A stretch of 64,000 bases of DNA from Williamsia sp. DF01-3. Its GTDB lineage: Bacteria; Actinomycetota; Actinomycetes; Mycobacteriales; Mycobacteriaceae. Where the stretch lies: the NCBI RefSeq assembly GCF_023051145.1, contig NZ_JALKFS010000005.1, positions 434,001-498,000 on the forward strand, written 5' to 3'. A program made the translations under genes and the position numbers. Shown here in pieces: positions 1 to 64,000 of this stretch (position 1 is the first letter of the stretch; every line of letters starts with the position of its first letter). The notes beneath the pieces are model-generated. The model worked only from the letters and a program-made list of their open reading frames with translations. It was not told where the DNA came from and ran no database searches.

Positions 1-105
1 CTCGCTGACGCCCTGTAGTCGGCAACGCCTGCCGGTCGCGGATCCATTGGGTCGGGCGTCGCAGAACCATGGCTGATCTGCGCGCGCAATGGCATTGTCG
101 AGCCC

Positions 106-978
106 ATGGCCATCGAATTGTCCACAGCGCGTCGTCTGTGGCGACTGCTCGAACCGATCCACGCCGTCACCTACTTCTCGGACGAGACGCGAGAGGCACT
201 GGCAGCGGCCGGTTATCGCGGTTTTTGGATGGGGTACTTCGCGGGTCGTGCCGCGCCCTTGGGCGAGGTGGGTCCCGAGATCGTGACCGCGCTGTTCTAC
301 AACTTCGCGCCCGACCATGTCGCCCGCGCCATCCCGGACGCCTGGCGGTTCGCTCCGCCGGAGACGGCGATCGATGTGCGCCGACAGGCCGCGGTGGCCA
401 CTCTGCAGCGGATGCTGGGTTCGGCGGGGAACGACGAGGTGGTCGATCGGGTGGTGGCGCTGCTGAGGCCGGCAGCGCAGAACGCAGACCTGGGTGGTCG
501 GGCGCTGTTCGCGGCGAACGCCGCGCTGCCGTGGCCGGAGGATCGATACGGGGCACTCTGGCATGCCGCGACCCTGCTGCGCGAACATCGCGGTGACGGC
601 CACGTGGCCGCCCTGACGACCGCCGGTGTCACCGGTCGCGAGGCGGGGGTGCTGCATTCGAGTGCCGCTGCCATCCCACGGTCGGTTCTCGAGACCAGCC
701 GAAAGTACACACCCGACGAATGGTCTGCGCTCACAGAACGTTTGGCCGAGCGCGGCCTGCTCGACCACTCAGGGGCGATCACGCCGTCCGGGAGAGCACT
801 CAAGGGTGACATCGAGACCACCACCGATCGGCTGGCCGCACCTGCGTACAACATCCTGTCCGAAGTCGAGGTCGATGAACTCACCTCGGCATTGATGACG
901 TTGACGAAGACAGTGGTCGCGAGCGGCGACATCCCGTCGGTCACTCCGATGGGTCTCGATCTCGACGATGTCGGGTGA
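106..978 (+). CDS. SCO6745-family protein (helical/winged-helix-like, unknown function)
   Basis: A 290-residue cytoplasmic protein with no signal peptide or membrane segment. The opening (ARRLWRLLEPIHAVTYFS) and the WMGYFAGRAAPLG segment near residues 40-55 match what I remember of the actinobacterial SCO6745 family. The C-terminal third (EWSALTERLAERGLLD, then GRALKGDIETTTDRLAAPAY) reads like a MarR-type winged-helix dimer, though family function is not established. The ATG at 106 was chosen because conserved-looking sequence begins directly there; no strong ribosome site is visible. It lies 21 bp upstream of a deazaflavin-type reductase on the same strand, so the two may be co-transcribed. 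Family call is fairly secure; the biochemical role is unknown. Confidence 0.75.
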   Translation: MAIELSTARRLWRLLEPIHAVTYFSDETREALAAAGYRGFWMGYFAGRAAPLGEVGPEIVTALFYNFAPDHVARAIPDAWRFAPPETAIDVRRQAAVATLQRMLGSAGNDEVVDRVVALLRPAAQNADLGGRALFAANAALPWPEDRYGALWHAATLLREHRGDGHVAALTTAGVTGREAGVLHSSAAAIPRSVLETSRKYTPDEWSALTERLAERGLLDHSGAITPSGRALKGDIETTTDRLAAPAYNILSEVEVDELTSALMTLTKTVVASGDIPSVTPMGLDLDDVG

Positions 979-999
979 TGAGCGCCTAGACTTTTCGCC

Positions 1000-1401
1000 A
1001 TGGGCTTCAACGACGAGATCATCAAAGAGTTCCGCGCCAATCACGGCAAGGTCGGTGGCAATTTCGAGGGTGCGCCGCTTCTGTTGCTGCATCACAAGGG
1101 GATCAAGAGCGGTAAGCAGTACGTGACGCCGCTGGTCTATCTGCCCAAGGACGGCGTCTCGTACATCTTCGCGAGCGCTGCGGGCGCCGACGAGGACCCC
1201 CAGTGGTACCGGAATCTGCTCGCCGATCCGGCGACCGAGGTGGAAATCGGCGACGACACCGTCCCGGTGACCGTTTCCGAGGTCACCGGCGCCGACCGCG
1301 ACCGGATCTACGCCGAGCAGGCCGGTCTGATGCCGGGCTTCGCGGATTACGAGAAGAAGACCAGCCGCACGATTCCGGTGCTGGCGTTGTCTCGAGCCTG
1401 A
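1000..1401 (+). CDS. Deazaflavin (F420)-dependent nitroreductase/quinone reductase family protein
   Basis: 133 residues, the usual size for the Ddn-like split-barrel family. Typical family segments are visible: the N-terminal helix with FRANHGKVGG, the strand LLLLHHKGIKSGKQYVTPLVY, and the DPQWYRNLLADPATEVEIG segment that shapes the cofactor pocket. Relatives in mycobacteria use reduced F420 to reduce quinones or nitro compounds. The lack of a hydrophobic N-terminal anchor suggests a soluble enzyme. Substrate cannot be predicted. The presence of this family and of the LLM-type enzyme at 25.1 kb implies that the host makes F420, which is inference from family knowledge. Confidence 0.85.
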   Translation: MGFNDEIIKEFRANHGKVGGNFEGAPLLLLHHKGIKSGKQYVTPLVYLPKDGVSYIFASAAGADEDPQWYRNLLADPATEVEIGDDTVPVTVSEVTGADRDRIYAEQAGLMPGFADYEKKTSRTIPVLALSRA

Positions 1402-1419
1402 GGTCGGGCGGGCGCGCGA

Positions 1420-1839
1420 TCAGTATGTGCGCTGGCGGGGCGGGGGAGCGGTGATGACACCGACCTCGTCCGAATCGACGATCTCCGCGCCCAGCGGCAG
1501 CAGCGATACCGGGACCATCTTGAAGCTCGCGATGCCTAGCGGGATGCCGATGATGGTGAGGCACAAAGCGATTCCGGTGACGATGTGGCCGATGGCAAGC
1601 CAGATACCGGCGAAGATCAACCAGATCACGTTGCCGATGGCCGAGCCGACCCCGGCTGTGGGTTTGCGAACCACGGTTCGGCCGAACGGCCACAGGGCGT
1701 ACGCGGCGATCCGAAACGATGCGATCCCGAAGGGGATGGTGATGATGAGGATGCAGCAGATGATTCCGGCGGCGACGTAGCCCAACGCCATCCAGAATCC
1801 ACAGAGCACGAGCCAGATGACATTCAGAATGGTCTTCAT
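1420..1839 (-). CDS. YccF-domain membrane protein
   Basis: 139 residues made of two similar YccF repeats. The first is near residues 5-55 (NVIWLVLCGFWMALGY, then TIPFGIASFRIAAYALWPFG). The second is near residues 68-120 (NVIWLIFAGIWLAIGH, then GIPLGIASFKM). Each repeat supplies about two hydrophobic helices, so the protein should sit in the cytoplasmic membrane. The gene is convergent with the reductase gene upstream (19 bp gap) and divergent from the small membrane protein that follows. Function of YccF proteins is not known. Confidence 0.85.
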   Translation of the reverse strand: MKTILNVIWLVLCGFWMALGYVAAGIICCILIITIPFGIASFRIAAYALWPFGRTVVRKPTAGVGSAIGNVIWLIFAGIWLAIGHIVTGIALCLTIIGIPLGIASFKMVPVSLLPLGAEIVDSDEVGVITAPPPRQRTY

Positions 1840-1940
1840 CAGTTCAGTCTGCCAAATGTGACCGACTCCGCATGGATGAACGCAGCTACCCTGTGCGTTC
1901 TTCTGAGAAGCTGACGGGACTTTCGCTTCTGAGGAGTCTG

Positions 1941-2156
1941 ATGAGATCTGGGCTTCGAGAGCTCGTGTGGTCGTTGGGGATGATCATGATCCTGCTGGTC
2001 CGGATCGTCACCACCCTCACCACGGCGTTGCTGATCATCGGCTGGGTTGTGGTGGCGTTTCGGTCGGACCTGCTCAACAACTGGTTCTGGCCGGCCGCTG
2101 TCTCGGGCATCCTGCTGGCCGGCAGCACCTTTCTCTACAACGTGATCCGCGGCTGA
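1941..2156 (+). CDS. Small two-helix membrane protein, unknown function
   Basis: About 71 residues from the ATG at 1941, which is preceded by GAGGAG at good spacing. An in-frame ATG at 1872 would add 23 residues but has no visible ribosome site. Two hydrophobic stretches are visible: LVWSLGMIMILLVRIVTTLT running into LLIIGWVVVAF, and WPAAVSGILLAGSTFLY. The gene ends 2 bp from the convergent response-regulator gene. I do not recognise a family. Length, a clear ribosome site and clean membrane segments support it being real. Confidence 0.6.
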   Translation: MRSGLRELVWSLGMIMILLVRIVTTLTTALLIIGWVVVAFRSDLLNNWFWPAAVSGILLAGSTFLYNVIRG

Positions 2157-2158
2157 GG

Positions 2159-2803
2159 TCAGACCCCGAGATAGGCGAGCACCGCCAGGACCCGCCGATT
2201 GTCGTCGGCCGACACCGGCAGATCGAGTTTTGTGAAGATGCTGTTCGAGTGCTTGCTGACCGCTTTCTCGGAGAAGTACATGGCCTCGGCGATGGCTGCG
2301 TTCGAGCGGCCCTCCGCCATCAACGCCAGTACTTCGCGTTCCCGCACCGTCAAACGTTCCAGTGGCCCGTCGGCCCGCTGACCGGTGAGCAACTGCGACA
2401 CCACCTCCGGGTCGAGGACGGTGCCGCCCGCGGCAACCTGCCGTACGGCGTCGATGAACCCGGCCACGTTGGCGACCCGGTCTTTGAGGAGATAGCCGAC
2501 CGCGCCTTCGCCGCTCTCCAGCAGCTCCCTCGCGTACAGCTGTTCTACGTACTGAGAGAGCACCAGGACCGGGAAGCCGGGGCGGGAGGCCCGGATCTTG
2601 ATGGCAGCGCGCAGACCTTCGTCCGTGAAGGTGGGTGGCATCCGAACGTCCAGCACCGCAACGTCGATGGAGTCGTCGCCGAGCGCGACGTCGAGCTCGG
2701 TGGCGTTGTCGACGGCGGACACCACGTCCATGCTGTGGGCCTGAAGGATCCGGGTGAGCCCGTCCCGCAGCAGGGCGTGGTCTTCGCCGATCACGACGCG
2801 CAT
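2159..2803 (-). CDS. LuxR/NarL-type response regulator
   Basis: 214 residues. The receiver domain has the acidic pair E7/D8, phospho-acceptor D52 (AVLDVRMPP) and conserved K107 (YLLKD). The C-terminal LuxR-type helix-turn-helix is near residues 146-205 (LTVREREVLALMAEGRSNAAIAE). The start was set at the ATG at 2803; longer forms would run into the sensor gene without a ribosome site. The sensor kinase ends 13 bp inside this gene, so the pair is translationally coupled. The MmpL transporter divergent from the kinase is a plausible target, but that is inference. Confidence 0.92.
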   Translation of the reverse strand: MRVVIGEDHALLRDGLTRILQAHSMDVVSAVDNATELDVALGDDSIDVAVLDVRMPPTFTDEGLRAAIKIRASRPGFPVLVLSQYVEQLYARELLESGEGAVGYLLKDRVANVAGFIDAVRQVAAGGTVLDPEVVSQLLTGQRADGPLERLTVREREVLALMAEGRSNAAIAEAMYFSEKAVSKHSNSIFTKLDLPVSADDNRRVLAVLAYLGV

Positions 2804-3909
2804 GGCACCTCCATCGACACGATGGTCGGGCCACCGATCGGACTGTGCACGAAGAGCCTTCCGTCCAGTGCTGTCAGTCGCTGGGTGACACCGTGCAGTC
2901 CCGAACCCGAGGGCGCAGCGCCGCCCACTCCATCGTCGCCGACCTCCACGCGCAGCACACCGTCGAAGATACCCATGGCGATCCACGCGTTACGTGCACG
3001 GGCGTGTTTTCCGATGTTGGCCAGCGCCTCGGCAACCGCGAAGTACACAGCGTTCTCCGTGGCGACGGGAAGACGTTCGTGCACACCGAGATTGAGTGTG
3101 ATGGGCAGGGGCATGTCGAGGGCCAGCGCTTCGACTGCCGGTCCGACGCCGCGATCGGCCAGCACCGGGGGATGGATGCCGCGGACCACTGATCGCAGAT
3201 CGCCGAGGGCCGAGGTGGCCGACGCCCGCGCTTCGGCCATCAGTTGTCGGGCCCCTTCCGGGTCGGTGGCGATCTGACTCTCGGCCAGGCCGATCGTCAT
3301 ACCGAGGGCGGCCAGCCGCGCCTGAGCCCCGTCGTGGAGGTCCCGCTCCACCCGGCGCAGCTCGGCTGCCGCGGAATCAACTGTCGCAGCCCGTGACTCG
3401 GTCACCTCGTGTACGCGTGCCTCGAGGACTTCGTTGCGGCTGCGGCCCAGCGCCCACAGGTCCATCACGGCACGGGTTTTCATCAATGGCTCCACGAAGG
3501 GCAGCAGGATGAGGGTCGCCGTGAAGATCACCCCCACCAGGGAGATGACAAATCCGACCGTCGACGCGATCACCAGCCAGCCGAGGTCGCGCCAGCGCAG
3601 GGAATCGGTACTCCACACGGACAACAGATGGAAGATCCCTCGATTGTTCGTGGGCCGGTAATCACCCGGCTGCCACGGCCGGTCGAGAACGCCTGCCGCC
3701 ATCCGCCGATGAAGGTCACAGAACGCGCCGGTGATCGGCACCTTGACCCACAGCACCAGGGCGCCGACGGAGACCAGGACCAGTGGGATCGCGACCACCT
3801 GGACGACGAACAGCACCAGTGCGACCGGCGCGAGCAGAGTGGTGACAACGGCATACATGGCCGCCCTCAGCCACCGAACAATCGGCCTCGGTTCTTCGTC
3901 GGATCTCAC
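2791..3909 (-). CDS. Sensor histidine kinase (HisKA_3 type) with PF13796-like sensor domain
   Basis: 372 residues from a GTG at 3909 with AAGGA upstream; an ATG at 4008 would add 33 unlikely residues. The N-terminal 145 residues hold four hydrophobic segments in the arrangement of the putative-sensor domain common beside LuxR-type regulators. The dimerisation helix carries the phospho-acceptor H192 in RVERDLHDGAQARLAALG. The ATPase domain shows an N-box (EALANIGKHA) and G-box (VGDDGVGG). No large extracellular loop is present, so it probably senses membrane or envelope state. It is divergent from the MmpL gene, with about 210 bp between the starts. Confidence 0.9.
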   Translation of the reverse strand: MRSDEEPRPIVRWLRAAMYAVVTTLLAPVALVLFVVQVVAIPLVLVSVGALVLWVKVPITGAFCDLHRRMAAGVLDRPWQPGDYRPTNNRGIFHLLSVWSTDSLRWRDLGWLVIASTVGFVISLVGVIFTATLILLPFVEPLMKTRAVMDLWALGRSRNEVLEARVHEVTESRAATVDSAAAELRRVERDLHDGAQARLAALGMTIGLAESQIATDPEGARQLMAEARASATSALGDLRSVVRGIHPPVLADRGVGPAVEALALDMPLPITLNLGVHERLPVATENAVYFAVAEALANIGKHARARNAWIAMGIFDGVLRVEVGDDGVGGAAPSGSGLHGVTQRLTALDGRLFVHSPIGGPTIVSMEVPCAS

Positions 3910-4120
3910 AGCGGTCCTTCCACTCTTCAGGTCTCCATCGTGACCGAAGCGGGCAGTAGATGACAGTAGACCTGGGCCTACCCCAGGGGTGGGATATTCC
4001 GCCCTCACCTGGGGGATTGACGCTCCTGACCGGGCTCCGGGAAGCGAGCAGTCTCAGGTGGTGCTCGGTGTTCGCCGGGCCACCCGTCGAGGCGCACCGC
4101 CTCACGCATCAGGAGCTGAC

Positions 4121-6271
4121 ATGGGAAAGATGACCCGAGGGCCACAGGCAGTGGCGCGGTGGAGTGCGCACAACCCTTGGCGCGCAATAGGACTCTGGCT
4201 TGCGCTTGTGGTGCTGGCCGTGGGATTGAGCGCGTTGATCCCCACCCAGACGACCGACGACGCCGATTACCGGGTCGGTCAGTCGGGGACTGCCGACCAG
4301 ATGATCCACGAAGCCGGTCTCGCCGCACCGGAAACCGAGTACGTCGTCGTCACCGGCGACCGCGACGCGGCGCTGCTCGCCGCAAACGAGCTGCGCGAGG
4401 CACTGGCCGGCTCGGATCAAGTGCAAGAGGTCGTGGCGCCGGTGTGGAGTCCTGATGGCACGACGCTGTTGACGGCGATCTCGCTACGTGCCCCACCGGG
4501 CGACGAGGACGCGTCGATCACCGATATCAAGACCGCCGTCGCGGCGGTTGGTTCGAATCACCCGGAACTGACGTTCGGTCAGACCGGCGATGTCTCGCTC
4601 GACGAGTCGATCAACGAGCGGGTGGCCGACGACCTGGTCTCGGCCGAGATCATCAGCATCCCCATCACGTTCGGCATCATGCTCGTTGCCTTCGGTGCGC
4701 TGATAGCCGCCGGCATCCCGGTGTTGCTGGCGATCACCTCAGTGGTCGCCACCATCGGAATCTACGCTCCCATCTCCTACCTCGTTCCTTCCGAGTCGAC
4801 TGCGTCGTCGATGGTGATGCTCATCGGAATGGCTGTCGGAGTGGACTATTCGCTCTTCTACCTCAAACGTGAACGCGAGGAGCGGCGTAAGGGTCACAGC
4901 ACGATCGATGCGGTGGAGATAGCGGCAGCCACCTCCGGGCACTCGATCATCGTGTCCGGTGTTGCGGTGATCGCCTCACTCGCCGGCGTTTATGCGCTGG
5001 GCAGTGCGACGTTCAACTCGCTCGCCACGTCGGCGATCATCGTGGTGTCGGTGGCGGTGATCGGTTCCCTCACCGTGCTGCCGGCGTTGCTGGCCAAGCT
5101 CGGCAAATGGGTGGATCGTCCCGGGGTGCCGCTGCTCTGGCGCGTCAACAACCGGATCGGTCAGGGCGGGATCAGCTCGCGGATCATCGGACCCGTCATC
5201 CGTAGGCCCATCACCGCGCTGCTGGTGGGGCTGGTCGTGATGCTCGCCCTGGCAGTGCCCGCGTTGTCGATGACGATGCGCAGCGCCAACCTCGACACGC
5301 TGCCACAGGATCTACCTCCGGTGCAGGTCGCGCAGACGATGAACACGCAGTTCCCGTCAGAGGGCCCTTCGGCCAAGGTTGTTGTACAGGGCGGCAATGC
5401 TGCCGAAGTTGCTGTTGCACTGGACAACATCGGCAAACAGGCCGAGAGCTCAGGCGAGTGGACGGTCACCGGAGAGCCGACGATCTCGCCGTCCGGCAGC
5501 ACCAGCGTCCTCGAACTCGCCAGTACCTACCCGCCGGACGACGCGAAAGGTGATGACGCCCTGGTGGCACTTCGGACAAGCGTGGTGCCCGATCAGATCG
5601 ACCCTGTGGACGGCGCGCGGTTTGCTGTCGGTGGCGACCTCGCCGAACAGTACGACTCGGCGAACAACCAGTCCGATGGTCTGCCGGTGGTCATCGCGGT
5701 GATCCTGACTCTCACCATGCTGATGCTGATCGCGACGTTCCGGAGCCCGGTGATCGCAGTGGTGTCCACGCTGCTCAACCTGATGTCGGTGGGTGCCGCG
5801 TTCGGGGTGCTGGCCCTGGTGTTCCAGCATTCGTGGGCCGAGAGCATTCTCGACTTCAACTCGAACGGGACCGTGGTGGAGTGGATACCGCTGTTCATGC
5901 TGGCTGTGCTCGTCGGGTTGTCGATGGACTATCACGTGTTCGTCCTGAGCCGCATTCGTGAAGGTATCGACATGGGATTGACGCCTAAGGCCGCGGTGCG
6001 CGCCGGCGTCACCCAGACCGCCGGGGTCGTCACAAGCGCGGCGCTGGTCATGGTCTCGGTGTTCGCGTTGTTCGCGGCGCAGAGCATGGTGGAGATGAAG
6101 CAGATGGGGGTGGGGCTGGCAGCAGCGATCCTGATCGACGCGACCATCGTGCGCTTGCTCCTGTTGCCGTCCATCCTGGTACTCCTCGGTGACCGGGCGT
6201 GGTGGCCACGGCGTGACCGCGCTGTCCGGCGTCAGGCTCCGGATCCTCGGGTCGCACCTGTCCGGGTGTGA
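4121..6271 (+). CDS. MMPL-family RND transporter
   Basis: 716 residues from the ATG at 4121, which has AGGAG upstream. The layout is typical of MmpL/HpnN-type proteins: one membrane helix (LWLALVVLAVGLSAL), an external domain, five helices, a second helix-loop unit and five more helices. GVDYSLFYLKRERE and GLSMDYHVFVLSRIREG are the paired proton-relay segments with Asp-Tyr. In mycolic-acid bacteria such proteins export lipids or drugs. There is no neighbouring lipid-synthesis gene or MmpS partner, so the cargo is unknown. The divergent two-component system is the likely regulator. Confidence 0.9.
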   Translation: MGKMTRGPQAVARWSAHNPWRAIGLWLALVVLAVGLSALIPTQTTDDADYRVGQSGTADQMIHEAGLAAPETEYVVVTGDRDAALLAANELREALAGSDQVQEVVAPVWSPDGTTLLTAISLRAPPGDEDASITDIKTAVAAVGSNHPELTFGQTGDVSLDESINERVADDLVSAEIISIPITFGIMLVAFGALIAAGIPVLLAITSVVATIGIYAPISYLVPSESTASSMVMLIGMAVGVDYSLFYLKREREERRKGHSTIDAVEIAAATSGHSIIVSGVAVIASLAGVYALGSATFNSLATSAIIVVSVAVIGSLTVLPALLAKLGKWVDRPGVPLLWRVNNRIGQGGISSRIIGPVIRRPITALLVGLVVMLALAVPALSMTMRSANLDTLPQDLPPVQVAQTMNTQFPSEGPSAKVVVQGGNAAEVAVALDNIGKQAESSGEWTVTGEPTISPSGSTSVLELASTYPPDDAKGDDALVALRTSVVPDQIDPVDGARFAVGGDLAEQYDSANNQSDGLPVVIAVILTLTMLMLIATFRSPVIAVVSTLLNLMSVGAAFGVLALVFQHSWAESILDFNSNGTVVEWIPLFMLAVLVGLSMDYHVFVLSRIREGIDMGLTPKAAVRAGVTQTAGVVTSAALVMVSVFALFAAQSMVEMKQMGVGLAAAILIDATIVRLLLLPSILVLLGDRAWWPRRDRAVRRQAPDPRVAPVRV

Positions 6272-6341
6272 GGTAGTGCACAATTGAGGGCAGGCTCACG
6301 GCCGCGCCGTGACAGACGCCGAGAACAGATCGGAGGACGCG

Positions 6342-7661
6342 ATGAGTGAGACAACGTCACCGGCCCGCGACTTCTGGACTGCTCTCACCCCCGGCGAAGA
6401 CCCGGCTGCCCGGCTCGAACAGGTACGCCGCGCCCACGAGCTCTTTGTGCAGACGGGCACACTTGCCCCGGCCACCGGCCCCACCTCGGTGCGGTCGGTG
6501 GTCCGGGACTCGTGGCTGCGCTCGGTCAAGGGCGGCGTCAACCCGTCGGGAATGATCGACGCGGGAGGGATGTCGTGGAACGACTTCCTCGAGTACCGCG
6601 CCGGACACCCGATGGCAGCCGCCTACCCTCTGGTCCGCTCGCTGATGCTCGACGAGGTGTCCGACTCAGGTGTGGTGGTAGCTCTCACCGATGACGTGGG
6701 TCGGCTGTTGTGGGTAGAGGGCGACCACAAAGCCCGAGACCAGGCCGGCGGCATCAATTTTGTCGAAGGAGCGGTGTGGGCGGAGCGCGTTGCCGGCACC
6801 AATGCCCCCGGCCTGGCTCTCGAGGTCGACCACGGTGTGCAGATCTTCGGCGCCGAGCACTTCTCGGTACCTGTCCAGGAGTGGAATTGCGTGGCGGCTC
6901 CGGTGCACGATCCCGTGACCGGCGCCGTGATCGGCGTGATCGATGTGACGGGCGGCGAGCGGGTGGCTGCGCCCTTTGCCCTGTCGATGGTGAAATCGGT
7001 TGTCGCGGCGGTGGAGAGCGAGCTGCGGGTGCGCACCCTGACCGGCAATGCGCCTGCGGTGGCGCCGGCGACGGGCCCGGAATTGCTTGTGCTGGACGGC
7101 GATCGGTACTTCTGGCGGACCGGTTCGGCGCCTGCGCTCCGACTGTCCCGCCGTCACGCGGAGATCTTGGTTTTGCTGGGTGAGTACCCGGATGGTCTCG
7201 GTACCGAGGAGATCGCCACCATGCTCGCCGAGGACGGGATCGACCCGGTGACCGTACGTGCCGAGATCTCCCGGCTCCGACGCGACCTGGGTGCGGACCT
7301 GGTGGCGTCGCGACCGTATCGCCTCACGGTGCCCGTCGAGTCGGACATCGAGCAGGTGCGTCGCTTGCTGCGCGGAGGTGATGTCGCCGGCGCCCTCGAG
7401 AAGTTCGGTCGCGGTGGGTTGCTCGCCGCGTCACTGGCCCCTGGGATAGCCGATGTCTTCGAGGAGCTGAAGGAAGACATGCGTTCGACGGTCCTCGCGG
7501 CACGCGACCCCGAGCTGCTGCGCGTGTGGACCGGCTCGGTGCACGGGCGCGAAGACCTGACGGCGTGGCGTCGCTGGGCACAGACGCTGCCCCCAGGTCA
7601 TCGCGACGAAGCCCTCGTCCGCGGCAGGGTCCGGTTGCTCGATCGGCGTTTCGGGATCTGA
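6342..7661 (+). CDS. GAF-domain transcriptional regulator (AcoR-like N-terminus, no AAA+ domain)
   Basis: 439 residues from the ATG at 6342 behind GGAGG; a GTG at 6309 is the alternative. Residues about 75-215 form a GAF domain with the AcoR-type signature (FVEGAVWAERVAGTNAPGLAL, GAEHFSVPVQEWNCVAAPVHDP, GVIDVTG). The segment near residues 250-330 (LSRRHAEILVLLGEYPDG to AEISRLRRDLG) resembles a winged-helix DNA-binding domain. There is no sigma-54 AAA+ module and no FIS-type C-terminus. Relatives in actinobacteria often control alcohol/aldehyde dehydrogenase genes. None is adjacent here, but an aldehyde dehydrogenase operon lies at 26.9 kb. Target unknown. Confidence 0.8.
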   Translation: MSETTSPARDFWTALTPGEDPAARLEQVRRAHELFVQTGTLAPATGPTSVRSVVRDSWLRSVKGGVNPSGMIDAGGMSWNDFLEYRAGHPMAAAYPLVRSLMLDEVSDSGVVVALTDDVGRLLWVEGDHKARDQAGGINFVEGAVWAERVAGTNAPGLALEVDHGVQIFGAEHFSVPVQEWNCVAAPVHDPVTGAVIGVIDVTGGERVAAPFALSMVKSVVAAVESELRVRTLTGNAPAVAPATGPELLVLDGDRYFWRTGSAPALRLSRRHAEILVLLGEYPDGLGTEEIATMLAEDGIDPVTVRAEISRLRRDLGADLVASRPYRLTVPVESDIEQVRRLLRGGDVAGALEKFGRGGLLAASLAPGIADVFEELKEDMRSTVLAARDPELLRVWTGSVHGREDLTAWRRWAQTLPPGHRDEALVRGRVRLLDRRFGI

Positions 7662-7864
7662 TCGTCGCACCATTTTCATCCCCGCTTGTGAAGTCCGAGG
7701 GTGAATAGCCCTCAACAATTACTCACGGGGACGATGTACGTGCCCCCACAATTGGTACCTATCGGCACCGACCTCCAGCTGATAGGCATATCAGGGCCGA
7801 ACATCTGTCGCGAGCGGCGCCGTGGTCGGCCGGCCGATGTATACACGCGAAGAATGAGGCGGAC

Positions 7865-8275
7865 ATGACCCGATGGATCCGAGCAGCAGCATCGGCGGTG
7901 GCCGTCATCGGCGCTGCCACTCTTACCGCCCCCGTTGTGGCGGCACAACCCGTCGGTTCAGAGGAGGGCTACGTCGTCAGACTCGATCCTCTGACCACCA
8001 AGCTGTTCGCGACCGATCAGGCAGGGGCTCTGGCTGAGGCTGTCTGGGCCACCCCGCTGCCCGACGGCTTCCTGCTGGGGTCGAACTTGCTGTGGGCGAA
8101 CAGGATCGCGCAAGTGGCGGCGCGCTACCCCGCAGGCTGCGTGGAGATGCACATACGGCTGGACCGCACCTCGTCCTACTCGAGTGGGGTCGGTTCGGCG
8201 ATAGAGAATTGCCAGTGGCTGGTGCCGTCGGTAGCTCGTGAGGAGCCCACCAAGGGTGGGTGGTCCCGCGGGTAG
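7865..8275 (+). CDS. Small secreted protein, unknown function
   Basis: 136 residues. The first 28 or so form a classic Sec signal peptide: MTRWIR, a hydrophobic run, then APVVAAQP with likely cleavage after AA. The mature part is about 108 residues with two cysteines (GCVEM and ENCQW) that could make a disulphide. No lipobox. I do not recognise a domain. It resembles the many small exported proteins of mycolate bacteria. An upstream stretch of about 200 bp (7662-7864) holds no convincing gene. Confidence 0.75.
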   Translation: MTRWIRAAASAVAVIGAATLTAPVVAAQPVGSEEGYVVRLDPLTTKLFATDQAGALAEAVWATPLPDGFLLGSNLLWANRIAQVAARYPAGCVEMHIRLDRTSSYSSGVGSAIENCQWLVPSVAREEPTKGGWSRG

Positions 8276-8288
8276 CGCGGGTCTTCGT

Positions 8289-8666
8289 TCAACGCCCGTC
8301 CGATTGCTCCCGGTAGGCGGCAGTGATCTGTTGGCTGATGCGTCCGCGATCGCCGATGTCATAGCCTTGCTCACGGGCCCATTGCCGAATGGATGTCCGT
8401 TCGTCGGCGCCGACAACAGGCCCCTGGCGGCCGTTGGTGTGGTGCTTGGGTGCGCTTGACCGCCTACGGCCACCTACGCGGGCCGACTTGCTCAGCAATG
8501 TCGAGACCGGAACTCTGCCGTTCTCTATCTTCTCCAAATTCGTTGCACTGGTGTCGATTACGTAGTCCACTCCCAGCCACGACCACTCGATCGTGTGCAA
8601 CTGATCAATGTGAACCGGCTTGCCATCCAAGTCGTCGACATATTCAACGACGGTCTTTTTCGCCAT
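8289..8666 (-). CDS. lsr2: Lsr2-family nucleoid-associated protein (paralogue)
   Basis: 125 residues, longer than canonical Lsr2 (about 112). It opens MAKKTVVEYVDDLDGKP, very like Lsr2 of mycobacteria, with the beta-strand dimerisation region to about residue 60. RVGGRRR follows, and then a C-terminal DNA-binding domain IRQWAREQGYDIGDRGRIS with the RGR minor-groove clamp at 107-109. Lsr2 bridges AT-rich DNA and silences foreign genes. The middle linker differs from the housekeeping protein, so this is probably a second copy. The ATG at 8666 was chosen because the family N-terminus starts exactly there, although the ribosome site is weak. Confidence 0.88.
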   Translation of the reverse strand: MAKKTVVEYVDDLDGKPVHIDQLHTIEWSWLGVDYVIDTSATNLEKIENGRVPVSTLLSKSARVGGRRRSSAPKHHTNGRQGPVVGADERTSIRQWAREQGYDIGDRGRISQQITAAYREQSDGR

Positions 8667-9049
8667 GCGGCTAAAGATAGCCAAGTTGGTGTCGGTACGC
8701 GGGCTAAAAAGACAATCCGTCCGCAAAACGTCTCGCGGACGATGTGATTCGTCGTCCGAACAGATGAATGGCTCGGCTGGCAAGAATGTTCTGGCCACTT
8801 CTGACCGCTCGGCCGAAGGGTTGTGCCCGCTGGGGCGAACCTCGGGTGATCGGTTCTCCGAGCCCTCGCCGTTGTTGCAAGTGGTCTCTCGACATTCGGG
8901 GCAGTATCGGCAGCGATCGGTGACGCTTCATCTCTGACGGTAAAGATCACCGTGTAGGTCTTATCGACCTCGCGATTACAACTCCGGCGTGGCAAGATAA
9001 GCCGGATGGGGGGTTATGAAGTGTACAAATCAGAGCTGGTCGGTATTTC
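8667..9049. other. Gene-poor stretch upstream of the Lsr2 paralogue
   Basis: 383 bp without a convincing gene. Open frames here lack coding character or ribosome sites. Base composition is visibly less GC-rich than the surroundings, especially from about 8950 on. It probably carries the lsr2 promoter and its own regulatory sites, but I cannot pick out a clear motif. Confidence 0.5.
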
Positions 9050-9244
9050 GTGAACGATTACAACGAATCAATGGAAATCAAGGATGATTCATCGATGCCG
9101 CAGGATGCGTCAGTTGTCGATGCAGACCGGGTGCCGCCGGCAAAACAGACCTTGATCGGGGGCGATCTGATCAAGGTCCTTGCCCTCACTGCGCTTTTAG
9201 GCCTGGTCATAGGCGTGATCGTGCTCATCGAACTGGCCAATTGA
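9050..9244 (+). CDS. Putative small tail-anchored membrane protein
   Basis: 64 residues from a GTG at 9050. The first 38 are hydrophilic and acidic; residues about 40-61 (LIKVLALTALLGLVIGVIVL) form a single membrane helix followed by IELAN. The next in-frame ATG (MEIKDDSSMPQD) is at residue 8 and is an equally good start. No family recognised and no clear ribosome site. A clean C-terminal membrane anchor in a patch next to an Lsr2 paralogue makes it plausible, not certain. Confidence 0.45.
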   Translation: MNDYNESMEIKDDSSMPQDASVVDADRVPPAKQTLIGGDLIKVLALTALLGLVIGVIVLIELAN

Positions 9245-9553
9245 CGACAGCGTAGCAACCGCTGACTCATTGTCGTCGGGGCATTAATGAAACTGTTCGT
9301 CCGCCGTGGACACTCGTCTAATAATTGACCCGCAGGACACGCACAGTCCAAAGCTTCGTTTACGCGAATTGGCTGGAGTGAATGGTGGGCCCATTGATGT
9401 CACGATCAATCGGTCCCGATAGAAACATCGCTCGGGACGGACGTGTTTAATGTCGTGGATGAATCTGCTTCTCCATTGCCGCCGACGTATGCGGTCCGAT
9501 ACGAGACCGCTGGGGTGTCGCCGGTGAGCAGGTCACGGCGGCGTACGGAGGCG
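9245..9553. other. Non-coding stretch
   Basis: About 310 bp in which I see no gene. The first 180 bp are relatively AT-rich (for example GGGGCATTAATGAAAC, then TCTAATAATTGACC), like the rest of this patch. No repeat or hairpin stands out. Confidence 0.45.
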
Positions 9554-10618
9554 TCAATCTCCATGCCGCTCTGCGCGTCGGGTGATGCGAACAGTGGCCG
9601 CCGGCGGTTCGGTGCCCTTGACTCGTTGGCAGACGAGATCCAGCGTGTGCCAGCGCGCGTCGTCGCCCCACAGCCGAAGCGTTACCGAGAGTTCAGCCTC
9701 GCGTTCGAGTATTTCCGCCCAACGGTGCGGGAGTCCGTGATCGTCGGGATGAACACGGGCGCGCCCGGTATCTGGGTCCACATAGATGCCATCGAGCACC
9801 TTCTGGCCCTGCCAGCGGGCCACCATGATGGGGAAGCGGTCACCATGCGTTTGTGACCGATCCAGCTTCCAGTAGACGATCGCGGTCCACCCGGCCATTT
9901 CTTGTGCCAGAAGGTTGTTGGCAGCGTGGAGGGGATTTTCGCGAGGCGGGTCGAACGGGGTCACGTCCCAGGTCACCCCGCGCCAGAAGCACCCGGTATC
10001 TGTCTTGACCACCTCGGTGGCCGCCCGTAGCGACCTGGGGTCTGAACTGCCGTTGGGGCCATCTGATGGGCGATCGATCCGGACGGTCATCGGGTAACGG
10101 GTGCCGTCTGCGCGACTCGCAAGCACTTCGGCAGCCGCCACCATGTCCGCTTCGGAGAAAGTGTCGACCGTGTTGTGCAGTGGATACGGCTTCCCGATCG
10201 CCCAATCGCGCCCATAGATATCGGGTATGCCAGGGCCGTAGATCACGGTCAGGCTCTCCAGGTCCCATTCCCAAGCGCCGGTGCTGACATGCGGATACAC
10301 CGGTTCGGCTGCACCGCCGACCCATACCCAGACCGCGTGAACGTTCCCCGAACCAGAGGTCACCGGCTCGGCGTACGCGTGCAGTCGGTCCCCTCGAAGG
10401 AATAGCTCCCTGCGAACAGGAGCCTGCGACGCCACCGCGACCTCGACGGCCGGCTTGACGAGTTTCGAGATGACGGGCAGCGGAAGGTCGACTCGCTTGA
10501 GCTGCTGGAACCCATCGGCACCGGGGGGCACCGCAGGATTGTCGCCCTTGGCCACCACGCCCGCGATGGAACCGCGAAAGGTCGCGATCAGCAACCACGT
10601 GCCGGGTGAAACAGTCAT
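9554..10618 (-). CDS. Rv3651-like (DUF5593) PAS/GAF-like sensory protein
   Basis: 354 residues from the ATG at 10618, with GGGGGG just upstream. From memory it follows the pattern of mycobacterial Rv3651. The N-terminus is WLLIATF; then comes VHAVWVWVGG (about residue 100) leading into WEWDLESL; RGVTWDVTPF follows near 240; the C-terminal PAS-like part has RVHPDDHGLPHRW and LRLWGDDARWHTL. Rv3651 is described as a three-domain protein with PAS-like folds and no known enzyme activity. It is divergent from a triple-PAS diguanylate cyclase, suggesting a shared signalling role. The family call rests on recalled motif order only. Confidence 0.65.
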   Translation of the reverse strand: MTVSPGTWLLIATFRGSIAGVVAKGDNPAVPPGADGFQQLKRVDLPLPVISKLVKPAVEVAVASQAPVRRELFLRGDRLHAYAEPVTSGSGNVHAVWVWVGGAAEPVYPHVSTGAWEWDLESLTVIYGPGIPDIYGRDWAIGKPYPLHNTVDTFSEADMVAAAEVLASRADGTRYPMTVRIDRPSDGPNGSSDPRSLRAATEVVKTDTGCFWRGVTWDVTPFDPPRENPLHAANNLLAQEMAGWTAIVYWKLDRSQTHGDRFPIMVARWQGQKVLDGIYVDPDTGRARVHPDDHGLPHRWAEILEREAELSVTLRLWGDDARWHTLDLVCQRVKGTEPPAATVRITRRAERHGD

Positions 10619-10974
10619 CTGCCCCCCATGTCGCCGCCTCCCGCGGGTGACATCTCGATCCCTACGGAAACCCCCATCATTCCAAGCCCCATTGTGCGGT
10701 GTGCGCCGACGTCTCAACAATCGCGTGCCGGCCTACGGGGCAGCAGCCGGGCATCGCACGATTTCAGTTCTGGACGCGTGGCTATTTACTTGCAAAGACG
10801 GCCGACCGGAAATGTTTCGACGGACCTGCAATTCCACTGAATATCACCCGGGTCTTTCTGATCGGTCTCCACACGGCGACAACTCCAAAACAACCTCATC
10901 CAGGTTGGTGGATTCTCACAGCACGGTCTCAGGGGTCGCATGCTGTACTTGATCGAGAGGGGGACAGCCGTGCG
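10619..10974. other. Divergent intergenic region between Rv3651-like and GGDEF genes
   Basis: 356 bp that must hold both promoters. I see no convincing small gene; a frame running through it into the GGDEF gene from 10699 lacks family sequence before residue 93. No clear operator found. Confidence 0.5.
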
Positions 10975-12678
10975 ATGAGCGACAACAACAGAGACGTGAT
11001 CAGCGGAAAGGCCATCGGGGCCGTTGAGGACGCGTCCGAGCAGCGTGCGTTGCGGGAGCACGAGCACTATCAAACTCTCGTCGAGCACAACCCCCATCCG
11101 ATTGCCGTCCACTCCGGCGGCGTCATCGTCTATGTCAACCGCGCGGCGATCGTGGAGATCGGCGCCACTTCGCTTGACGACTTGGTCGGCCGGCCGATCA
11201 CCGACTTCATGCATCCTGACTCGATCCGCGAGATCACCACGAAGTTGGTCTCGCTCACGACGGACGGCGACTTCACCGACGCAGTCGAGGTCCGGATGGT
11301 CCGATTCGACGGCTCGGTCATCGACATGGAGATCGTGTCTGTCCGCACCAAGTGGCGAGGTGCGCTTGCCTACCAGGTCATCTTCCGGGACCTGACGGCG
11401 ACCAAGGCCGCGGAGCAGGCGATCCGTCATCAGGTCGCGCTGGTGGCCACCGTCAGCGACGCCATCATCGCCACCGATTCCGCCGGAACAGTGGTCAGCT
11501 GGAATCCTGCCGCACAGTCCATCTACGGCTCCACCGCGGTCGAGGCGATCGGCTGTCCGGTTGCCGAGGTACTGGGGGCGCCGATGAACCTCCGTCGCCG
11601 TGTCGGCAAACCCGCCGAAAGCGTTGTGCACTATGCAAAAGATGGCACTCCCAGGATGATGCGTCTGGCTGTCTCCGAGATGGACGGCGGATATGTGGTG
11701 GTCTGTTCGGACAACACCGCACAGATCGAAGCCGAGACCAAGTTCACCTCGGTCGTCAATTCACTCCAAGAGGGCGTGCTGCTCATCTCTCAAGACGGAC
11801 TGATCGAATCCGCCAACCCCGCTGCTCGGCGAATGTTCGAGAGCGAACAGCGCAGGGCCGCAGGCTCCACCGCGGAGCGCATCACCATCGTGGACCTGAA
11901 TGGCATACCCATTCCGCCGCAGAACTGGCCGTCGCAGATCGTGACTGCCACGCACAAGCCGGTCATCGATGCGATAGTCGGTTTCGACCGCCTCGATGGC
12001 AGCAGAGTGTGGCTGTCGTGCAATGGTTTTGTCCTGAGCCCCAACGACCCCGACCACTCGTCGGTGGTGATCTCGTTCACCGACGTCACCGAGAGTCGGG
12101 CGCGTGCAGCACGACTCGAGTACGCCGCCGACCACGACATGATGACCGATCTGCCCAACCGTTCCTATGTGCTGCGTCGCCTCACCACAATGTTGGAGAA
12201 CCGTGCCGCACAACATGATTCGGGCAGCATCGACGTGGTGATGTACATCGACCTCGACAAACTGAAGCACGTCAACGACTCTCACGGACATCGCGCCGGC
12301 GACCGCGCCCTCATAGCGGTGAGCCGGAGGCTGCGTGCGGCGTTGCCCGCACCGCATTTCGTGGGGCGTGTCGGCGGCGACGAGTTCGTAGCTGTGCTGA
12401 TCGGGGCCGACGAAGAGGACATGGAAGACATCTCCGACGACATCCACCTGCTGCTCCTCGATCCGATCGAGATCAACGGGGAGGAGTTCCGGATGCGCAC
12501 GAGTGTAGGCATCGTCCGGATTCGCGACGGAGAGAAGCGCACCGCCCAGGACATCATCAGCGATGCAGACACGGCCATGTACCAGGCCAAACTCCGCGGT
12601 GGCGGCCATACGGTGGAGCACGACAAGGCACACCCGAGTCGGGAATTCACCCCGGCGGCAATCAAATTGGTGCGCTGA
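10975..12678 (+). CDS. Triple-PAS diguanylate cyclase (GGDEF)
   Basis: 567 residues from the ATG at 10975, preceded by a GAGAGGGGG tract. Three PAS-like units lie at about 30-145 (HNPHPIAVHSGGVIVYVNRAA), 150-255 (VSDAIIATDSAGTVVSWNPAA) and 260-385 (LQEGVLLISQDGLIESANPAA). A GGDEF domain spans 395-555. The catalytic signature FVGRVGGDEFVAV is intact, and IDLDKLKHVNDSHGH supplies the metal/GTP site, so it should make c-di-GMP. The inhibitory RxxD motif is absent: the four residues at that position are PAPH. No EAL domain and no membrane helices, so it is a cytosolic sensor. Ligand unknown. Confidence 0.9.
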   Translation: MSDNNRDVISGKAIGAVEDASEQRALREHEHYQTLVEHNPHPIAVHSGGVIVYVNRAAIVEIGATSLDDLVGRPITDFMHPDSIREITTKLVSLTTDGDFTDAVEVRMVRFDGSVIDMEIVSVRTKWRGALAYQVIFRDLTATKAAEQAIRHQVALVATVSDAIIATDSAGTVVSWNPAAQSIYGSTAVEAIGCPVAEVLGAPMNLRRRVGKPAESVVHYAKDGTPRMMRLAVSEMDGGYVVVCSDNTAQIEAETKFTSVVNSLQEGVLLISQDGLIESANPAARRMFESEQRRAAGSTAERITIVDLNGIPIPPQNWPSQIVTATHKPVIDAIVGFDRLDGSRVWLSCNGFVLSPNDPDHSSVVISFTDVTESRARAARLEYAADHDMMTDLPNRSYVLRRLTTMLENRAAQHDSGSIDVVMYIDLDKLKHVNDSHGHRAGDRALIAVSRRLRAALPAPHFVGRVGGDEFVAVLIGADEEDMEDISDDIHLLLLDPIEINGEEFRMRTSVGIVRIRDGEKRTAQDIISDADTAMYQAKLRGGGHTVEHDKAHPSREFTPAAIKLVR

Positions 12679-12706
12679 GCTCGGTCAGGATCGGGCTTCG
12701 CGGGCG

Positions 12707-13783
12707 TCAGGCGTGGGCGTACAGCCCGCGACCGGTCACCAGCGGCAGATCAAGCGTGGTGTGGATGCCCGGCGCCGCTGCGATGACCTCAGGGATCGCG
12801 TTGACGATGCGGCCTGCCGCGGCGACGATCGCGGCATGATTGTGGTCGCCCTTCTCGCTGGTGGGGCAGATGTCGACCGTGTAGCTGGGTTCGCCGGTGA
12901 TCTCCACGCGGTACGAACCCCCTTCCTGGGCCGGGCGGGCCCAATCGGGCCGAAGGTCGTCGCGTAGTCGGGTGACGTGTTCGACCACGATCGCCGAGTG
13001 GCCGTTGACCTTCCCATGGATCTCGAAACGCATGGCCGCGACAGTGCCCTTCTCGATTCGTCCGACAGCGACGTCGAACGAATCCGGCGCGGGTTCGAGC
13101 TCGAAGCTCTCGGTGATCTCGTCCACCTCGATGCCGAGGCCGGCAGCGAGCTGACGGATCGTTGTGCCCCAGGTGAACCCGAGGATGCCGGGCTGGAAGA
13201 GGATGGGGAGTTCGTCGAGCGGTTTGCCGAAGCCCATCACGTCGAACATCACGATGGCGCCGTCATAGGTGGCGTAGTCGGCGATCTCCATGACGCGGAC
13301 CTGCTCAATGCGTTGGCACGTCCCGGCCAGCGCGAGCGGGATGAGGTCGTTGGCGAAACCGGGGTCGACTCCGGTGATGAAAATGCTGGCATCACCCTGC
13401 TTCGCCGACGCCTCGACCCTGGCAATGTTCTTGTCGGGTAACAGCTGCCATGGGTACTGCAGGATCACGGGAGACGACCCGACGACGTTGACGCCGGCTT
13501 CCAGGATCTTCTGGCAGTCCCGGAGTGCATCACCGGTCCGGGTGTCTCCCATCGCGCAGTAGACGACGCAGTCGGGTTCGGTCGCGAGCACCGCGTCGAT
13601 GTCGCCGACCGCGGTGATCCCGGTGACGACGTCCAGGCCCGCGAGTTCACCCGCGTCGCGGCCGATCTTGGACTCTGTGGAGACGCCGACAGCGGTCAGT
13701 TCGTAGTCCGCGCTGGTGATGAGTTGGGTCAAGGCCAAACTCCCCACGTTCCCGGTTCCGATGTGAGCGACGCGAATCGCCAT
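12707..13783 (-). CDS. Dihydrodipicolinate-reductase-like NAD(P)-dependent dehydrogenase
   Basis: 358 residues. The N-terminal Rossmann fold opens IRVAHIGTGNVGSLAL (GxGxxG). It belongs to the actinobacterial family annotated as dihydrodipicolinate reductase-like or NAD(P)H-dependent amine dehydrogenase-like. The C-terminal part has TGVDPGFANDLIPLALAG and HNHAAIVAAAGRIVNAIPEV, which are typical. This is not the housekeeping DapB (about 250 residues). Its usual setting is near lipid or steroid catabolic genes, and here a FabG3-like SDR follows upstream in the same direction 63 bp away. Real substrate unknown. Confidence 0.8.
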   Translation of the reverse strand: MAIRVAHIGTGNVGSLALTQLITSADYELTAVGVSTESKIGRDAGELAGLDVVTGITAVGDIDAVLATEPDCVVYCAMGDTRTGDALRDCQKILEAGVNVVGSSPVILQYPWQLLPDKNIARVEASAKQGDASIFITGVDPGFANDLIPLALAGTCQRIEQVRVMEIADYATYDGAIVMFDVMGFGKPLDELPILFQPGILGFTWGTTIRQLAAGLGIEVDEITESFELEPAPDSFDVAVGRIEKGTVAAMRFEIHGKVNGHSAIVVEHVTRLRDDLRPDWARPAQEGGSYRVEITGEPSYTVDICPTSEKGDHNHAAIVAAAGRIVNAIPEVIAAAPGIHTTLDLPLVTGRGLYAHA

Positions 13784-13846
13784 GGGTGTCTCCTCGTGAA
13801 ATGTTGTGCGAGTTGCGATCAGAGTTCGAGTGCTGCCAGGTGTGCC

Positions 13847-14587
13847 CTACATGGACTTGTGCGGCACGTCGGTGACCAACCCGCCGTCGACCACGAACTC
13901 GGTACCCGTCGCGTACGACGACTCGTCACTTGCCAGGAACAACACAAACGTGGAGACCTCGCTGGAGTTACCCGGGCGGCCAAGGGGGATCGTCACCAAA
14001 TCGTCAGGGAACTTTTCGGTCATGGGTGTGCGGATCAAACCCGGATGCAGTGAATTGACCCGGATGTTGTGGGGGGCGAGTTCGAGTGCCACCGACTTCG
14101 CGAGCCCGCGGACGGCCCATTTCGTGGCGACATACCCGTGGGCCCAGGGTGCTCCGCGAAGTCCTTCGATCGACGACACATTGATGATCGAACCGCCGCC
14201 GGCCGCGATCATCGGATCCGTCGAGGCTTGGATTCCGTAGAACGTGCCCGTGAGATTGACGTCGATGATCTTCTGCCACTTGTCGTGCTTGAACGCCTGA
14301 ATGGAACTGCCATTGGCGATGCCGGCGTTGTTCACCAGAACGTTGAGTTTGCCGAACTCACCGACGGCAATGCCCACAGCCTCTTGCCACTGATCCGCCT
14401 GGGCCACGTCGAGGTGCACATAGCGTGCGGCGTCACCGAGCTCGTCGGCAAGCGCTTTGCCCTCGTCGTCCAAGATGTCGCCGATCACGACCTTGGCGCC
14501 TTCGGCGACGAGTAACCGCGCATGCGATGCGCCCATTCCTCGCGCACCGCCGCTGATGATTGCCACTTTTCCGTCCACGCGTCCCAT
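13847..14587 (-). CDS. SDR-family oxidoreductase, 3-alpha(20-beta)-hydroxysteroid dehydrogenase-like
   Basis: 246 residues, classical short-chain dehydrogenase. Cofactor motif SGGARGMGASHARLL, then GDILDD (Asp after strand 2, favouring NAD), NNAG near residue 88, and catalytic Ser/Tyr/Lys in NVSSIEGLRG and HGYVATKWAVRG. The match to mycobacterial FabG3 (Rv2002, a hydroxysteroid dehydrogenase) is close over the whole length from memory, including ASDESSYATGTEFVVDGG. With the neighbouring dehydrogenase this suggests steroid or lipid ketone chemistry, but no other steroid genes are in view. Confidence 0.88.
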   Translation of the reverse strand: MGRVDGKVAIISGGARGMGASHARLLVAEGAKVVIGDILDDEGKALADELGDAARYVHLDVAQADQWQEAVGIAVGEFGKLNVLVNNAGIANGSSIQAFKHDKWQKIIDVNLTGTFYGIQASTDPMIAAGGGSIINVSSIEGLRGAPWAHGYVATKWAVRGLAKSVALELAPHNIRVNSLHPGLIRTPMTEKFPDDLVTIPLGRPGNSSEVSTFVLFLASDESSYATGTEFVVDGGLVTDVPHKSM

Positions 14588-14688
14588 GGGGCGTCACGGT
14601 ACCTGCAAATCCAGACATGTGTCCAGACCCGTGTCGCGCAATTGGTCCAACGCCCACGGACGCTGCAGTCTGGCAACTGGAGAGCGAG

Positions 14689-15056
14689 TCAGTCGGCCTC
14701 GCGCTCACGTCGACGGCGGTCGAGTTCACCCTGACGTCGTTGCTGTTCCGCGCGTTCGCGGCATCGACGCAAGAACTCCGCATCTGCCTCGGGGTCTTGC
14801 GGTTCGAATCGTCCCGGTACGTCGTATTCGGGGTAGCCGAGTGCGGAGGCGCGACCTGAACCGCTGACCCGGCCCGAGATGCCGGAGACCGGACGGCCCG
14901 CGAGGAACCACACAATAGAGCCGACCAACGGCAGGATGATCACCAGCAGAAGCCACGCCCAGCGGGGAGGCCCCGAATGCCGGCGGCGTCACTGCCGATG
15001 ATGTCGACCAGCGCGGCGATCATGACAACGAGCACGATCAGACTCAAATACGGCAC
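14689..15056 (-). pseudogene. PLDc_N-type membrane protein interrupted by a one-base frameshift
   Basis: Read from a GTG at 15056 (with GGGGG upstream), the frame gives VPYLSLIVLVVMIAALVDII and then GSDAAGIRGLP before hitting a stop. Shifting by one base at the G run 14964-14967 continues as RWAWLLLVIILPLVGSIVWF and then LAGRP, the second half of the phospholipase-D nuclease N-terminal (PLDc_N) two-helix domain. A charged tail EFLRRCRERAEQQRRQGE follows. Adding one base gives 122 residues. Either a real frameshift or a homopolymer read error. Function of the family is unknown; it is a small two-helix membrane protein. Confidence 0.75.
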
Positions 15057-15362
15057 GCGAACCCCCGGGATCGGCAATGAGCAAACTTTGCGACCCTCAT
15101 TGATATCTCGTGACGGCAGGTGTGCGCGTCCCCGGAACGAATGAGTCCGTGCGGTTCGTCGGGGGAGCCGAATACGCCGCTCGGCGGCGGAGTGTCACCC
15201 TCACATTCAGCTGGGTGCGATGCGCGTTGTACCGATTTAATTACTGACGCTACAAAAATCTATTGTGTTTTGATGCGCTCTTTGTTCCACGATAAATTCA
15301 TTCATCCCGGACTATCTTTTTCTCAGAAAGAATCCGAAATCGAGATCAATGGGGTGGGTTGG
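15057..15362. other. AT-rich intergenic stretch
   Basis: About 306 bp without a gene. The part from 15230 to 15350 is strikingly AT-rich for this genome, with runs such as GATTTAATTACTGACG and ACAAAAATCTATTGTG. It probably holds the promoter of the secreted protein that follows and is a natural candidate for Lsr2 binding. Confidence 0.5.
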
Positions 15363-15725
15363 ATGAGGAGCATCCTTGGTTCATTGGCGTGTGTAATGGC
15401 CTTGGCGGGAGGGTGGGCTGCCGCGGCGCCCGCTACTGCGGCACCGGGGTACACGGACGTGGCGCTGTCCTGGGGCACCGGTTTCGGCTGTCCTGTGAAC
15501 GTGACGAACACCGGGACCGCGGCGGCCGACAACGTCTTTGTCGTACCGACGACGCCGGCGCCAGTCGCTCCTCGGTGGGTGGGAACGATCGCGCCAGGTG
15601 AGACCAAGACGTTGAACTACGGCGATTGCTACTTCTATGACCTCTCGTGGCCGCAGCGAATCTTCGCAGCGACCACTTCATGGGACGTCAACTGGGACAA
15701 CAACAATTTCACATTGGTTGACTGA
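15363..15725 (+). CDS. Small secreted protein, unknown function
   Basis: 120 residues from the ATG at 15363; a GTG at 15354 is an alternative. Signal peptide residues 1-31 (MRSILGSLACVMALAGGWAA, then APATAAPG, with likely cleavage at TAA-P). The mature 90 residues look like an immunoglobulin-like beta sandwich: SWGTGFGCPVNVTNTGTAAA, then PGETKTLNYGDCYFYDLSWP. The two Cys could pair. This pattern (NVTNTGTAAADNV) suits a cell-wall or extracellular beta domain. It is preceded by an AT-rich segment unlike its neighbours. Family not identified. Confidence 0.7.
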   Translation: MRSILGSLACVMALAGGWAAAAPATAAPGYTDVALSWGTGFGCPVNVTNTGTAAADNVFVVPTTPAPVAPRWVGTIAPGETKTLNYGDCYFYDLSWPQRIFAATTSWDVNWDNNNFTLVD

Positions 15726-15730
15726 CGACC

Positions 15731-16411
15731 TCAGGGAGTGACGCCGCAGGCGGCCGCGACACGGGATGCCACGTCAGTGGTGACTGTTGCGGTGTCGGGC
15801 GCATCCGAGGGCACGTAGTGGTCGGAGGCGACGTCGTAGGCCGCTCCGGCGATCGAACCGTGATCGGCGTCGAGTTCGACGAGTTCGACCGGCCAGTCGC
15901 TGCGCTGAAGGGTGGCGGCGAAACCTTGACTGGAGCTGATCGGTACGACGTCGTCGGATCGGCCGTGCAGCAACGTGAACGGCGGTCGCTGACCGGTCGA
16001 CGTCAGTTCCTCGGGGAGCTTCTCACCGGTGAGCGGATTGGTCGCCGTGAAGGCTCCGGCGAGGCACACGGCGTGATGGATACGGACTCCGAGTGCGTCG
16101 GCGTCGATGGTGAGTCCGGCCGCTGCGAGGCCACCGAGTGACCACCCGACGATGACAAATCCGCTCGAAGATTCGGTCCGGTCCATTGCGACCTGCGCTG
16201 ATCGGAGCAGATCTGCTCGACCGCCATCGGCGGAGTGCGAATCCCAGTCCGGAGCAATCACGTTCACCCCGTGTGCGGCGATGCGTTCTGCGAGCGGGCG
16301 AACAGCTGCACGTGCATCGGTCTGCATCCCGTGCCAGAGCAACACGGTGGGATGTGCTGGGTCGCCGAAGAGGTCTGCCTGTCGTCCGGGTGCGTAATCG
16401 ATGGTCTCCAT
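15731..16411 (-). CDS. Alpha/beta hydrolase (dienelactone-hydrolase-like)
   Basis: 226 residues from the ATG at 16411. Nucleophile elbow GWSLGG with S91, an oxyanion-type LLWHGMQ near residue 27, acidic residue region LLHGRSDDVVPISS (Asp near 170) and a late His (DADHGSIAG). No signal peptide. This is a compact esterase/thioesterase-like fold with no lid, most like small dienelactone-hydrolase-type enzymes. Ends 5 bp from the convergent secreted-protein gene and is divergent from the DJ-1 gene. Substrate unknown. Confidence 0.8.
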   Translation of the reverse strand: METIDYAPGRQADLFGDPAHPTVLLWHGMQTDARAAVRPLAERIAAHGVNVIAPDWDSHSADGGRADLLRSAQVAMDRTESSSGFVIVGWSLGGLAAAGLTIDADALGVRIHHAVCLAGAFTATNPLTGEKLPEELTSTGQRPPFTLLHGRSDDVVPISSSQGFAATLQRSDWPVELVELDADHGSIAGAAYDVASDHYVPSDAPDTATVTTDVASRVAAACGVTP

Positions 16412-16561
16412 ACCCTGAGTTTGCCTGAGATCAAGCGATGGCGAGATTGGTCGAGAGCGATACGCACGAACCGATGGCCGGGATGAGTGAGGGCTCGTCC
16501 TGTCGACCCGGAACCGCGACGGACGGCATTGCCGATTTTTATCGATGAGAGAGGAGTTCAC

Positions 16562-17299
16562 ATGACACAGATTGCGCTGGTTGTGTACCCGGGTTTCACA
16601 GCGCTCGATGTCGTAGGGCCGTACGAGGTGTTTCGCATGTTGCCCGATGCAGACGTCCGCTTCGTCTGGCACGAGACTGGTCCCGTTGTGGCCGATTCGG
16701 GGGTGTTGATCCTTGGTGCAACCCACACACTGGACGAAACGCCGTCGCCCGATGTGGTCCTCGTTCCTGGGGGCAACGCCTCGGTGATGAATCAGGCCCG
16801 GGACGCGCAGTTACTGCAGTGGCTGAGATCCGTCCACACCTCGAGCACCTGGACCACCTCAGTGTGTGCCGGATCAGTGGTGCTCGCTGCTGCCGGCGTG
16901 CTCGACGGTCAGCGGGCAACGTCACATTGGCAGACCTTGAGTGCCCTGAAGTTGTTCGGTGTCACGCCGGTGGGGGACCAGCGAATCGTGCACGAGGGAA
17001 AGATCGCGACCAGCGCAGGGGTGTCGGCCGGTATCGACCTGGCCCTGTGGCTGGCTGCTCAGATCGCCGATGACAAGCGAGCCAGAGCGATCCAGCTGGC
17101 CATCGAGTACGACCCGCAACCACCCTTCAATTCGGGGCACCAGAGCAAAGCCGATATGGGAACCAAGGCGCTCGCGACAGCAATACTCGCCAAAGAGAGT
17201 CTCAACAAGGCTCAGATCTCCGCCGCGTCGAAACTGCTGTGGGAGCAGGTGATCTCCGCGGCGCGGGTCAAGATGAGCAGGCATCAGAACCGGCAGTGA
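16562..17299 (+). CDS. DJ-1/PfpI-family protein (isonitrile-hydratase-like)
   Basis: 245 residues from the ATG at 16562 behind GAGAGGAG. One DJ-1/PfpI domain: IALVVYPGFTALDVVGPYEV with the conserved Glu22, and the nucleophile elbow TSVCAGSVVLAAAG with Cys102. The layout matches the isonitrile hydratase/transcriptional-activator-like subgroup but without any AraC DNA-binding domain. A C-terminal helical extension (residues about 195-245) is present. Could act as a hydratase, glyoxalase-type enzyme or chaperone; sequence alone does not decide. Confidence 0.82.
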   Translation: MTQIALVVYPGFTALDVVGPYEVFRMLPDADVRFVWHETGPVVADSGVLILGATHTLDETPSPDVVLVPGGNASVMNQARDAQLLQWLRSVHTSSTWTTSVCAGSVVLAAAGVLDGQRATSHWQTLSALKLFGVTPVGDQRIVHEGKIATSAGVSAGIDLALWLAAQIADDKRARAIQLAIEYDPQPPFNSGHQSKADMGTKALATAILAKESLNKAQISAASKLLWEQVISAARVKMSRHQNRQ

Positions 17300-17323
17300 G
17301 AGATTCGACGGCGGTGCCTGATT

Positions 17324-18895
17324 TCACCCTCCATGGCCCGACCGCAGCACGTTCTTCTGGATCTTCCCAGTCGAGGTCTTCGGCAGGTTGCTGAACACGA
17401 TCTCTTTGGGGACCTTGAACCGGGCGAGTCTGGTTCGGGCGAACTCGATCAGGTCGGCTGCAGTGAGGTCGTGGCCTGACCGGACGGTGACATAGGCGAC
17501 CGGCACCTCACCCCAGCGTTCGTCGGGACGGCCGACGACAGCCGACTCCACAACATCTGGATGCGCGTCGAGGACACGTTCGACCTCGACCGAGGCGATG
17601 TTCTCGCCGCCGGAGATGATGACGTCCTTGCTGCGGTCTTTGAGTTCCACGTAACCGTCGGGATGCATCACTGCCAGGTCGCCGGTGCGCAGCCACCCGT
17701 CCATGGTCGCGGCCCGGGTGGCGTCGGGATCGCGGTAGTAGCCCAGCATCACGTTGTTGCCGCTGACCACCAGCTCCCCGAGCGTCACGGCGTCGGCCGG
17801 CACGTCGTCGCCGTCGGGTGAAACGACCCGCACTGGCCCGGCGGTGATGTTCCCGATGCCCTGACGCGCCTTCTTCTCGGCCACGTCATCGGGGGTGGCT
17901 GCGTCCCACTCGGGTTGCCATTGATTGACAACGATGGGGCCGAAGGTCTCGGTCATCCCGTACAGGTGGGTCACTTCGACGTTGAGTGCGGCCATCCGGG
18001 CGCACAGGGCGGGCGACGGCGGAGCACCGCCGGTGGACACCTGGATCGGGGCGTCGAGCGGTGAGGCAGAACGATCCTCGGCGATCATCGTCAACACTGT
18101 CGGCGCAGCGCAGAAGTGGGTGATGCCGGTGTCGCGGACCAGGCGCCAGATCTCGGCCGTGTCGATCGCCCGCAAACAGACATGAGTTCCGCCTGCCGCG
18201 GTGACGGCCCAGGTGAAACACCAACCGTCGCAATGGAACATCGGGAGGGTCCACAGGTAGTTCGAGCCCGGGTCGAGACGCGACTGGTAGGCCATCGAAA
18301 CGGCCTGCAGGTATGCGCCCCGGTGGTGGTACATAACGCCTTTGGGCCGCCCGGTTGTCCCAGAGGTGTAGTTGATGGCCAACAGACCACGTTCGCTGGG
18401 TTGGCGCTGTACCGCGCCGGGAGACTGAGAGAGCAACTGTTCGTACTCGTCGTCGGGTCCTCCTGCCACGATCAGCCGAATACCCACTGCAGTGGCGACT
18501 TTCGCAGCAACGTCGGCGAACTCGGCTGTTGCCACAAGGACCCTCGCTCCACTGTGGTCGAGGATGTACTCGATCTCGGGCGCAGAGAGGCGAATGTTGA
18601 GGGGCACCAGAACCGAACCGTGCAGAGGGATGGCACTGTGCAGTTCGAGCATCACGTGGCTGTTGGCACACAGAGCCGCCACCCTGTCGCCCTCACCGAT
18701 CCCCAGGTCTTCGAGCACGCCGGTGAGGGCAAGCGCGCGTCGGTGGTAGTCGGCGTAAGTGAAAGTGAGATCGCCGTCGACGATGGCGGTTCGGTGCGCG
18801 AAGGCCTGCGCCGCACGCGTCAGAAATGCCGCCGGGGTCAGTGGGGCGAAGGTGAAGTCGCCCGGATCGGGGTCGGCTGCTCGTGCTGCTGGCAT
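17324..18895 (-). CDS. AMP-binding acyl-CoA synthetase (FadD-like)
   Basis: 523 residues from the second of two close ATGs; the first, at 18901, sits only 2 bp after GAGGGAG. Signature NYTSGTTGRPKGVMYHHRGA (P-loop), LYGMTETFGP (A5), GELVVSGNNVMLGYY, WLRTGDLAVMHPDGY (A7), the hinge KDRSKDVIISGGENI, and catalytic Lys in KTSTGKIQKN near the C-terminus. The pattern is that of medium-chain or aromatic acyl-CoA synthetases (about 520-545 residues). It activates a carboxylic acid with ATP and CoA. No beta-oxidation genes adjoin it, so the substrate is open. Confidence 0.88.
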   Translation of the reverse strand: MPAARAADPDPGDFTFAPLTPAAFLTRAAQAFAHRTAIVDGDLTFTYADYHRRALALTGVLEDLGIGEGDRVAALCANSHVMLELHSAIPLHGSVLVPLNIRLSAPEIEYILDHSGARVLVATAEFADVAAKVATAVGIRLIVAGGPDDEYEQLLSQSPGAVQRQPSERGLLAINYTSGTTGRPKGVMYHHRGAYLQAVSMAYQSRLDPGSNYLWTLPMFHCDGWCFTWAVTAAGGTHVCLRAIDTAEIWRLVRDTGITHFCAAPTVLTMIAEDRSASPLDAPIQVSTGGAPPSPALCARMAALNVEVTHLYGMTETFGPIVVNQWQPEWDAATPDDVAEKKARQGIGNITAGPVRVVSPDGDDVPADAVTLGELVVSGNNVMLGYYRDPDATRAATMDGWLRTGDLAVMHPDGYVELKDRSKDVIISGGENIASVEVERVLDAHPDVVESAVVGRPDERWGEVPVAYVTVRSGHDLTAADLIEFARTRLARFKVPKEIVFSNLPKTSTGKIQKNVLRSGHGG

Positions 18896-19058
18896 CGTCA
18901 TAGCTCCCTCGTACAAATCGCGATCCTGCAATCGTATGCTCCGCGTCTGGTTGCATTCACCCCAAAGGGATGATGCACGTCCGCGTGGCAGGACGAAGAG
19001 TTACAAGGGCAGCAGGTCGTCTGCGGTCGGACGCCTTTCTCGACGATGTGGGGCAAAC

Positions 19059-20405
19059 ATGATGGCTACCAGGGCCGATCAACCTCTCGATCGTGCCGAG
19101 CGAGCCGAGCTCGATCGTTTGCGCCGACAGGTTGCAGAGAGCCGGCGCGACCAACTCGACGGAGGTGCCGGCTCCGGTATCCCCACCGATCGCCGGGCAC
19201 TGCGATGGACGGCAACCATTCTGCTCCTCATCATCGTTGCCGCACTGGCAATCTCGGGAGTGCTTGCCCGCTTCGCGCGCAGCGAGGTGTTGGATACCGA
19301 TCGATACGTCGAGACCGTGTCCCCGCTGGCCCGTAACACCGCACTCCAGAACGAACTCTCAACCCAGATCACCGCAGTCATCATGGAGCGAGCAAAGATC
19401 GCAGAGGTGACGCGAGAGGCGCTGTCCGCGCTCACACAGAATGCGCCCAACGTGCCCCCGACGGTCGTCGGGCTGGCCCCGGTGCTGACCGAACAGGCGA
19501 AATCGTTCATCGACCAAACCGTGAGATCACTCTTGGGCTCCGAAGAGTTCGAGGAGCTTTGGGTAGAGGCCAACAAACAGGCGCACGAGGCCCTGGTGAA
19601 ACTTCTGACCGGTGAGGCGCGGGCGGCAATCGTCGTGGACGACTCGGGCACCGTGAGCATCGCACTCGAGCCGATAGTCGCGAAAGTTCGCGACCGGCTC
19701 AAGGATCGTGGGTTTGCCTTCGCGGACAACATCCCGGACATCGACACAACGTTTGTGATTTTCCGGTCGCCGGACCTGGTCAAGGCGCAGAACGCAGTCT
19801 CCGCGCTCGACAGGGCGTCCGCGATCCTTCCCTGGCTGACCTTGCTTGTGGCAGTGGCCGCGGTCTGGGCTGCGCCCAGGGGATCTCGGCGACGTGCGAT
19901 GTCATTGGTCGGTGTCTCGATCGCGCTGGCCATGGTGGTCCTGGCCATCGGGCTGAGCATCGGCCGGTCGGTGTACCTCGACGCGGTTCCGGCCGACGTG
20001 CTGTCGCGCGGGTCGGCGGAGGCCCTCATCGATGCGGTGTTGGTACCTCTGCGCTCCATGCTTCGTGCCCTCGCCGTCGTTGCTGTAGTGGTGGCGCTGG
20101 CCGGGTATCTGAGCGGGTCCTCACGTTCTGCAGGCGCTGTTCGCGGTGCATATTCGAATGCGGTGGAATCCCTGCGCGGCAGGGGTACGCGTGCGCCCCA
20201 TCCCGTCGAGACGTTCGCCGCGAGGTATCGGATACCGTTGCGTCTCAGCATCATTGCCGTCGCGATTGCCGTCCTGGTGTTCTGGGACTACCCCTCCGGG
20301 CTCGTGGTCACGGCCACCGTTCTCGTGACGGTGATCGCCATGGTGGTCGTGGAACTCGTTGCCCGGCCAGCAGTTGTGCAGAACGCACCTGAGTCAGGCA
20401 GTTGA
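19059..20405 (+). CDS. Multi-pass membrane protein, unknown function
   Basis: 448 residues from the first of two adjacent ATGs (19059, 19062) with GGGG upstream. N-terminal cytosolic coiled segment (AERAELDRLRRQVAESRRDQ), then a helix WTATILLLIIVAALAISGVL. A large outside domain of about 200 residues follows (rich in E/K, with ENTALQNELSTQITAV-like helices), then four to five C-terminal helices. The arrangement is common in actinobacterial integral membrane proteins of unknown function. Its 3' end overlaps the convergent drug-exporter gene by 12 bp. Confidence 0.78.
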   Translation: MMATRADQPLDRAERAELDRLRRQVAESRRDQLDGGAGSGIPTDRRALRWTATILLLIIVAALAISGVLARFARSEVLDTDRYVETVSPLARNTALQNELSTQITAVIMERAKIAEVTREALSALTQNAPNVPPTVVGLAPVLTEQAKSFIDQTVRSLLGSEEFEELWVEANKQAHEALVKLLTGEARAAIVVDDSGTVSIALEPIVAKVRDRLKDRGFAFADNIPDIDTTFVIFRSPDLVKAQNAVSALDRASAILPWLTLLVAVAAVWAAPRGSRRRAMSLVGVSIALAMVVLAIGLSIGRSVYLDAVPADVLSRGSAEALIDAVLVPLRSMLRALAVVAVVVALAGYLSGSSRSAGAVRGAYSNAVESLRGRGTRAPHPVETFAARYRIPLRLSIIAVAIAVLVFWDYPSGLVVTATVLVTVIAMVVVELVARPAVVQNAPESGS

Positions 20406-22049
20406 ATCCGTCCCTGACGCTTTACCGGACGTCGGTGCACCTACGGGTACGCGAGGTAGGCCGCCGGTGAAGAACAAAGCGACGATCGCCAGTAATGCCG
20501 CCAATCCGAAAGCGACGCGCAACGCTTTGAGCCGAGACTCCGAGTTCAGTGACACAACGGATTCTGCCTGGGTCTCAGGGACGGAGGCGTCTTCCAAAGC
20601 GTCTTCGAGTTGTGTGTCCGAGATGAACGGAACACCGGCGACGAGCTCAGACGTGGCCCGTTCTTTGACGGCTGTCGGTACACCCGGATTGTCTTCGATC
20701 CCTGTGATGACCGAGGTGGTCAAGGTTGCGATCAACACGGATCCGATCAACGCGGTCCCCAGTGATGCCCCGAGATTCGTGGCGGTGTTCTGTAACCCAC
20801 CCACTTCGGCGCTCTGGGAATCGGGGACCGCCGACACCGTCACCGCGCCCAGTTGCGAAGCCAAAGCGCCCAATCCCAGCCCCATCAGCAGCATGGGAAC
20901 AGCGACGATTCCCGCGTTGGCGGCGGGATCGAGGCCGCCGACCAGGATGAGGATTCCGATGATCATCGAGCCCAGGCCGAGACGGACCACGCGGCGGGGA
21001 TCGGCTTGCGGCCGAAACTTGGGTATTCCGGCCGCGGCCAGCAGTAGCGCTATCGACAACGGGATCAGCCGGATGCCGGTGTCGAGTGCGTTGAGCTCGA
21101 GCACGACGGAAAGGAAGAGCGGAACCGCGAAGAAGACACCTGCCTGCACTGTGAACTGAGCGAAGAACATCGTCAGCCCGCCTGCGAGTTGCCGATTACG
21201 CAGAAGTTGAGGGTCGATCAGCGGCTCGCCACCAGTGGCAGCGAGATGACTTTGCCATCGGAGAAAGACGTACAAGACCCCGAGTCCGGCGACCAGGAGC
21301 CAGATCACCGGCGACAGTCCCAGGATCTGTGTGGCACCGGGTTTGGCGATGATCCATCCCCATTGGCTTGAACGCAGCACCCCGAACACGATCATGCCGA
21401 GACTCGTCACCGACAGGGCTGAGCCGACGAGGTCGAGGCGGACCTTCGCAGGCGGTGTCTCTTTTATGCGCCCCAGCACGAGCAGGATCACAACTACCAG
21501 GACAACCTCGCCGGCGAAGACGTAACGCCAGGATGCAAAGGTGGTCACTGCGCCGCCGATCAGTGGACCCGCTGCGACGGCCATCGCACCCGAGGCCGCG
21601 ACCAGACCGTATGCCGCAGCACGTTTGGCAGCAACGAAGTTGGCGGCAACCAGAGCGACGATCGCCGGCATTATCAGGGCGGCGCCGACCCCCTCCAGCA
21701 ACGACCAGCCGATGAGCAGGACAGGCAGATTCGGAGCCAATGCGGTGGTCAGCGAACCCGCTCCGTAGATCATCAAGCCGATCGCAAAAGCCTTTCGACG
21801 ACCGATGATTGTTCCGATCTTGCCGCCGGAGATCATCAGCGTCGCCATCACCAACGTGTACAGGGTGATCGCGGTCTGAATGCCGGTGATCGTGGTGTCC
21901 AGATCGTTCGCGACCGTTGACATGGACACGTTCATCACCGAACTGTCCAGCGTCATGAGGAACTGTCCGGCCGCCAGAACCGTGAGTACCAGTCCTGAGC
22001 CACCCGCCACCTCGGAGTGGTGTCCATCTGGCCGAGCGGACACAGACAT
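20394..22049 (-). CDS. MFS drug exporter, 14-TM DHA2 (EmrB/QacA) type
   Basis: 551 residues from the ATG at 22049 with AAGGGAG upstream. Fourteen hydrophobic helices with DHA2 hallmarks: FLMTLDSSVMNVSMSTVAND (motif D1 in helix 1), GGKIGTIIGRRKAF (motif A loop), and a motif C-like glycine-rich helix 5 (GAMAVAAGPLIGGAV). The C-terminal 80 residues contain a periplasmic-like acidic loop and a last helix. Proton-driven export of drugs or metabolites is the family role. No adjacent regulator is visible. The nearest gene upstream is the UbiA gene, reading the same way at a 280 bp distance. Confidence 0.9.
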   Translation of the reverse strand: MSVSARPDGHHSEVAGGSGLVLTVLAAGQFLMTLDSSVMNVSMSTVANDLDTTITGIQTAITLYTLVMATLMISGGKIGTIIGRRKAFAIGLMIYGAGSLTTALAPNLPVLLIGWSLLEGVGAALIMPAIVALVAANFVAAKRAAAYGLVAASGAMAVAAGPLIGGAVTTFASWRYVFAGEVVLVVVILLVLGRIKETPPAKVRLDLVGSALSVTSLGMIVFGVLRSSQWGWIIAKPGATQILGLSPVIWLLVAGLGVLYVFLRWQSHLAATGGEPLIDPQLLRNRQLAGGLTMFFAQFTVQAGVFFAVPLFLSVVLELNALDTGIRLIPLSIALLLAAAGIPKFRPQADPRRVVRLGLGSMIIGILILVGGLDPAANAGIVAVPMLLMGLGLGALASQLGAVTVSAVPDSQSAEVGGLQNTATNLGASLGTALIGSVLIATLTTSVITGIEDNPGVPTAVKERATSELVAGVPFISDTQLEDALEDASVPETQAESVVSLNSESRLKALRVAFGLAALLAIVALFFTGGLPRVPVGAPTSGKASGTDSTA

Positions 22050-22327
22050 CGTCACTCCCTTCCACTCGCCGGAGCCTGCCTGGCGCCTCTGGTGCCGATG
22101 TGCCACTGTGGCACGCGTCCGAAGCTGTCGAGTCACCCGAATCGGGTGATCCTCCGGCTGCCTCGCAACGTGCCATTCCACCGGCAACGTGGGTTTCAGT
22201 GAGTCGACGGGGTTGGTGCCGGCTCGCCAAGACGAATCGTCCGACCCAACGACCCGTCAGTTTTTGGACGTTCGAAACACACTGAGCTGCAACAGATGAA
22301 TCCACTCTGAGGCCCTGTCCGTTCCGG

Positions 22328-23137
22328 TCACCGCGCGATCAGCACAAGCATGGTGACATCGACCGCGGCGATGACGATCGCACCATAGAACGGGGTCCGG
22401 CCAGGAGCGCGCATCGTCGCCAATGCGATGACAACCACCGCGCCGAGTCCCGCCCACAGCCACGGCATATGGGCGTTGGCGATCACTGCGATTGCCGTGG
22501 CGCCCACGAGCAGTCCTGCTGCGACATAGGGGATTCTTCGAGCGCCCAACAGATGCGGCAATCCTTCGATGCCGGTGGCGGCATCGTCTCCGAGGTCGGG
22601 CACCACGTTGAGCAGGTGTGCGCCCACCCCGAGCAGTCCACTGACCGCGACCATCCACAGCGGCGGCAGATGACTCGGCTCGGCGGTCAGCATCACAACC
22701 ACAGGTAGCGAACCGAACGCGACGAAGTAGGGAACCCAGGAGAACACCGTCGATTTGAGAACTGCGTTGTAGGCCAGCGCAGAACCGACGCCCAGAACCA
22801 GGTGGACCAGTCCCGGTGCCACTCCGCACGCCAGCGATGCGACCACACACACCACGGCAGCGATGACAACCGAAACGGTCACCGTCCTGGAGCTGAGGTG
22901 GCCGGCGGCCAGCGGTTTGTCGGTCCGGCCGACCTGCCGGTCCCGGTCCCGGTCGATGAGATCGTTTGTCCAGCCGACGATCAGCTGACCGCTGAAGACG
23001 GCGACCATCAACACGAAGACCAACCGGGCCTCGACGTCGGCGGCGAAGGCGACAGCCGCGGTCAGCGCGGTGACAGCGAGGGCCGGGATCACGTGGGCCG
23101 CGCCCACCAACGCAACTGCCGGCCGGAGCGTCAGCAC
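22328..23137 (-). CDS. UbiA-family prenyltransferase
   Basis: 269 residues from a GTG at 23137; the alternative TTG at 23245 adds a non-conserved tail. Eight to nine membrane helices. The first Asp-rich motif is intact (GWTNDLIDRDRD, NDxxDxxxD); the second is DLGDDAATGIEGLP. Such enzymes transfer a prenyl chain from a diphosphate to an aromatic or polar acceptor. The closest family I recall is the Streptomyces SCO3242-type group. A phosphodiesterase gene of the alkaline-phosphatase superfamily sits directly upstream in the same direction and may be co-transcribed. Acceptor and donor unknown. Confidence 0.85.
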   Translation of the reverse strand: MLTLRPAVALVGAAHVIPALAVTALTAAVAFAADVEARLVFVLMVAVFSGQLIVGWTNDLIDRDRDRQVGRTDKPLAAGHLSSRTVTVSVVIAAVVCVVASLACGVAPGLVHLVLGVGSALAYNAVLKSTVFSWVPYFVAFGSLPVVVMLTAEPSHLPPLWMVAVSGLLGVGAHLLNVVPDLGDDAATGIEGLPHLLGARRIPYVAAGLLVGATAIAVIANAHMPWLWAGLGAVVVIALATMRAPGRTPFYGAIVIAAVDVTMLVLIAR

Positions 23138-23250
23138 GCTACGTCGATCACCATGGGGCCGGTGGCGGCACGTCGAGTGGTCCGTATTGCCTTCACCGAA
23201 CCAACGGTACGGCGAACTCGTTCCGAACAGCCTGCTCGAACACAAACAGG

Positions 23251-24426
23251 TCAGCGGGTGCCCCGCAGAACGATGGCCGGGACCAACTGCTCTGCCGAGT
23301 CCCAGGCTCCGTGCTGCCCGACGAGCTGGGACTCGAGTGGTTCGACGACGGAGCGCACCATCGCGGTCGCTCCGCGGGCCGCCGCGATCACATCACCGAT
23401 CCTGACCTTGTGCCGCTCGGTCACTGCCGACCCGAACCAGCCGGCATCGATGGCCTCTTCCCGGGTGACCACGGTCGCGCGGTCGCCCAGCGTCTCCTGC
23501 CAGACGCTCCGTACATCGGACGCTGCTGCCGGTTCGGTGTAGATGTGCCGTACCCGTGCCTCACCGGCGACCGCAGTGGTACCGATCGTCAGCTCGTGGT
23601 GGGTGTCGATGTCGAATCGGCCGGTCGAGGTATCGACCATCCCGTGGTCACCTGTCACGACGATCTGCATGCCCGCTGGTAGTTCATCGGCAAGTGCGCC
23701 GACCATCTCGTCGATGAGGCGCAACTGTTCGCGCCAGGACTCCGATCCCGGCCCCTCGAGGTGCCCGGCGAGGTCGAGGCCCCCGTAATAGGCATATGCC
23801 AGGGTCGGTTCGCGCCCGGTCATCTCGGCGAGGATCGCCACGCGCAGTTCATCGAGCTTCTCGGCGGCGATCACCTGTCCGGCCCCGCGGAAGGCTGCGC
23901 GCGAGAGACCCGATCCGATGTGGTGTCCCGGGACGATCTGACGGGTGACAAATCCTTGTGCGCGGCAGCGCTCGAAAATCGTTGTCCCCGATTGGATGTC
24001 CTCGGGTACCGCCACATGCATCAGGTCGTGGTCGTGATCTCCGTGCACGCACCATCGCAGTGTGTTCAGGATCGGCGACTGGGGGACCAGCCCATCGGCA
24101 CCGGCCCTGAACGTGTAGCCGACCATCCCGTGTTGTCCCACCGTGCGCCCGGTACTCAAGCTGGTCAGGCTCACCGACGTGGTGGCCGGGAAGCCGGCGG
24201 CGACCACCGTCGAATGGTCCAGACTCGCGGCATTGAGATTCGGGGCATCAGTCGGATGGGCGGCCACCAGTTCCGCACCCAGACCGTCGATGAGTAGGAC
24301 TGTTGCCGAGTGGGCCGGGACAAGGTGCAGCCGGTTGTCGAAGTCGGCCGCACCGAGCGATGCGGCGACCGACTCGAGCACCGACGACAACGGTGGCAGG
24401 GTGCTGTGGGGATCCAATTCGCTCAT
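23251..24426 (-). CDS. Alkaline-phosphatase-superfamily phosphodiesterase/nucleotide pyrophosphatase
   Basis: 391 residues. Metal and nucleophile landmarks: VLLIDGLGAELV (first Asp), GFPATTSVSLTSLSTG (Thr nucleophile region), YYGGLDLAGHLEGPGS (Asp/His) and VVTGDHGMVD (Asp-His). The second zinc His is in LVGQHGAWDS-type sequence at the end. No signal peptide. Family members hydrolyse phosphodiesters or pyrophosphates. Read in the same direction as the UbiA gene downstream, so the pair may process a prenylated phospho-compound, which is speculation from context. Confidence 0.85.
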   Translation of the reverse strand: MSELDPHSTLPPLSSVLESVAASLGAADFDNRLHLVPAHSATVLLIDGLGAELVAAHPTDAPNLNAASLDHSTVVAAGFPATTSVSLTSLSTGRTVGQHGMVGYTFRAGADGLVPQSPILNTLRWCVHGDHDHDLMHVAVPEDIQSGTTIFERCRAQGFVTRQIVPGHHIGSGLSRAAFRGAGQVIAAEKLDELRVAILAEMTGREPTLAYAYYGGLDLAGHLEGPGSESWREQLRLIDEMVGALADELPAGMQIVVTGDHGMVDTSTGRFDIDTHHELTIGTTAVAGEARVRHIYTEPAAASDVRSVWQETLGDRATVVTREEAIDAGWFGSAVTERHKVRIGDVIAAARGATAMVRSVVEPLESQLVGQHGAWDSAEQLVPAIVLRGTR

Positions 24427-24437
24427 CGGCTACGACG

Positions 24438-25094
24438 CTAACCTGCGACCGCCTGTCCCGCAGGCGCTTTCTTGCGGGGGAGACTCAGGAGGGAGGCAGC
24501 CAGGAAGCAGAGGGCGCCGGTGAAGGTGCCGCCCTGATCGAGGAGCGGGGCGATCGGGGAGCCAGCGCTGTCGACGTAGGCACCGGCCGCAGAGAAGCCG
24601 AAGGCAACGGAGCCGACCGTGTTGAGGACGGTCGCGGGCCATGCGGGCGCATCGGGCTCGTCACGTCGTCGATACAGGTCGGTGGCGAAGACGGCGAGCG
24701 CAGAACTCACCAGAAACGCGATGGACCCGTAGACGTCGGGGCGCCAGCTGTATCGATCCTGATCCACTATCGAGTGCACGATGAGCGCGGCACCGGTGCT
24801 GATGTTGAAGGCGATGGTGCCGAAGAACTGGATGAGACCCGACAGCCATTCGGAAACGTGGACTTCTCGTCCCACCTTGAGTGATCCCGTGATGGCGGAG
24901 GCGGCCCCGAGGTGCCCGGACAGCCGGAACTGAAGCAATGCCGCGGCAGTGAAGAACCACGAGCCGCCGAAGAAGGCGATGTTGGAGGCGGTGGAACCGG
25001 CAGCGCCTGCGAATCCAGGCGCCGAACCCACGGCGAAGGCCGCCGATCCGATGGCAAAGCCCCAGCACTCAGTGCGTACGGGGTGCCGGATCAC
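24438..25094 (-). CDS. YrhK-like multi-pass membrane protein
   Basis: 218 residues with about six hydrophobic segments in two similar halves: CWGFAIGSAAFAVGSAPGF and the later TVLNTVGSVAFGFSAAGAY. The repeated GS-x-x-F pattern resembles the YrhK domain found in actinobacterial membrane proteins. No enzymatic motif. It lies 11 bp upstream of the phosphodiesterase gene, so it probably heads that operon. Function unknown. Confidence 0.65.
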   Translation of the reverse strand: MIRHPVRTECWGFAIGSAAFAVGSAPGFAGAAGSTASNIAFFGGSWFFTAAALLQFRLSGHLGAASAITGSLKVGREVHVSEWLSGLIQFFGTIAFNISTGAALIVHSIVDQDRYSWRPDVYGSIAFLVSSALAVFATDLYRRRDEPDAPAWPATVLNTVGSVAFGFSAAGAYVDSAGSPIAPLLDQGGTFTGALCFLAASLLSLPRKKAPAGQAVAG

Positions 25095-25144
25095 CCCCGC
25101 AGGTTAGCGCGCGGCTTGCCCGACAGATCCGAAACCACAGGGCA

Positions 25145-26053
25145 TCAGGTGCAGCGGAGCGGATCGAGGACGTCGGTGCGGAACCGCGCCATGTCCTCGA
25201 TCTTCTGCTCGGTGGTGGCGTCGGGCCCGCTGTAGAACATCCAGGGCATCGTCAGCACGTGGGTGATGCCTGTGTGCGCTGCCTGGCGATAGTCATCTGG
25301 AGTGATCGCATCGATCAGCGGGGCGATGATGGTGAACGCCGTCTCCGCCCGGCCCACGTCGCTACGCAGGGAATGCAACCGCTCGGCCACGTCGGCCGCT
25401 CCGGCAGTGGTGATGAGATCGCCGACCCATCCGTCGTAGCGCGCCGCACGTTTGAGGGCACGGTCGGTGAGGCCGCCGACGAAGACCGGGATGTGCGGTG
25501 GAGTCGGTGACATCTCGACCGGCGGGGTCGGGTAGTCGTCGCCGTCGAATGTGGTCCACCCAGGAGTCCACAGGTCTCGCATCAGGCTGATCATCTCGTC
25601 GGTTCTCTTACCCCGGCCGGCGAATCGCGCACCGAGCAAGTCGAATTCGTCCTTGCTCCATCCCACTCCGATCCCGAGTTCTAGGCGCCCGCCGCTGAGT
25701 GTCGACGCTGTCCCGATGGCCTTGGCGGCTGTGAACGGGTCGCGCAGTGCTGGGATGTACACGGTCGTGACAAAGCGGAGCGTGCTGGTGCACTGCGCGA
25801 GACCGCCGATGAGCACCCACGGATCGGGCCAATCGGTGAACGGCTCCCAGCGGGTCTTGCCATCACGCGTGTACGGGTAAGGGGTTGTCAGTTCGGCGAA
25901 GTCCACGACGTGGTCAGGGATGCCGAGGCCGTCGAACCCCAACCGGTCGGCTGCCTTCGCGATCGCGAAGGTCTCGGCGATCGGGAGGTAAGCGGTGCTG
26001 ATGTAGAAGTTCAGGTCGGCGCCGTCGATGTGCGGCGCGGCGCGCTCAGCCAT
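25145..26053 (-). CDS. LLM-class F420-dependent oxidoreductase
   Basis: 302 residues from the ATG at 26053; a GTG at 26062 is also in frame. Luciferase-like TIM barrel: YLPIAETFAIAKAADRLGFD, TTVYIPALRDPFTAAKAIGT, GRLELGIGVGWSKDEFDLLG and PVFVGGLTDRALKRAARYDGW are the usual strands of the F420-dependent subgroup. The start overlaps the end of the TetR gene by 8 bp, so the two are translationally coupled. The enzyme would oxidise or reduce an alcohol or ketone using F420; substrate unknown. The TetR operator upstream probably controls it. Confidence 0.87.
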   Translation of the reverse strand: MAERAAPHIDGADLNFYISTAYLPIAETFAIAKAADRLGFDGLGIPDHVVDFAELTTPYPYTRDGKTRWEPFTDWPDPWVLIGGLAQCTSTLRFVTTVYIPALRDPFTAAKAIGTASTLSGGRLELGIGVGWSKDEFDLLGARFAGRGKRTDEMISLMRDLWTPGWTTFDGDDYPTPPVEMSPTPPHIPVFVGGLTDRALKRAARYDGWVGDLITTAGAADVAERLHSLRSDVGRAETAFTIIAPLIDAITPDDYRQAAHTGITHVLTMPWMFYSGPDATTEQKIEDMARFRTDVLDPLRCT

Positions 26054-26627
26054 TGTCGGCACCGGACAGAACGAACTCCGAAGCCCGGATCAGCCGCTGC
26101 GCCATCGTCTCGTAGGAGATGTAGCCCATACCCGAATGCATCATCGCGCCCGCCACGGCGATGTTCAGCGCGTCGAGTCTGGCAGGCGTGTACATGTCGT
26201 CCAGAGCGTGGGCGAGTCGCTCGGCGATCAATTCTCCTGCGCTGGTTCGCAATCGGCTCACATCGGGGTCGTCGCTGAGCATGGCGGCCATCGCCGCGAC
26301 GCTCAACGCGGGCTCGTCGGACAGAAAGGTCGCGAGGCCGGTGAAGGTTCGCTCGAGCCGTGTCGTCGCCCCTGCCCCGACGAGTGGCTCGGCGCACCAC
26401 TGCTGGAGTCTGCGGTGGAACGCCTCCGACACCAGATGCGGTTTGGAGGCGAAATAGCCGTAGGCGGTCGCGTGGGTGACACCGGCCCGGCGGCATACGT
26501 CTCGCATCGCGAGGTGGTCGTAGCCGACCTCCTGGAGCGCCTCGACGGCGGCGTTCACGAGCCGGTCGGCGGTCTCACTTGGTCTGCCGGCCAGTGATCG
26601 GCGTCCCGACCTGGATTGTTCGAGCAT
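26046..26627 (-). CDS. TetR/AcrR-family regulator
   Basis: 193 residues from an ATG with GAGGAG upstream. N-terminal HTH: RLVNAAVEALQEVGYDHLAM, then RDVCRRAGVTHATAYGYFAS. C-terminal ligand domain is alpha-helical. It is followed by the LLM gene in one operon and is divergent from the aldehyde dehydrogenase operon. Between them is a perfect palindrome plus a partial copy (26701-26724), a classic arrangement for a self-regulating TetR that also controls the divergent operon. Inducer unknown, perhaps an aldehyde or its precursor. Confidence 0.9.
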   Translation of the reverse strand: MLEQSRSGRRSLAGRPSETADRLVNAAVEALQEVGYDHLAMRDVCRRAGVTHATAYGYFASKPHLVSEAFHRRLQQWCAEPLVGAGATTRLERTFTGLATFLSDEPALSVAAMAAMLSDDPDVSRLRTSAGELIAERLAHALDDMYTPARLDALNIAVAGAMMHSGMGYISYETMAQRLIRASEFVLSGADNG

Positions 26628-26700
26628 CGTGCTCCTCGAGGATGGGTGAAATCAGCTTGTGGAGAGGGTCCGGATCGCGACGGCGACCGTCTTGCGTACC

Positions 26701-26724
26701 TTACACGTGTAAATACACCTGTAA
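26701..26724. promoter_or_regulatory. Probable TetR operator (palindrome plus partial repeat)
   Basis: TTACACGTGTAA at 26701-26712 is a perfect 12-bp palindrome. Directly after it TACACCTGTAA (26714-26724) repeats the core TACAC-TGTAA with one change, a 12-13 bp period. It lies 74 bp from the tetR start and 157 bp from the dehydrogenase start, where it could block both promoters. Confidence 0.75.
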
Positions 26725-26880
26725 AGCAAGACGCTGAAGATTGATCCTCGCTGGTGAGAGGGCTGATTTCTCGTTGCAACTCGGATGCAACGGCACCGGT
26801 CATAGTGTGTGCCTTACGTCACACGTGGCCGCCCTGCGGGGGCGGGTCACCAGGGCCACCACAGGTAACAGAGGAGCATC

Positions 26881-28404
26881 ATGACCGTTTACGCCAATCC
26901 CGGAACATCCGACGCAGTGATGAGTTTTGAGTCGCGCTACGAGAACTGGATCGGTGGCCAATGGACAGCACCGGTCAAGGGCCAGTACTTCGAGAACCCG
27001 TCGCCCGTCAACGGCAAGACGTTCTGCGAGGTCGCCCGATCCACGTCCGAGGACATCGATCTGGCCCTCGACGCAGCCCACAAGGCCGCCCCGATGTGGG
27101 GTCGTACCTCGGTCGCCGAGCGGTCACTGACGCTGCTGCGGATCGCAGACCGGATGGAGGAGAACCTCGAGAAGCTGGCCGTCGCCGAGTCGTGGGACAA
27201 CGGCAAGGCCGTTCGCGAAACCTTGGCCGCTGACATCCCGCTGGCGATCGACCACATCCGCTATTTCGCTGGAGCACTTCGCGCCCAGCAGGGATCGATC
27301 TCCGAGATCGACGAAGACACGGTGGCCTACCACTTCCACGAGCCCCTCGGCGTTGTCGGCCAGATCATCCCGTGGAACTTCCCGATCCTGATGGCCGTCT
27401 GGAAGCTCGCTCCTGCGCTGGCCGCCGGAAATGCGGTGGTGCTCAAGCCCGCCGAGCAGACACCGGCATCGATCCTCTACTTGATGAGCTTGATCGCCGA
27501 CCTGCTCCCGGCCGGCGTGCTGAACATCGTCAACGGATTCGGTGTCGAAGCGGGCAAGCCGTTGGCCTCGAGCAACCGGATCCGCAAGATCGCGTTCACC
27601 GGCGAGACCACCACGGGCCGGCTGATCATGCAGTACGCGTCGGAGAACATCATCCCGGTGACCCTCGAACTCGGCGGCAAGAGCCCGAACATCTTCTTCG
27701 CCGACGTCATGGCGCAGGACGACGGCTTCCGGAACCGCGCTCTCGAAGGCTTCACGATGTTCGCCCTGAACCAGGGTGAGGTGTGCACGTGCCCGAGCCG
27801 TGCGCTGATCCAGGACTCGATCTACGACGACTTCATCGATCTCGCGGTGGAGCGCACGAAGAAGATCAAGCAGGGCAACCCGCTCGACACCGACAGCATG
27901 ATGGGCGCCCAGGCGTCCAACGACCAGTTCGAGAAGATCACCTCATACCTGTCGATCGGTAAAGAGGAGGGGGCCAAGGTTCTCACCGGCGGCGAGCCGC
28001 TCGAATTGGACGGCGATCTTGCCGGCGGTTACTACATCAAGCCCACGATCTTCGCCGGCACGAACCGGATGCGCATCTTCCAGGAGGAGATCTTCGGACC
28101 GGTCCTGGCCGTCACCAAGTTCTCCGACTATGCCGACGCCATGCAGATCGCGAACGACACCCTGTACGGACTCGGTGCCGGGGTGTGGACCCGCGACGGT
28201 GCCACCGCCTACCGCGCAGGCCGTGAGATCCAGGCCGGCCGGGTGTGGACCAACACCTACCACGACTACCCGGCTCACGCCGCCTTCGGCGGCTACAAGC
28301 AGTCCGGCATCGGTCGCGAGAACCATCTGATGATGCTCGAGCACTACCAGCAGACCAAGAACCTGCTGGTGGGTTACGCTCAAGAGGCCAAGGGCTTCTT
28401 CTGA
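26881..28404 (+). CDS. NAD(P)-dependent aldehyde dehydrogenase (AldA/ExaC type)
   Basis: 507 residues, family length. GTRE-type landmarks: [20 protein letters not shown] (residues 162-181), [10 protein letters not shown] (Rossmann), catalytic E263 in LELGGKSPN and the nucleophile C302 in [21 protein letters not shown] and [12 protein letters not shown] near the C-terminus. The subgroup with VCTCPSR is typical of ExaC-like acetaldehyde/chloroacetaldehyde and longer-chain aldehyde dehydrogenases. It is followed 50 bp downstream by a DUF779 gene, the usual partner of this subgroup. Likely controlled by the divergent TetR. Confidence 0.93.
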
Positions 28405-28454
28405 TCGAAGCTTTTCCTCAAGCGTGACAAGAGATTTCATCAGGAAGTGAGTGT

Positions 28455-28868
28455 GTGATGACTGCACCGGAACGGGTCGTCGCAACTGACTCCGCCGTGG
28501 AGCTCCTGACCAAGCTGTCGGAGCTCCACGGCGGCCTCATGATCCACCAGTCCGGTGGATGCTGCGACGGATCGGCCCCGATGTGTTACCCCGCCGGAGA
28601 ATTCCGCGTCGGGAGCCGTGACGTGCTGGTGGGAACGCTCGACCTGCCCGAACCCCTACCCGCGGTGCGGGTATGGATCAACGGCGATCAGTTCGAACTG
28701 TGGAAGCACACTCAGCTGATCCTCGATGTCGTCCCCGGGCGTGGTGCCGGGTTCAGCCTCGAGGCGCCCGAGGGTGTCCGGTTCCTCTCGCGTTCACGAG
28801 CATTCACTGTTGACGAGAACTCCGATCTCGACGCCGCTCCACCCCTGCGCGGCGCAGAGGTCGGCTGA
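28455..28868 (+). CDS. DUF779-family protein, partner of aldehyde dehydrogenase
   Basis: 137 residues from a GTG at 28455 behind AGGAAG (ATG three bases later is possible). The DUF779 hallmark is LHGGLMIHQSGGCCDGSAPM with two adjacent Cys and a following Cys-Tyr (MCYPAGEF), a likely metal or redox site. It is found almost always next to AldA/ExaC-type dehydrogenases, as here. Its biochemical role is unknown, possibly a helper for the dehydrogenase. Confidence 0.9.
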   Translation: MMTAPERVVATDSAVELLTKLSELHGGLMIHQSGGCCDGSAPMCYPAGEFRVGSRDVLVGTLDLPEPLPAVRVWINGDQFELWKHTQLILDVVPGRGAGFSLEAPEGVRFLSRSRAFTVDENSDLDAAPPLRGAEVG

Positions 28869-28989
28869 CCCGACCAGGGTCACCCACCCGCTCCGGACAT
28901 CTCCAACGGCCGCCACTGACGGAGATGACCGGGGCGGGTGTCTCGCCGTTCCGGCGGGCCGCAGATGGCACCGGCGCTACGCTACCGAC

Positions 28990-29559
28990 ATGGCCGACAT
29001 CCAGGCACCCCAATTGCATCCCGCGGATCTGACCGAATGGGGCAGGTGGCTGGTAGACAACCACGCCACGTCTTCGGGCGTATGGCTCGTGTTCTGGCGC
29101 AAGGGATCCGGGCACGAACCACTGGACTACGACGAAGCCGTGCGCGAAGCACTCTGTTGGGGATGGATCGACGGCCATACCCGGGCGATCGACGACCACC
29201 GCCGTGGCATGTGGTTCACGCGCCGGGGCCGCGACAGTGCGTGGGCGGCGTCGAACAAGGCGCGGGTTGCCGACCTGATCGCGCAGGGTCGGATGCGACC
29301 TGCGGGGCAAGCGGTCATCGACGACGCCAAAAGCCGCGGCCTGTGGAATTTGCTCGACGATGCCGAGGCGTTGGTCGAATCACCCGAATTGGCAACAGCT
29401 CTCGATGCCGATCCCATTGCGCGCCAGAACTGGGATGCGTTTCCGCCGAGTGCTCGTAAGTTCGGGCTCTCGCAGATCGCCTTTGCCAAGCGCCCGGAGA
29501 CCAAGTCCAAGCGCATCGCCGCGATCGTCCAGAAAGCCGCTCGGAACGAACGGCCGTGA
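28990..29559 (+). CDS. YdeI/OmpD-associated family protein
   Basis: 189 residues from the ATG at 28990. Typical motif order: LTEWGRWLVDNHATSSGVWL, EALCWGWIDGHTRAID, WFTRRGRDSAWAASNKARVA and, near the C-terminus, FPPSARKFGLSQIAFAKRPE followed by TKSKRIAAIV. These proteins are widespread and often turn up in stress regulons. No known enzyme activity. The convergent DUF2382 gene is separated by a long hairpin. Confidence 0.88.
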   Translation: MADIQAPQLHPADLTEWGRWLVDNHATSSGVWLVFWRKGSGHEPLDYDEAVREALCWGWIDGHTRAIDDHRRGMWFTRRGRDSAWAASNKARVADLIAQGRMRPAGQAVIDDAKSRGLWNLLDDAEALVESPELATALDADPIARQNWDAFPPSARKFGLSQIAFAKRPETKSKRIAAIVQKAARNERP

Positions 29560-29566
29560 CAAGGCT

Positions 29567-29596
29567 ACGCCGCCATTCCATTGAGAATGGCGGCGT
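29567..29596. terminator. Bidirectional hairpin terminator
   Basis: Perfect 12-bp stem (ACGCCGCCATTC and GAATGGCGGCGT) with a 6-nt loop CATTGA, extendable with GGCT/AGCC across a one-base bulge. It sits between two convergent genes. No U-tract, as is common in actinobacteria. Confidence 0.8.
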
Positions 29597-29607
29597 GAGC
29601 CGGACTG

Positions 29608-30408
29608 CTAGTGCTTCTTGCCGTCTTCGTCGATTTCGACGCGCTCTTTGCGAACCTCGTCCGTGACCGTCGCCTCGTCGGACACCGTCTCGGTGTTCAG
29701 CCGGACACGTTCGACAGCTTCGACGTCCTTCTCCACCACAGGCACCTCGCTGTGAAGGACGACCTCGTGCTCTTCTTCGCTGATGGCAGGGCCGTCATGG
29801 GCGGCACCGCGGTTGGCGTCGGTGATCGGCTCGCGCTCGATGCGCACCTCTTCGTGACTGACCGGCACCGTCTTGGTGACGTTCTCGGTGACGACGTACT
29901 TGCGCAGTCGCGCACGGCCGGTCTCCTGCTGGGTGGTCCCGACCCGCACCTTCTCCTCGGAGACGGTCATCGCATCGTCCGTGGTGGGACCCGAAGTATC
30001 ATGTCCGACAACTCCTTTGCCGGAATCACCCGTACCGGTTGTGTCGGCTGCGGTACCGACGTGGCCCGCATCGACGCCGCCGCCAGTTCCTGCGAGACCG
30101 TAGTACTCGTAGAGCCGGTCCTCTTCGGCCGGCGACAGGCTCCCGTCAGGATCGACCCGCGGCGCGTCCTTGATCTTGTCTTTGTCGTAGTTGATGGCGA
30201 TGTCGTTGCCCTGCACGGTCGCATCGGCGAGAGGTGCGAACGACTCGGATGTGCCGAACAGGCCCGTCTTGACGGTCACCCACGTGGGGTCGTCGGTCTG
30301 GTTGTCGAGGTAGATCTGACCGATGCTGCCGATCTTGCCGCCGCTTGCGGACACGACGTTTCCGCCGCCGCTGGAAAGTTTGCTCACTTGGTTGCTGGAA
30401 ATGGTCAC
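29608..30408 (-). CDS. PRC-barrel and DUF2382 (YsnF/AvaK-type) stress protein
   Basis: 266 residues from a GTG at 30408 with TAGGAG upstream. Residues about 1-90 form a PRC-barrel: GGKIGSIGQIYLDNQTDDPT, then VTVKTGLFGTS and DAPRVDPDGSLSP. A flexible Gly/Thr linker follows, then DUF2382 at about 145-255, rich in charged residues (EEKVRVGTTQQETGRARLRK, VPVVEKDVEAVERVRLNTET). Such proteins are induced by stress in actinobacteria. The protein is soluble and acidic. Function unknown. Confidence 0.88.
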   Translation of the reverse strand: MTISSNQVSKLSSGGGNVVSASGGKIGSIGQIYLDNQTDDPTWVTVKTGLFGTSESFAPLADATVQGNDIAINYDKDKIKDAPRVDPDGSLSPAEEDRLYEYYGLAGTGGGVDAGHVGTAADTTGTGDSGKGVVGHDTSGPTTDDAMTVSEEKVRVGTTQQETGRARLRKYVVTENVTKTVPVSHEEVRIEREPITDANRGAAHDGPAISEEEHEVVLHSEVPVVEKDVEAVERVRLNTETVSDEATVTDEVRKERVEIDEDGKKH

Positions 30409-30615
30409 GGTGTCTCCTAGTAGTGCTCGGAATGAACGGCGATTTGCAGTCGCAAATGCTGCTCTACCGAACGTATGCCCGTGATCATCAACACCAAAAC
30501 ATCTGAGATTAAAGATAATTAGACAGTATGTCCGATCTATCCGGCACGTTCCATGGACCCACCTCACCGTGCGCCACGTCCCATCGAGGCCGTGGGGCGG
30601 CCCGCTGCGGCCGAC

Positions 30616-31065
30616 TCAGATGACGCCGGTGGCGTCGTACATCCACGACATGTCGGCGGTACTGAAGTTCTCCACCCAGTTGGGCGGCGCGTGATTGGCG
30701 AGGCCGCCGAAGTCCCAGTAGTCCTTCCACAGGGTGATGCGTCCATCGACAACCTTGTGCACGGTCACAAAAGCCAGGGTCGCGGTTTCGCCGGTGGGCC
30801 AGGTCCAGGTCTCGGTGTGTTCGTACATCACGTCCTGACCGTTCTCCACCAGTAGACCGTCATGGTTGACATAATCGGCCAGGCTCTCCAGGCCGATCTT
30901 CAGGCGCTTGACGATGTCCTCCGGCCCTCGCGCGGCAGCTGCAGGACCCACCGGCATGTCGACGTATATGCAGTCGTCGGACACGAAACCCTTGATGGCC
31001 TCCCAGTCGCGTCGGCTCAGAGCGGCCCACAGGCCGAGAACTACGGATTCATTGGTGCTCGTCAC
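30616..31065 (-). CDS. SnoaL/limonene-epoxide-hydrolase-like (NTF2-fold) protein
   Basis: 149 residues from a GTG at 31065 that directly follows the stop of the amidohydrolase gene upstream (TGAGTG), so translation is coupled. NTF2-like cone fold: ESVVLGLWAALSRRDWEAIK, YVDMPVGPAAAARGPEDIV, TWTWPTGETATLAFVTVHKV and GRITLWKDYWDFGGL. The Tyr/Asp/Arg pattern fits the limonene-1,2-epoxide hydrolase/SnoaL-like group. Enzyme activity cannot be proven. The link to the amidohydrolase suggests they act on the same compound. Confidence 0.82.
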   Translation of the reverse strand: MTSTNESVVLGLWAALSRRDWEAIKGFVSDDCIYVDMPVGPAAAARGPEDIVKRLKIGLESLADYVNHDGLLVENGQDVMYEHTETWTWPTGETATLAFVTVHKVVDGRITLWKDYWDFGGLANHAPPNWVENFSTADMSWMYDATGVI

Positions 31066-32871
31066 TCATACCCCTTGAGGTGTTGGATGGGCGGATCGAT
31101 CATGCGGCGATGGAGCCGGGCTGTCACCGGTTCGGGTGCGAAGAAAGCGCCCGACCCGTCGTTTGCCGAGAACTGGTGTGGGGGCGCCGTTTTCGAACAT
31201 CAGCTCGCCGTTGACCATCACGGCGCAGACGGTCTCGTCGTTGCGGTTCACCATTCGCGACAGACCGCCGAACTGCTCGAGCCTTGATTCGCTATAGGCA
31301 TCGAGTTGCTCGTCGAGGTGGTCGGGATCGAGAACGAGGAGGTCTGCCCGGTCGCCGATGCGCAAGTGCCCGGCATCGATGTCGTACCAGTCGGCGAGCT
31401 CACCGGTGAGCCGGTGCACCGCGTGTTCGATCGTCATGAACGGCGTACCGGCCTCTGCCGCCGAATGAACATGGCGCAACAGCCGAAGTCCGAAGTTGTA
31501 GAACGCCATGTTGCGCAGATGGGCGCCGGCATCAGAGAAACCCAGCTGAACGCCCGGTTCCACCGCGAGCTTCTTGAGGAGTTCGGGACGGTGGTTCGAA
31601 ATGGTTGTGCGCCAACGGAGTTTGTTGCCGTGCTCGACGACGAGATCAAGGAACGCGTCGACGGGGTGTAGTCCACCACGGTCGACACCGACCTGGCCGA
31701 ACGACTTGCCGACCACCGAGGTGTCGGGGCAATCGACGATCTCGGCGTCGAAGAAGTCGCGATGCCACACCCGGGGGCCGTACTTGCGTCCGTAGTCCTT
31801 GCGGAACGCGCGCCGGTAGTCCTCGTCTTGCATGAGCTCGTTGCGGTCGACCTCGGTCTGCAGATGCAGAGCTGCCGCGCCCGAGCCGAACTCCTCGAAC
31901 ACCGCCAGGTCGATTCCGTCCGCATAGACCTCGAAAGGGACCGGAAGGTGTTGCCAGCGAAAGTTCCCGCCGAGCCTGTTGATGAACCGCGCGATCGGCC
32001 CCATCGCGTGGATCACCTCGGGGCGAGCCTTGATGTCCGCCGCCGAGAGCAGGCTGGTCTTGAGGTGGCGACGTCGCCAGAGGCCCAGGGAGCCGAACGC
32101 CTGGGAGAGCACGTTCCACGGCCGCGAGATGTCGGGTCCGGTCTGCAAGACCCGATTGCGGGTGCGCAGTATGGCACCCAACCGGCGGAGTTCTGGCGCC
32201 CTGGCGTAGGTGGAAGGCAGCGTGCGAGAACGGCACACCTCTCCGTCGAGCTTGTCGAAAAGGAGCTGCTGCGACGACATTCCGACAAAGCCGGCGTCCA
32301 GCGCCTCGTTGAGCATCTTCTCCATGCGGAGGAGCTCTTCGGGTTCGGGGGTCACCTCTTTGCGGGTCGCCCGGTCGAGGCCCATCGTTGCCGCCCGCAT
32401 GTCCGAGTGTCCGATGAACGCGGCGAGGTTGGGCCCCAGGGGGAGCGATTCGAGCGCGTCTACGTATTCGGCGGCACTGCGCCAGTTCTTGCGGCTGTCG
32501 ACGTTGGCGATCACATGTCGCCGCGGGATGGCCTCGACGCGGCCGAAGAGATCGCCGGCCACCTCGGCTCCGATGTGGATCGTCGACAGTGAACACGAAC
32601 CCAGCAGAACGGTGGTCACACCGTGCCGCAACGACTCGCTCAACGCAGGCCCACCGAGAACCTCGACGTCGTAGTGGGTGTGGATGTCGACCATGCCGGG
32701 CAGCACCCACCGGCCGGTCGCGTCGATCACGGTGGGGCAGTCGGCCGGATCCAGCGGCTGCGCGCTGACAGCGACAATCCGGCCGTCACGGATGCCGATA
32801 TCGGCGATGGATGAAGGGGCGCCGGTGCCATCGAACCACCGACCACGGCGAATCAGTGTGTCGTAGGTCAT
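31066..32871 (-). CDS. N-acyl-D-amino-acid deacylase-like amidohydrolase
   Basis: 601 residues from the ATG at 32871; an ATG at 32889 would add 6. Metal motif VDIHTHYDVE with H64/H66, preceded by the strand IDATGRWVLPGM. The D-aminoacylase signature is present: a small N-terminal domain, then a long TIM barrel and the C-terminal RADLLVLDPDHLDE. It is longer than the roughly 490-residue D-aminoacylases, like other actinobacterial amidohydrolases of 570-600 residues. Paired with the NTF2-like gene downstream. Substrate (D-amino acid amide or a hydantoin-like compound) not determinable. Confidence 0.85.
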   Translation of the reverse strand: MTYDTLIRRGRWFDGTGAPSSIADIGIRDGRIVAVSAQPLDPADCPTVIDATGRWVLPGMVDIHTHYDVEVLGGPALSESLRHGVTTVLLGSCSLSTIHIGAEVAGDLFGRVEAIPRRHVIANVDSRKNWRSAAEYVDALESLPLGPNLAAFIGHSDMRAATMGLDRATRKEVTPEPEELLRMEKMLNEALDAGFVGMSSQQLLFDKLDGEVCRSRTLPSTYARAPELRRLGAILRTRNRVLQTGPDISRPWNVLSQAFGSLGLWRRRHLKTSLLSAADIKARPEVIHAMGPIARFINRLGGNFRWQHLPVPFEVYADGIDLAVFEEFGSGAAALHLQTEVDRNELMQDEDYRRAFRKDYGRKYGPRVWHRDFFDAEIVDCPDTSVVGKSFGQVGVDRGGLHPVDAFLDLVVEHGNKLRWRTTISNHRPELLKKLAVEPGVQLGFSDAGAHLRNMAFYNFGLRLLRHVHSAAEAGTPFMTIEHAVHRLTGELADWYDIDAGHLRIGDRADLLVLDPDHLDEQLDAYSESRLEQFGGLSRMVNRNDETVCAVMVNGELMFENGAPTPVLGKRRVGRFLRTRTGDSPAPSPHDRSAHPTPQGV

Positions 32872-33002
32872 AGTCGGATGTAACCCCACCGATCAAGGCG
32901 CGTCAACAGTGGGCCTTCTACCGCCGAATGCCGTTGGCATAGTGCAAATGCGCCTGCGGAACCAAGGTTCGATTCCACCGCAGGATGGTGGAGTGGCACG
33001 CG

Positions 33003-34394
33003 TCAGTCGGAGATCCACCCACAGGGTCCGACGAGTTGGTCGGCAGCATCAGGACCTGCTGACCCAGGGGAATAAGACTGTGGCACAGGAGGATTGTCGA
33101 GAACCGGGGCCGCGACCTCCCAGACGTGTGCCAGACCGTCCGGCCTGGTGAACAGGGAGCGATCACCGCGTAAGACGTCGAGGATCAGCCGTGAGTACGG
33201 GGCGAGGCCGTCGGCGACGCTGTCGAGGGGCAGCGACATGTGTCCGACGGACAAGGAGGTGCCCGAGCCCGGTTCCTTCACGGTCATCGCCATGTCGATC
33301 GACCCGTCGCCCTTGAGATCGAAGGTGAGCACCGTGCCCTCTGGTGGGAGATCCTTGATCGGCCCGTCAGGTCGACGGAACACAAGGCTCACCCGCTGGG
33401 TACTGCGGTTGAGCATCTTGCCCGTGCGCATCACGAACGGCACGTCACGCCAGCGGTCGGTGTCGACCCACATGCGCGCCGCCACAAATGTCTCTGTCTG
33501 TGAATCGTCGGCAATTCCTTCGGTGTCCCGGAAACCCTCGTATTGGCCGTAGACCACCTCGGCCGGGTCAAGCGGGCGGAAGGCGGCGATCACCGACTCG
33601 CGGGCGCCCTGCAGATCGTCGGCGTCGAGGCTCAGCGGCGGCTCCATCGCCACCTCCGCGGCGACCTGGAACAGATGGGTCACCACCATGTCGAGGAACG
33701 CGCCGGTGGCGTCATAGAAGACCGCCCGGTCATCGATGTCCAACGTCTCGGGGACGTCGATCTGGACCTGCTCGACGTGCTCCCGGTTCCACACGCCGGA
33801 CACCATGCCGTTGGCGAACCGGAGTACATGCAGGTTCTGGGTGCTCTCCTTACCCAGGAAGTGGTCGATCCGGTAGACCTGCTTCTCATCGAACACGTCG
33901 TGTACGGCGACATCGAGCTTCCGGAAGTCGTCCGGTGAAGTGCCGAAGGGCTTTTCGTAGACCACGCGCGCGCCGTCGGCGAGACCGTGTACCCCGAGGG
34001 CGGCGGTGTAATCGGAAAAGGTGGTGGGCGGCAGCGCGATGTAGTGGACCAACTGAATGTCGTCGCCGAGTTGTCCGCGGAGGTCGTCGATGACTTTTGG
34101 CAGATCGCCCGGGTCGTCGACGGAGAAGCCACCTCCGGCGAATCGGACGTTCTTCGCGAAATCGGCCCACTGGGTCTCGTCGGGTGCCGCATCGAATGTC
34201 GTGACCGACTGCCGGACGTGGTCGCGGAACTCGTCGTCGGAGCGGTGCCCCCGCCCGTTGCCGATCAGCGCCCACGTGTCGGGGAGCAACCCCTCGCGGG
34301 CCAGTTCGTAGAAGGACGGCAGCACCATGCGTTTGGCGAGATCACCTGTGGCACCGAATAGAACGAATACAACCGCGCTGCTCTCATCGGGCAT
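33003..34394 (-). CDS. zwf: Glucose-6-phosphate dehydrogenase
   Basis: 463 residues. NADP fold LFGATGDLAKRM at about 12-23, substrate/catalytic motif RIDHFLGKE at 175-183 (His is the base), and YEKPFGTSPDDF. Length and motif order fit the dehydrogenase of the oxidative pentose phosphate pathway. The gene stands alone with no tkt, tal, opcA or pgl nearby, so this resembles the second, stand-alone zwf seen in mycobacteria rather than the opcA-linked one. Function is well supported. Confidence 0.93.
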   Translation of the reverse strand: MPDESSAVVFVLFGATGDLAKRMVLPSFYELAREGLLPDTWALIGNGRGHRSDDEFRDHVRQSVTTFDAAPDETQWADFAKNVRFAGGGFSVDDPGDLPKVIDDLRGQLGDDIQLVHYIALPPTTFSDYTAALGVHGLADGARVVYEKPFGTSPDDFRKLDVAVHDVFDEKQVYRIDHFLGKESTQNLHVLRFANGMVSGVWNREHVEQVQIDVPETLDIDDRAVFYDATGAFLDMVVTHLFQVAAEVAMEPPLSLDADDLQGARESVIAAFRPLDPAEVVYGQYEGFRDTEGIADDSQTETFVAARMWVDTDRWRDVPFVMRTGKMLNRSTQRVSLVFRRPDGPIKDLPPEGTVLTFDLKGDGSIDMAMTVKEPGSGTSLSVGHMSLPLDSVADGLAPYSRLILDVLRGDRSLFTRPDGLAHVWEVAAPVLDNPPVPQSYSPGSAGPDAADQLVGPCGWISD

Positions 34395-34445
34395 GTGGGT
34401 GAGCTCCTAGGGCGACGTTTTTCCGATGGCTTACCCGAGTCTAGG

Positions 34446-35711
34446 TCAGCTCTCGATGGGCTCAGGCAATTTCGGGGTCGCCGCAGGCCGGCTGATCGAT
34501 CGCAGCAAGACGGCGGTGAGGCCCACCCCGGCGATCAGAAACGCTGCCACGTAACCGGCCAGGCCGATCCAGCCTCCCACCGCGAACGCGACCCCACCGC
34601 AGGCCCCGACGATCGAACTCCCGAGGTAGTAGCCGAGCAGATAGAGCGAGGATGCCTCGGCTCGGTGATCGGTGGCCCGGGCACTGACCCACCCGCTGGC
34701 CACCGAATGGGCCGCGAAGAAACCGGCGGTGAAGAAGAAGATGCCGGCCAGAACCGTTGGCAGCCAATCGGGAACGCTGAGCGCCAACCCGGCGACCATC
34801 ACACACATCGCGGTCACGAGCACGCGTTCACGTCCCCAGGAATCCGACAACCTGCCCGCCACAGCTGAGGATGCGGTTCCGGCGAGATACAGCAGGAAGA
34901 CCGTTCCGGCCAGAACTGCAGGCAGATCGAACGGGTCGGCGAGCAGGCGGTACCCGAGAAAGTTGTACACCGTGACGAACCCACCCATCAGCACAAACGC
35001 GAGCCCGAACAAACACAGGAGCGGGACGTCGCGCAGGTGGATGGCGAGGTTCTGCATTGTCCGCTTCGTCGAGATCGCATGTGGCCGAAAGTGTTTGGAT
35101 GGCGGGACCAGGCGCGAGAACATCGCTGCGAAGATGAGCGCCACCGCGGACACAACCTCCAGCGCCCACTGCCACGCCGTGAAGTCGACCACGAGGGTGG
35201 GGATCAGGCGGCCGGTCAGGCCTCCGATCGTGGTGCCGGAGACGTAGATCCCCATCGCCGTGCCCAGCGATCGGGCGTCGATCTCCTCGGCGAGGTAGGC
35301 CATGGCCACTGCGGGGACTCCTGCGCAGAGGATTCCCTGGACTGCGCGTCCCGCCAGCAGCAGTTCGAACGTCGGACTCCACGGCAGCACCACGCCCAGC
35401 GCAGCGGCCGACACCGCCGAGATGGTCATCACCCGGACTCTGCCGAACCGCTCCGACAACACGCTGGCGGGCACGATCGCCACGGCGAGAAGACCTGTGG
35501 TGACGGAGACGGCCAGTGCCGAGACGGCCGGCGTAACCCCGTAGTGGTCCGAGAACATCGGCAGCAGACCCTGCACGTAGTACAGCGTCATGAATGTCGC
35601 CATCCCCGCGGTGAACAGCGCGAACGCAGTTCTGCGGTAGCCACGCTCGCCGGTCCGATATCCGGCGCGGGGCGGGATCGGGCGCGGAGGGCTGATCGGC
35701 GAGCGGGTCAC
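34446..35711 (-). CDS. MFS transporter (YnfM-like)
   Basis: About 421 residues from a GTG at 35711; an ATG at 35756 is also in frame but has no ribosome site and would put the start inside a long palindrome. Twelve membrane helices with SERFGRVRVMTISAVSAA (motif A loop) and the helix-8/9 unit AGRLSDSWGRERVLVTAMC. The YnfM/arabinose-efflux group is the nearest memory. It is divergent from a LysR regulator, with the operator-like repeats between them, so it is the likely target of that regulator. Confidence 0.85.
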   Translation of the reverse strand: MTRSPISPPRPIPPRAGYRTGERGYRRTAFALFTAGMATFMTLYYVQGLLPMFSDHYGVTPAVSALAVSVTTGLLAVAIVPASVLSERFGRVRVMTISAVSAAALGVVLPWSPTFELLLAGRAVQGILCAGVPAVAMAYLAEEIDARSLGTAMGIYVSGTTIGGLTGRLIPTLVVDFTAWQWALEVVSAVALIFAAMFSRLVPPSKHFRPHAISTKRTMQNLAIHLRDVPLLCLFGLAFVLMGGFVTVYNFLGYRLLADPFDLPAVLAGTVFLLYLAGTASSAVAGRLSDSWGRERVLVTAMCVMVAGLALSVPDWLPTVLAGIFFFTAGFFAAHSVASGWVSARATDHRAEASSLYLLGYYLGSSIVGACGGVAFAVGGWIGLAGYVAAFLIAGVGLTAVLLRSISRPAATPKLPEPIES

Positions 35712-35722
35712 CGAACCCAGGG

Positions 35723-35747
35723 TTCCACTCGTGGGCCACGAGTGGAA
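35723..35747. promoter_or_regulatory. Perfect 12-bp inverted repeat upstream of the MFS gene
   Basis: TTCCACTCGTGG and CCACGAGTGGAA flank a single central G. A dyad this long is unusual by chance. It overlaps the 5' end of a longer reading of the MFS gene, which is one reason to prefer the GTG start at 35711. Candidate regulatory site. Confidence 0.6.
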
Positions 35748-35756
35748 ATGAATCAT

Positions 35757-35778
35757 TTGATGCGTTGTAATGCATCAA
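35757..35778. promoter_or_regulatory. LysR-type binding site (inverted repeat)
   Basis: TTGATGC and GCATCAA separated by 8 bp, fitting the LysR T-N11-A pattern. It lies 19 bp before the lysR start, so the regulator would bind here to control itself and the divergent transporter. Confidence 0.65.
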
Positions 35779-35797
35779 CAGCATAAGGAGGCTTGCA

Positions 35798-36679
35798 ATG
35801 GCCGACGCCTGGTTCATCACCCTCGCGGAACTCGAGAACACGTCCGCGGCCGCTCGCAAGCTGCATCTGACGCAACCCACGTTGTCGCGGATGCTCGGCA
35901 GGCTCGAACGAGAGCTCGGGGTGGAATTGTTCGACCGACACGCCAAGCGGCTCCGGCTCAACGCCTATGGGCAGATCTACCTCGGGCATCTGCGCCGGGC
36001 CGTCGCCGAGATGGATGCCGCCCGCCACGAGATCGCCGACCGAGCCGGTCCGGTGGAAGGGTCGATCGACCTGGGCTTCCTGCACTCTTTCGGGGTCTGG
36101 CTGGTGCCGACCCTGATCGGGGAGTTCCGGCGCCAGATGTCGCCCCGGGTCGGCTTCACCCTCACCCAGGGTGCTGCTGAATCCATCCTCGACCGGGTGG
36201 TCGCGGGGCCGGCGGACCTCGCCATAGTGTCGCCGCGACCACGGAGCAACGATGTGGGGTGGGCGCCGATCATGCGTCAGCGCCTGGCCCTCGCCGTACC
36301 CGCCGACCATCCGTTTGCGGTCCGCGACGAGATCACCATGACCGAGGCGCGCGACGAGTCGTTTGTCGCGATGGGGCCGACGTTCGGCATGCGACGGATC
36401 CTGGAGGAGTTGTGCGCTGAGGCGGACTTCCGGCCGCAGATCACCTTCGAGGCCACCGAGCTGGGGACGGTCGCGGGCTTCGTGGCCGCGGGCCTCGGGG
36501 TTGCGGTGATACCGGTCGAGGACAACCCGCAGCTGCCCACGGGCCTCACCCTGCTCCCACTGACCGGTGACCGCAGTTCGCGCGACGTCGGGCTGATCTG
36601 GCATCGCGACCGCGCGATGACGCCGGTTGCCAGACGATTCCGCGACTACGTGACCGAATGGGCGGCCGAGCGGCGGTGA
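35798..36679 (+). CDS. LysR-family transcriptional regulator
   Basis: 293 residues from an ATG preceded by AAGGAGG. N-terminal HTH: FITLAELENTSAAARKLHLT, then QPTLSRMLGRLERELGVELF, with the usual LysR spacing. The C-terminal two-lobe effector domain begins at about residue 90 (GSIDLGFLHSFGVWLVPTLI). GVAVIPVEDN near residue 230 is typical. Autoregulation and control of the divergent MFS gene are likely, judging from the short gap and the repeats in it. Inducer unknown. Confidence 0.92.
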   Translation: MADAWFITLAELENTSAAARKLHLTQPTLSRMLGRLERELGVELFDRHAKRLRLNAYGQIYLGHLRRAVAEMDAARHEIADRAGPVEGSIDLGFLHSFGVWLVPTLIGEFRRQMSPRVGFTLTQGAAESILDRVVAGPADLAIVSPRPRSNDVGWAPIMRQRLALAVPADHPFAVRDEITMTEARDESFVAMGPTFGMRRILEELCAEADFRPQITFEATELGTVAGFVAAGLGVAVIPVEDNPQLPTGLTLLPLTGDRSSRDVGLIWHRDRAMTPVARRFRDYVTEWAAERR

Positions 36680-36767
36680 CCTGTCGCTTCATCCGCGCGC
36701 CCTGAGGCGGTTCGAGAAAATTCCGGCCAAGGGTTTTTTCGGACCATCGACTGGGTAGGGGAATTCC

Positions 36768-36965
36768 ATGACCGAGATCGGAGAGCCAAGCGATATCCAG
36801 CCAGTCGAAGATGTGCTCGAGCAGCAGCAGGACGTGGATCCGGACCAGGCCGATGTCGCCGAAGACGCCGGTGGCAGTGGGCCGCTCGACGCGGACCCGG
36901 CCGACGTCCGAGAACAGGAGCAGGTGGTCACCGCACCGCTGGAAGACGAGTACCGCGAGGACTGA
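36768..36965 (+). CDS. Small acidic hypothetical protein
   Basis: 65 residues, very acidic (many Asp/Glu, no Cys or aromatic cluster). GGGG precedes the ATG at 36768. The pattern VLEQQQDVDPDQAD with LDADPADVREQEQ and a DEYRED end resembles small conserved proteins seen in other actinobacteria. Probably disordered. Function unknown. Confidence 0.6.
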   Translation: MTEIGEPSDIQPVEDVLEQQQDVDPDQADVAEDAGGSGPLDADPADVREQEQVVTAPLEDEYRED

Positions 36966-37000
36966 CCGGATCGGCGGAGCGCCCGCGCCGAGCGAATGGG

Positions 37001-37032
37001 GATGGCGGGCAGCGCGTGCGCTGCCCGCCATC
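37001..37032. terminator. Strong hairpin terminator
   Basis: Perfect 15-bp stem (GATGGCGGGCAGCGC and GCGCTGCCCGCCATC) around a GT centre, extremely stable. It sits between the acidic small protein and the convergent ABC gene. No U-tract. Confidence 0.82.
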
Positions 37033-37034
37033 GG

Positions 37035-37844
37035 TCAATCGGCGCTGGTTGTTGCCCCGAGGAGATCACGTACCCGGTTGGCGACCGCGATGAACTCGGG
37101 TCGTTCCATGGTCGCGCTGTAGTCGCGCTCCGCCGGAAGGTCGACGTCGAGGATCTCCACGATGCGACCGGGCCGCGGACTCATCACCACCACTCGATTC
37201 GCGAGATACACCGCTTCGGCGACCGAGTGGGTCACAAGCATCACGGTGGTGCCGGTCTCTCGCCAGATCCGATGGAGTTCGACGTTCATCCGCTCACGAG
37301 TGAGCGCATCCAACGCACCGAAGGGTTCGTCCATCAGCAGCACCTCGGGCTCGTGCAACAGCGCCCGGCACAGCGAGACGCGTTGTTGCATACCACCGGA
37401 CAATTCATGGGGGAGCGCACCCTCGAAACCGGTGAGTCCGGTCATCTCGATCAGCTGATCGGCTTTCGCGGCGGCAGCGCGTTTGTTCATGCCGCGCATC
37501 TCGGCCTGGATCAAGATGTTCTTGCGAACGGTCCGCCACTCGAGAAGGGCCGCTCGCTGGAAGACATAGCCGATGCCCCTCTGCGGGCCTTTGACCTCGC
37601 TGCCGCGCAGCCGCACACTGCCGTGAGATGCGTTGGTAAGTCCCGCAACCACCTTCAGCAACGTTGACTTTCCGCAACCGGACGGTCCGGCGATCGTGAC
37701 GAACTCGCCTTCACGCACGTGCAACTGCACGTCGTCGAGCGCGGTGACCTCACCGCGCTTGGAGGAGAAGTGCACGCTCAGGTTCTCGACGGACACCGCC
37801 GAATCTGTCACGGTGTTCGGGGGTTCGATAGTCGTGGCATTCAT
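37035..37844 (-). CDS. ABC transporter ATP-binding protein (SsuB/TauB-like)
   Basis: 269 residues. Walker A GPSGCGKST, Q-loop YVFQRAALLEWRTVRKN, signature LSGGMQQRVSLCRAL, Walker B VLLMDEPFGALDALT and H-loop MLVTHSVAEAV. The DALTR segment and length place it in the nitrate/sulfonate/taurine importer class. It is the last gene of a permease-binding protein-ATPase operon (10 bp after the binding protein). The upstream promoter carries a LacI-type operator, linking import to the catabolic operon at 41.1 kb. Confidence 0.92.
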   Translation of the reverse strand: MNATTIEPPNTVTDSAVSVENLSVHFSSKRGEVTALDDVQLHVREGEFVTIAGPSGCGKSTLLKVVAGLTNASHGSVRLRGSEVKGPQRGIGYVFQRAALLEWRTVRKNILIQAEMRGMNKRAAAAKADQLIEMTGLTGFEGALPHELSGGMQQRVSLCRALLHEPEVLLMDEPFGALDALTRERMNVELHRIWRETGTTVMLVTHSVAEAVYLANRVVVMSPRPGRIVEILDVDLPAERDYSATMERPEFIAVANRVRDLLGATTSAD

Positions 37845-37854
37845 CGTCGCTCAC

Positions 37855-38877
37855 TCACTTGGTATCGGTGGGGGTGAAGGCCGAATCCCAGTACTGCGAG
37901 GGTTCGCCGGCGTTCTCGAGCAGACCGGAGTCGCTCAGCACCGCGATCGTCGCGGCCCAGTCTTCGTCGGTGTTGACTCCGGGTGCCTCACCTTTGGTGC
38001 CGGCGGTCGAGAGCAGCGGAATGGTTTCCGTCCACTGCTGCAGCAGAACTTCCTTTGGCGGCATCTGGGGATCCTTGCCCTCCATCGCGGCCACTGCTGC
38101 CTCGGGGTTGGCTGCGGCGGCGGTGAAGGCTTCGCTGGTGGCGTCGACCATTGCCTGCACCAGTTCGGGTGAGCTCTCGATCATTCCGTTGTTGGCGATC
38201 AGGCCGTTGCTGTAAAAGTTCAGTCCCACATCGGAATAGCGGAGGTAACGCATGTCGCGCCCGCTCTTGTTGGCGATGGTCGGGCCCTGGTCATGTGCGA
38301 ATCCGATGAGCCCGTCGACCTTTCCTGACAACATGGCCGCGACCTTGCCGGCGGCGTCGAGGCTCTGTTGCTTCACCTGGTCGGCGGGCACACCGGCCTT
38401 CTCCAGGTAGATCGGGAACGTCGTGGTCGGGGCGTCGCCTGCCGAGACTGCAATGGTCTTGCCGGCCAGGTCGGCCGGTTTCGTGATGCCGGAATCGGCG
38501 TAGACCTGCACCGCCGATGGCGTTGTCTGCAAGAACACCCCGACGCTCTTGATCTTGACGCCCTTGCCGATATTGCTCACCACGGCAGGGGTGTCGGCCC
38601 AGCCGAAGTCGGTCTGGTTCGAACCGGCGGCCTGCGCGGTCTTGGTCGATCCCTGCCCGGCCTTGATCGTGAGGTCGATTCCGTGTTTGGCGAAAATGCC
38701 CTCCTGCACCCCGTAATAGAACGGAGCGTGCTCGCCGTAGGGGTACCAGTTGAGCATCAGCGATGTCGCGGTGGCCTGGCCGTCGGCGCCGGGCTTCTTC
38801 TCCGCGGCTCCACCACCGCAGCCGGCGAGTGCGAGTGTCGTCGCAATGGCCGCGACCACAAGAGTTTTCAGTTTCAT
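37855..38877 (-). CDS. ABC transporter substrate-binding lipoprotein (THI5/NMT1-like)
   Basis: 340 residues from an ATG behind GGAG. Lipobox LALAGC with Cys20. The fold is a periplasmic-binding type 2: LNWYPYGEHAPFYYGVQEGI, then FAKHGIDLTIKAGQGSTKTA, WADTPAVVSNIGKG and YADSGITKPADLAGKTIAVS. This is the NMT1/THI5-like and SsuA-type family, which usually binds pyrimidines, sulfonates or similar small nitrogen/sulfur compounds. Its presence beside sugar-type enzymes makes the ligand worth testing. 33 bp separate it from the permease. Confidence 0.9.
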   Translation of the reverse strand: MKLKTLVVAAIATTLALAGCGGGAAEKKPGADGQATATSLMLNWYPYGEHAPFYYGVQEGIFAKHGIDLTIKAGQGSTKTAQAAGSNQTDFGWADTPAVVSNIGKGVKIKSVGVFLQTTPSAVQVYADSGITKPADLAGKTIAVSAGDAPTTTFPIYLEKAGVPADQVKQQSLDAAGKVAAMLSGKVDGLIGFAHDQGPTIANKSGRDMRYLRYSDVGLNFYSNGLIANNGMIESSPELVQAMVDATSEAFTAAAANPEAAVAAMEGKDPQMPPKEVLLQQWTETIPLLSTAGTKGEAPGVNTDEDWAATIAVLSDSGLLENAGEPSQYWDSAFTPTDTK

Positions 38878-38909
38878 GTTCAATCTCCGTTGAGTGAGGT
38901 TCGAGTGTT

Positions 38910-39785
38910 TCAGACGGCCGATGCGCCGACAGACGCGGTGGATCGGCGCGAGGCATGCCATGGGATGAGCAGCTTCTCGGCGAGCTCGATGATCATGAAC
39001 AGGATGATCCCGAGCAGGGACATGATGATCAGCGCCGCGAACAGCATTGCGGTGTCAATGTTTCCGTTGGCCTGCAGGATCACGTAGCCCAGACCCTCGT
39101 TGGCCCCCACGAACTCGCCGACCACGGCACCGGTGACGGCGAGCGTCGCAGCGATCTTCAGTCCGGACAGGAGCTGCGGAAGAGAGGCAGGAAAGCGCAC
39201 CTTGGCGAAGGTCTTCCAGCGTCCGGCGCCCATCGTGGAGGTGAGCTCGACGATCTCCGGATCCACCGAGCGCAGACCGGCCATCCCGGAGATGACGATG
39301 GGGAAGAACGCCATCAGCACGGCGACAAGGATTTTGGGGCTGGGTCCGAAGCCGAGCCACACCACGAACAGTGGCGCGATCGCGATCTTCGGGATGACCT
39401 GTGCGAACAGGATCAACGGGTACATCGTCTTCTCGACGCTCGGCGAGTAGAGCATCATCACCGCGACTGCTTCGCCGATCACGGCGGCGATGAGGAAGCC
39501 GGCGACGGTTTCGTAGGTGGTGACCCAGGTGTGGGTGGTGAGGTACGAAGCGTTGTCCACCATCGTCTGCCAGGTGTCGCCCGGTGACGGAAGGATGTAC
39601 GGCGCAACCAGTTCGAACTTGGTCACCGCCCACCAGGCGGCGACGAGCACCGCTACCAGGGCGAGCGGCCGCCAAAGGCCGGACCAAGTATTTCGGAACG
39701 AGGGAAACCGTCGGTGACGCGTCGGCGTGAGGGGTGACGCCTGCAACGCAGCAGAACGGATCTCGACCGACGTTGTTACCGCCAT
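38910..39785 (-). CDS. ABC transporter permease (SsuC/TauC-like)
   Basis: 291 residues from the ATG at 39785 after AGGAC; a longer start at 39875 would run through the operator. About six membrane helices and the EAA-type cytoplasmic loop SVDPEIVELTSTMGAGRWKT, then FAKVRFPASLPQLLSGLK. Homologous in layout to sulfonate/nitrate importer permeases. First gene of the operon, so it sits just downstream of the promoter and operator described here. Confidence 0.9.
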   Translation of the reverse strand: MAVTTSVEIRSAALQASPLTPTRHRRFPSFRNTWSGLWRPLALVAVLVAAWWAVTKFELVAPYILPSPGDTWQTMVDNASYLTTHTWVTTYETVAGFLIAAVIGEAVAVMMLYSPSVEKTMYPLILFAQVIPKIAIAPLFVVWLGFGPSPKILVAVLMAFFPIVISGMAGLRSVDPEIVELTSTMGAGRWKTFAKVRFPASLPQLLSGLKIAATLAVTGAVVGEFVGANEGLGYVILQANGNIDTAMLFAALIIMSLLGIILFMIIELAEKLLIPWHASRRSTASVGASAV

Positions 39786-39827
39786 GAGGAGTCCTAAAGC
39801 TAGTAGTGATGCAGACCGAGGTCCGCG

Positions 39828-39841
39828 GGAATGCGCTTTCC
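39828..39841. promoter_or_regulatory. LacI-type operator O1 (ABC promoter)
   Basis: GGAATGCGCTTTCC, a near-perfect GGAA-N-GCGC-N-TTCC dyad. Together with GAAGCTGAG after it, it matches the second site at 41004 at all but two of 23 positions. It lies directly downstream of the predicted -10 of the ABC operon, an ideal position for repression. Confidence 0.85.
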
Positions 39842-39853
39842 GAAGCTGAGGCC

Positions 39854-39883
39854 AACGTAATGTGATCGCGACCACACTGTCAA
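39854..39883 (-). promoter_or_regulatory. Predicted promoter of the ABC operon
   Basis: Read on the minus strand: TTGACA at 39883-39878, an 18-bp gap and TACGTT at 39859-39854 (TANNNT-type -10). Operator O1 begins 12 bp further on. Position and sequence fit a repressible sigma-70-type promoter. Confidence 0.6.
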
Positions 39884-39897
39884 TAGGCTGGGAGGAA

Positions 39898-40935
39898 TCA
39901 GCTGTTCAAGGCGCTGCTGTGACGCAAGATCACGGTGCCCGGAACGAACTCGTGGGCACACTGCCCAGCGGCTGCTTCGTCGAGGGCCAGATCCACTGCA
40001 CGCCGGCCGATGTCGACCAACGACAGGGCGACTGTGGACAGGCTGGGGACATGATCGCGCAGGGTGGGGATGTCGTCGAAACCGGCCACGCAGACATGTT
40101 CGGGCACACTGAGTCCCAGCTCGCGCCATGCGGCGATGGCACCTATCGCCATCACGTCGGTGACCGCGAAAACGCAGGGTGGCCGGCCTCGAGGACTCTG
40201 CGGACTCAACTCCAGCGCCGCGGCGAGTCGTCGTGCCGCGCTGTATCCCCCGTCCCGTGAGAAGTCCCCGGAAACCTCGATGATGGGGCTGAGCCCGTGC
40301 CTGCTCAGGGTATCCACGAATCCGTTTCGGCGGTCGACGGACGTGCGGATGTTGCCCGGTCCGCCGATGATCGCGAATGTGCGGTGTCCATGCTGGTAGA
40401 GGGCTTCGGCCAATTGTCCTGAGGCCGACCAGTTCTCCGGCTCAACGGCGGCTCCGAACGACAGGGGCTGGCCGATGACGACCACCTTGCCGCCGTTCTC
40501 GCGATAGACCGCGAACTCCTGCTCGAGGTCGCGGTCGAGGTCTCCGCTCTGGCGGGACCCGGCCAAGATGATGGCGTCTGCCCGGTGGGAGATGAATGTG
40601 CTGACCGACTGACGCTCGACATCGAAATCGCGTTCGGTGCTGGCGAGCAACACCAGCTTCCCCGCTGCCCGGGCCTGCGCCTGAACGCCTCGGACGATGG
40701 AGGAGAAGTACGGGTCGGCCACATCGTGCACCACCAGGCCGATCAGTCCGGTCGACGACCGCGCCAACGCCTGGGCCTGCGCATTCGGGACGTACCCCAG
40801 CTCGGCGGCGGCAGCGCGAACACGGTCGGCAACACCCACGCCGGGAACGCGTGAAGACCCGTTGAGCACCCGCGAAGCGGTTGCCTGCGAGACGCCCGCG
40901 GCCGCCGCGACGTCCTGCAATCTCACCGCCGCCAT
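39898..40935 (-). CDS. LacI-family transcriptional regulator of the catabolic cluster
   Basis: 345 residues. LacI-type HTH: VRLQDVAAAAGVSQATASRV, then LNGSSRVP and the hinge ALARSSTGLIGLVV. The sugar-binding domain follows: HDVADPYFSSIVRGV, GQPLSFGAA, DRRNGFVDTL and FAVTDVMAIGAIAAWRELG, then FDDIPTLRDHVPSLSTV. No truncation. A LacI-type operator (41004) lies 69 bp upstream of its start, and another lies just beyond its 3' end, so it likely represses itself, the ABC operon and the divergent dehydrogenase operon. The inducer should be the imported compound or a first product of it. Confidence 0.93.
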   Translation of the reverse strand: MAAVRLQDVAAAAGVSQATASRVLNGSSRVPGVGVADRVRAAAAELGYVPNAQAQALARSSTGLIGLVVHDVADPYFSSIVRGVQAQARAAGKLVLLASTERDFDVERQSVSTFISHRADAIILAGSRQSGDLDRDLEQEFAVYRENGGKVVVIGQPLSFGAAVEPENWSASGQLAEALYQHGHRTFAIIGGPGNIRTSVDRRNGFVDTLSRHGLSPIIEVSGDFSRDGGYSAARRLAAALELSPQSPRGRPPCVFAVTDVMAIGAIAAWRELGLSVPEHVCVAGFDDIPTLRDHVPSLSTVALSLVDIGRRAVDLALDEAAAGQCAHEFVPGTVILRHSSALNS

Positions 40936-40974
40936 CTCAACGACCTTCCGCCTCTGCGTGGCTCGATGTGCCTA

Positions 40975-41003
40975 TTGACCAATCGATGAGAGCAGCATAG
41001 CTT
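40975..41003 (+). promoter_or_regulatory. Predicted promoter of the dehydrogenase operon
   Basis: TTGACC at 40975-40980, 17-bp spacer, TAGCTT at 40998-41003 (TANNNT-type -10). Operator O2 begins at 41004, the very next base, mirroring the ABC promoter. Confidence 0.65.
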
Positions 41004-41017
41004 GGAAAGCGCATTCC
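41004..41017. promoter_or_regulatory. LacI-type operator O2 (dehydrogenase operon and lacI)
   Basis: GGAAAGCGCATTCC, the exact reverse complement of O1, followed by the same GAAGCTGAG. Located between the divergent lacI and dehydrogenase genes, overlapping the start region of the predicted promoter. It would block the dehydrogenase operon and could also mediate autoregulation. Confidence 0.85.
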
Positions 41018-41145
41018 GAAGCTGAGTTGTGAATTCCACTCGGGTGACCTTTCCCGCCCGTGTGTTCCCGTCCATCCCTTTCAGCTCTGCCGCGCTCCGG
41101 GCGGCCGCCGATCGAGCATCGGCTGTTCAAAGAAAAGGCATTCTC

Positions 41146-42303
41146 ATGTCCCCCTCGACTCGTACCCTGCGCATCGCCATGAATGGCGTCACCGGCCGCA
41201 TGGGCTACCGCCAGCACCTCATGCGATCGATACTTCCCATTCGTGACTCCGGCGGCCTGCTCCTGGCCGACGGTAGCCGTGTCCAGCTCGAACCGATCCT
41301 CGTCGGGCGCAACGAGGCAAAACTGCAGGAACTGTGTTCTCTGCACGGCATCACCGAATACAGCACCGACGCATCGGCGGTCATCCACGATCCGAGCACC
41401 GACATCTACTTCGACGCCCAGGTGACGTCGCGGCGGGCAGAGGCGCTGGCCGCTGCGATGAAGGCGGGCAAGCACATCTACACCGAGAAGCCGACCGCCG
41501 AGACGCTCGCGCAGGCTGTCGAACTCGCCCGTATCGGGGAGAACGCCGGGGTCACCACCGGTGTCGTCCACGACAAGCTCTATCTCCCAGGTCTGGTCAA
41601 ACTGCGTCGCCTTGTCGATGAGGGATTCTTCGGACGGATCCTCTCTCTCCGCGGCGAGTTCGGCTACTGGGTGTTCGAGGGCGACGGTCAACCGGCGCAG
41701 CGCCCCAGTTGGAACTACCGTGCCGAAGACGGCGGCGGCATCGTCGTGGACATGTTCTGCCACTGGAACTACGTGCTCGAGAACATCCTCGGAAAAGTCG
41801 AGTCGGTGACCGCCAGAGCTGTTACCCACATCCCTACCCGTTGGGACGAAGACGGCAACGAATATCCCGCCACCGCAGACGATTCCGCGTACGGCATTTT
41901 CGAGATGGAGAACGGCGTCGTGGCACAGATCAATTCCTCGTGGACCGTGCGGGTTCATCGCGATGAACTGGTGGAGTTCCAGGTCGACGGTACCCACGGC
42001 TCAGCTGTGGCCGGACTGCGTAACTGTGTGGCCCAGCACCGGTCTCACACACCCAAACCCGTCTGGAACCCCGACCTGCCGGTGACTGAACCATTCCGGG
42101 ACCAATGGCTCGACGTGCCTGCAAACGCCGACCTCGACAACGGCTTCAAACTGCAGTGGGAGGAGTTCTTACGAGACGTCATCGCCGAGCGTCCACATCG
42201 GTATGGACTGTTGTCGGCGGCCCGCGGTGTGCAACTGGCCGAACTCGGCCTGCGGAGCTCGGCCGAGGGCCGCCGTCTCGCCGTGCCGGAGATCACGCTG
42301 TGA
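41146..42303 (+). CDS. Gfo/Idh/MocA-family dehydrogenase
   Basis: 385 residues from the ATG at 41146 with AAAGG upstream. N-terminal Rossmann region AMNGVTGRMGYRQHLMRSI (GxTGxMG), then KHIYTEKPTAETLAQAVELA (the family EKP motif with catalytic Lys) and GVVHDKLYLPGLVKLRRLVD. The C-terminal domain has GGGIVVDMFCHWNYVLENIL, with the conserved Asp/His pair. It oxidises or reduces a sugar or sugar acid with NAD(P). First gene of a four-gene operon with 4-bp overlaps throughout. Confidence 0.9.
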   Translation: MSPSTRTLRIAMNGVTGRMGYRQHLMRSILPIRDSGGLLLADGSRVQLEPILVGRNEAKLQELCSLHGITEYSTDASAVIHDPSTDIYFDAQVTSRRAEALAAAMKAGKHIYTEKPTAETLAQAVELARIGENAGVTTGVVHDKLYLPGLVKLRRLVDEGFFGRILSLRGEFGYWVFEGDGQPAQRPSWNYRAEDGGGIVVDMFCHWNYVLENILGKVESVTARAVTHIPTRWDEDGNEYPATADDSAYGIFEMENGVVAQINSSWTVRVHRDELVEFQVDGTHGSAVAGLRNCVAQHRSHTPKPVWNPDLPVTEPFRDQWLDVPANADLDNGFKLQWEEFLRDVIAERPHRYGLLSAARGVQLAELGLRSSAEGRRLAVPEITL

Positions 42304-43481
42304 CCGTCACAGATGCGCACCTGTCCATTGCTCTGCCGGCCAGGGGCAACCATGTGCTCGTCGAACCCGGGGAATGGACGAAGCCGTCATCGCCCATCAC
42401 CTCTCGCAAGGTGTACGCGGCAGCCCATGTGATCCCACGCGCGACGGCAGACAACACGCCCGGTGCACCCGCCGACATCGACTGGGAGGCCACGCTGGCC
42501 TACCGGCACGAACTGTGGTCGTACGGGCTAGGGGTCGCCGATGCAATGGACACCGCCCAACGGGGTATGGGCCTCGACTGGGCGGCGACCGCCGAGTTGA
42601 TCCGACGATCGGGAGCCGAGGCGGCAACCGTCGGGGGGATGCTCGCGTGCGGCGCGGGCACCGACCAGCTCGACATCGACACTCTCCCATCGGGAGCCGC
42701 CGGTCTCACCGCAGTCCTGGACGCCTACCGCGAACAAATCGCAGTGGTCGGTGAGTCGGGCGCCACGATCATCATCATGGCGTCTCGAGCGCTGGCTCGT
42801 GTGGCACGGTCGCCCGACGACTATGTGGCCGTGTACTCCACTTTGCTGGCCGAGGTGGATCGACCGGTGATACTTCACTGGCTCGGGACAATGTTCGATC
42901 CTGCACTGGAGGGCTATTGGGGCAGCGATGACCTCGAGCGCGCGACGGCAGTGTTCCGCGAACTGATCGAGGCCAACAGCTCCAAGGTCGATGGTGTGAA
43001 GGTCTCCCTGCTCGACGCACAGCACGAGATCGCGCTTCGACGCGCGCTGCCGCCGAAAGTGCGGATGTACACCGGTGACGACTTCAACTATCCCGAGTTG
43101 ATCATCGGGGATGAACGCGGCCATTCCGACGCGCTGCTCGGTATCTTCGCGGGTATCTACCCGGCGGCGTCCACGGCCCTGCAGGAGCTCGACCGCGGGA
43201 ATGTCGCACGTGCGGAACAGATCTTGCAGTCCACCCAGGAACTCGGCCGCCACATTTTCGCCGCCCCCACCTACTACTACAAGACCGGAATCGCGTTCTT
43301 GTCATGGCTACGCGGCAGACAGTCGGGGTTTTCCATGGTGGGCGGGCTCGCGTCCGGCAGGAGTGTGGAGCATCTGACGACCTTGTTCGTCCTGGCCGAC
43401 AAGGCGGGATTGCTCACCGACCCGGAGCTGGCAATTCATCGTATGGGTCTGTACCTCGAACTGAACGGAGTCCGATCGTGA
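42300..43481 (+). CDS. DUF993 protein (dihydrodipicolinate-synthase-like aldolase)
   Basis: 393 residues from a GTG at 42300, overlapping the previous stop by 4 bp. It belongs to DUF993, a TIM-barrel family distantly related to dihydrodipicolinate synthase. Segments: DWEATLAYRHELWSYGLGVA, ERDRPVILHWLGTMFDPALE-type strand (LAEVDRPVILHWLGTMFD), SKVDGVKVSLLDAQHEI (Lys near 240, possible Schiff base) and RMYTGDDFNYPELIIGDERG. Expected activity is aldol or retro-aldol cleavage of a keto-acid or keto-sugar, but no characterised member is known to me. It is the likely carbon-splitting step of the pathway. Confidence 0.85.
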   Translation: MTVTDAHLSIALPARGNHVLVEPGEWTKPSSPITSRKVYAAAHVIPRATADNTPGAPADIDWEATLAYRHELWSYGLGVADAMDTAQRGMGLDWAATAELIRRSGAEAATVGGMLACGAGTDQLDIDTLPSGAAGLTAVLDAYREQIAVVGESGATIIIMASRALARVARSPDDYVAVYSTLLAEVDRPVILHWLGTMFDPALEGYWGSDDLERATAVFRELIEANSSKVDGVKVSLLDAQHEIALRRALPPKVRMYTGDDFNYPELIIGDERGHSDALLGIFAGIYPAASTALQELDRGNVARAEQILQSTQELGRHIFAAPTYYYKTGIAFLSWLRGRQSGFSMVGGLASGRSVEHLTTLFVLADKAGLLTDPELAIHRMGLYLELNGVRS

Positions 43482-44344
43482 CGACCACAGCTGTACGGAC
43501 ATCTCCCTACGACCTCGACAATCCCTACGCGACACTGTCTCTGAACACCAAGACAGTCAACTCGTGGACTTTGGCAGAAGCTGTGGACGGGGCGGCCAGT
43601 GCCGGTCTCGGCGCAGTCGGTCTGTGGCGAGATCGGGTACAAGAGACCGGCGTCGCTTATGCGGCAAAACAAGTGGCGGATGCAGGTCTGCGAGTGTCGA
43701 GTCTGTGCAGGGGCGGATTCATGACCGGTGTGCACGATGACGGTCTCGACGACAATCGTCGCGCACTCGATGAGGCTGCCGAACTCGGGGCTCCCGAGCT
43801 GGTGATGGTGATGGGCGGTCTGCCGGACCGCGATCTCATCGGGGCACGCACGCGGGTGGAAGACCGTCTGGCGCAGCTGGTTCCCTATGCGATCGACCGT
43901 GGTGTCCGCATCGCGCTCGAGCCGCTGCATCCCATGTTTGCTGCCGATCGGGCGGTGATCTCCACCCTGGGACAGGCGTTGTCAATGGCATCACCGCACC
44001 CCGTCGAAGCCGTGGGAGTTGTTGTGGACACCTTCCACGTCTGGTGGGATCCGGAGCTGTACAACAAGATTCGGCAGGCCGGGAAAGAGGGCAGGATCAG
44101 CTCCTACCAGGTATGTGACTGGTTGGTGCCGATGGAAGCCGACCCCTTGCTCTCGCGCGGAATGATGGGTGACGGAGTCATCGATTTCGACACCATCGGA
44201 ACGTGGGTGCGAGCGGCCGGCTACCAGGGCGATGTCGAAGTGGAGATCTTCAACGAGAAAGTGTGGTCAACCGACGGCCACCAGGTGATCGAGGACATGA
44301 AACAGCGGTACCGCGATCTCGTCTTGCCGCCGCTGGCCGGATGA
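43478..44344 (+). CDS. Sugar phosphate isomerase/epimerase-like TIM-barrel protein
   Basis: 288 residues from a GTG at 43478 (4-bp overlap). AP-endonuclease-2 fold: AASAGLGAVGLWRDRVQETG, ELVMVMGGLPDRDLIGA, RGVRIALEPLHPMFAADRAV with the metal Glu/His, GVVVDTFHVWWDPELYNK and ISSYQVCDWLVP. A metal-dependent isomerase, epimerase or hydratase acting on a ketose or keto-acid is expected. The residues for metal binding (Glu, His, Asp) appear intact. Its place between DUF993 and glycerate kinase suggests it handles one product of the cleavage. Confidence 0.87.
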   Translation: MTTTAVRTSPYDLDNPYATLSLNTKTVNSWTLAEAVDGAASAGLGAVGLWRDRVQETGVAYAAKQVADAGLRVSSLCRGGFMTGVHDDGLDDNRRALDEAAELGAPELVMVMGGLPDRDLIGARTRVEDRLAQLVPYAIDRGVRIALEPLHPMFAADRAVISTLGQALSMASPHPVEAVGVVVDTFHVWWDPELYNKIRQAGKEGRISSYQVCDWLVPMEADPLLSRGMMGDGVIDFDTIGTWVRAAGYQGDVEVEIFNEKVWSTDGHQVIEDMKQRYRDLVLPPLAG

Positions 44345-45444
44345 GAGTTCTGGTCGCGCCCGACTCGTTCAAGGGATCGCTTGGCGCGGTGGACGTCGCG
44401 CACGCCTTGAGCAGAGGCTGGGCCCGGGCACGCCCGGGTGACGAACTCGTCCTCATGCCACAGGCTGACGGCGGTGAGGGAACGCTGGCGGTGATTGCCC
44501 AGGCGATCGGAGATGCCACGTGGTCCGCCCACGACACCGCAACCGGTCCCCACGGGCGTCCGGTGTCAGCCCGCTGGCTGAACATGCCTGACGGTCGCGC
44601 TGTGGTGGAGCTCGCCGAGTCGTCGGGAATCGCCTACCTCGATCGGCTCGACCCACTCGGCGCGACGTCTCGCGGACTCGGCGAGGTGATCCGACGCACC
44701 GACTGTTCGAGACTGACTGTGGCGCTGGGCGGCTCCGCCTCGACGGACGGAGGATTGGGTGCTCTACGTGCGCTTGGCCTCGAAGTCTTCGACCGGGAAG
44801 GCAGGCCGGTTCCCGAAGGCGGGGCGGGTCTCCTCGTCGCCGAGCGTGTCGACACGTCCTCGTTACTCAGTCCACCGGCCGACGTCGAGCTGCTTGCCGA
44901 CACCTCCGCCGTGCTGTTCGGTCCGGCGGGAGCGGCGAGCGTGTTCGGGCCACAGAAAGGCGCCGATGCACAGATCGTTGAAGAGCTGGACAGGGGACTG
45001 CGTCGATGGGTGGATCTGTTGGCCGACGCCGGTCTCGCTGCCGATCCCTCGATGCCCGGAATGGGCGCGGCGGGTGGCGTCGCATTCGGCCTGGCGGCGG
45101 CGTGGCGAGCACGGATCACCCCAGGTGCAGCGCGGGTGTGCGGCCTGACCGGTCTCACGTCGGCCGCGCCGAAAGCGGATCTGATCATCACCGGCGAGGG
45201 CAGGTTCGACCACACATCGCTGACCGGCAAGATCGTTGGGCACATCGTCTCCCTCGCCGCTGAAAGCCACGTCTCGGTGGTAGTGGTTGCCGGCCAGGTC
45301 GACGCGGGCATGGACGTGCCGACCTATTCGCTGACGGAAATGGCAGGGTCCACAACGCAAGCGATGAAGGCCCCGTCGTACTGGCTGACCGAGATCGGCC
45401 GACGAGCAGCTCAACGCGCAGACGAACTCGTGCACCAGGCGTGA
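44341..45444 (+). CDS. Glycerate 2- or 3-kinase (GlxK/GarK type)
   Basis: 367 residues from an ATG overlapping the previous stop (ATGA). MRVLVAPDSFKGSLGAVDVA at the start and LMPQADGGEGTLAVI are the glycerate kinase type 1 motifs; the middle has VALGGSASTDGGLGALRALG and FGPQKGADAQIVEEL. The C-terminus has DLIITGEGRFDHTSLTGKI. Converts glycerate to phosphoglycerate with ATP, feeding lower glycolysis. It fixes the likely end product of the operon. Confidence 0.92.
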   Translation: MRVLVAPDSFKGSLGAVDVAHALSRGWARARPGDELVLMPQADGGEGTLAVIAQAIGDATWSAHDTATGPHGRPVSARWLNMPDGRAVVELAESSGIAYLDRLDPLGATSRGLGEVIRRTDCSRLTVALGGSASTDGGLGALRALGLEVFDREGRPVPEGGAGLLVAERVDTSSLLSPPADVELLADTSAVLFGPAGAASVFGPQKGADAQIVEELDRGLRRWVDLLADAGLAADPSMPGMGAAGGVAFGLAAAWRARITPGAARVCGLTGLTSAAPKADLIITGEGRFDHTSLTGKIVGHIVSLAAESHVSVVVVAGQVDAGMDVPTYSLTEMAGSTTQAMKAPSYWLTEIGRRAAQRADELVHQA

Positions 45445-45468
45445 CCCGACTCGACGAGACTCACTCGC

Positions 45469-46227
45469 TCACCGTCGCGCCACGAGCACACCCCGCGCGA
45501 CCAGTTCGGTGGTCGCCACCATCGCGCACGAGCTCACCGCCAGGATGGAGATGAGCACGAAGAGCTGCATCACAGCGGCGTCGGTGGTGGACGCGCCGCC
45601 CAGCACCATTCCCACGAACGCACCGGGAATGGTGACCAACCCGACCGTCCGGGTCTGGTCGAGGGCGGGGATCAGGGCCGTGGACGCAGCGGTGCGGCAA
45701 ATCTCCATCCGAGCCTGATGATTCGACAGCCCGAGCGACATCGCGGCCTCCACCTCACCGCGTCGCGACGTCAGTTCGTCGAGGGCGCGACGACCCGTCA
45801 ACGAGGTGGTGTTCATCGCGCCGCCGATCATGATGCCGGCGCTGGGTATCAGCGCGAGACCGGTTGCGGGTAACACGCCTACGACGATCAATGCGCTCAC
45901 CACAACAACTGAAGGTGCGGCGACCGGCAGCAGTAATCGAGCGGTCTCGGACACCGTCGGACGACGGCCGATCACCCGGCCCGCCGCCGTCCAGGCGGCC
46001 ACCAGAGCCATCAGCACCACGAACCCTGCGGACAACCAGATGTGGCGGACAAGTAGTCCCAGCACCACCGCCAGCAGACCGAGCTGAACGGCCGCACGCA
46101 TCGACGACCAGGCCACGGCGCGTTCGTGCCCGGTGCGGCCCAGATGAGTGACCGCGACCGCCACGACGGCCAGCAGCACCACAGCGACGGCCAGCGCCGG
46201 CCCGATTCGGACGACCGTGTCGGACAA
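45469..46227 (-). CDS. FetB-like ABC transporter permease (YbbM)
   Basis: 252 residues from a TTG at 46227 with AGGAGG 9 bp upstream. Seven to eight helices. Hallmarks: MRAAVQLGLLAVVLGLLVRH, LIPSAGIMIGGAMNTTSLTG and AGFVVLMALVAAWTA. FetA-FetB in bacteria exports iron or protects against peroxide. No FetA-like ATPase is adjacent; the DrrA-like ATPase next door faces away. It may use a distant partner. The 14-bp dyad at 46249 lies just upstream. Confidence 0.8.
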   Translation of the reverse strand: MSDTVVRIGPALAVAVVLLAVVAVAVTHLGRTGHERAVAWSSMRAAVQLGLLAVVLGLLVRHIWLSAGFVVLMALVAAWTAAGRVIGRRPTVSETARLLLPVAAPSVVVVSALIVVGVLPATGLALIPSAGIMIGGAMNTTSLTGRRALDELTSRRGEVEAAMSLGLSNHQARMEICRTAASTALIPALDQTRTVGLVTIPGAFVGMVLGGASTTDAAVMQLFVLISILAVSSCAMVATTELVARGVLVARR

Positions 46228-46248
46228 CGGGATCGACCTCCTGCCCAG

Positions 46249-46262
46249 ATGACATCTGTCAT
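46249..46262. promoter_or_regulatory. Dyad between divergent transporters
   Basis: ATGACA-TC-TGTCAT, a 6-bp inverted repeat, with a loose extra TGACA at 46273-46277. It lies between the FetB-like gene and the DrrAB exporter, so a regulator (for example the DesR-like one at 50.2 kb) could bind here. Speculative. Confidence 0.45.
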
Positions 46263-46321
46263 GCCGATCTCGTGACATTAGCCGTGGGTGACGGACCACC
46301 GTGGCACGCAGGCTGTAAACC

Positions 46322-47248
46322 ATGAACACAACGGCGCTCGAACTGAGCGGATTGACAAAGACATTCGACTCGGCGGCCGGGCCTGTGCGCGCCGTGGACG
46401 GCATCGATCTCCGTATCGCGGCGGGCGAGATGGTCGCGTTTCTGGGGCCCAATGGCGCAGGTAAGACCACAACCATCGACATGATGCTGGGACTCTCGAC
46501 ACCCGACTCGGGAACGGTCAGCATCTTCGGCCAGAACCCGGTGACGGCCGCCGGCGGTGGACGGATTGCTGCGGTGCTGCAGACAGGCGGGTTGCTTCCC
46601 GACTTCACCGTCGCCGAGACCGTCCGCATCGTCGCGGGAACGTTCGGTGACGCTGCCGCTGCCGCGGAGGTCATCGAGCGCGCACAGCTGACCGGGATCG
46701 CGGACCGCAAGGTCTCGAAATGCTCTGGCGGCGAACAGCAACGACTCAAGTTCGCGCTGGCCCTGTTGCCCGACCCGGACCTCATCGTGCTGGACGAACC
46801 GACGGCAGGCATGGACGTGGAGTCTCGACGATCCTTCTGGGCGACGATGCGTGCTGATGCCCGTCGGGGCCGCACCGTGGTGTTCGCCACGCATTACCTC
46901 GAGGAAGCGGATGCTTTCGCCGACCGCATCGTGATGGTGGCCAACGGGCGCATAGTCGCCGACGGTTCCGTTGCGAGTATTCGCGCGCAGGCCAGTGGAC
47001 GCAGCGTCTCGGCGTTGATGTCGCCGAGCGATGTCGCCCGGACGCAGGCCGCGTTCGCAGATCTCGCCGAGGTCAGCGAGCGGGGCGGACGGACCATTCT
47101 TCGCACTGACGAGTCAGATGACCTGGCGCGCTTCCTTCTCACGCAGACAGGTGCGCGCGATGTCGAAATCGGCTCGCGCAACCTCGAAGACGCATTTGTC
47201 GCACTCACCTCCGACCACGACCGGACCCCCGAAAGGATCACCCTGTGA
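46322..47248 (+). CDS. ABC exporter ATP-binding protein (DrrA-like)
   Basis: 308 residues. Walker A LGPNGAGKTTTI, signature KCSGGEQQRLKFALAL, Walker B LIVLDEPTAGMDVESRR, and the H-loop region VVFATHYLEEADAFADRI. The C-terminal extension typical of DrrA/CcmA-type exporters is present (SGRSVSALMSPSDV to LEDAFVALT). Overlaps the permease gene by 4 bp (GTGA). Exports a drug, lipid or antibiotic; controlled perhaps by the DesKR pair downstream. Confidence 0.92.
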   Translation: MNTTALELSGLTKTFDSAAGPVRAVDGIDLRIAAGEMVAFLGPNGAGKTTTIDMMLGLSTPDSGTVSIFGQNPVTAAGGGRIAAVLQTGGLLPDFTVAETVRIVAGTFGDAAAAAEVIERAQLTGIADRKVSKCSGGEQQRLKFALALLPDPDLIVLDEPTAGMDVESRRSFWATMRADARRGRTVVFATHYLEEADAFADRIVMVANGRIVADGSVASIRAQASGRSVSALMSPSDVARTQAAFADLAEVSERGGRTILRTDESDDLARFLLTQTGARDVEIGSRNLEDAFVALTSDHDRTPERITL

Positions 47249-48036
47249 CCACCCTGACCGGCACTCACACCGCGTCGCCCCTCCGGGGCTTTTCGACCAC
47301 GTACATACGCCTCGACCTGCGGCGGGTGCTGCGCAACCGGCGGGCGATGATCTTCACCCTGGCCATCCCGACGCTGATGTACGTGATCTTCGGAGCCACC
47401 ACCGACTACGGCAGCGACCGGATCGGCAGTGCCGACACCGCGGCCTACGTCATGGTGCACATGGGAATCTATGGCGCGATCCTCGCGACAACCACCACCG
47501 CGGCCTCGGTGGCCTCCGAGCAGCAAGCCGGGTGGACGAGGACGCTGCGGATGACGCCGCTGACACCGCTGGGATACGTGATGTCGAAGGTGACGGTGGC
47601 CCTTGCGGTCGCGGCGATGCCTTTGGTCTTGCTCTCTGCGGTCGGCCTGGCCACCGGAGCCAGCGCACCGGCAGGCCAGTGGGTGTTGTGTGTCGTGCTG
47701 GGGTGGCTGGGCTCCGGGGTGTTCGCGGCATTCGGCCTGGCAGTCGGCAGTGCGCTTCGATCGGACGGGGCGACTCAGGTGCTCGGCGGTGTGCTGACGC
47801 TGCTGGCTTTCGCCGGCAACCTTTTTGTGCCGCTCAAGGGCGCGATGCTGACGTTCTCGATGTTCACCCCGATGTTCGGCGTGAGCACGCTGGCGGGCTA
47901 CCCGATGACCGGCGGCGACACCGCCTACGGCGAGCACATCTCGCTGTGGGTCTGTGTGCTGAACGTCGTGGTCTGGGCAGCTGTCTTCGGGCTCGCCGCA
48001 GTTCGCTGTTATCGGCGGAGCACTGCGCGCCGGTGA
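47245..48036 (+). CDS. ABC-2-type exporter permease
   Basis: 263 residues with about six helices, typical of ABC-2 permeases: RLDLRRVLRNRRAMIFTLAI, then TTTAASVASEQQAGWTRTLR and MTPLTPLGYVMSKVTVALAV. It pairs with the DrrA-like ATPase (GTGA overlap). The arrangement with a downstream DesK/DesR-type two-component system is typical of exporters induced by membrane damage or antibiotics. Confidence 0.9.
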   Translation: MTTLTGTHTASPLRGFSTTYIRLDLRRVLRNRRAMIFTLAIPTLMYVIFGATTDYGSDRIGSADTAAYVMVHMGIYGAILATTTTAASVASEQQAGWTRTLRMTPLTPLGYVMSKVTVALAVAAMPLVLLSAVGLATGASAPAGQWVLCVVLGWLGSGVFAAFGLAVGSALRSDGATQVLGGVLTLLAFAGNLFVPLKGAMLTFSMFTPMFGVSTLAGYPMTGGDTAYGEHISLWVCVLNVVVWAAVFGLAAVRCYRRSTARR

Positions 48037-48082
48037 GTAGTTTGATCAGGACACCATCAGTGCACAGAAATCGGAGACCACG

Positions 48083-48379
48083 ATGTCGTTGACCGCCCTG
48101 CTCGAAGTGACCTTCAAGCCCGAAGCCCTGTCAGACGCCAAGAAGCTCATGACAAAGGTTCTCGCCGACACGCGTGCGTTCGAGGGGTGCGAGGGCGTCG
48201 AGGTGCTGGTCGACAGTGCTGATCCGAATCACTGGATGATCGTGGAGCGTTGGGAATCGGAGAAGCACGACGCGGCCTACCGGGAGTTCCGGGCAGGTCC
48301 GGGTGCGATCACCGAGCTCGGCCCACTGCTTGCCGGCGCTCCCAGCCTGACGAAGTACGAGACCGACACCAGCGTGTAG
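48083..48379 (+). CDS. Antibiotic-biosynthesis-monooxygenase (ABM)-like small protein
   Basis: 98 residues, one ABM dimeric alpha-beta barrel: LTALLEVTFKPEALSDAKKL, EGCEGVEVLVDSADPNHWMI, VERWESEKHDAAYREFRAG. Likely a homodimer acting on a quinone-like or heme-related molecule, but the family is functionally broad. Follows the exporter genes by 46 bp on the same strand, probably in the same transcription unit. Confidence 0.82.
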   Translation: MSLTALLEVTFKPEALSDAKKLMTKVLADTRAFEGCEGVEVLVDSADPNHWMIVERWESEKHDAAYREFRAGPGAITELGPLLAGAPSLTKYETDTSV

Positions 48380-48436
48380 CCAGGCGGCGCCGATCGATGG
48401 TGGACATCGAAAACGGAAACGTGTTCTAGTTCTCCG

Positions 48437-49081
48437 ATGGTGCAATTTCTGCAGGAACATCTGAGCGACGACGAGATCGCGCGGTTGCGCGGGGTCTTCG
48501 AGCCGCTCGCGGTGGCCGTACGAGACCTCGTGGACGCGACGATCCGTACGACGGTCGACGAGGAGACCGTACGCACGGTTCAGTCGCAGATCGAGCAGGC
48601 CACCGCCCAGCTGAGGGCCCAGCAGATAGACGGTTCCTACGGTGTTCGGATAACGCCCTCGGGATTGTCGATGCCGTGGGGGAACGCCGTCGTCGGAGTC
48701 CGCAATGCCCTGGCGCCGCCCTTGAAGATCCACCACGACCGGGAGGGCGAGGCCTGGTCTGAGTTCCACCTCGGCGCCGCATATGAGGGCCCGCCGGGAA
48801 TGGTGCATGGCGGCGTGTGCGCCATGGTTCTCGACCACATACTGGGAGAGACCTCGAGCCACGGCAAGCGGACGAAGTTCACGGGCACCATCGAGGTGAA
48901 GTACCTGCGGGCGACCCCGCTGGGTCCGGTGCGTGCCGACGCCTGGATCGATCGGATCGAGGGAATCAAGACCTACGTCGTGGGCACCCTGTCCGACCAG
49001 GACGGTGTCACCGCCGAGGCACGGGGGTGTTCATCGTCCCGAAGTGGGCTCGCGAGCCCGGTGAGTAGACACATCGAGTAG
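48437..49081 (+). CDS. PaaI-family thioesterase with an apparently frameshifted 3' end
   Basis: 214 residues as read. Hotdog thioesterase core: FHLGAAYEGPPGMVHGGVCA, then MVLDHILGE, TGTIEVKYLRATPLGPVRAD and YVVGTLSDQDGVTAEARG. The frame then runs into CSSSRSGLASPVSRHIE, which is not family-like. One extra G in the G run at 49023-49027 would give GVFIVPKWAREPGE and a stop at 49068, 210 residues, the normal end of this family. So the 3' end is probably shifted by a sequencing error or a recent mutation. The core is intact either way. Confidence 0.8.
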   Translation: MVQFLQEHLSDDEIARLRGVFEPLAVAVRDLVDATIRTTVDEETVRTVQSQIEQATAQLRAQQIDGSYGVRITPSGLSMPWGNAVVGVRNALAPPLKIHHDREGEAWSEFHLGAAYEGPPGMVHGGVCAMVLDHILGETSSHGKRTKFTGTIEVKYLRATPLGPVRADAWIDRIEGIKTYVVGTLSDQDGVTAEARGCSSSRSGLASPVSRHIE

Positions 49082-49093
49082 AACGGGAGCGCG

Positions 49094-50203
49094 TTGTCCG
49101 CCATCTCCAGCCGGCTCACCGCATGGCGTGATCTGCGCTGGGCCTTCGCCGCTGTGTGGTTGCTCTTCCTGGCCTATCCCGTTCTGACCGTGGTCAAGTC
49201 GAACACCATGAGCACGGCGGAGCGGGTCTACAGCCTGGTCCTGCTCGGCGGTTTCGCAGTCGGGTATCTCCTGACATGCGTCTACGTGCTGTTCGGGACG
49301 TCCCGGCATTCGGACCGGAGACGGGCAGCGCCGGTGGCGTTCGTCGCGCTCGCCGTGGTGGCCGCGGCGACAACGGTCACGCTCGACCAAGAGGCTTTCG
49401 CGCTGGCCCCCTATCTGATGGCCGTCGCCGCACTGTCATTCGGAATACCGGTGGCAGTGGCCATCTTCGTGCTCCTCACCGGTTCCGCGGTGGTGATGCC
49501 GGAGATCGTCGACGGCTGGGAGCTCGACACGGGCATCGTGGTGATGCTGCTGGTCGTCGGCCCGACCGTGCTCGCGGTGAGGATCTTGCGCGCCCGCGAA
49601 GAGCTGCGTGAGGAGTCCGAAGCGGCGAAACGCAGCCTCGACGAGCAATTGGCCATCGTCGCCGAGCGAGAGCGCGTTGCTCGAGACGTCCATGACATCC
49701 TCGGGCATTCACTGACGGTGATGACGGTCAAGTCCGAGCTCGCCGGCCGGTTGATGGACGTCGATCCGACCGCGGCGAGAGCCGAACTCGCCGACCTGCA
49801 CCGCATTTCGCGCGAAGCCCTCGCCGAGGTCCGCACCACCGTGGGAGGCCTGCGATCGCCGGATCTGGCGACCGAACTGCTGGCCGCCGACACGGCCCTC
49901 ACCGCCACCCGGATCGCTGCCGATCTACCTGCCGACGCCACCGTCGCCGCACCGGAGAACCGGGTGTTGTTCGCATGGGTACTGCGTGAGGCGATCACCA
50001 ACGTCGTACGTCATTCCGGAGCGACGACCTGCCGGGTGCGCTTGCAGCCCAACGCGATCGACATCGTCGACGACGGCGTCGGGCTCGACGGCTCGCTGTC
50101 GGGCAACGGGCTCCGCGGCCTGCGTGAACGGGTCCAGGCCGCGGGCGGGACCCTGACCCTCGGCGGCGACCACGGCACCGAACTGCGAGTGTTGGTCCCA
50201 TGA
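49094..50203 (+). CDS. DesK-like sensor histidine kinase
   Basis: 369 residues from a TTG at 49094 with GGGAG upstream. Four to six N-terminal helices with very short loops, then the HisKA_3 domain with H200 in ERVARDVHDILGHSLTVMTV. ATPase domain with VLREAITNVVRHSGA (N-box) and IVDDGVGLDGS (G-box). The lack of a large sensing loop suggests a membrane-fluidity or intramembrane drug sensor. Ends 4 bp inside its response regulator. Likely controls the neighbouring exporter. Confidence 0.92.
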   Translation: MSAISSRLTAWRDLRWAFAAVWLLFLAYPVLTVVKSNTMSTAERVYSLVLLGGFAVGYLLTCVYVLFGTSRHSDRRRAAPVAFVALAVVAAATTVTLDQEAFALAPYLMAVAALSFGIPVAVAIFVLLTGSAVVMPEIVDGWELDTGIVVMLLVVGPTVLAVRILRAREELREESEAAKRSLDEQLAIVAERERVARDVHDILGHSLTVMTVKSELAGRLMDVDPTAARAELADLHRISREALAEVRTTVGGLRSPDLATELLAADTALTATRIAADLPADATVAAPENRVLFAWVLREAITNVVRHSGATTCRVRLQPNAIDIVDDGVGLDGSLSGNGLRGLRERVQAAGGTLTLGGDHGTELRVLVP

Positions 50204-50811
50204 CCGAGATCCGGCTGCTGCTCGCGGACGATCAGGCGCTCGTGAGAGGTGCCCTGGCGGCCCTGCTCGACCTCGAATCCGACCTGCGGGTGGTCGCTCA
50301 GGTGGGGCGCGGTGACGAGGTCGTGGAACACGCACGCGACGCCGAGGTCGATGTCTGCCTGCTCGACATCGAGATGCCCGGGGCCGACGGCATCGAGGCG
50401 GCCGAAGCGCTGCGCCGCGAACTCCCGCACGTGCGCAGTCTGATCGTCACCACGTTCGGCCGACCCGGATATCTGCGCCGCGCGATCGAAGCGGGAGCTT
50501 CGGGATTTGTCGTGAAGGACACACCGGCGGCCGAACTCGCCGATGCGGTGCGGAGGGTTCACGCCGGCCTCCGCGTGATCGACCCCACCCTGGCCACCGA
50601 GAGCCTCGCCACCGGACAGAACCCGCTCACCGAGCGTGAGCAGGACGTCCTCCGCTGTGCACTCGGCGGAGCGACGGTCGCGGTCATCGCCTCCCAGGTA
50701 CATCTGTCCCAGGGCACGGTCCGCAACTACCTGTCGAGCGCGATCGGCAAGACAGGAGCGGGTACGCGAGCCGAAGCCGCTCAGATCGCCCAGCGACACG
50801 GATGGTTGTAA
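50200..50811 (+). CDS. DesR/NarL-type response regulator
   Basis: 203 residues, overlapping the kinase gene by 4 bp. Receiver with acidic pair D10/D11, phospho-acceptor D56 (VCLLDIEMPGADG) and K106 (FVVKD). LuxR-type HTH: NPLTEREQDVLRCALGGATV, VAVIASQVHLSQGTVRNYLS. A regular DesKR-type pair. Its target is likely the exporter and the ABM/PaaI genes that precede it. Confidence 0.93.
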   Translation: MTEIRLLLADDQALVRGALAALLDLESDLRVVAQVGRGDEVVEHARDAEVDVCLLDIEMPGADGIEAAEALRRELPHVRSLIVTTFGRPGYLRRAIEAGASGFVVKDTPAAELADAVRRVHAGLRVIDPTLATESLATGQNPLTEREQDVLRCALGGATVAVIASQVHLSQGTVRNYLSSAIGKTGAGTRAEAAQIAQRHGWL

Positions 50812-51119
50812 CGCCTGTTCAGAGAGGGTTTGACGGTCATCTCGAAGTCGTGGCACACTCGCGATTTCAATACGGCGCGGGTGGCGTGAGAAAATGATCT
50901 GATGCCTGAAGCAGGAGTGATCCTCCATGCGGTGGGCAAACACGATCCGCGGTCAGCAATGGCGCTGGCCTCGGTGCACGGAAATGCTGCTCAGCAGCGC
51001 TGTATGCGCAGGTGAGCGCGGTGCGGTCGTCCTGACAAGGGCTGCCACAACCCGTGCGCCGTAACCTACAGCTGAAACGGTGCGCTCGCACGGCGAACGC
51101 GATGTTAAGGGCGAAAAGT
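50812..51119. other. Intergenic region upstream of gltB
   Basis: 308 bp. A 37-codon frame from ATG 50902 is present but I do not think it is a gene. It presumably holds the gltB promoter; I find no clear operator or attenuator. Composition is ordinary. Confidence 0.5.
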
Positions 51120-55698
<4,579 letters not shown>

Positions 55699-55706
<8 letters not shown>

Positions 55707-57165
55707 CCAGAAGGGCTTTCTCAAGCACCCCGAACGTGAATTGCCGCAACGGCGGCCGGTCCCGCTGCGACTCATGGACTGGAAAGAGGTCTACGAGGAC
55801 TTCGATCGCGACAAGCTCCGCGTCCAGGCCAGCCGGTGCATGGACTGCGGGATCCCGTTCTGTCACAACGGTTGTCCTCTCGGAAACCTGATTCCTGAGT
55901 GGAACGACCTCGTGTACAAGGACCGTTGGGCAGACGGCATCGACCGTCTGCACGCCACCAACAACTTCCCGGAGTTCACCGGTCGGTTGTGCCCGGCCCC
56001 CTGTGAGGCGTCGTGCGTGCTGGGCATCAACCAGCCTGCCGTCACCATCAAGCAGGTCGAGGTCGAGCTCATCGACAACGCCTTCGATGAAGGCTGGGTC
56101 ACGCCGGTGCTGCCGACCGAGAAGACCGGCAAGTCGGTTGCGATCGTCGGGTCAGGACCTGCCGGTCTCGCTGCGGCGCAGCAGCTCACGCGCGCCGGCC
56201 ACGATGTCACCGTGTTCGAGCGGGCCGATCGGATCGGTGGTCTGCTCCGCTACGGCATCCCCGAGTTCAAGATGGAGAAGCACCACATCGACCGCCGTCT
56301 GGAGCAGATGGCCGCCGAGGGCACCCAGTTCCGTGCGGGTGTCAACGTCGGTGTTGATGTGACCGTCGAACAGCTCCAGGCCGACTTCGATGCGGTGGTG
56401 CTGTGCAACGGCTCCACCAAGGGTCGCGACCTGCCGATCCCGGGCCGTGAACTCGATGGCATCCATCAGGCGATGGAGTTCCTGCCGTGGGCCAACCGGG
56501 TTCAAGAGGGCGACGACGTCGTCGACGGTGACGGCATGCCGCCGATCAACGCCAAGGGCAAGAAGGTGATCATCATCGGTGGTGGTGACACCGGCGCGGA
56601 CTGCCTCGGCACATCGCTGCGTCAGGGCGCCGAGATCGTCCACCAGTTCGAGATCATGCCGCGCCCGCCGGACGAGCGCGCCGACTCCACCCCGTGGCCC
56701 ACGTACCCCCTGATGTACCGGGTGTCCTCGGCCCATGAAGAGGGCGGTGAACGCGTATTCTCGGTGAACACTGAGCAGTTCATCGGTGAAGACGGCAAGG
56801 TCACCGGTTTGCGCGCGCACGAAGTCGTGATGAACGCCGGCCGTTTCGAGAAGGTCGAAGGCAGTGACTTCGAGCTCGAGGCCGACCTGGTTCTACTGGC
56901 CATGGGCTTCGTCGGACCCGAGCGCGAGGACTTCCTCGACAAGCTCGGCGTGGAGTACAACGAACGCGGAAACGTCAAGCGCGACGACAACTTTCAGTCG
57001 ACGGTCCCCGGCGTGTTCGTGGCCGGCGATGCCGGTCGCGGCCAGTCGTTGATCGTGTGGGCGATCGCCGAAGGACGGTCTGCGGCTGCCGCTGCGGACA
57101 AGTTCCTCACCGGCGCCACCCTGCTCCCCGCACCCATCGTTCCCACCCTGGCACCGCAGCGCTGA
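55699..57165 (+). CDS. gltD: Glutamate synthase small subunit
   Basis: 488 residues from a GTG at 55699, 8 bp inside gltB. N-terminal Fe-S Cys clusters [16 protein letters not shown] and [15 protein letters not shown] site [25 protein letters not shown] site [14 protein letters not shown], and a C-terminal FAD segment [19 protein letters not shown]. Supplies electrons from NADPH to GltB for ammonia assimilation. Well supported. Confidence 0.97.
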
Positions 57166-57203
57166 AGGTGCGGGATCGCTCCCGACCTGTCAAGATGAAT
57201 CGG

Positions 57204-57219
57204 AACACACCTGTGTTCT
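57204..57219. promoter_or_regulatory. 16-bp perfect dyad upstream of the cutinase-like gene
   Basis: GAACACA-CC-TGTGTTC, two perfect 7-bp arms, 48 bp before the start. A regulator-binding site is likely. It is not a LexA box: the GAAC/GTTC arms are 8 bp apart, not 4. Confidence 0.55.
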
Positions 57220-57266
57220 GATTGGTATCGAGCTGTGATCAGCAGTTTTGCTCGGGAGGAAAGTTC

Positions 57267-58217
57267 ATGCGGGTGGGCACTGTTCTTGGTTGGCGGCGAC
57301 AGCGTGGACGCCGTACACGCGCGATGACGAGTGTGTTGGCAGCAGCTGTGGTGACGGTCGGGGCATTGAGTGCGGTGTCGGCACCCACCGCATCGGCTGA
57401 TCCCGCGAGCTGTCCAGAGCTCTACGTGTTGGCCATTCCCGGAACCTGGGAGAAGTCGGCCGACGCCCAGATCCGCGGAATGCTCGCCTACCCCACGACT
57501 GGCCTCGGCGGCGAGACCCAGACTCAGCTGGTCGGGTACAACGCCACCGCCTTCCCCTGGGAGAACGGTGGTGCCGTCTACGGCGAGTCGAAAGCGCAGG
57601 CCGTGGCCAACGCCGAAGGCCTGGCCATCACGATGACCAAACGGTGCCCGGGTACGAAGATCGCACTGATCGGCTACAGCCAGGGTGCTGACGCAGCCGG
57701 CGACCTCGCCGCTGACATCGGGACCGGGCGGGGAGCCATCGCGCCCGCCAAGTTCGCCGGCGCGGTGCTGATCTCCGACCCGCGCCGCTCGAAGCAGGAT
57801 GCGCTCATCGGACCGGCGCTGTCGGGCGAGGGCAACGGCGGACCACGTCAGGGCGGGTTCGGATGGGTGAAGAACCGCACCTTTACCATCTGCGATCCGG
57901 GCGACCAGTACTGCAACATCCCCCGGGACTACTACGTCTCCCGCGTGGTCGGGTACCTGGCCGAGAACAGTAACCCCAATCCCGACATGTTCGCCCAGTA
58001 CCAGGCCGAGGCCGCTGCGATCTTCAGCGAACTGGTCACCCGCGGCGGACCCGGTGCCGTACTGAACGAACTCAGCAACGAAAAGGCCCGTTCGCAGATC
58101 ATCGCGTTCAATCGCTTCATCGAATCGGGCTCGCACACCAACTACGGCAACTTCCAGGTGCAGCCAGGCGTCACCGCGCTGCAGTGGGCCCAGAACTACC
58201 TGGCAGGCCTGGCCTGA
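57267..58217 (+). CDS. Cutinase-like secreted serine esterase
   Basis: 316 residues from an ATG behind GGAGG. N-terminal signal with twin-Arg-rich head (WRRQRGRRTR), hydrophobic helix, and cleavage likely after residue 44 (TASA-DPAS). Cutinase fold: YVLAIPGTWEKSADAQIRG, nucleophile GYSQGADAAGD with S138, DPGDQYCNIPRDYY (Asp), and a late His in SGSHTNYG. Cys residues suit a secreted, disulphide-bonded protein. Members act on polyesters, lipids or cell-envelope esters. Not in the gltBD transcript for certain (100 bp gap with its own dyad). Confidence 0.87.
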   Translation: MRVGTVLGWRRQRGRRTRAMTSVLAAAVVTVGALSAVSAPTASADPASCPELYVLAIPGTWEKSADAQIRGMLAYPTTGLGGETQTQLVGYNATAFPWENGGAVYGESKAQAVANAEGLAITMTKRCPGTKIALIGYSQGADAAGDLAADIGTGRGAIAPAKFAGAVLISDPRRSKQDALIGPALSGEGNGGPRQGGFGWVKNRTFTICDPGDQYCNIPRDYYVSRVVGYLAENSNPNPDMFAQYQAEAAAIFSELVTRGGPGAVLNELSNEKARSQIIAFNRFIESGSHTNYGNFQVQPGVTALQWAQNYLAGLA

Positions 58218-58218
58218 C

Positions 58219-58291
58219 GTACTTCCTCCGGTTTCGACCACTTCCTCCGGTTGCAACAGGAGGGTCTGACTGGAGTCGGAGGGTTTGGCGA
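58219..58291. repeat. 73-nt repeat unit, copy 1
   Basis: Begins GTACTTCCTCCGG and ends GAGGGTTTGGCGA; inside, ACTTCCTCCGGTT occurs twice, 19 bp apart. A closely similar second copy starts 81 bp later. Lies 1 bp after the cutinase stop, in a convergent intergenic region. Possibly a small dispersed element or a terminator. Confidence 0.8.
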
Positions 58292-58299
58292 GGGGCGGT

Positions 58300-58372
58300 G
58301 TACTTCCTCCGGTTTCGGCCACTTCCTCCGGTTGCAGTCGGAGGAACTCACCGGAATCGGAGGGTTTGGCGA
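58300..58372. repeat. 73-nt repeat unit, copy 2
   Basis: Second copy of the element, about 80% identical, offset 81 bp from the first and separated by 8 bp of GGGGCGGT type. Period 81 keeps frame on both strands, so false peptide repeats appear. No gene is evident within it. Confidence 0.8.
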
Positions 58373-58630
58373 CATCTCCGCCCCCGCCGTGTTACCCCTG
58401 GGGAAGATGTGACTCGCCCGCGTGGCAACCCGAATTCGGACATCTCTGGGCGTAGCGTGACGTTCACCACATTGTGGCAGCAACAACCCTGGTGAGGCCT
58501 GTGCAGAGGTAACGACGCGGCGGGCCATCACGACACACAACGCGAAGGTACGGATGTCCAAGGGTTTCGGCTCTGGACGATCGCGGTACCCAGAAAGTTA
58601 TCCGCTGCACCAAACAGGACGTGATCAGTC

Positions 58631-58798
58631 GTGAAACTGGCGAAGTCGCACAACAGCCGCCGCACCCCATTACTCGGACGACACCCGCACATCTTCGGTT
58701 CGGATGGGCTGATCGCGCATCGACGACTCGCCCGGATGCTGCCCGAAGAAGGCGAACGACTGGTGACGGTCGCCGACCTGCGGAACTTCAACCTCTGA
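58631..58798 (+). CDS. Possible small protein (55 residues), weak
   Basis: GTG at 58631 to a stop at 58796-58798. The peptide (starting VKLAKSHNSRRTPLLGRHPH) looks somewhat protein-like, with LIAHRRLARMLPEEGERLVT, but it matches no family I know, and the ribosome site is weak (AGGA is 14 bp away). It might be a remnant of a longer gene. The rest of 58373-58630 seems empty. Confidence 0.3.
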   Translation: MKLAKSHNSRRTPLLGRHPHIFGSDGLIAHRRLARMLPEEGERLVTVADLRNFNL

Positions 58799-58815
58799 TC
58801 GCTCCCGGCTGGGGA

Positions 58816-59694
58816 CTACCTGCCGGCGATCGCGCGTGCGGCAAAATCCTCGATCAGCCCGGCAGCGACATCGGGCTGCTGGACGATGAAGAAGTGGCGC
58901 GCGGGAACGACGGGCGTGTAGTCGGCGCCGAGGAATCGGGCGTACCGGGCCTGCTTCCAGTTCCAGAACAGTCGGACCGGTGTACGCCGCCCGGGCAGGG
59001 CAGAGACAACCAGAGTCGGCGCCGGGAGGGGCATGGTACGTCGCATGGCCACCAGCTCTGAGTTGAGAACTCCGAATGCGGCCTGCTCGACGAGAAGTGC
59101 TCGTGGATAACGATTTCCACCCAGCACCTCCGCTATCCAGTGGCGCTGCTCTGCTGTGTACCCACCCGGTGGCCCGGGCGACGTCGCGATCGCATGGCCG
59201 CGGATGCCGGCCGACCGGGGAAGCCGCAGAGCCTTGATGAGGTGTGCGGTGAGGTGCGCCAACCGGTTGCTGAGGCCTGGCGGCACCATCTGCAGCGGCA
59301 GCATCACGTAGGAGCCGTCGAGCATGATGGCTGCGGCCACCCGCTCCGGACGGCCGCGGGCGAATCCCTCCGCGTAGAGCGACGCCAGCGAATGCCCCGC
59401 GACCACAACGGGTTCGGTGACCCCGAGCGCGTCCAGCAGCTCGTCTATCCGCCGGTTCTCGTCGTCGATCGACGGGATCTGGCCGGGAGGGAGTGGATCG
59501 GACAAGCCGTAGCCGGGCCGGTCGTATCGGATCACCGTCCACCGGTCGCGGAGCAGTTCGGCCAGGTGGTCGAAGTCGAACCAGTTGCCGCCGAGAGCGG
59601 CCAGGAGAAGCAGTGGTGGACCCTGGCCCTCCACGACCACATGGGTGCGCAGGCCGCAGATGTTGAAGAACGCGCCGGGCGGCTGCAGCTGCAT
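58816..59694 (-). CDS. Alpha/beta hydrolase
   Basis: 292 residues. Alpha/beta hydrolase with nucleophile GHSLAS (S102), oxyanion-loop segment LLLLAALGGNWFDFDHLA, YDRPGYGLSDP, and a C-terminal His near residue 267 (VPARHFFIVQQP). Cytosolic. Reminiscent of haloalkane-dehalogenase/epoxide-hydrolase-like esterases; the catalytic Asp cannot be placed with certainty. Convergent with the cutinase side, 50 bp from the amidotransferase gene. Confidence 0.85.
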   Translation of the reverse strand: MQLQPPGAFFNICGLRTHVVVEGQGPPLLLLAALGGNWFDFDHLAELLRDRWTVIRYDRPGYGLSDPLPPGQIPSIDDENRRIDELLDALGVTEPVVVAGHSLASLYAEGFARGRPERVAAAIMLDGSYVMLPLQMVPPGLSNRLAHLTAHLIKALRLPRSAGIRGHAIATSPGPPGGYTAEQRHWIAEVLGGNRYPRALLVEQAAFGVLNSELVAMRRTMPLPAPTLVVSALPGRRTPVRLFWNWKQARYARFLGADYTPVVPARHFFIVQQPDVAAGLIEDFAARAIAGR

Positions 59695-59744
59695 CGAGCC
59701 ATTCTATGCCGGGCTCACCACTTGGCACTGCCGGCGGACACTGG

Positions 59745-60578
59745 TCAGGTGGGTGGCTGCGGCCGAAACGGTCGTTGTTCGTCCGGACCTTTCTGCACGA
59801 TGAGAGCGCTGGACGGCGGCACCTCGTGCCACAGCCCGGGAAGCGTGACCAGCGGTTCGGACACCACCACGCGGGCTTCTTCGGAGAAGTGCGCAAGTCG
59901 TTCGTTCTCCGGATACAGCTTGCGGACCGACTCGACGTCGCCGCTGACGTACAACGTGTTGACCACCGGGCCGCTCGCGTAGCGAACAGCGTAGAGCCGC
60001 TCACCGTCGGTGAGCCCGATCGTCATCTGGACAGGCTCGGATATGTCCTGCGATGCCGCCAACGCTTCGATGTGACCGGCCATCCGCTCCAGACCGCCGA
60101 GTGGATCGTCCTCCAGCCCGAAGGTCAGCGCGAGGTAGAACATCACCTCCGAATCCGTCGATCCTCCGATGCTCTCGAACAGGTCCGGTCGCACGGCGAG
60201 GATGAGGTCGCGTCGGAGACGTCGGAAGTCGGCGATGAAGCCGTTGTGCACGAACATCCACCGTCCATACCGAAATGGATGGCAATTCGTTTGTTGCACT
60301 GGGGTACCGGTGGCCGCCCGCACATGTGCAACGAACAACGACGATCGCACCGTCGCCGACAGCTCGCGAAGGTTTTCGTCACCCCACGCGGGGGCGGCGC
60401 TACGGAACAGCGTGGGACGGCCCGCCTCGCTGTACCAGCCCAGTCCGTGACCGTCGGCGTTTGCGGTGGGAACATCGGGCGCAGCAAGGCGACTCTGCTG
60501 GATCAGCGAGTGCTCGGGGTCGTAGAGAAGTTCCTGGGGGTTGATCGGATTCCCGTAGTAGCCGAGCCAGCGACACAT
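59745..60578 (-). CDS. Class II glutamine amidotransferase (EgtC-like)
   Basis: 277 residues. N-terminal nucleophile Cys at position 2 (MCRWLGYYGN), the glutaminase motif SLFVAHVRAATGTPVQQTNC, and WMFVHNGFIADF. The overall pattern resembles EgtC of ergothioneine biosynthesis or YafJ-like proteins. No egtABDE genes are in the window, so ergothioneine is not supported by context. It is more likely a stand-alone amidotransferase/hydrolase that cleaves gamma-glutamyl bonds. Confidence 0.85.
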   Translation of the reverse strand: MCRWLGYYGNPINPQELLYDPEHSLIQQSRLAAPDVPTANADGHGLGWYSEAGRPTLFRSAAPAWGDENLRELSATVRSSLFVAHVRAATGTPVQQTNCHPFRYGRWMFVHNGFIADFRRLRRDLILAVRPDLFESIGGSTDSEVMFYLALTFGLEDDPLGGLERMAGHIEALAASQDISEPVQMTIGLTDGERLYAVRYASGPVVNTLYVSGDVESVRKLYPENERLAHFSEEARVVVSEPLVTLPGLWHEVPPSSALIVQKGPDEQRPFRPQPPT

Positions 60579-60619
60579 GGGTCATCTCGTTCTCTGAGCG
60601 CCGGAGATGGGTGCGGCGG

Positions 60620-61378
60620 TCAGGGCGTTCGCTGTTCGCGACCGCCGACGAGATCACGCATCCGGTCACGACGACCGACGTACAGCTCGAACCGGCGCTC
60701 GGCGCGCTCGAGCTTGCGTTCAGAGTAGAACCTGCGCGCCCAGTACGAGGTCGGATGGGCCAGCCGCAATGCGCCGATCAACCCGAGTAGCGGCACCGGC
60801 AGCCCGATCAGTCCTGTCGCGAGCTTGCCCTTGAGCAGACAGATGACCGAGTAGGCGACGTGCACGAGCACGATCAACGCTGTGATGGCCACGCTGGTGC
60901 TGGACGGATTGCCCTCGTCGATTCCGCCGAGGGGAGTGGTGCCGACCAGCATCGCAACACCGAACACCGTCGCGATCATCACCGCGTCGATCGACTTGCG
61001 CCCTTCTTCAGACCAGTACACGTCTTCCAGATGCAGCCATAGCGCGAACTCGTCGAGCGCGAGGGCGGCGCCGATCCCGAACGCCGCGGCCAACACCTCG
61101 CGCCACGGCGGGTCGGGTTGGAACCGGAACTCGAGCAGCCCGGTGGTGAGGATCAGCAAGATGCCCCACACCTGGTGGTGGATGTGTACTCCACCGATGT
61201 AGATGTCGTTGACTGGTCCGCCTGACGCGGCCTCAGCATCGTTCGGCGTGTTCTCACTCCGAGCCCGGATGGATCGGGTGATCCAACGCGTGATGCCGTA
61301 GGTCACGATGAAACCGACCAGGGCGAACACGGCCGCAGACCGGCCTGTCTCGACCACGTGGGTCATGTACCAGTTCAA
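60620..61378 (-). CDS. Integral membrane protein linked to lysX
   Basis: 252 residues with six or so helices and a HIHHQVWGILLILTTGLLEF segment with several His. GIGAALALDEFALWLHLEDV carries acidic residues within the membrane. A basic C-terminal tail (RKLERAERRFELYVGRRDRM) faces the cytosol. It starts 19 bp after the end of lysX and is almost surely co-transcribed. Perhaps helps to handle lysyl-phosphatidylglycerol. Unknown family to me. Confidence 0.75.
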   Translation of the reverse strand: MNWYMTHVVETGRSAAVFALVGFIVTYGITRWITRSIRARSENTPNDAEAASGGPVNDIYIGGVHIHHQVWGILLILTTGLLEFRFQPDPPWREVLAAAFGIGAALALDEFALWLHLEDVYWSEEGRKSIDAVMIATVFGVAMLVGTTPLGGIDEGNPSSTSVAITALIVLVHVAYSVICLLKGKLATGLIGLPVPLLGLIGALRLAHPTSYWARRFYSERKLERAERRFELYVGRRDRMRDLVGGREQRTP

Positions 61379-61397
61379 GCGTCAACCTTCAGAGCGG

Positions 61398-64000
61398 TCA
61401 CTTCGGCTTCGCGAGTGGGAACGCGAGCGTCTCCCGGATCGACTGTCCGGTGAGCAACATGACGATGCGGTCCACTCCGATGCCGAGCCCGCCGGTGGGG
61501 AACATGCCGTGCTCGAGGGCCTGCAGGAAGTCCTCGTCGAGTTCCATCGCCTCCGGGTCGCCGCCCGCGGCGAGCAACGACTGTTCGGTGAGCCGCCGGC
61601 GCTGCTCCACCGGGTCGGTCAATTCGGTGTAGGCCGTACCCAATTCGACACCCCACGCGACCAGATCCCAGCGTTCGGTGACACCGGGGATGGTGCGGTG
61701 CTGACGCGTCAGCGGCGACACCGACGTCGGGAAGTCCTTGTAGAACGTCGGGAACGTGGTCTGGTCTTCCACCAGGTGCTCGTACATCTCCAACGCGACC
61801 TGCCCGGCATCCCAGTCGTTGCGGTAGGGGATCTCGTGCTTGTCGCACAATTCCTTGAGGTACTCCACCTCCGAGTACGGGGTGACCTCTTCGCCGATCG
61901 CCTCCGACACCGCGCCGTGCAGTGTCTTCACCGGCCACTCACCGGAGATGTCGACCTTCTCGATCTCCCCGTCCTTGCCCTCGATGTAGACCACCTGCTC
62001 GCCGTGCGCGGCGACCGCGGCGTTCTGGATCATCTCGCGGGTGAGGTGCAGCATGCGGTCGTAGTCGCTGTGCGCCTCATACGCTTCCAGGCTGGTGAAC
62101 TCCGGGTTGTGCTTGAAGTCCACACCTTCGTTGCGGAAGTTGCGGCCCATCTCGAACACGCGCTCCATGCCGCCGACACACAGCCGTTTGAGGTAGAGCT
62201 CGGGAGCGATCCGCAGATACAGGTCGAGGTCGTAGGCATTGATGTGTGTGCGGAACGGGGCCGCGTTCGCGCCGCCGTGGATCTGCTGCAGGATCGGCGT
62301 CTCCACCTCGAGGTAGTCGCGGCCGGAGAGGTGGTCGCGCATCGACTTCACGATGGCGCTGTGCACTCTCATGAGTTCGCGGGCTCGGGGATTGATGGTC
62401 AGGTCCACGTACCGCTGACGCACTCGCGCCTCGGGGTCGGTGAGCCCACTCCACTTGTCCGGCAACGGGTGCAGACACTTGCCGAGCATCCGCCAGTCCT
62501 TGGCCAGCAGCGACAACTCGCCCTTGCGGCTGCGCCCCACCACTCCGCTGACCTCGATGAGGTCGCCGAGGTCGACGGTGCCTGCCAGGTCAAGGGTTTC
62601 CGGCTTCAGCGCGCTCGCATCCACGAGTACCTGCACGTCCCCGCTCCAGTCGCGCACATCGCAGAACACGACCTTGCCGAAGTCACGCATGCGGATGACG
62701 CGGCCCGCCACCCGGGCGGTGGTCCCTTCAGGCGCGCTGACGGCCTGCGCGATGGTGTGGGTGGGCGGATAGGCAGGCGGATAGGGATCGACGCCGGCCG
62801 CGGTCAGCTGCTCCAGTTTGGCCAGACGGACGCGGACCTGCTCGGGACGCCGCGGTCCGCGATGCTCGGCCTTTTCCTCGCTGGCGATCTCCGCGGCGAT
62901 CGCGTCGATGTCGACACCCGGCGGCACCGAGGAGGCATCGCCGGTGAAGTCGTTGCCCTGCCCGAACTTCGGCAGCTTCACAAATCCCTCGTTGACCACG
63001 GCGGCCAGGCCGACCCGCGGAATCGTGCGGCCGTCCTCGAAACACAGGAACCGGGGAACCCACTCGGGGTGGTATTTGGCGTTCGACTTGTACAGCGATT
63101 CCATCTGCACGAACTTCGACGCGAAGGTGAGGGCGCCGTACATCGCCCGCATGATCGGGCCTGCGCCGATCTGGCCGCCTTCTTCGAACACCACACGGAA
63201 GGCTGCGAAGTTCATCGAGATGTCGAGGATGCCGAAGGCCTCGGCGTTCTCGGCGAACTCGGTCACCATCGTCTCGACCAGTCCGTTGATCGAGTCCCGG
63301 TCGCGGCGCATCACATCGAGGGATGCGCCGGTCTGGCCCCAAGGGACAAACGAGAGCATGCCGACGACCTTCTCGTTCGCGGTGCCCGCGTCCTGCACGG
63401 CTTCCACGAGGATGGACCGTCCGTCCGCGGGGTCACCCAGACGTCCCAGAGCCATCGAGAAGCCACGTTCTTGGTCGGTGTCGCGCCATTCGTCGGCGCG
63501 CGCGATCACCGCGGCCATCTGTTCGGGGGACAGATCCTCGTGGCGGGCGATACGCACGGTGATGCCGGCGCGCTTGGTGCGGGCCACCGACTGCCGGACG
63601 GCCTTCATCTCCGGCCCGTTGAGGTTGTAACCGCGGGTGTGGACGATCGCCTCGTCGCCGATGTTGAGTGTGGTGAATCCGGCAGCGTCCCACGCTTCCG
63701 CGCCGGTGGCACTCACGCCGATGGCGCCCGGATGCCAGCCGTACCGGTCGCAGATCTTGAGGAACTCCGCGATCGCGTCGGGCCAGTAGCGCTTGTCGCC
63801 CACGGGGTCTCCACCGGCCATCGCGGTGCCGACCTCAACCCGGTAGGTGATCGCGGCCATGCCGTTGGGAGCGAAGACAACCGCTTTGTCGTGGCGGGTG
63901 GAGAAATACGCAAGTGAGTCGTCGCCGCTGAAGCCATCGATGAGCAGCCGCAGCAACCTCTCGTCGGTCGCGGTCATCGAGTTGTTCGACCGCTGCGAAC
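61398..64000 (-). CDS. lysX: Bifunctional lysyl-phosphatidylglycerol synthetase/lysine-tRNA ligase LysX (5' part beyond window)
   Basis: The C-terminal 867 residues of the protein are visible; the frame stays open to the last base, so the 5' end (the expected multi-helix membrane domain) is outside the window. Order seen: MprF-type DUF2156 aminoacyl transferase domain ([20 protein letters not shown] to [20 protein letters not shown]), an OB-fold, then class II lysyl-tRNA synthetase with motif 2 [15 protein letters not shown] and motif 3 [14 protein letters not shown]. LysX of M. tuberculosis has this layout and makes lysyl-PG, which gives resistance to cationic peptides. The ATG at 63975-63977 is internal. 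Confidence 0.93.

Follow-up and report, generated by a model that had tools for sequence, protein, structure and literature searches.

A LacI-linked importer and four-enzyme operon with a DUF993 protein as a candidate orphan pathway for a sugar-like compound in Williamsia

In a 64,000-nucleotide stretch of DNA from the soil-type actinobacterium Williamsia sp. DF01-3 (the window), a lacI gene, two dedicated predicted operators, an importer, and a four-gene enzyme operon were shown by computation to form a single closed unit. We propose, with a confidence just short of even, that this LacI regulon serves to import and degrade a single sugar-like compound that is not phosphorylated. The compound is most likely an organic anion, for instance a sugar acid, and would be oxidized, isomerized, cleaved by an aldol-type reaction, and salvaged via glycerate. 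The cluster is an interesting orphan pathway and not a new kind of system. Because many other bacteria carry this switch too, the pathway is now open to testing.

Eight genes were identified between positions 37035 and 45444 from open reading frames and family profiles: three for the importer, lacI, and four for enzymes (Table 1). The initial annotation had listed an importer, a LacI regulator, a Gfo/Idh/MocA dehydrogenase (Gfo), a DUF993 protein, an isomerase-like protein (a TIM barrel, here TIM), and a glycerate kinase, and profile searches confirmed the coordinates and family of each. Every junction within the four-enzyme operon is a 4-bp overlap. For the binding protein, the most probable start is the ATG at 38877 rather than position 38961, since it yields a lipoprotein signal (MKLKTLVVAAIATTLALAGC) and comes with a plausible ribosome site. 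Promoter and terminator scans gave counts at or below those of shuffled sequence.

Table 1. Features of the cluster in window coordinates
Feature	Coordinates	Strand	Evidence or position
ABC importer ATPase (taurine/sulfonate/nitrate type)	37035..37844	-	PF00005, 115 bits
NMT1/THI5-type substrate-binding lipoprotein	37855..38877	-	PF09084, 156 bits
ABC importer permease	38910..39785	-	PF00528, 109 bits
Operator 1 (predicted), ahead of importer operon	39828..39841	.	43 bp from permease start
LacI-family regulator	39898..40935	-	PF00356 and PF13377
Operator 2 (predicted), between lacI (69 bp off) and gfo	41004..41017	.	
Gfo/Idh/MocA NAD(P) dehydrogenase	41146..42303	+	PF22725, PF02894, PF01408
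DUF993, DHDPS-fold putative class I aldolase/lyase	42300..43481	+	PF06187, 591 bits (cut-off, 24)
Xylose-isomerase-like TIM barrel (AP_endonuc_2), putative metal-dependent isomerase/epimerase	43478..44344	+	PF01261, 102 bits
Glycerate kinase, PF02595 type	44341..45444	+	PF02595, 327 bits; TIGR00045, 286 bits (cut-off, 168)

The operator core is a 14-bp sequence (GGAAWGCGCWTTCC), the two cores being mutually reverse complementary, and the stretch common to both operators extends to 23 bp (GGAAWGCGCWTTCCGAAGCTGAG). With up to three mismatches allowed, the 23-bp stretch matched twice in the window and never in 100 shuffles, which bears out the earlier claim that near-identical operators tie the parts together. 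The 14-bp core alone gave a weaker signal, with three window matches at two mismatches against 0.63 expected, a number reached by 6 of 100 shuffles. Exact copies of the core number two in the entire genome, both inside the cluster (reversed control, 0), and two in each of the cluster-bearing relatives tested (4/4). The genome-wide counts and the shuffle test thus agree with the placing of importer and enzymes in one LacI regulon.

The recognition segment of the window's LacI (GVSQATASRVLNGSS) is of the kind common to operator-bearing loci. Among 92 such loci, 82 carried TASR and 10 lacked an aligned segment; among 44 loci without the operator, TVSR was found in 33, TASR in 10, and SASR in 1. 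With duplicate loci removed, TASR accompanied the operator in 57/57 cases, versus TVSR in 33/44 loci without it. By these sequence comparisons, the LacI helix covaries with the operator.

Structure prediction gave confident models of the DUF993 protein (pLDDT, 89.9) and TIM (pLDDT, 91.7). In Foldseek searches with the DUF993 model, 4dnh was the best match (TM, 0.92), followed at ranks 2 to 50 by structures of dihydrodipicolinate synthase (DHDPS) and N-acetylneuraminate lyase (NAL), with E values of 5e-10 to 1e-8 and TM scores by target of 0.71 to 0.84. K234, which lies on barrel strand 6 of the model (E230-236), is present in 131/131 aligned rows (the rows overlap). The computed model thus assigns DUF993 the fold of DHDPS and class I (Schiff-base) aldolases, and K234 may correspond to the strand-6 Schiff-base lysine of DHDPS and NAL. 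The aldol-type cleavage first suggested for the enzyme set is supported by this predicted fold of DUF993, which would carry out that step. In DHDPS, the carboxylate of pyruvate is held by a GTTGE loop (GxxGE). This loop is absent from DUF993, where, by our reading of the strand order in the model, an invariant MDTAQRG follows strand 2 instead. DUF993 also differs from DHDPS and NAL in having its own Pfam family, and when its profile was compared with those of five proteins of the DHDPS family, no relation emerged. DUF993 matches occurred in 29/396 sampled genomes of the phylum and in 147/72,556 plasmid records.

Gfo is the most conserved member of the cluster. It matches 3oqb (E value, 3e-137), which is uncharacterized; EKP at residues 114 to 116 is found in 188/188 aligned rows, and D202 and H206 are found in 187/187 (the rows overlap). 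The nearest characterized folds to the TIM model include IolI, UlaE, tagatose/allulose 3-epimerases, and YcjR, and its weak NCBIfam matches include the 5-keto-L-gluconate epimerase IolO. In TIM, E148 and D184 are present in 147/147 rows and E256 in 146/146, and position 211 is Q (127 rows) or H (20 rows). An inositol pathway was considered on the basis of Gfo and the IolI-like fold. The glycerate kinase passed the TIGR00045 subfamily cut-off, and the glycerate 2-kinase and 3-kinase equivalogs were not reached.

All three importer parts belong to the same families as the Tau, Ssu, and ThiY importers for taurine, aliphatic sulfonates, and pyrimidine, but every model shown for them scored under its curated cut-off. 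For the ATPase, SaoA, TauB, and NtrCD were best among the top 25 of 188 NCBIfam models; for the permease, SaoP, TauC, and SsuC were nearest. The binding protein scored 83 bits against the SsuA family model (cut-off, 163.5), and its nearest PDB sequence is that of the pyrimidine (FAMP)-binding protein 3ix1 (E value, 4e-18). A sulfonate substrate had been considered from the importer type and because, in one group of genomes (f101), this operator also governs a gene of PF03601 (YeiH/KdgT-related). It was dropped because the importer falls under the sulfonate cut-offs and because PF03601 resembles KdgT too. In the same genomes, the ABC genes on the far side of the operator from Gfo-DUF993 at first resembled an importer but were set aside, being of the MacB/HlyD export type.

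The surroundings of DUF993 were compared across genomes. Gfo lies within 3.5 kb of DUF993 in 78/80 loci and TIM in 79/80, and Micromonospora carries permease, binding protein, ATPase, Gfo, DUF993, TIM, and kinase in a single run. In 19/114 places (5/80, 8/20, and 6/14), the center of a glycerate kinase gene is no more than 8 kb from DUF993, against a chance expectation of about 0.6% calculated from the two kinase loci of the 5.6-Mb genome. Its position varies: after TIM (L029, L050, L092, and L113), past the importer ATPase (L010, L011, and L107), after lacI (L034), or after DUF993 (L088 and L101). Ties of DUF993 to LacI and to glycerate kinase recur, in line with the initial interpretation. 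The four enzymes do not hold up as a conserved set, given the kinase count and the operator-linked Gfo orthologs. In another taxonomic order, 28 of the 30 operator sites returned by the search lie 6 to 125 bp upstream of a Gfo ortholog, 25 of these 28 orthologs being followed by TIM without DUF993. All 24 genomes tested with operator-Gfo-TIM but no adjoining DUF993 (24/24) lacked DUF993 anywhere, so in these genomes Gfo and TIM function without it. From the 25/28 orthologs, operator-Gfo-TIM is probably the oldest unit.

In the pathway that we favor, release of LacI would allow the importer to take the compound up. Gfo would oxidize a secondary alcohol to a ketone, TIM would shift the carbonyl or invert a neighboring center, and DUF993 would form a Schiff base via K234 and cleave the compound by a retro-aldol reaction. 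Of the products, one with three carbons, either tartronate semialdehyde/hydroxypyruvate or glyceraldehyde, would be converted to glycerate, and glycerate kinase would yield 2- or 3-phosphoglycerate. In one possible scheme, Gfo converts an aldonate to a 5-keto-aldonate, TIM forms its epimer, and DUF993 releases tartronate semialdehyde and dihydroxyacetone. A reductase or aldehyde dehydrogenase encoded elsewhere in the genome would be needed ahead of glycerate; the absence of a glycerate-forming reductase from the operon counts against this pathway, as do the operator-linked Gfo orthologs without DUF993 and the non-DHDPS loop and null profile comparison. Near DUF993 in other genomes, a 2-hydroxyacid dehydrogenase (L112) or an aldehyde dehydrogenase (L088, L110, and L113) could make glycerate. 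An acid substrate is suggested by gene surroundings in other genomes. In alphaproteobacteria, Gfo-DUF993-TIM stands beside importers of the tripartite-tricarboxylate or NMT1 type and beside genes of the enolase superfamily (one enolase match being under the Pfam cut-off), and KdgD-type, talarate/galactarate-dehydratase-like (under cut-off), aldehyde dehydrogenase, and kinase genes are spread across two loci (L109 and L110). Counting against an acid are the CUT1 and CUT2 sugar importers of other DUF993 clusters, and a neutral pentose is suggested instead by operator-Gfo-TIM beside XylA-like and XylB-like genes in several genomes.

A xylose pathway on plasmid pAO1 of Paenarthrobacter nicotinovorans was reportedly described in 2013. 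The pAO1 "xylose" cluster (L088) has the order CUT2 importer-GMC oxidoreductase-AldH-Gfo-DUF993-glycerate kinase, and its DUF993 and Gfo are 68% and 75% identical to those of the window. It differs in having the CUT2 sugar importer, GMC, and AldH (annotated with a D-xylose catabolism GO term) in place of the NMT1 importer, and TIM and LacI are absent among the features listed for its 25-kb stretch. The initial statement that no described pathway has this combination must therefore be qualified by pAO1 and otherwise partly stands: no pathway description was found in the literature searched, chiefly outside subscription journals, on DUF993/PF06187, the structures 4dnh and 3oqb, the S. meliloti genes, pAO1 xylose, the gene set, and the operator. 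In Sinorhizobium meliloti, structures of the TIM barrel SMc04130 (3ju2/3qc0) and the DUF993 protein SMc04132 (4dnh) have been solved with no function given; DUF993 is an enzyme family without prior characterization whose structure is unexplained. SMc04132, the oxidoreductase SMc04133, and the binding protein SMc04135 appear together in a table of regulated genes (PMC12542648), which, unlike the reading here, places SMc04135 in an importer for amino acids or peptides.

The levoglucosan (lgdA-B1-B2-C) and phlorizin (GlycDH-OGE) operons are, in the available portions of their reports, built of the same two enzyme families, oxidoreductases with PF01261 TIM barrels, plus importers (PMC7676230, PMC10066097, and PMC10628242). 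LacI is among the regulators near lgdA, and DUF993 and glycerate kinase are not named in those portions. It is conceivable, but unlikely, that the window's cluster likewise serves oxidative glycoside cleavage, with Gfo oxidizing C3 of a glycoside's sugar, TIM eliminating or epimerizing the 3-keto sugar (as for levoglucosan, phlorizin, and E. coli Ycj), DUF993 then acting on the keto sugar or on the group set free, and glycerate arising as aglycone or side product. The TIM model resembles, among others, the 3-keto-glucoside 4-epimerase YcjR, and alpha/beta-hydrolase (L020) and alpha-fucosidase-like (L206) genes lie near operator units. The best NCBIfam match of Gfo is levoglucosan dehydrogenase (LgdA), but at 75 bits it falls far short of the cut-off (650), and membership in the levoglucosan pathway was rejected; a second, LgdC-like Gfo is absent from the window's operon, and a route from glycoside to glucose requires neither aldolase nor glycerate kinase.

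An oxidative pentose (xylose-type) route as annotated on pAO1 appears less likely still. Gfo would be a sugar 1-dehydrogenase, DUF993 would release pyruvate and glycolaldehyde from a 2-keto-3-deoxy-pentonate, and the role of glycerate kinase would be in glyoxylate/glycerate salvage. Beyond the pAO1 gene order, XylA-like genes occur in 6/11 regions fetched for one group of genomes (f100; L205, L206, L207, L210, L211, and L212) and in L233, L235, and L236 (XylA and XylR were named from their sequences, XylB-type from Pfam FGGY). The operator core also lies beside ctaB at a contig end (L166), between transaldolase and PGI (L169), and ahead of transketolase (L167, L168, and L234), but at transketolase it has the GGAATGCGCATTCC form, unlike that at gfo, and three further remote sites (L163, L164, and L165) have no identifiable pentose gene near. 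XylA has only a partial, 30%-level match in the window's genome, G006, and G008 and none in G013 and G090; the cluster lacks a pentonate dehydratase, and NMT1-type importers are not known for xylose. Least probable, and in our judgment very much so, is that operators and importer are real while the enzymes serve different substrates, grouped by shared control only in a general carbon-scavenging regulon. The strong variation in composition, with importer type, glycerate kinase, and DUF993 all optional across lineages, would fit such grouping, but the 4-bp overlaps, the Micromonospora run, and the proximity of Gfo and TIM to DUF993 argue against it.

Returning to a retro-aldol step by DUF993, a broader proposal is speculative and somewhat doubtful: DUF993 may be a new class I aldolase branch whose substrates are nonphosphorylated keto sugars, or keto acids, without the usual pyruvate end, and operator-Gfo-TIM, DUF993, and glycerate kinase may form a widespread, undescribed lower pathway from an environmental sugar acid or glycoside to glycerate without prior phosphorylation, with the same LacI also over a pentose phosphate operon in some Arthrobacter-type genomes. 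If the aldolase reading is true, the carbon metabolism of soil actinobacteria and rhizobia would gain a further class of enzyme and a further route to glycerate. The operator offers a cheap handle with which to map pathway genes in many genomes, choose a tractable strain, and find the inducer.

Operator sites number mostly one or two per carrying genome and lie mostly ahead of Gfo. Sites in two genomes were counted as chance since regulon genes were absent from the stretch read: one in G001, near a CUT2-type ATPase and an enoyl-CoA hydratase homolog, and three (one read) in G038. In another group of genomes (f22), sites adjoin genes for a rhamnogalacturonan lyase, a phosphorylase, GH42, and a sugar-binding protein, and other LacI proteins may own them.

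The cluster is a putative LacI-controlled sugar catabolic unit of a known kind, centered on an uncharacterized enzyme family, DUF993. On rechecking, all eight genes were present at the positions and in the families that the initial annotation listed: an NMT1/THI5-type ABC importer (ATPase, binding protein, and permease), a LacI regulator, a Gfo/Idh/MocA dehydrogenase (Gfo), DUF993, a xylose isomerase-like TIM barrel protein (TIM), and a glycerate kinase. Every junction between the four enzyme genes is a 4-bp overlap, which suggests translational coupling, and the start of the binding protein should be placed at 38877, because a predicted lipoprotein signal begins there. Curated libraries gave no substrate name, and the NCBIfam importer models listed scored below their cutoffs (for the ATPase, the best 25 of 188 models). 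A second glycerate kinase locus is present elsewhere in the genome. A very acidic short open frame of 65 codons (36768 to 36965, forward strand), read by eye, lies just past the importer end of the cluster.

Copies of the 14-bp putative LacI operator core in the cluster
Feature	Sequence	Position	Location
Operator core	GGAAWGCGCWTTCC	39828-39841	Before permease
Operator core	GGAAWGCGCWTTCC	41004-41017	Between lacI and gfo

Extended by its right flank, the core forms a 23-bp match that occurred twice in the window and 0 times in 100 shuffles. The 14-bp core alone, with up to 2 mismatches, gave three window matches versus an expectation of 0.63, and three were also reached in 6 of 100 shuffles; thus, the weight rests on the long match and on genome counts. 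The exact core has two sites in the whole genome of the window organism and two in each of four cluster-bearing relatives (three genera in all), while the reversed core, used as a control, has none in these five genomes; base composition predicts 0.05 to 0.08 chance sites per genome. In a set of 41 genomes including that of the window, the core was present in six. Two sites were found in G000 (the window's genome), G006, G008, and G013, and all four carry the cluster. G001 has one site and no DUF993, and G038 has three sites, none near its DUF993; no regulon genes were found in the one stretch read per genome. Two other genomes (G028 and G035) have DUF993 and no core. The proposal that the importer and enzyme genes form one operator-tied regulon was borne out, and the regulatory evidence is stronger than had been claimed. 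The observation as a whole (genes, coordinates, and operators) was confirmed; its catabolic interpretation is plausible, and we infer the order of steps and the substrate.

The core was also present in 31 of 32 genomes with related clusters (reversed control, 0), mostly in one or two copies; two large genomes have as many as five and seven. In 20 of the 30 loci returned from this set, it is upstream of a Gfo ortholog at a distance of no more than 600 bp; among the remaining ten are a second TIM gene (L140), a transketolase operon (L145, L149, and L155), and five loci at which no reference genes matched (L146, L150, L158, L159, and L161). Among 396 genomes of another order, 71 contained the core and 3 the reversed control (G467, G578, and G752). 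In 28 of the 30 loci returned, the core is 6 to 125 bp upstream of a Gfo ortholog with 74 to 82% identity to the window's Gfo, followed directly by TIM in 25 and by DUF993 in 3 (L174, L193, and L199). Forty larger regions were picked from the 396-genome list to represent several families as well as multisite genomes, and the site directly precedes Gfo in 27. In the other 13, it adjoins a TIM homolog in five (L219, L220, L223, L225, and L228), is near sugar-binding-protein genes in three (L217, L232, and L239), precedes transketolase in one (L234), is at a different Gfo family gene with LacI adjoining in L227, and is at other genes in L229, L230, and L231. The LacI recognition segment varies along with the operator among loci compared without duplicates: TASR was found in all 57 operator loci whose segment aligned (10 giving no alignment were left out), and the 44 loci without the operator had TVSR (33), TASR (10), or SASR (1). 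In genomes of family f101, an operator is common to the TIM homolog and an adjacent PF03601 (YeiH/KdgT-related) membrane protein (L220, 7754; L223, 8143), and in one such genome a MacB/HlyD-type ABC exporter set lies opposite Gfo-DUF993 across the operator (L222, 8093 to 11138).

DUF993 neighborhoods were compared in 114 loci, 97 of which have at least 6 kb on each side. Gfo and TIM lie within 3.5 kb of DUF993 in 78 and 79 of the 80 closest loci, respectively, in 19 and 20 of 20 further genome regions, and in 7 and 12 of 14 annotated plasmid records, a biased set of our own choice among 147. An HMM from two sequences placed an NMT1 binding protein no farther than 8 kb away in 12 of 114 loci, and Pfam added L111; the organisms are Rhodococcus, Nocardia, Mycolicibacterium, Micromonospora, Chelatococcus, and the group to which the window belongs. 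Glycerate kinase occurs at up to the same distance in 19 of 114, some of these matches being close relatives of one another, and its position varies: after TIM (window, L029, L050, L092, and L113), past the importer ATPase (L010, L011, and L107), after lacI (L034), or after DUF993 (L088 and L101). In six loci from other genera, the kinase is 37 to 63% identical to that of the window. A Micromonospora locus (L050, 6199 to 13088) has permease, binding protein, ATPase, Gfo, DUF993, TIM, and glycerate kinase in a single run; the exact core is absent from that genome.

Among 28 operator-bearing genomes, with mostly Gfo-TIM loci, DUF993 was found anywhere in the genome in 0 of 24 from families f100, f90, and f95 and in 4 of 4 from f101. 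Outside this test, DUF993 follows Gfo in G677 (f100; L203) and in G487 and G737 (f95; L199 and L238), so its absence is no rule for whole families. Since operator-bearing Gfo-TIM genomes mostly lack DUF993, operator-Gfo-TIM is probably the oldest unit, to which individual lineages added, or from which they lost, DUF993, kinase, and importer. Other DUF993 clusters, most of them proteobacterial, contain a CoA-transferase (L089, L093, L097, L098, L099, L100, and L101) with varying acyl-CoA dehydrogenase, enoyl-CoA hydratase, SDR, aldo/keto reductase, GMC, and aldehyde dehydrogenase genes. Judging from these gene contents, the DUF993 family as a whole probably has more than one substrate, and the CoA-transferase type is perhaps a second, undescribed pathway. 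Among the papers searched, none named DUF993, PF06187, or 4DNH or gave the exact operator sequence. For Sinorhizobium meliloti, a table of regulated genes includes SMc04132, SMc04133, and SMc04135 (PMC12542648), and a passage in PMC11387232 names the regulator SMc04134.

The predicted DUF993 model (pLDDT, 89.9) matched the uncharacterized structure 4dnh best (TM, 0.92), followed by DHDPS and sialate lyase structures. K234 on strand 6, invariant in 131 of 131 aligned (overlapping) rows, is at what we take to be the Schiff base lysine position of those enzymes. In DHDPS, GTTGE binds the pyruvate carboxylate, whereas the loop after strand 2 in DUF993 is an invariant MDTAQRG; hence, the substrate may differ from the usual 2-keto-3-deoxy acid. 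The nearest characterized folds of TIM include IolI, UlaE, tagatose/allulose 3-epimerases, and YcjR, and its metal ligands are likely E148, D184, Q/H211, and E256. In Gfo, whose sole close solved relative is the uncharacterized 3oqb, the EKP, D, and H positions, presumably catalytic, do not vary in aligned rows. The kinase suggests that glycerate is one of the products.

The clues to the substrate disagree, favoring an acid, a pentose, or a glycoside. A glycoside is suggested by the parallel to the levoglucosan and phlorizin operons. An acid is favored by alphaproteobacterial loci in which tripartite-tricarboxylate or NMT1 importers and enolase superfamily genes adjoin Gfo-DUF993-TIM, and by a KdgD-type protein, aldehyde dehydrogenase, and kinase distributed over L109 and L110, together with a talarate/galactarate dehydratase-like protein that scored below its cutoff. 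Far from the cluster, the genome of the window organism carries a KdgD-type gene (L126, G000:C5:4016445-4017320; 416 bits), followed by an apparent enolase superfamily sugar acid dehydratase, identified by eye; thus, an oxidative aldarate route may exist there. For a pentose, there is the "xylose" cluster of Paenarthrobacter nicotinovorans plasmid pAO1, reportedly the subject of a published paper, and XylA-like genes, by our own reading of the sequences, occur within the retrieved stretch for 6 of 11 f100 regions and for three Arthrobacter-type regions. XylA has only a partial 30% match in the window's genome, so the pentose reading is weaker there. The core also precedes transketolase in Arthrobacter-type loci L167 (6455), L168 (6280), and L234 (7776), lies between transaldolase and PGI in Nesterenkonia (L169, 6243), and in L166 (180) adjoins ctaB where the contig ends; no pentose genes were found at the remote sites L163, L164, and L165. 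At L167, L168, and L234, the core reads GGAATGCGCATTCC, a form absent from gfo sites in the window's group. Through the operator form at transketolase and transaldolase-PGI, an orphan LacI regulon is unexpectedly tied to the pentose phosphate pathway.
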